From positions 1 to 11,852 of the forward strand of contig CAMLJA010000032.1 in NCBI GenBank assembly GCA_946480065.1: 11,852 bases of DNA, written 5' to 3'. The notes beneath the pieces are model-generated. The model was not told where the DNA came from, made no database searches, and worked only from the letters and a program-made list of their open reading frames with translations. A program made the position numbers and the translations under genes. Below, one piece after another: positions 1 through 11,852 of the stretch. Source of the DNA: an uncultured Thermomonas sp. GTDB lineage: Bacteria > Pseudomonadota > Gammaproteobacteria > Xanthomonadales > Xanthomonadaceae. Numbering within the stretch: position 1 is the stretch's first letter; each line of letters opens with the position of its first letter.

Positions 1-233
1 AGCGCAGGCAGTTCGAGGCGCGCTCAAAAAAAAACGCTGACGCCGCCGCGGCCGGGGAAACCGGCGGCGCCATGAGCAGCGCCGACGAGCATCCGGAAGA
101 CATCGCCGTGACCGGCGACGGCGCGAGCTTCCCGCCCACCGCGACCATGTGCCACAAGTGCTCGACCAAGGCGCTCGTCCTGATGGACGGGTGCGCGACT
201 TGCTTGAATTGTGGGTATAGCAAGTGCGGGTGA
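1..233 (+). CDS. nrdJ: Adenosylcobalamin-dependent ribonucleotide reductase, C-terminal end (5' partial)
   Basis: Frame 3 is open from the left edge to TGA at 231-233 and encodes about 76 residues. It ends in a cysteine-rich tail: CHKCSTKALVLMDGC followed by CATCLNCGYSKCG. This is the conserved zinc-finger-like and redox-cysteine end of class II (vitamin B12-dependent) ribonucleotide reductases, which reduce ribonucleotides to deoxyribonucleotides in the cytoplasm using a cobalamin radical. In these enzymes the C-terminal cysteines re-reduce the active site. The stretch before it (SKKNADAAAAGETGG) is a low-complexity linker and includes a run of nine A (26-34). The catalytic domain lies outside the window. 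The last 37 bp recur at 3735-3771, so the gene end looks like an integration target whose reading frame was preserved. The family call is firm; the gene is seen only as its tail. Confidence 0.86.
   Translation, partial: RRQFEARSKKNADAAAAGETGGAMSSADEHPEDIAVTGDGASFPPTATMCHKCSTKALVLMDGCATCLNCGYSKCG
197..233 (+). repeat. Direct repeat copy 1: 3' end of nrdJ (candidate att site)
   Basis: These 37 bp are the final codons and stop of nrdJ. They recur at 3735-3771 in the same orientation with 36 of 37 bases identical (T at 217 against C at 3755). The spacing is 3,538 bp and encloses the restriction-modification cassette. A short exact duplication ending at a gene's stop codon is the usual footprint of site-specific integration into a gene 3' end, where the incoming element restores the reading frame. 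The repeat is seen; its role as an attachment site is inferred. Confidence 0.7.
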
Positions 234-242
234 TGGACCGGG

Positions 243-294
243 CAGGGGATTGAAAATCCCCGTGTCGGGGGTTCGATCCCCTCCCCGGCCACCA
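243..294 (+). pseudogene. tRNA-Phe(GAA) 3' half, D-arm missing
   Basis: The sequence has an anticodon stem (245-249 with 257-261) and a 7-nt loop TTGAAAA with anticodon GAA at 252-254. A T-arm with loop TTCGATC (272-278), a 3' acceptor strand CCCGGCC (284-290), discriminator A291 and CCA (292-294) follow. The 5' part is abnormal: where a normal tRNA-Phe has GGCCGGG plus a D-arm, the sequence before CAGGGG is only GGACCGGG (235-242), directly after the nrdJ stop. No D-arm is present. It is therefore not a normal tRNA. Such 3' halves typically remain as the attachment site of an element that integrates into a tRNA gene; an internal deletion of about 17 nt is the alternative. Confidence 0.85.
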
Positions 295-315
295 TTTGGT
301 GGCACCGCGAAACGT

Positions 316-356
316 AAGCCCCGCAAGGCCTAGAGCCATGTGGGGCTTTTCGTTTT
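316..356 (+). terminator. Rho-independent terminator after the tRNA remnant
   Basis: The arms AAGCCCCGCA (316-325) and TGTGGGGCTT (339-348) form a 10-bp stem with one G-U pair and a 13-nt loop, followed by TTTTCGTTTT. It would end transcription coming from nrdJ or the tRNA remnant and insulate the restriction-modification cassette. Confidence 0.7.
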
Positions 357-396
357 CGGGCCATGGCAATGCGCAGTCGCGCAGCTTGGCGCGCGC

Positions 397-418
397 TGTG
401 GCCCGACTGTGGCCCGAC
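397..418. repeat. Tandem 11-bp direct repeat TGTGGCCCGAC x2
   Basis: Two exact adjacent copies lie at 397-407 and 408-418, about 100 bp beyond the tRNA remnant. Related GGCCCGA also occurs at 474-480. Short direct repeats beside an attachment site can be integrase arm-type or excisionase binding sites, but no integrase is present here, so that role is only a guess. The rest of the 200 bp between the tRNA and the methyltransferase holds no credible gene. Confidence 0.45.
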
Positions 419-494
419 GTGCGACACGGTGCGGTGCCTCCGCTGCTAACCTGACAACAGACCAGCGCCCGCTGGCCCGAAATTAGAGTCGTCC

Positions 495-1655
495 ATGCGC
501 CCGAAATCTGGTTTACCGAAACGCCGTGCCCTCCGCCGAATGCCCGAGTTCTCTCATGGTCTGCGCGAAGACCTAGCCTTCAAGGAGGCACACGCAAAGG
601 CCGCGCCTTCCATTCCTGTCATGTCTATGTTCGCCGGTTGCGGCGGCATGGATCTTGGTTTCATCGGCGGCTTTCATTACGGCCCACGGCAATATGAAGT
701 GCTGCCTTTCAAGATCACCCAAGCGGTTGATTTCGACCAGAAATCCATTGAGACCTATCGCCTAAACATTGGCGACCACGGGCTGGTGGGGGACCTAACC
801 GAGTTGCCGGCGACTGACATGCCCTCCGCTCGCTTGTTGATTGGCGGTTTTCCCTGTCAGGACTTTTCGTCGTCCGGTCCAAAGACAGGTTTTGCCGGCG
901 AGCGCGGCCAGCTTTACACCTGCATGGTCGATTACATGCGCACCCATAAGCCGGACATGGTAGTCGGGGAAAACGTCCCGCATCTCGCAACGCTGCACGG
1001 CGGCCAATACCTGAAAGCGATCATCCGTGACTGTGAGGCCGCCGGATACAACTTCGTCGTATGGGACTTGTTCGCGCCGGACTTCGGCCTCTCGCAAAGC
1101 CGGCGCCGTCTCTTTTTGGTCGGCGTCCGAAAAGACCTTGGATATCCGCCGCTACCGCCCAAGGCGACACACGCTCGCCGCCACATTCCAATTGACGAGG
1201 CGTTGGCGGACCTGGAGGACGTCACTGACGAGTCGGTGACGAACCAGAGTCAGTACTTCGTCGCGACCCGTGCGACGGCGGGCGGTGGACAAGGCGACCA
1301 CACTAACCAACGTGGAAAGCTCGCCTACTGCATCCGAGCCAATGCCAAAGCGAGAATTCAGTTTCACTATTCGCTAGACCGCCGCCTGACGGTGCGCGAG
1401 TGCGCCCGCTTGCAGTCCTTCCCGGACAACTTCGTCTTCCCTTTTTCCAGCATGACCAACATGTCGCAGATTGGGAATGCCGTACCGCCGATCCTGGCTC
1501 ATGCAGTGGCGACTGTCGTTGCCGAACACATGGCAAAATTGGACCGGGGGGAACGCAATCTTATTGATCCCAATTCGGAAGTCATCCAAGATCGTATCGT
1601 GCCAGTGAAGAAACGGCAGCGATCTTTATTTGAACCCGAAGGGGAATCAGCTTGA
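495..1655 (+). CDS. DNA (cytosine-5)-methyltransferase, type II R-M system
   Basis: This 386-residue protein transfers a methyl group from S-adenosylmethionine to C5 of cytosine in a specific DNA site, protecting host DNA from the partner nuclease. All core motifs are visible: motif I FAGCGGMDLGF (46-56), motif IV with the catalytic Cys in PCQ (120-122), motif VI ENV (159-161), motif VIII QSRRR (201-205), motif IX around RLTVRECARLQSFP (297-310) and motif X GNAVPP (327-332). The target-recognition region is about 212-295. The start at 495 lacks a clear ribosome site; ATG 540 (residue 16) is an alternative, and both leave the catalytic domain intact. A basic tail follows motif X. The next gene overlaps by 4 nt, so the two are translationally coupled. 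GC is visibly lower than in the right-hand genes, consistent with acquisition by transfer. The methylated site cannot be read from the sequence. Confidence 0.96.
   Translation: MRPKSGLPKRRALRRMPEFSHGLREDLAFKEAHAKAAPSIPVMSMFAGCGGMDLGFIGGFHYGPRQYEVLPFKITQAVDFDQKSIETYRLNIGDHGLVGDLTELPATDMPSARLLIGGFPCQDFSSSGPKTGFAGERGQLYTCMVDYMRTHKPDMVVGENVPHLATLHGGQYLKAIIRDCEAAGYNFVVWDLFAPDFGLSQSRRRLFLVGVRKDLGYPPLPPKATHARRHIPIDEALADLEDVTDESVTNQSQYFVATRATAGGGQGDHTNQRGKLAYCIRANAKARIQFHYSLDRRLTVRECARLQSFPDNFVFPFSSMTNMSQIGNAVPPILAHAVATVVAEHMAKLDRGERNLIDPNSEVIQDRIVPVKKRQRSLFEPEGESA
1638..1654 (+). promoter_or_regulatory. Ribosome site and TTG start of the endonuclease
   Basis: GAAGGGGA (1638-1645) lies 6 nt before TTG (1652-1654), which overlaps the methyltransferase TGA (1653-1655). 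The next in-frame ATG is residue 60, so TTG is the credible start. A weak start plus translational coupling would keep nuclease level tied to, and below, methylase level. Confidence 0.7.
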
Positions 1656-2464
1656 GCGCATCGAGTGACGAGGTTTATCGCTATATCCTGCTGAATCCTT
1701 TGAAGGAGTGCTCGACGTACAAGCCGGCGTTTGGTTTGCAGAGCGCCGACGGAATCGATCTAGCCCAGTTCCGTACGCTGTATGGCGCCGACCCCCTGTA
1801 CCACTGGGTAGGTCTCGATTCCGACTTGATGTACGCAGCTCACAAAGCAGCCGGAGGCATGACCTCAATTTACCGGCAACTTGGAATCGGTTGCGAACGT
1901 TTGCTTCGGCGCGTCGTACAAGACTGCTTGGCCCTCAACGAGGAACAAACGGCGTGGAGCTATCAGTACGACAAGGGCGATGGGGTGCAGGCGACGCACA
2001 CTCTGGACCTCCATATCCGGGCGACAGACGTTTCTGATCCTGACGCGCGCCAGAGATTCTTGGCTTGGGTCCGGGCCGCTGCGGAAAGGATCGGAGTTCC
2101 GGCCGATCGGGCAGCCGCACTAGAAGGTGCGGCATTCGAGATTCGACAAGGTTACAAGAGCGCCGACTCCAAGCGACAAAACGCCGATCTACGCTTCGGG
2201 CTTCGAGCGTATGCGGACGCCAGCCTTTTACCTGTAATCGCCATCGTGTCAACGCAGGCTAGCGATACCGTCTGCAGACGCTATAGCGACGCTCGTCTCC
2301 TTGTGCTCCGAGGAACGTTGCAGGGTGTAGCCAGTACCTTCGTCTTCTATCGCGACGTCATCGGCTACGACTTGGCTGCATTTTTCGAGCGTAATGCAGC
2401 GGTCATACGCGAGGACTTTGAAAAGATCATTGCGCAACTATTGACCGCTACCGACCCCAGCTAA
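1652..2464 (+). CDS. Type II restriction endonuclease (possibly ApaLI-like)
   Basis: A 270-residue protein starts at TTG, within a TTGA overlap with the methyltransferase stop. GAAGGGGA (1638-1645) is a well-placed ribosome site. Overlap with a C5-methyltransferase and a size typical of type II enzymes make a restriction endonuclease the best call. The core segment EIRQGYKSADSKRQNAD (163-179) followed by LPVIAIVSTQ (193-202) and FVFYRDVIGYDLAAFFERN (230-248) looks like a PD-(D/E)XK-type fold with acidic and Lys residues (E163, K169, D172). From memory it recalls the ApaLI-like family, whose known member cuts GTGCAC and pairs with a C5-methyltransferase; I could not verify this. Having the nuclease second and overlapped suits the need to make the methylase first. 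Its stop codon runs straight into a repeat module. Exact specificity is unknown. Confidence 0.8.
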   Translation: MSASSDEVYRYILLNPLKECSTYKPAFGLQSADGIDLAQFRTLYGADPLYHWVGLDSDLMYAAHKAAGGMTSIYRQLGIGCERLLRRVVQDCLALNEEQTAWSYQYDKGDGVQATHTLDLHIRATDVSDPDARQRFLAWVRAAAERIGVPADRAAALEGAAFEIRQGYKSADSKRQNADLRFGLRAYADASLLPVIAIVSTQASDTVCRRYSDARLLVLRGTLQGVASTFVFYRDVIGYDLAAFFERNAAVIREDFEKIIAQLLTATDPS

Positions 2465-2502
2465 AAAAAGGTGTCAGGGACAAAGAAAAAAAGGGGTCAG
2501 AG
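2463..2502. repeat. GGTGTCAGGGAC + GGGGTCAGAG repeat modules
   Basis: Directly on the endonuclease stop codon sits an A-run plus GGTGTCAGGGAC (2470-2481), then a second A-run plus GGGGTCAGAG (2493-2502), which ends exactly where the IS3-like terminal sequence begins. The same modules recur at 2730, 3588-3722, 3812-3861 and 4628-4712. They resemble the REP-type repeats mobilised by REP-associated (Y1) transposases; that link is from general knowledge and no such transposase is in the window. Confidence 0.7.
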
Positions 2503-2727
2503 TGGACTGCCCCGCATTCCACAGACAGGTAGTCAGGATACAGACCTGACGGTTTGGTAATCCCGCTCCGCCTGCATCGGCGCCCGGTAGCCCAGGGCCG
2601 AGTGCATGCGGATGCGGTTGTAGAACAATTCGACATATTCGAACACCGCCGTGCGTGCGGCGTCGCGGTTTTCGAACAGCTTGTCGCCCATCAGTTCCAG
2701 CTTGAGCGTGGCGAAGAAACTCTCGGG
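2503..2727 (-). mobile_element. IS3-family insertion sequence remnant (3' end)
   Basis: The minus strand from 2727 to the stop at 2533-2535 encodes 64 residues of an IS3-family OrfB transposase C-terminus: ESFFATLKLELM, then FYNRIRMHSALGYRAP. The first of these carries the catalytic Glu of the DDE (rve) domain. Everything upstream of this point is gone. Beyond the stop, TGGACTGCCCCGCATTCCAC (from 2503) has the look of an IS3-type terminal inverted repeat, so one true end survives while the other is a deletion junction at 2727/2728. Both edges touch a GGGGTCAGAG module. The fragment is inactive and records transposon traffic in the island. Confidence 0.85.
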
Positions 2728-2729
2728 TT

Positions 2730-2753
2730 AAAGGGGTCAGAGAACATTTCCGT
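2730..2753 (+). repeat. Half copy of the GGGGTCAGAGAACATTTCC repeat
   Basis: Here AAAGGGGTCAGAGAACATTTCCG matches the left arms of the full palindromes at 3643 and 4628. The right arm is missing; the sequence runs instead into the leader of the next gene. It abuts the truncated edge of the IS remnant, which suggests recombination between repeat copies removed the rest of the insertion sequence. Confidence 0.65.
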
Positions 2754-2769
2754 TGTCTACCTTTCGCCT

Positions 2770-2797
2770 TTGCGAAATCCGGGTTTGATTCGATTTT
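2770..2797 (+). promoter_or_regulatory. Possible promoter of the first TonB-like gene
   Basis: TTGCGA (2770-2775) and GATTTT (2792-2797) are 16 nt apart in a locally AT-rich stretch just before the ribosome site AAGGA (2802-2806). The match to sigma-70 boxes is weak and the site is tentative. Confidence 0.25.
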
Positions 2798-2813
2798 AGC
2801 CAAGGAAAGATGC

Positions 2814-3587
2814 ATGCAGCAGTCGGGGTACTTCACCGTTCGAATGGAAACCGTGTGTGCCGCGCTGTTGGGCGGGGCCGCGCTTTTGGCTGGCGTGGCG
2901 CAGGCGGCAAAGCCGGAAGCGCCCAAGCAGGCACCGATGCTGCAACTCGACTTCAAGGCGATGGTGCAAGCCGACGGCACGGTGACCGACATCCAGCCCG
3001 ATCCGGCCTTGCCGGCGGCGGTCCAGGCGTTGATCCGCCAGCGCGTGGCGACATGGCGGTACTCGCCGATGCAATGGCAGGGCAAGTCGCAACCGTCGCC
3101 GATCACGCAAACGATCAATGTGCAGGCGGTGCCGACGGAGCAAGGCGGGGTGGTCCTTCGCATCGCCGAAGTGTCCGGGCCGATGAGGAATATTGGGTCG
3201 GGAAAGCCCGCGGCGGGCATTCCGGTGCCGCCCAAATTTCCGGCTGAAGTCCAACGGCGCGGAATCAGTGCGGTCGTCGTCTATGCGGTGCTTTACGACG
3301 AAGCGGGCAAGCCCCGGCAGGTCGATCTGCTCTATCCGTCGGAACTCGATCGCGATTACAAGCGCCTGGATGAGGCGGCGCGGGACGCGATTGCCCAGTG
3401 GGTAATGCCGCATACGTTCGACGGCGCGCCGATTTCATGCCGTACCTACACGCCCATCACCTTCCACACGGACGGTGCAGGCGAACTGCCGCGCGTGCCG
3501 CCGGAAAGGATGGCGTCCTTCAACGGCTACGTTGACAGGTGCCCTACCACGTCGCTGGAAACGCCGGTCGCCGGTACGTTCCTCTGA
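2814..3587 (+). CDS. Exported TonB C-terminal-like protein, paralogue 1
   Basis: This 257-residue protein has an N-terminal hydrophobic segment (METVCAALLGGAALLAGVAQA, 11-31) that looks like a signal peptide. The start at 2814 is chosen because AAGGAAAG (2802-2809) precedes it; ATG 2844 (residue 11) would give a more standard signal peptide but lacks a ribosome site. Residues about 138-217 read like a TonB C-terminal domain: PPKFPAEVQRRGI, VYAVLYDEAGKPRQV, LDEAARDAIAQW, then DGAPISCRTYTPITF. Residues 43-106 (ADGTVTDI, VATWRYSP) repeat the same strand-helix-strand pattern, so the protein appears to hold two TonB-like halves. It lacks the proline-rich spacer of a true TonB, so energy transduction to receptors is doubtful. 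Cys209 and Cys243 are conserved in the paralogue and may form a disulfide. It lies between the IS remnant and repeat cluster B; its function is unknown. Confidence 0.8.
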   Translation: MQQSGYFTVRMETVCAALLGGAALLAGVAQAAKPEAPKQAPMLQLDFKAMVQADGTVTDIQPDPALPAAVQALIRQRVATWRYSPMQWQGKSQPSPITQTINVQAVPTEQGGVVLRIAEVSGPMRNIGSGKPAAGIPVPPKFPAEVQRRGISAVVVYAVLYDEAGKPRQVDLLYPSELDRDYKRLDEAARDAIAQWVMPHTFDGAPISCRTYTPITFHTDGAGELPRVPPERMASFNGYVDRCPTTSLETPVAGTFL

Positions 3588-3642
3588 AAAAGAAGGCGTC
3601 AGAAAAAAGGTGTCAGGGACCAAAAAGGGGTCGGACCAAAAA
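3588..3642. repeat. Cluster of degenerate repeat modules
   Basis: Right after the stop of the first TonB-like gene come GGCGTCAG (3594-3601), an A-run with GGTGTCAGGGAC (3609-3620) and AAAAAGGGGTCGGACC (3622-3637). All are variants of the module found after the endonuclease gene. No coding sequence is visible in 3588-3875; it is made of these repeats, palindrome B and the nrdJ-end copy. Confidence 0.65.
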
Positions 3643-3722
3643 GCAAAAAGGGGTCAGAGAACATTTCCGTTTGAAATGCGGTCTGAGTCCTCGCGAGGAA
3701 AATTTGTCTGACCCCTTTTCGC
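3643..3722. repeat. Palindromic repeat element B
   Basis: The left arm GCAAAAAGGGGTCAGA... (3643-3668) is inverted relative to the right arm ...TCTGACCCCTTTTCGC (3697-3722), with 22 of 26 positions matching and about 28 nt between arms. Since the outer ends are A-run/GGGG and CCCC/TTTT, the folded RNA resembles a terminator on either strand. It ends 12 bp before the nrdJ-end copy. Confidence 0.75.
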
Positions 3723-3734
3723 TTCCTTTCGCTT

Positions 3735-3771
3735 GACTTGCTTGAATTGTGGGTACAGCAAGTGCGGGTGA
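3735..3771 (+). repeat. Direct repeat copy 2: 3' end of nrdJ (candidate att site)
   Basis: These 37 bp match 197-233 with one difference and include the nrdJ stop. No nrdJ coding sequence precedes them; instead palindrome B lies 12 bp upstream. If an element integrated at nrdJ, this is the displaced original 3' end, and 3772 onward is the original downstream flank. Confidence 0.7.
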
Positions 3772-3811
3772 GTTGCAGCCGAGGCTAGATTTGAAGAACG
3801 GGGCCACTCCA

Positions 3812-3861
3812 GAGAACATTTCTGGTTTGATACGCGCCGGGGAAGAGACGTCAGGGACAAG
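3812..3861. repeat. Degenerate repeat copy C, in the leader of paralogue 2
   Basis: CAGAGAACATTTCTGGTTTG (3818-3837) matches CAGAGAACATTTCCGTTTG of element B with small changes, and GTCAGGGACAAG (3850-3861) matches the module at 2473-2484. This older copy runs to within 3 bp of the ribosome site GGGGAGG (3864-3870), so it forms the 5' leader of the following gene. Confidence 0.55.
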
Positions 3862-3875
3862 CTGGGGAGGATGCC

Positions 3876-4622
3876 GTGAAACCGATCATGATCGCGTGCC
3901 TGTTGGCGCTGTGCTGCGGCGCATGCGCAGTCGGGCCGGAACGTGGCCCCAGCGTGGCCGCCGGGCCGCTGCTGCTCCTCGATTTCAGCGTCCGCGTGGG
4001 ACCGGATGGCGTCCCGGTCGACATCGTGCCGGCTTCGGACATGCCGGCGCCGCTGCAGGCGGCGGTACGCAAGCGCGTGGCCACCTGGCGCTACCGGCCC
4101 GGACGGTGGAAGGGGGCGGCGGTTTCCGGCACCGTCTATCAGCGCATCGTCGCGGAGGCGGACCCAACGGCGCCGGCAGGTACGGCATTGCGTATCAGGG
4201 AAATGGCCGCGCCGACCAGGCGGCTCGATCCCGGCGTGGCGAAGGATGCCGGGGGGATGCCGCCGCCCGACTATCCGGTCGACCTCCTGAGGCGGGGCGT
4301 CGGGGGCGTGCTGGTCTACGCGGTGCGCGCGGGCGCGGATGGACAGGCGCGGGATGTCGAGCGCGTGGATCCGGTCGCCCTGGACGCCGACCATGCCCGG
4401 CTCGATGCGGCCGCGCGGGATGCGATCGCGCGGTGGACGCTGACGCCGGTGGAGGTGGATGGCGTGCCGATCGACTGCCGGATGCTGGTGCCCATCGGGT
4501 TCTGGATCCAGGGGCAGTCCGCGGCGGGCGGGTTCGACGCGAACGCCTATCGGCAAGCCCATGACGATGTCTGCCCGGCCGCCCCGGTGTTGCAGACGGA
4601 CGTGGTGGGCACCTTGTTGTGA
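3876..4622 (+). CDS. TonB C-terminal-like lipoprotein, paralogue 2
   Basis: The 248-residue protein begins at GTG (3876), 5 nt after the ribosome site GGGGAGG (3864-3870). The N-terminus MKPIMIACLLALCCGACAVG is a hydrophobic signal with cysteines at 13, 14 and 17; Cys17 after Gly-Ala fits a lipobox loosely, so it is probably membrane-anchored. The same two-half layout as the protein at 2814 is seen: DGVPVDI, KRVATWRYRP (45-75), then PPPDYPVDLLRRGVGGVLVY (129-148), LDAAARDAIARW (176-187), DGVPIDCRMLVPIGF (195-209). Cys201 and Cys233 correspond to Cys209 and Cys243 of paralogue 1. Composition is more GC-rich than in paralogue 1 and closer to the chromosome, so this may be the resident copy. No TonB-type spacer is present. 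Its role in the envelope is unknown. Confidence 0.8.
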   Translation: MKPIMIACLLALCCGACAVGPERGPSVAAGPLLLLDFSVRVGPDGVPVDIVPASDMPAPLQAAVRKRVATWRYRPGRWKGAAVSGTVYQRIVAEADPTAPAGTALRIREMAAPTRRLDPGVAKDAGGMPPPDYPVDLLRRGVGGVLVYAVRAGADGQARDVERVDPVALDADHARLDAAARDAIARWTLTPVEVDGVPIDCRMLVPIGFWIQGQSAAGGFDANAYRQAHDDVCPAAPVLQTDVVGTLL

Positions 4623-4627
4623 TCCCT

Positions 4628-4712
4628 CAAAAAGGGGTCAGAGAACATTTCCGTTGGAATTGCCCTGCCACCTGGGCGCTCCCGCGGGAAAAGTTCTCTG
4701 ACCCCTTTTCGC
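4628..4712. repeat. Palindromic repeat element D (possible bidirectional terminator)
   Basis: The left arm CAAAAAGGGGTCAGAGAAC (4628-4646) continues to ATTTCC, and the right arm GGAAAAGTTCTCTGACCCC (4687-4705) ends in TTTTCGC. The core AAAAGGGGTCAGAGAAC pairs perfectly over 17 bp, with one mismatch before the TTTCC/GGAAA extension. It starts 5 bp after the stop of paralogue 2. The strong stem followed by T-runs on both strands would serve as a terminator. Confidence 0.8.
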
Positions 4713-4803
4713 TCGCCGCATTCCCATCGCAGTCCCGCTGACCTGGATCAAGGCGCCCGCGCCGTCCTTTGCCGACCATGGCGTCGACGATGGAGGGCTG
4801 GCC

Positions 4804-4944
4804 ATGGGCAAGGCGGAGTTCGAGACGGGCGAGGCGCTGGACGAGCAGGTGGCCGAGGACGCGCGTCTGGTGGCGTGGCTGGTGGAAGGGACCCGCGATT
4901 ACGAATGCGTGGGTGCGGAGGCCGCGGCGGAGTTCGGGCTGTGA
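4804..4944 (+). CDS. Small acidic hypothetical protein (46 aa)
   Basis: ATG 4804 is preceded by GGAGGG (4792-4797) at 6 nt. The 46 residues run from MGKAEFETGEALDEQVAEDA to ECVGAEAAAEFGL. Nearly every third codon position is G or C, as expected for a real gene in this genome. It is rich in Glu/Asp and Ala, predicted mostly helical, with one cysteine and no signal peptide or membrane segment. A perfect hairpin lies 47 bp after the stop. It is convergent with the DJ-1/PfpI gene. The open frame extends upstream to about 4738 without another good start. I do not recognise the family. Confidence 0.55.
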   Translation: MGKAEFETGEALDEQVAEDARLVAWLVEGTRDYECVGAEAAAEFGL

Positions 4945-4990
4945 GGGCGATTCCGGAACGGCGTCGGGACCACTGCTGAAACGCGCACGA

Positions 4991-5019
4991 CAAGAGGCCC
5001 GCACAGGGCGGGCCTCTTG
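4991..5019. terminator. Perfect hairpin between convergent genes
   Basis: CAAGAGGCCCGC (4991-5002) pairs with GCGGGCCTCTTG (5008-5019) over 12 bp with a 5-nt loop. It sits between the 46-aa gene (plus) and the end of the DJ-1/PfpI gene (minus), where a shared bidirectional terminator is expected. The T-runs are poor on both sides. Confidence 0.65.
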
Positions 5020-5039
5020 TGCTCATTACGCGGGCGAAC

Positions 5040-5609
5040 TCAGGCCGCGGCGCGGCGACCGGCGTGGTTGCCCTCGGCGAACTCCTCCACGATCTTCCGG
5101 CAGAACGCCGGCAGGTCGTCAGGCTTGCGGCTGGAGACGATGCCGCGGTCGGTGACGACTTCGGCGTCCACCACCTCGGCGCCGGCGTTGCGCAGGTCGG
5201 TGCGCACGCTGGGCCAGGACGTCATCCTGCGGCCGCGGACCACGTCGGCTTCGATCATGGTCCAGGGGCCGTGGCAGATCACGCCGATCGGCTTGCCGCT
5301 GTTGGTGAAGTCGCGCACGAAGGCCACCGCGGCCTCGTCCATGCGCAGGGCGTCCGGGTTGGCCACGCCGCCGGGCAGCAGCAGGCCGTCGAAGTCGTCG
5401 ATGCTGGCGTCCGCCACGCGGCCGTCCACCGGGAAGGTGTCGCCTTTCTTGTCGTGGTGCATGCCCTGGATCTGCCCGGTCTTGAGCGAGAGGATGCGGG
5501 TGGTGGCGCCGGCCGCTTCCACGGCGCGCTTCGGTTCGGTCAGTTCGACCTGCTCGAAGCCGTCGGTGGCGAGGATGGCGATGGTCTTGCCGCGCAGGGT
5601 GTCGGTCAT
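5040..5609 (-). CDS. DJ-1/PfpI-family protein (YhbO-like)
   Basis: The 189-residue protein starts at ATG 5609-5607, preceded on the minus strand by an AGGAG ribosome site (complement of 5615-5619). DJ-1/PfpI landmarks are visible: KTIAILATDGFEQVEL (8-23) with the conserved Glu19, LLLPGG (76-81), and the nucleophile elbow GVICHGPW (109-116) with Cys112 and His113. SSRKPDDLPAFC (159-170) near the end is typical of the YhbO/PfpI branch. Members act in the cytoplasm and have been described as glyoxalase/deglycase-type stress enzymes or proteases; which activity applies here is open. It is monocistronic and divergent from the M23 gene across a 196-bp spacer in which I see no gene and no convincing operator. 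Confidence 0.93.
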   Translation of the reverse strand: MTDTLRGKTIAILATDGFEQVELTEPKRAVEAAGATTRILSLKTGQIQGMHHDKKGDTFPVDGRVADASIDDFDGLLLPGGVANPDALRMDEAAVAFVRDFTNSGKPIGVICHGPWTMIEADVVRGRRMTSWPSVRTDLRNAGAEVVDAEVVTDRGIVSSRKPDDLPAFCRKIVEEFAEGNHAGRRAAA

Positions 5610-5805
5610 GGGAACTCCTGGGTGGGGGATGGGAACGGCGCCACGCGCCGATGGCCCAGCGTGCCGCAGCGGGGGTAGGCGGGCGGTGACCATTGCGTTA
5701 CGCGGCTGTTTGCATGATTGGCGGCGCGATGGCGCGGCGGGATCCGCAGGGACTGCAACCACCGCTCCCCGGGCCGTATCCACTGCCCGACACCAGGAGA
5801 CCCCC

Positions 5806-6948
5806 ATGCCCCAGCTCATCCGTCGTGGCCGCTGCGCCACCGTCCTCGTCGCCTTCCTGCTGGCCGCCGCGGCCATCCCCGCCGCCGCCCAGCAGGTAGG
5901 CGTAACGGCCCTGCCGGCAACGCCGCTGCTGGAGACCACCCGCGACGGGCAGGACCTGAACTTCGACCTGGTCTTCGACAATCCCGGCGACCAGGCCCTC
6001 ACCCTGGTCGGGCTGGAGGCCACCTGGTACGACGCGCAGGGGCGGTTCCTCGGCCAGCGCCGGCTGGACCAGAACGGCAGCGACACCACCATGGGCATCC
6101 TCACCGTGCCCAACCGCACCCTGCCCGCGCGCGGGCGGCTGGTGGTGTTCAACCCCTTCCAGCATTTCCGTGCCCCGCTGTGGCTTGGCGACCTGCGCTA
6201 CACCGCGGTGTTCACCACCGGGGCGGAAGACGCGCCGGAGCAGCGCGTCGAGCTGCGGCTGGCGCCCACCGCCTACGCGCCGCGCACGCGGCTGGTGCTG
6301 CCGGTGGCCGGGACCAGCTTCGTCCACGACGGCCACGACCTGGGCTCGCACCACCGGCGCCTGGACATCACCGGCGACATGACCACGCACTTCGGCATCA
6401 CCGCCAACTTCACCCGCTACGCGCACGACTTCTGCGTGACCGACGACCAGGGCCGGCTGTTCCGCACCGACGGCGCCACCCCGGAGGACTGGTACGGCTT
6501 TGGCGCCCCGATCCTGGCCACCGGCGATGGCGTGGTGGTGGAGATGCACGACGGCATGGCCGACAACCGCAAGGGCGCGCCGCCGCCGTTCGACCGCGCC
6601 GAGGTGATGAAGAACCTCAAGCTGTTCCTGGGCAACTACGTGATCCTGGACCACGGCAACGGCGAGTTCAGCCTGTTCGCGCACCTCAGGCAGGGCAGCG
6701 TGCGGGTGAAGGCCGGGCAGCGGGTGGCGCGCGGCGCGCAGATCGGCGCGATGGGGATGTCGGGCGACGCCTTCCTCGTCCACCTGCATTACCAGCTGCA
6801 GGCCGGCGACGGCTTCAACAACGAGGGCCTGCCGGCGATCTTCGAGGGGGTGCAGTTCGCCACCGGCGACGGCTGGAGCGCGGCGCGGACCAGCGCGGTG
6901 GATTCCGGCGACATCGTGCGGAGCGCGCCCGCCGGCGGCCTGGAGTGA
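5806..6948 (+). CDS. Secreted M23 (LytM-type) metallopeptidase
   Basis: ATG 5806 follows AGGAGA (5795-5800) and gives 380 residues with a signal peptide (hydrophobic core 12-25, likely cut after AAA28). The open frame continues far upstream, but only this start has a ribosome site and signal sequence. Residues 30-160 form a beta-rich domain of unknown role. The peptidase part is about 165-335: RYAHDF (204-209), GFGAPILATGDGVVVEM (231-247), NYVILDHGNGEFSLFAHL (277-294) and VHLHYQL (325-331). HLH (326-328) and His293 match the LytM zinc and catalytic positions. The canonical first ligand motif His-x3-Asp is not present as such: Asp208 fits, but the position four residues before it is Arg204. 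M23 enzymes cleave peptidoglycan cross-bridges or other Gly-rich peptides in the periplasm or outside the cell. The substrate here is unknown. Confidence 0.9.
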   Translation: MPQLIRRGRCATVLVAFLLAAAAIPAAAQQVGVTALPATPLLETTRDGQDLNFDLVFDNPGDQALTLVGLEATWYDAQGRFLGQRRLDQNGSDTTMGILTVPNRTLPARGRLVVFNPFQHFRAPLWLGDLRYTAVFTTGAEDAPEQRVELRLAPTAYAPRTRLVLPVAGTSFVHDGHDLGSHHRRLDITGDMTTHFGITANFTRYAHDFCVTDDQGRLFRTDGATPEDWYGFGAPILATGDGVVVEMHDGMADNRKGAPPPFDRAEVMKNLKLFLGNYVILDHGNGEFSLFAHLRQGSVRVKAGQRVARGAQIGAMGMSGDAFLVHLHYQLQAGDGFNNEGLPAIFEGVQFATGDGWSAARTSAVDSGDIVRSAPAGGLE

Positions 6949-6989
6949 GCGGCCGGGCCGCGGCCCGCCGTGCCGGCCGCCGCGGCCGC

Positions 6990-6995
6990 TAGACT
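6990..6995 (+). promoter_or_regulatory. -10 box TAGACT upstream of the FKBP gene
   Basis: GCTAGACT precedes the ATG at 7025 by 29 nt and would place the transcript start near 7002. The same GCTAGACT occurs upstream of the M28 gene (8168-8175), and GCTACAGT upstream of the 408-aa gene. A -35 match is not evident. Confidence 0.45.
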
Positions 6996-7024
6996 GGCGG
7001 CCCCTCCACCATCGAAGGACCGCC

Positions 7025-7380
7025 ATGGCCCTCACCACCACCGCGTCCGGCCTGCAGTACGAGGACACACCGTCACCGGCACCGGCCCCGAGGCCCGGCC
7101 GGGCCACAACGTGACCGTGCATTACACCGGCTGGCTGTACCAGGACGGGCAGCAGGGCGCGAAGTTCGATTCCAGCAAGGACCGCGGCGAGCCCTTCATC
7201 TTCCCGCTGGGCGGCGGCATGGTCATCAAGGGCTGGGACGAAGGCGTGCAGGGCATGAAGGAAGGCGGCACCCGCACGCTGATCATCCCGCCGGGCCTGG
7301 GCTACGGCGCGCGCGGCGCGGGCGGGGTGATCCCGCCCAACGCCACGCTGAAGTTCGAGGTCGAACTGCTGGGCGCCTGA
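7025..7380 (+). pseudogene. FKBP-type peptidyl-prolyl isomerase with an apparent 2-bp frameshift
   Basis: ATG 7025 follows AGGA (7016-7019) and encodes [15 protein letters not shown], the usual FKBP N-terminus. The frame then fails: ACACAC (7065-7070) carries two bases more than the expected GAC-ACC-GTC, and the ATG frame stops at 7112-7114 after 29 codons. The rest of the enzyme is intact two bases out of phase: [43 protein letters not shown] and [14 protein letters not shown], to the stop at 7378-7380. With the two bases removed the product would be a complete cytoplasmic FKBP of 117 residues, catalysing cis-trans isomerisation of prolyl bonds. A GTG start at 6970 keeps the downstream frame open but has no FKBP-like N-terminus. 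Sequencing error, true mutation and slippage are all possible. Confidence 0.85.
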
Positions 7381-7396
7381 CCCTCCGGCCGGCGCG

Positions 7397-7786
7397 TCAG
7401 CGGCCGCCGCGCGCCAGCCGCGCGCGGTTGCGCACCGCGGCCACCTTGGCCGGGCGCAGCGCGGCGTTGCCCACGCCCAGCCATAGCCCGGCGGCGTCCA
7501 TCCAGGCGTCCAGCCAGCCGGCCGGCGTCCACGCCGCCGGGCGCACGGCCAGCTGCAGGGCCCGGTAGGGCAGCAGCGCCAGCTCGGCCCCGGCCGCCAG
7601 CAGGCCCTCGCCGGCGGCGCCGATCTTTTCCGATGCCATCCGCCGCGCCTCCGACTGGTGCCAGGTCGACAGCACGGGGGCGGGGTTGGAGAACGCCTGC
7701 ATGCGCGCGGCGATCACGCTGGCCGAGGCGGCGCCGGTGGCTTGCAGCAGGGCCGAGGCGGTGCGGGCCTGGTGGCGGGAAGACAT
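7397..7786 (-). CDS. Phasin-like hypothetical protein
   Basis: ATG at 7786-7784, after a GGAG ribosome site, gives 129 residues. The open frame extends a further 22 codons upstream but without a better start. The protein is Ala-rich and helical: SALLQATGAASASVIAARMQ (11-30), the polar patch WHQSEARRMASEKIGAA (42-58), then an apolar stretch with several Trp (86-103) and a basic tail RNRARLARGGR. The E-x2-RM-x3-EK arrangement with flanking amphipathic helices recalls phasins, which coat polyhydroxyalkanoate granules, but the match is only impressionistic. It converges on the FKBP gene with a 16-bp gap and lies 105 bp downstream of the DUF1328 gene on the same strand, so the two could share a transcript. 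Confidence 0.65.
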   Translation of the reverse strand: MSSRHQARTASALLQATGAASASVIAARMQAFSNPAPVLSTWHQSEARRMASEKIGAAGEGLLAAGAELALLPYRALQLAVRPAAWTPAGWLDAWMDAAGLWLGVGNAALRPAKVAAVRNRARLARGGR

Positions 7787-7891
7787 GCGCGGACTCCGGA
7801 ACGGAAAGAAAGAGTCCGCACGGTGCGCGCCCGCGCATGAACGGGGCGGCAAGGCCGCCGCGCGCGCCGCAGCCGGCGTGGCAAGCGCGGG

Positions 7892-8065
7892 TTAGGTGAC
7901 CTTCCGGTAGATCGTCAGGCCGAGGATGAAGAGCACCACGGCGATGGCGATGGCGGCGAAGAACAGGAACTTGGCGATCCCGATGAAGGCGCCGCCGATC
8001 CCGCCGAAGCCCAGTGCGCCCGCGATCAGCCCGATGACGGCGAAGATGATGGCCCACTTGATCAT
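7892..8065 (-). CDS. DUF1328/UPF0391 small membrane protein
   Basis: A 57-residue protein starts at ATG 8065-8063, directly preceded by a strong AGGAGGA ribosome site (complement of 8071-8077). It is almost entirely two hydrophobic helices: WAIIFAVIGLIAGALGFGGI (4-23), then IAKFLFFAAIAIAVVLFILG (30-49), with a short basic end YRKVT. Sequence, length and the Gly-rich turn between helices match the UPF0391 (DUF1328, YtjA-like) family of inner-membrane proteins. Its biochemical function is not established; relatives are often linked to envelope or osmotic stress. It diverges from the M28 gene across 141 bp. Confidence 0.92.
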   Translation of the reverse strand: MIKWAIIFAVIGLIAGALGFGGIGGAFIGIAKFLFFAAIAIAVVLFILGLTIYRKVT

Positions 8066-8169
8066 GGTCTTCCTCCTGGTAGGGATGGCCTTACGGTAAC
8101 GGCCGGCGGGTGGGCGGCACGTGAGGCAGTCCAAGACTTCCGGCGCATGCCGCCGCGCCGGGCCGCGGC

Positions 8170-8175
8170 TAGACT
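8170..8175 (+). promoter_or_regulatory. -10 box TAGACT upstream of the M28 peptidase gene
   Basis: GCTAGACT lies 31 nt before the ATG at 8207, predicting a start of transcription near 8182 and a leader of about 25 nt. The context GCGGCTAGACTCGGC closely mirrors the FKBP promoter. No -35 box is evident. Confidence 0.45.
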
Positions 8176-8206
8176 CGGCCGCAACTTCCTCCCGAGCGAG
8201 ACGACG

Positions 8207-9301
8207 ATGCCGGCATTCCGCACCCTGCGCGCCGCCTGCTTGGCCACCCTGTTCGCGGCCGCCGCCGCGCAGGCCGACGAACCGCGGCTGCCGCCGGAGC
8301 AGGCGGCGCTGGTGTCGGCGATCTCCGCCGATTCGCTGCGCGGCAACCTGTCGTTCCTGGCCTCCGACGCGCTGGAAGGGCGCGGCACGCCCTCGCGCGG
8401 GCTGGACATCGCCGCCGAGTACATCGCGGCGCAGTTCCGCGCCGCCGGGCTGGAGCCGCTGGGCGACGACGGCTACTTCCAGACCGCCGACTGGCGCGAG
8501 ATCGCCCCGGCGCGCGAGCGCGCCAAGTACGCCGACGCGCCGGCGCCGCTGACGGTGCGCAACGTGGTGGGCCTGCTGCGCGGCTCCGACCCCGAGCTGT
8601 CGAAGACCTACGTGCTGGTGACCGCGCACTACGACCACCTGGGCGTGCGCGAGGGCAAGGGCGACGACGCCATCTACAACGGCGCCAACGACGACGGCAG
8701 CGGCACGGTGTCGGTGATCGAACTGGCGCGGGCGTTCGCGGCGCAGAAGGCGCGCCCGAAGCGCAGCATCGTGTTCATGACCGTGTTCGGCGAGGAGCAC
8801 GGCCTGGTGGGCTCGCGCTACTACGGCGCGCACCCGCTGGTGCCGGTGGCCGACACCGTGGCCGACATCAACCTGGAGCAAATCGGCCGCACCGACGACA
8901 GTGAAGGCCCGCAGGTGCGCGCCGCCGCGGTCACCGGCGCCGACTACTCCGACGTGGGCGACGTGCTGCGCCAGGCCGGCGAGCGCACCGGCATCCGCAT
9001 CACCAGGCACCCGGTCAACAGCGACCGCTATTTCGCGTACAGCGACAACCAGGCACTGGCCGACCTCGGCGTGCCGTCCCACACCGTCAGCGTGGCCTAC
9101 GAATTCCCGGACTACCACGGCGCCGCCGACACCTGGGACAAGATCGACTACGACAACATGGCCGCGATCGACCGCACCGTGGCGCTGGCGATCCTAGCCA
9201 TCGCCAACGATCCGCAGGCGCCGCGCTGGAATGCCGCCAACCCGAACACCGGGAAGTACGTGGAGGCGGCGCGCAAGCTGCGTACCACCGCGACCGAGTA
9301 A
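8207..9301 (+). CDS. Secreted M28-family zinc aminopeptidase
   Basis: ATG 8207 gives 364 residues with a clean signal peptide (MPAFRTLRAACLATLFAAAA..., cut after AQA23). An upstream ATG at 8147 would add 20 polar residues that spoil the signal and span the -10 box, so it is rejected. The M28 dizinc site is visible: His141 in TAHYDHLG (139-146), bridging Asp162 in NGANDDGSG (158-166), catalytic Glu196 and ligand Glu197 in FGEEHGLVGS (194-203), Glu224 in NLEQIGR (222-228), where most relatives have Asp, and His304 in DYHGAADTWDKID (302-314). Residues 43-82 match the usual N-terminal region, with LASDALEGRGTPSRG. The enzyme would remove N-terminal residues from peptides in the periplasm or medium. 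The ribosome site is weak. It appears to be a single-gene unit. Confidence 0.94.
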   Translation: MPAFRTLRAACLATLFAAAAAQADEPRLPPEQAALVSAISADSLRGNLSFLASDALEGRGTPSRGLDIAAEYIAAQFRAAGLEPLGDDGYFQTADWREIAPARERAKYADAPAPLTVRNVVGLLRGSDPELSKTYVLVTAHYDHLGVREGKGDDAIYNGANDDGSGTVSVIELARAFAAQKARPKRSIVFMTVFGEEHGLVGSRYYGAHPLVPVADTVADINLEQIGRTDDSEGPQVRAAAVTGADYSDVGDVLRQAGERTGIRITRHPVNSDRYFAYSDNQALADLGVPSHTVSVAYEFPDYHGAADTWDKIDYDNMAAIDRTVALAILAIANDPQAPRWNAANPNTGKYVEAARKLRTTATE

Positions 9302-9370
9302 GTCGCCGGGGGCGGACGGAGTGGGAACGCTGGCCGGCCCGCCGGATGGCGCGGTCGGCCGGGCGGCCGG

Positions 9371-9670
9371 CTACGCCTTGGTCTCCCCGCCGCCGGCCAG
9401 CGGCGGCAGCGCCGGGAACTGGGTGGTCATGCGGGCGCCGGGCATCATGCCCCAGCGGATCCCGATGCGGCGCAGCCGTGCCTCCACGTCCGCCCGCGCG
9501 TGCGGCGGCGTGGCGGCGATGATGGCGTCGTGGCGCTCGGCCCAGGCGCTGGCCAGCACGAACACGTCGGCGGCCTGCGCCTGCAGGCGGGGCATGTCCC
9601 GTTCCAGCGCGGCAAGCGCGGCTTCGAGCGTTGCGTCGACCGGCGGCAGGTGCTGGGCGAAGGTGTCCAT
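9371..9670 (-). CDS. Conserved-looking hypothetical protein (99 aa)
   Basis: ATG 9670-9668 begins a 99-residue protein with codon bias right for this genome. It is helical and Ala-rich: LEAALAALERDMPRLQAQAA (15-34), then VFVLASAWAERHDAIIAATP (36-55), a basic helix ARADVEARLRRIGIRWG (58-74) and a loose end GMMPGARMTTQFPALPPL. It has no signal peptide or membrane segment. No good ribosome site precedes the ATG. It is divergent from the 408-aa exported protein (135 bp between starts) and convergent with the M28 gene. I do not recognise the family. Confidence 0.6.
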   Translation of the reverse strand: MDTFAQHLPPVDATLEAALAALERDMPRLQAQAADVFVLASAWAERHDAIIAATPPHARADVEARLRRIGIRWGMMPGARMTTQFPALPPLAGGGETKA

Positions 9671-9793
9671 GCGGTGGATGCCATCGGGGGGATGCGGGCT
9701 ACGCTCCGCCAGCGCCGGTGGAGCCGGCGTGACGGGCCATCCGCGCGCGCAGCCGGCGTTCAGCGACCCGTCCTGGCCGCCGGCGGCAGCCGC

Positions 9794-9806
9794 TACAGTG
9801 CGGGCA
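9794..9806 (+). promoter_or_regulatory. -10 box TACAGT placing transcription start on the ATG
   Basis: GCTACAGT ends at 9799. With the usual 6-nt gap, transcription would begin at 9806, the A of the start codon. No Shine-Dalgarno sequence is present between the box and ATG (GCGGGC only). This fits a leaderless mRNA. Confidence 0.45.
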
Positions 9807-11032
9807 TGACCCGCCTGCGCCTGCTGCTGCCGCTGCTGCTCGCCTGCGCCCCCGCCGCGGGGGCGGGCCCGGACTGCCGCCAGGCGCTGCTGGAAACCCT
9901 GGGCTGGCGCTTCGAGCAGGCGCCGGTGGCGGCCCCCCAAGTGCTGGGCGGCCTGCCCTGCGAACGCGCCTCGCTGGCCGAGGCCCAGGCCGCGGGCGAC
10001 CTGCGGGTGCGGCTGTCGCCGGGCCTGCCGGCCGCGCAGCGCGACGCGCTGCTGGCGCGGCTGCTGGACGACCCGGCCACCACCTGCGCGTTCGGCTTCC
10101 GGCTGGGCGCGGCCACCCGGCGCGCGGTGGAGGCGCTGGTGGCCAATCCGGGCTACCGCTTCACCGGGCTGCAGCTGGGTTGGATCGGCTTCGGCCCCGG
10201 CGGCGCCGCGCGCGACGGCTGGCGGCCGATCGCCGCGTTCGGCCGCGGCTACGTGCCGCGCGCCGGCAACTGGAACGCCATCCAGGCGTTCACCCGCGGC
10301 CGCGTGCGCAGCGAATGCGGCGTGGGTCGGCAGGTGGCGCAGTTCGCTGCGCAGGCGGAGTTGTTCGGGCCGGCGGGCTTCGACCGCGCGTTCGCCGCCG
10401 GGGAGATCGCCATCGGCACCTGGCACGTGCTCAACCGCAGCGGCGGGATCCTGCAGGGTGCGGCGGCGGGCGAGTTCACCCACGACGGGCTGGCGCGCGC
10501 GGCCTCCGCGCGCGGCCGCCAGGCGCTGGTGGGCGTGCCCGGCTTCCTCGAACACGTGTTCGCGCGGTCCACCCTGGACGACATCAACAACCAGGCGCAG
10601 AACTTCGTGGTCTACGACGTCGATGCCGCGGCGGCGGCGGCGCTGCGCGCGCACGGCGGCTTCGGCCACTACAACGCGCGCATGCGCGAGGCCTGGCGAC
10701 TGTCGCTGGGGTTCCCGCGCGGCGGCCGGCGCTATTTCGAGCGCCTGCTGTGGGAGCGCGACCCGGGCCTGCGCGCGGCGGTGGCGCCGGCGCAGCGGGA
10801 CGCGCTGGCGCGGCTGGACGCGCTGCTGGCCGATCCGTTCTTCACCGGCTTCCGGATCTACGTGCACCGCCAGGGCGTGCGCCCGGTGGGCTACCACGTG
10901 GCGCGCATGCTAGACCGCAACCCGCGCACGCCGTACGCGATCCAGTTCGCGCTGCACAACGTGCATACCACCCTGATGCGGCGCTGGTTCGACGACCGGC
11001 TGCGCCAGTGCGCGGCCGGCGCGCCGGGCTAG
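9806..11032 (+). CDS. Exported protein of unknown function (408 aa)
   Basis: ATG 9806 starts MTRLRLLLPLLLACAPAAGA, an export signal. LLAC at 11-14 could act as a lipobox, but the signal would be short; cleavage after AGA20 is the alternative. The mature part has cysteines at 24, 52, 94, 171 and 402, probably disulfide-bonded. Notable segments are GYVPRAGNWNAIQAFTRGRV (148-167), ECGVGRQVAQFAAQAELFG (170-188), EIAIGTWHVLNRSGG (200-214), DDINNQAQNFVVYDV (258-272) and VHRQGVRPVGYHVARMLDRN (353-372). Cys171 with His207, Asp271 or His354 would suit a papain/transglutaminase-type triad, but that is speculation. The open frame continues upstream to 9500 only because this strand has few stops. Intact length and strong codon bias support a real gene. 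I do not recognise the family. Confidence 0.75.
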   Translation: MTRLRLLLPLLLACAPAAGAGPDCRQALLETLGWRFEQAPVAAPQVLGGLPCERASLAEAQAAGDLRVRLSPGLPAAQRDALLARLLDDPATTCAFGFRLGAATRRAVEALVANPGYRFTGLQLGWIGFGPGGAARDGWRPIAAFGRGYVPRAGNWNAIQAFTRGRVRSECGVGRQVAQFAAQAELFGPAGFDRAFAAGEIAIGTWHVLNRSGGILQGAAAGEFTHDGLARAASARGRQALVGVPGFLEHVFARSTLDDINNQAQNFVVYDVDAAAAAALRAHGGFGHYNARMREAWRLSLGFPRGGRRYFERLLWERDPGLRAAVAPAQRDALARLDALLADPFFTGFRIYVHRQGVRPVGYHVARMLDRNPRTPYAIQFALHNVHTTLMRRWFDDRLRQCAAGAPG

Positions 11033-11072
11033 CGGCGGCCCAGGCCGTCCGCGCGGGCCCGCGCCGCGCGCT

Positions 11073-11852
11073 TCATTGCGCCGGCGCCAGGCGCCAGACC
11101 GCGTTGCCCACGTCGTCGGCCACCAGCAGGCTGCCGTCGGCCTGCACCGCGATGCCCACCGGGCGGCCGCGGGCGTTGCCGTCGGCGTCCAGGAAGCCGG
11201 TGAGCAGGTCGAGCATGGGGCCGGCCGGGCGCCCGCCTTCGAACGGCACGAACACCACCTTGTAGCCGGCCTGCGGCTTGCGGTTCCACGAGCCGTGCAG
11301 GCCGATCACCGCGCCGGCGCGGCCGCCGCTCCAGACGCCGCCCTGGCTGAAGGCCAGCCCCAGCGGCGCCACGTGGTTGCCGAGCGCGTAGTCCGGGCGC
11401 ACGGCGCGCGCCACCAGCGCCGGGTCCTGCGGCTCCACCCGCGGATCCACGTGCTGGCCCCAGTAGCTGTAGGGCCAGCCGTAGAACGCGCCTTCGCGCA
11501 CTTGGGTCAGGTAGTCGGGGACCAGGTCGTTGCCCAGCTCGTCGCGCTCGTTGACCACCGTCCACAGCGCGCCGGTGCCGGGCGCCCACGCCAGGCCCAC
11601 CGGGTTGCGCAGGCCGGACGCGAACACGCGGGTGCGGCCGGTGGCGGGATCGAGCTCCAGCACGTTGGCGCGGTCGGCCTCCACCGCCATGCCGTTCTCG
11701 CCGGCGTTGCTGTTGCTGCCCACGCCCACGTACAGCCGGCGGCCGTCGGGGCTGGCCAGCAGGCTCTTGGTCCAGTGGTGGTTGAGTTCGTCGCCCTTGC
11801 CGGGCAGCGCCGCCACCGTGCGCGGGCGGGCGTCGATGCGCAGCTGCCCGGC
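11073..11852 (-). CDS. Sorbosone/PQQ-glucose dehydrogenase-like beta-propeller (5' partial)
   Basis: The minus strand is open from the right edge (11852) to TGA at 11073-11075, giving the last 259 residues. Hallmarks of the L-sorbosone/soluble glucose dehydrogenase propeller follow in order: [108 protein letters not shown], then [19 protein letters not shown]. Relatives are periplasmic, use PQQ and calcium, and oxidise sugars or aldehydes; the true substrate here is unknown. The N-terminus with any signal peptide lies beyond the window. It converges on the 408-aa gene with 40 bp between stops, a stretch that includes the GC palindrome GCGCGGGCCCGCGC but no clear terminator. Confidence 0.92.

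Follow-up and report, generated by a model that had tools for sequence, protein, structure and literature searches.

The first 3771 bp of an 11,852 bp stretch of DNA from an uncultured Thermomonas sp. (contig CAMLJA010000032.1; hereafter the window) raise the question of how a restriction-modification (R-M) system came to lie between two copies of the 3′-end of nrdJ, a gene which we take to encode the B12-dependent ribonucleotide reductase. The original prediction was of an element that integrates at the 3′-end of nrdJ and rebuilds the gene, perhaps decayed or mobilised in trans.

The repeated nrdJ end and the DNA between its copies

Translation of the left end of the window revealed the C-terminal 76 codons and the stop codon of nrdJ (3 bp–233 bp, plus strand), in frame and ending in CATCLNCGYSKCG before the stop. 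These 76 residues had no Pfam match; the nrdJ 3′-end was matched in 103 of 119 genomes of the family (E ≤ 0.001). The last 37 bp of the gene, stop codon included (copy 1, 197 bp–233 bp), were found by a repeat search to recur on the same strand at 3735 bp–3771 bp (copy 2) with 36 of 37 nucleotides identical, and two matches at three or fewer mismatches occurred in none of 200 shuffled controls. Judged by eye, the translation upstream of copy 2 had no similarity to nrdJ beyond TCLNCGYSKCG. One hallmark of integrative islands, a directly repeated target on either side, is therefore present, and the 37 bp unit starts, by eye, where an inverted repeat (ACTTGC...GCAAGT) has its foot.

Between the two copies lie a type II R-M pair, a transposase remnant, a TonB-like gene and short repeats. 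The first gene of the pair is predicted to encode a C5-cytosine DNA methyltransferase of 386 amino acids (495 bp–1655 bp, plus strand; PF00145, 202 bits; MTase_II PDLC03378, 241 bits) and the second a type II restriction endonuclease of 270 amino acids (1652 bp–2464 bp, plus strand; REase_II PDLC03512, 248 bits), whose ORF overlaps the methyltransferase stop codon by 4 nt. This adjacency and gene order, methyltransferase followed by endonuclease, are those of type II R-M systems. The endonuclease had no Pfam match and 3666 homologues at E ≤ 0.001; a search of 398 sampled genomes of the order, run without a positive control, gave no match, and viral contigs contained one relative with 56% identity. 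The GC content of the pair (495 bp–2464 bp) is 0.575 compared to 0.734 for 4623 bp–11,852 bp.

Downstream of the pair, on the minus strand, is a C-terminal piece of an OrfB transposase (2490 bp–2726 bp; rve_2, 4e-12; rve_2/rve_3 match at 2536 bp–2727 bp), presumably of the IS3 family, with copies of 92–95% identity in Thermomonas relatives. It is followed by a gene for a TonB-like protein, A (2814 bp–3587 bp, plus strand; PF03544, 44 bits), and by dispersed repeats of the AAAAAGGGGTCAGAG...CTCTGACCCCTTTT type (3588 bp–3734 bp, plus strand; families D3, D4 and I11), which lie directly before copy 2 and have similar copies elsewhere in Thermomonas genomes. A second TonB-like protein, B, is encoded beyond copy 2 (3876 bp–4622 bp, plus strand; PF03544, 50 bits) and shares 41% identity with A by blastp; these paralogues, one on either side of copy 2, were absent from the original prediction. 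All 25 of the genomes compared from Thermomonas, the only genus compared at length, matched parts of the window. Further along, the FKBP gene (7025 bp–7380 bp) is apparently frameshifted near its start: the ATG at 7025 bp is in a different frame from the conserved part, the ORF of which opens upstream at 6970 bp.

The predicted 37 bp recurrence with one mismatch, the lack of other nrdJ sequence at copy 2, the lower GC R-M system and the repeats were all borne out, as was the transposase scar.

A tRNA-Phe fragment behind the stop codon

A feature that had been overlooked lies 8 bp past the nrdJ stop codon. Blastn, alignment and Rfam model RF00005 identified a 53 nt 3′ fragment of tRNA-Phe, running from the anticodon stem to CCA (242 bp–294 bp, plus strand), which was identical at 52 of 53 nucleotides to the tRNA-Phe of a Thermomonas genome. 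The Rfam score of 24.8 bits was below the gathering score of 29 and ARAGORN found no complete tRNA in the window, as expected because the tRNA is a fragment. The next 65 bp (295 bp–359 bp, plus strand) form a terminator-like stretch similar to what follows native tRNA-Phe genes, and 242 bp–359 bp aligned by blastn to the tRNA-Phe locus of one genome (G102) at 84%.

Attachment sites in tRNA genes typically retain a piece of this kind, running from the anticodon stem to CCA. As the R-M DNA carries such an end, it probably came through a tRNA-Phe attachment site or from one end of a tRNA-Phe island, and this points to a mixed origin of the block. The original prediction had named nrdJ rather than a tRNA as the target; the insertion site behind nrdJ is real, but its left edge here does carry a tRNA fragment. 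The whole block could be the remnant of a tRNA-Phe-targeting island, one end of which was placed beside nrdJ by a rearrangement with the 37 bp copy as a by-product. The tRNA-Phe end and terminator-like stretch directly behind nrdJ agree with this. We nevertheless regard it as quite unlikely, since the flank of nrdJ is variable in other relatives as well, no other nrdJ gene compared had this tRNA-Phe stretch right behind it (blastn of 234 bp–494 bp), and copy 2 is not explained by the island alone.

In relatives a variable region begins at the nrdJ stop codon

Alignment of nrdJ loci with one another revealed a sharp edge. In all 58 pairs sharing at least 90% alignment identity, homology stopped within 13 bp behind the nrdJ stop codon. 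These alignments spanned at least 93 nt, 57 being between genomes and one within Dyella EPa41; the pairs are not independent and not all are closely related. The same edge was seen in 25 of the 25 pairs aligned over at least 300 nt. In related pairs the blocks of homology ended at 0 or +1 relative to the stop codon, and several resumed 1–7 kb further on, behind different cargo. Shared sequence resumed at +1974/+1562 and +4686/+2511 in two Luteimonas pairs (L008/L020 and L008/L022), at +1054/+1930 in a Stenotrophomonas pair (L007/L023) and at +1960/+7344 in G106/G080. Two pairs of Dyella remained alike to about +47 to +72, and one pair in which both members carry a Tn7-like end (L009/L019) to about +78. 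All nine pairs with GC-rich flanks on both sides of the comparison (HH pairs) diverged at the stop codon too; the sharp edge is therefore not specific to AT-rich cargo. Within Thermomonas, the distance on one contig from nrdJ to the FKBP or M28 peptidase gene ranged from tens of bases to approximately 21 kb. Differing cargo between the same flanking genes, the mark of an exchange hotspot, is thus found in relatives. The variable region of relatives has its left edge at the nrdJ stop codon, and the DNA behind it serves many of them as an insertion site.

The prediction that relatives would show nrdJ joined to the sequence after 3771 bp found no counterpart, as no nrdJ locus compared resembled 3772 bp–3880 bp. 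Cargo can move without the end of nrdJ, because G017 and G154 have a nearly identical 1.7 kb segment that starts at about the stop codon, although the identity of their nrdJ ends is only about 92%. Replacement of the tail at each insertion was supported neither by this pair nor by the nearest-relative pairs described below. At L092 and L093, from two Thermomonas genomes with nrdJ ends of about 92% identity, nrdJ is followed directly by a DUF389 gene that hardly differs between the two, the picture of a recent transfer.

Integrases and second copies of the tail

A pattern scan of the genome collection for the AT-rich tail of nrdJ returned 26 loci, the titles of which named genera, families or the order of Lysobacterales, with one exception identified as Proteobacteria only; the placement of the genera in this order is our assumption. 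Of these 26 genomes, Dyella EPa41 had three copies of the tail (three or fewer mismatches over 26 nt) and each of the other 25 had a single copy. An order-wide draw of 398 genomes contained it (three or fewer mismatches over 33 nt) in 78, as a single copy in 77. A dispersed repeat unrelated to nrdJ, one of the findings that were to overturn the original prediction, is rejected on these counts. The one genome of the 78 with a duplicated tail was Dyella EPa41, in which three nrdJ ends stand in a row (L106, 8034 bp–11,166 bp) and the extra tails carry 292–300 bp of nrdJ. No relative was found with a duplication matching the 37 bp length or with the same duplicated core. The two TonB-like proteins encoded between the Dyella EPa41 nrdJ ends are 81% identical.

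TonB-like genes between tails, in Dyella EPa41 as in the window, are what a tandem duplication of a unit of nrdJ tail plus TonB-like gene would leave. This is improbable, as the window tails are 97% identical and TonB-like proteins A and B 41%, so that joint duplication of tail and gene is unlikely; for the same reason, copy 2 probably postdates the divergence of A and B.

Reading further behind nrdJ gave no second tail. Each of the 13 Thermomonas intervals that were followed as far as the next conserved gene contained a single tail (for the far half of one, G142, the query was the window's tail only), and no second tail was present, at up to 11 of 37 mismatches, in 39 stretches of 6.7–19.9 kb behind nrdJ, a fortieth stretch without nrdJ having been excluded. 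In G091 a weak second nrdJ-like match was seen 46 kb downstream, and no tail was found in that stretch.

The search for integrases used an HMM derived from 18 integrase sequences of these genomes. No ORF of the window was among its matches, so that none was found within the block. In the first nrdJ loci searched it detected no tyrosine integrase apart from an incomplete one in G013, 17 kb away where the contig ends, and it detected none in the 39 further stretches. Looking for integrases next to nrdJ in other genomes had been proposed with the original prediction. An integrase in cis is accordingly rejected as a general mechanism. The predicted island at the nrdJ 3′-end stands as a real insertion site in many relatives; an element whose own recombinase rebuilds nrdJ is unsupported, with neither a same-length duplication in relatives nor an integrase having been found.

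An AT-rich signature at the end of nrdJ

Of 143 nrdJ ends, four had flanks that were too short and 139 were analysed. Over the last 12 codons, third-position AT was 0.385 where the flank was AT-rich (69 ends), 0.271 where it was intermediate (24) and 0.156 where it was GC-rich (46). Across the 139 ends it correlated with flank GC (Spearman -0.62; partial correlation -0.60), and codons further upstream in nrdJ mostly showed little contrast between the flank classes. A single AT-rich DNA consensus, GAYGGGTGTGCGACTTGYTTGAATTGTGGGTAT(AGC or TCG)AAGTGCGGGTGA, is common to the tails of different genera. In the window, third-position AT is 0.27 in the last 15 codons of nrdJ versus 0.07 upstream. The last 15 codons of 440 other long GC-rich ORFs, only seven of which have AT-rich flanks, averaged 0.12–0.17 and correlated more weakly with flank GC (rho -0.23). 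Among 36 pairs of nearest relatives differing in flank GC, the expected side was the more AT-rich in 22 and the less so in 13, with one tie (p = 0.088); a stricter threshold gave 16 versus 11 (p = 0.22). The correlation between tail and flank therefore partly reflects shared ancestry, because the nearest-relative comparison was not significant.

Such a signature could belong to a site of recombination. A tyrosine recombinase acting in trans might integrate circular cassettes at the nrdJ tail, making the 37 bp copies attL and attR. The near-exact repeat with an inverted repeat at its left edge, the link between tail consensus and AT-rich flanks, and the lack of such a tail in other long GC-rich ORFs speak for this. 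We consider it unlikely, given the failure to find a second tail in the Thermomonas intervals and the 39 stretches or an integrase in those stretches, the lack of an exact tail match in viral contigs and the non-significant nearest-relative test (p = 0.09). A wider form of the idea treats the final 15 codons of nrdJ as an attachment site maintained at the DNA level throughout Lysobacterales, where a factor acting in trans would insert small, recombinase-less and often defence-like cassettes at the stop codon, the window cassette having kept both copies of the site. To our minds this is unlikely. The nrdJ end would then be comparable to an integron attI lodged inside a housekeeping gene. An integron cassette array as such was rejected: k-mer counts revealed no widely shared word in the first 60–400 bases behind nrdJ, the commonest words being A-rich or terminator-like and present in few loci each.

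Cargo and transposases behind nrdJ

The cargo was surveyed as predicted genes on the nrdJ strand. A co-directional ORF of at least 100 amino acids started within 500 nt of the stop codon in 62 of 69 loci with AT-rich flanks (median offset 54 nt; 46 of the 62 within 100 nt). For GC-rich flanks the corresponding figures were 42 of 46 loci, a median offset of 160.5 nt and 17 ORFs within 100 nt. The 62 ORFs from AT-rich flanks matched 42 Pfam families at E ≤ 1e-4. Many of the 25 families listed are defence-like (AAA/OLD, TIR, GmrSD, AIPR, Mrr, KAP, PIN, M78 and DUF3800); one, FKBP, is a host gene. Top PADLOC families matched five of the 62 first ORFs compared to two of the 42 from GC-rich flanks.

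Some relatives carry Tn7-like DNA at this place. Arrays of repeats spaced at 22 bp behind a TGT, 30–34 bp past the stop codon, were found in three of 172 loci (L009, L019 and L087) and by eye in a fourth (L052). No such repeat pair occurred in 1.56 Mb of background sequence (counting both strands), the motif having been chosen after the loci were seen. In G142 the repeats behind nrdJ precede genes for a TnsA-like protein, a Mu-type transposase, TniB and TniQ; the far end of this element was not found. L087 has a Tn7-like end at 277 bp–350 bp and genes for a TnsA-like protein, a transposase, TniB and a 489 amino acid TniQ within 1916 bp–7378 bp. From these sequences, a Tn7-like lineage appears to use the nrdJ end as its attachment site. 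The window could accordingly be leftover cargo of a Tn7-like transposon whose TnsD/TniQ-type selector targets the nrdJ 3′-end, but we hold this to be highly improbable. By eye no such end was seen in the window and no array in 234 bp–360 bp, and the four G142 proteins used as queries gave no match in it. In AT-rich flanks, the many first ORFs starting within 100 nt of the stop codon leave little room for one. We know of no Tn7-like insertion that duplicates its target gene, which also counts against this explanation.

Of 140 loci, 12 (L004, L024, L034, L048, L123, L166, L213, L215, L216, L217, L223 and L242) had REP-associated Y1 transposase genes at a distance of 0.3–3 kb past nrdJ, all in the direction of nrdJ and many among GTAGCCCGGGTAAGCG-type REPs. 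Among 40 loci longer than 15 kb, all seven that bear a Y1 gene have it in the first 3 kb. Genomes had 0–7 Y1 matches each, fragments included (30 genomes, 12 of them picked for having Y1 behind nrdJ). The genes read mostly sit among their own REP-type hairpins, and as a mover of the cargo this transposase was set aside: an association was noted, and its role is unproven.

Proposed recombination anchored in the nrdJ end

We tentatively favour, with a little less than even confidence, the reading that the R-M block is one recent arrival at an exchange site which, in Lysobacterales, begins at the nrdJ stop codon, and that recombination anchored in the nrdJ end brought it in. It is favoured because the length of the duplication varies, no integrase was found and the right ends of the cargo, compared by eye, share no motif; homologous recombination as the route is suggested by the shared flanks together with the lack of a recombinase in the loci searched. 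Incoming DNA would be anchored by the conserved 3′-end of nrdJ, through homologous or short-homology recombination, and its other side would be joined illegitimately at an arbitrary point. Such a join would leave behind a second stretch of nrdJ whose length differs from case to case: 37 bp in the window and approximately 300 bp in Dyella EPa41. No recombinase dedicated to nrdJ would be needed. The R-M DNA with its tRNA-Phe 3′-end would probably derive from one end of a tRNA-Phe island.

The unequal duplications (37 bp versus 292–300 bp) and the failure to match the endonuclease among the 398 genomes count for this reading. So do the edges of homology at the stop codon with differing cargo beyond them, the single tail in 77 of 78 genomes, the 39 stretches in which neither integrase nor second tail was found, the segment shared by G017 and G154, the tRNA-Phe remnant and the probable youth of copy 2. 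Counted against it are the inverted repeat, which from its sequence could be a recombinase core, and the AT-rich consensus common to tails of different genera, for which plain homologous recombination offers no explanation. The same applies to the failure to find a donor or an empty site among the loci compared, to the divergence at the stop codon of pairs with GC-rich flanks, and to the comparisons having been made between species representatives rather than strains of one species.

Relation to known systems and significance

Core-gene-flanked defence hotspots are exchanged by recombination. The nrdJ site resembles them in that its cargo changes, is frequently defence-like and is flanked by two conserved genes, with no integrase found; it differs in its stop-codon left edge, its DNA-level signature and a gene end that is now and then duplicated. 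Integrative genomic islands use the 3′-end of a gene or tRNA. The window shares with them a gene end duplicated beyond foreign DNA and the 3′-end of a tRNA-Phe, whereas no integrase was found at the nrdJ site and the duplication recurs in one other genome only, at a different length. With Tn7-like transposons that have gene-specific selectors the site shares, in some relatives, insertion 30–34 bp past a conserved gene, but no Tn7-like end was seen in the window. The literature searched linked nrdJ neither to genomic-island integration nor to Tn7-like insertion, and linked no ribonucleotide reductase to a Tn7-like attachment site. The defence islands of S. maltophilia (PMC11680222) are taken here as an example of core-gene-flanked defence hotspots.

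Directly downstream of nrdJ, a core gene, lies a defined site whose gene content, often defence-like, differs among relatives within one bacterial order. If the AT-rich nrdJ end were truly an attachment site, it would be a site of cassette capture, and reading past nrdJ could collect unknown defence genes.
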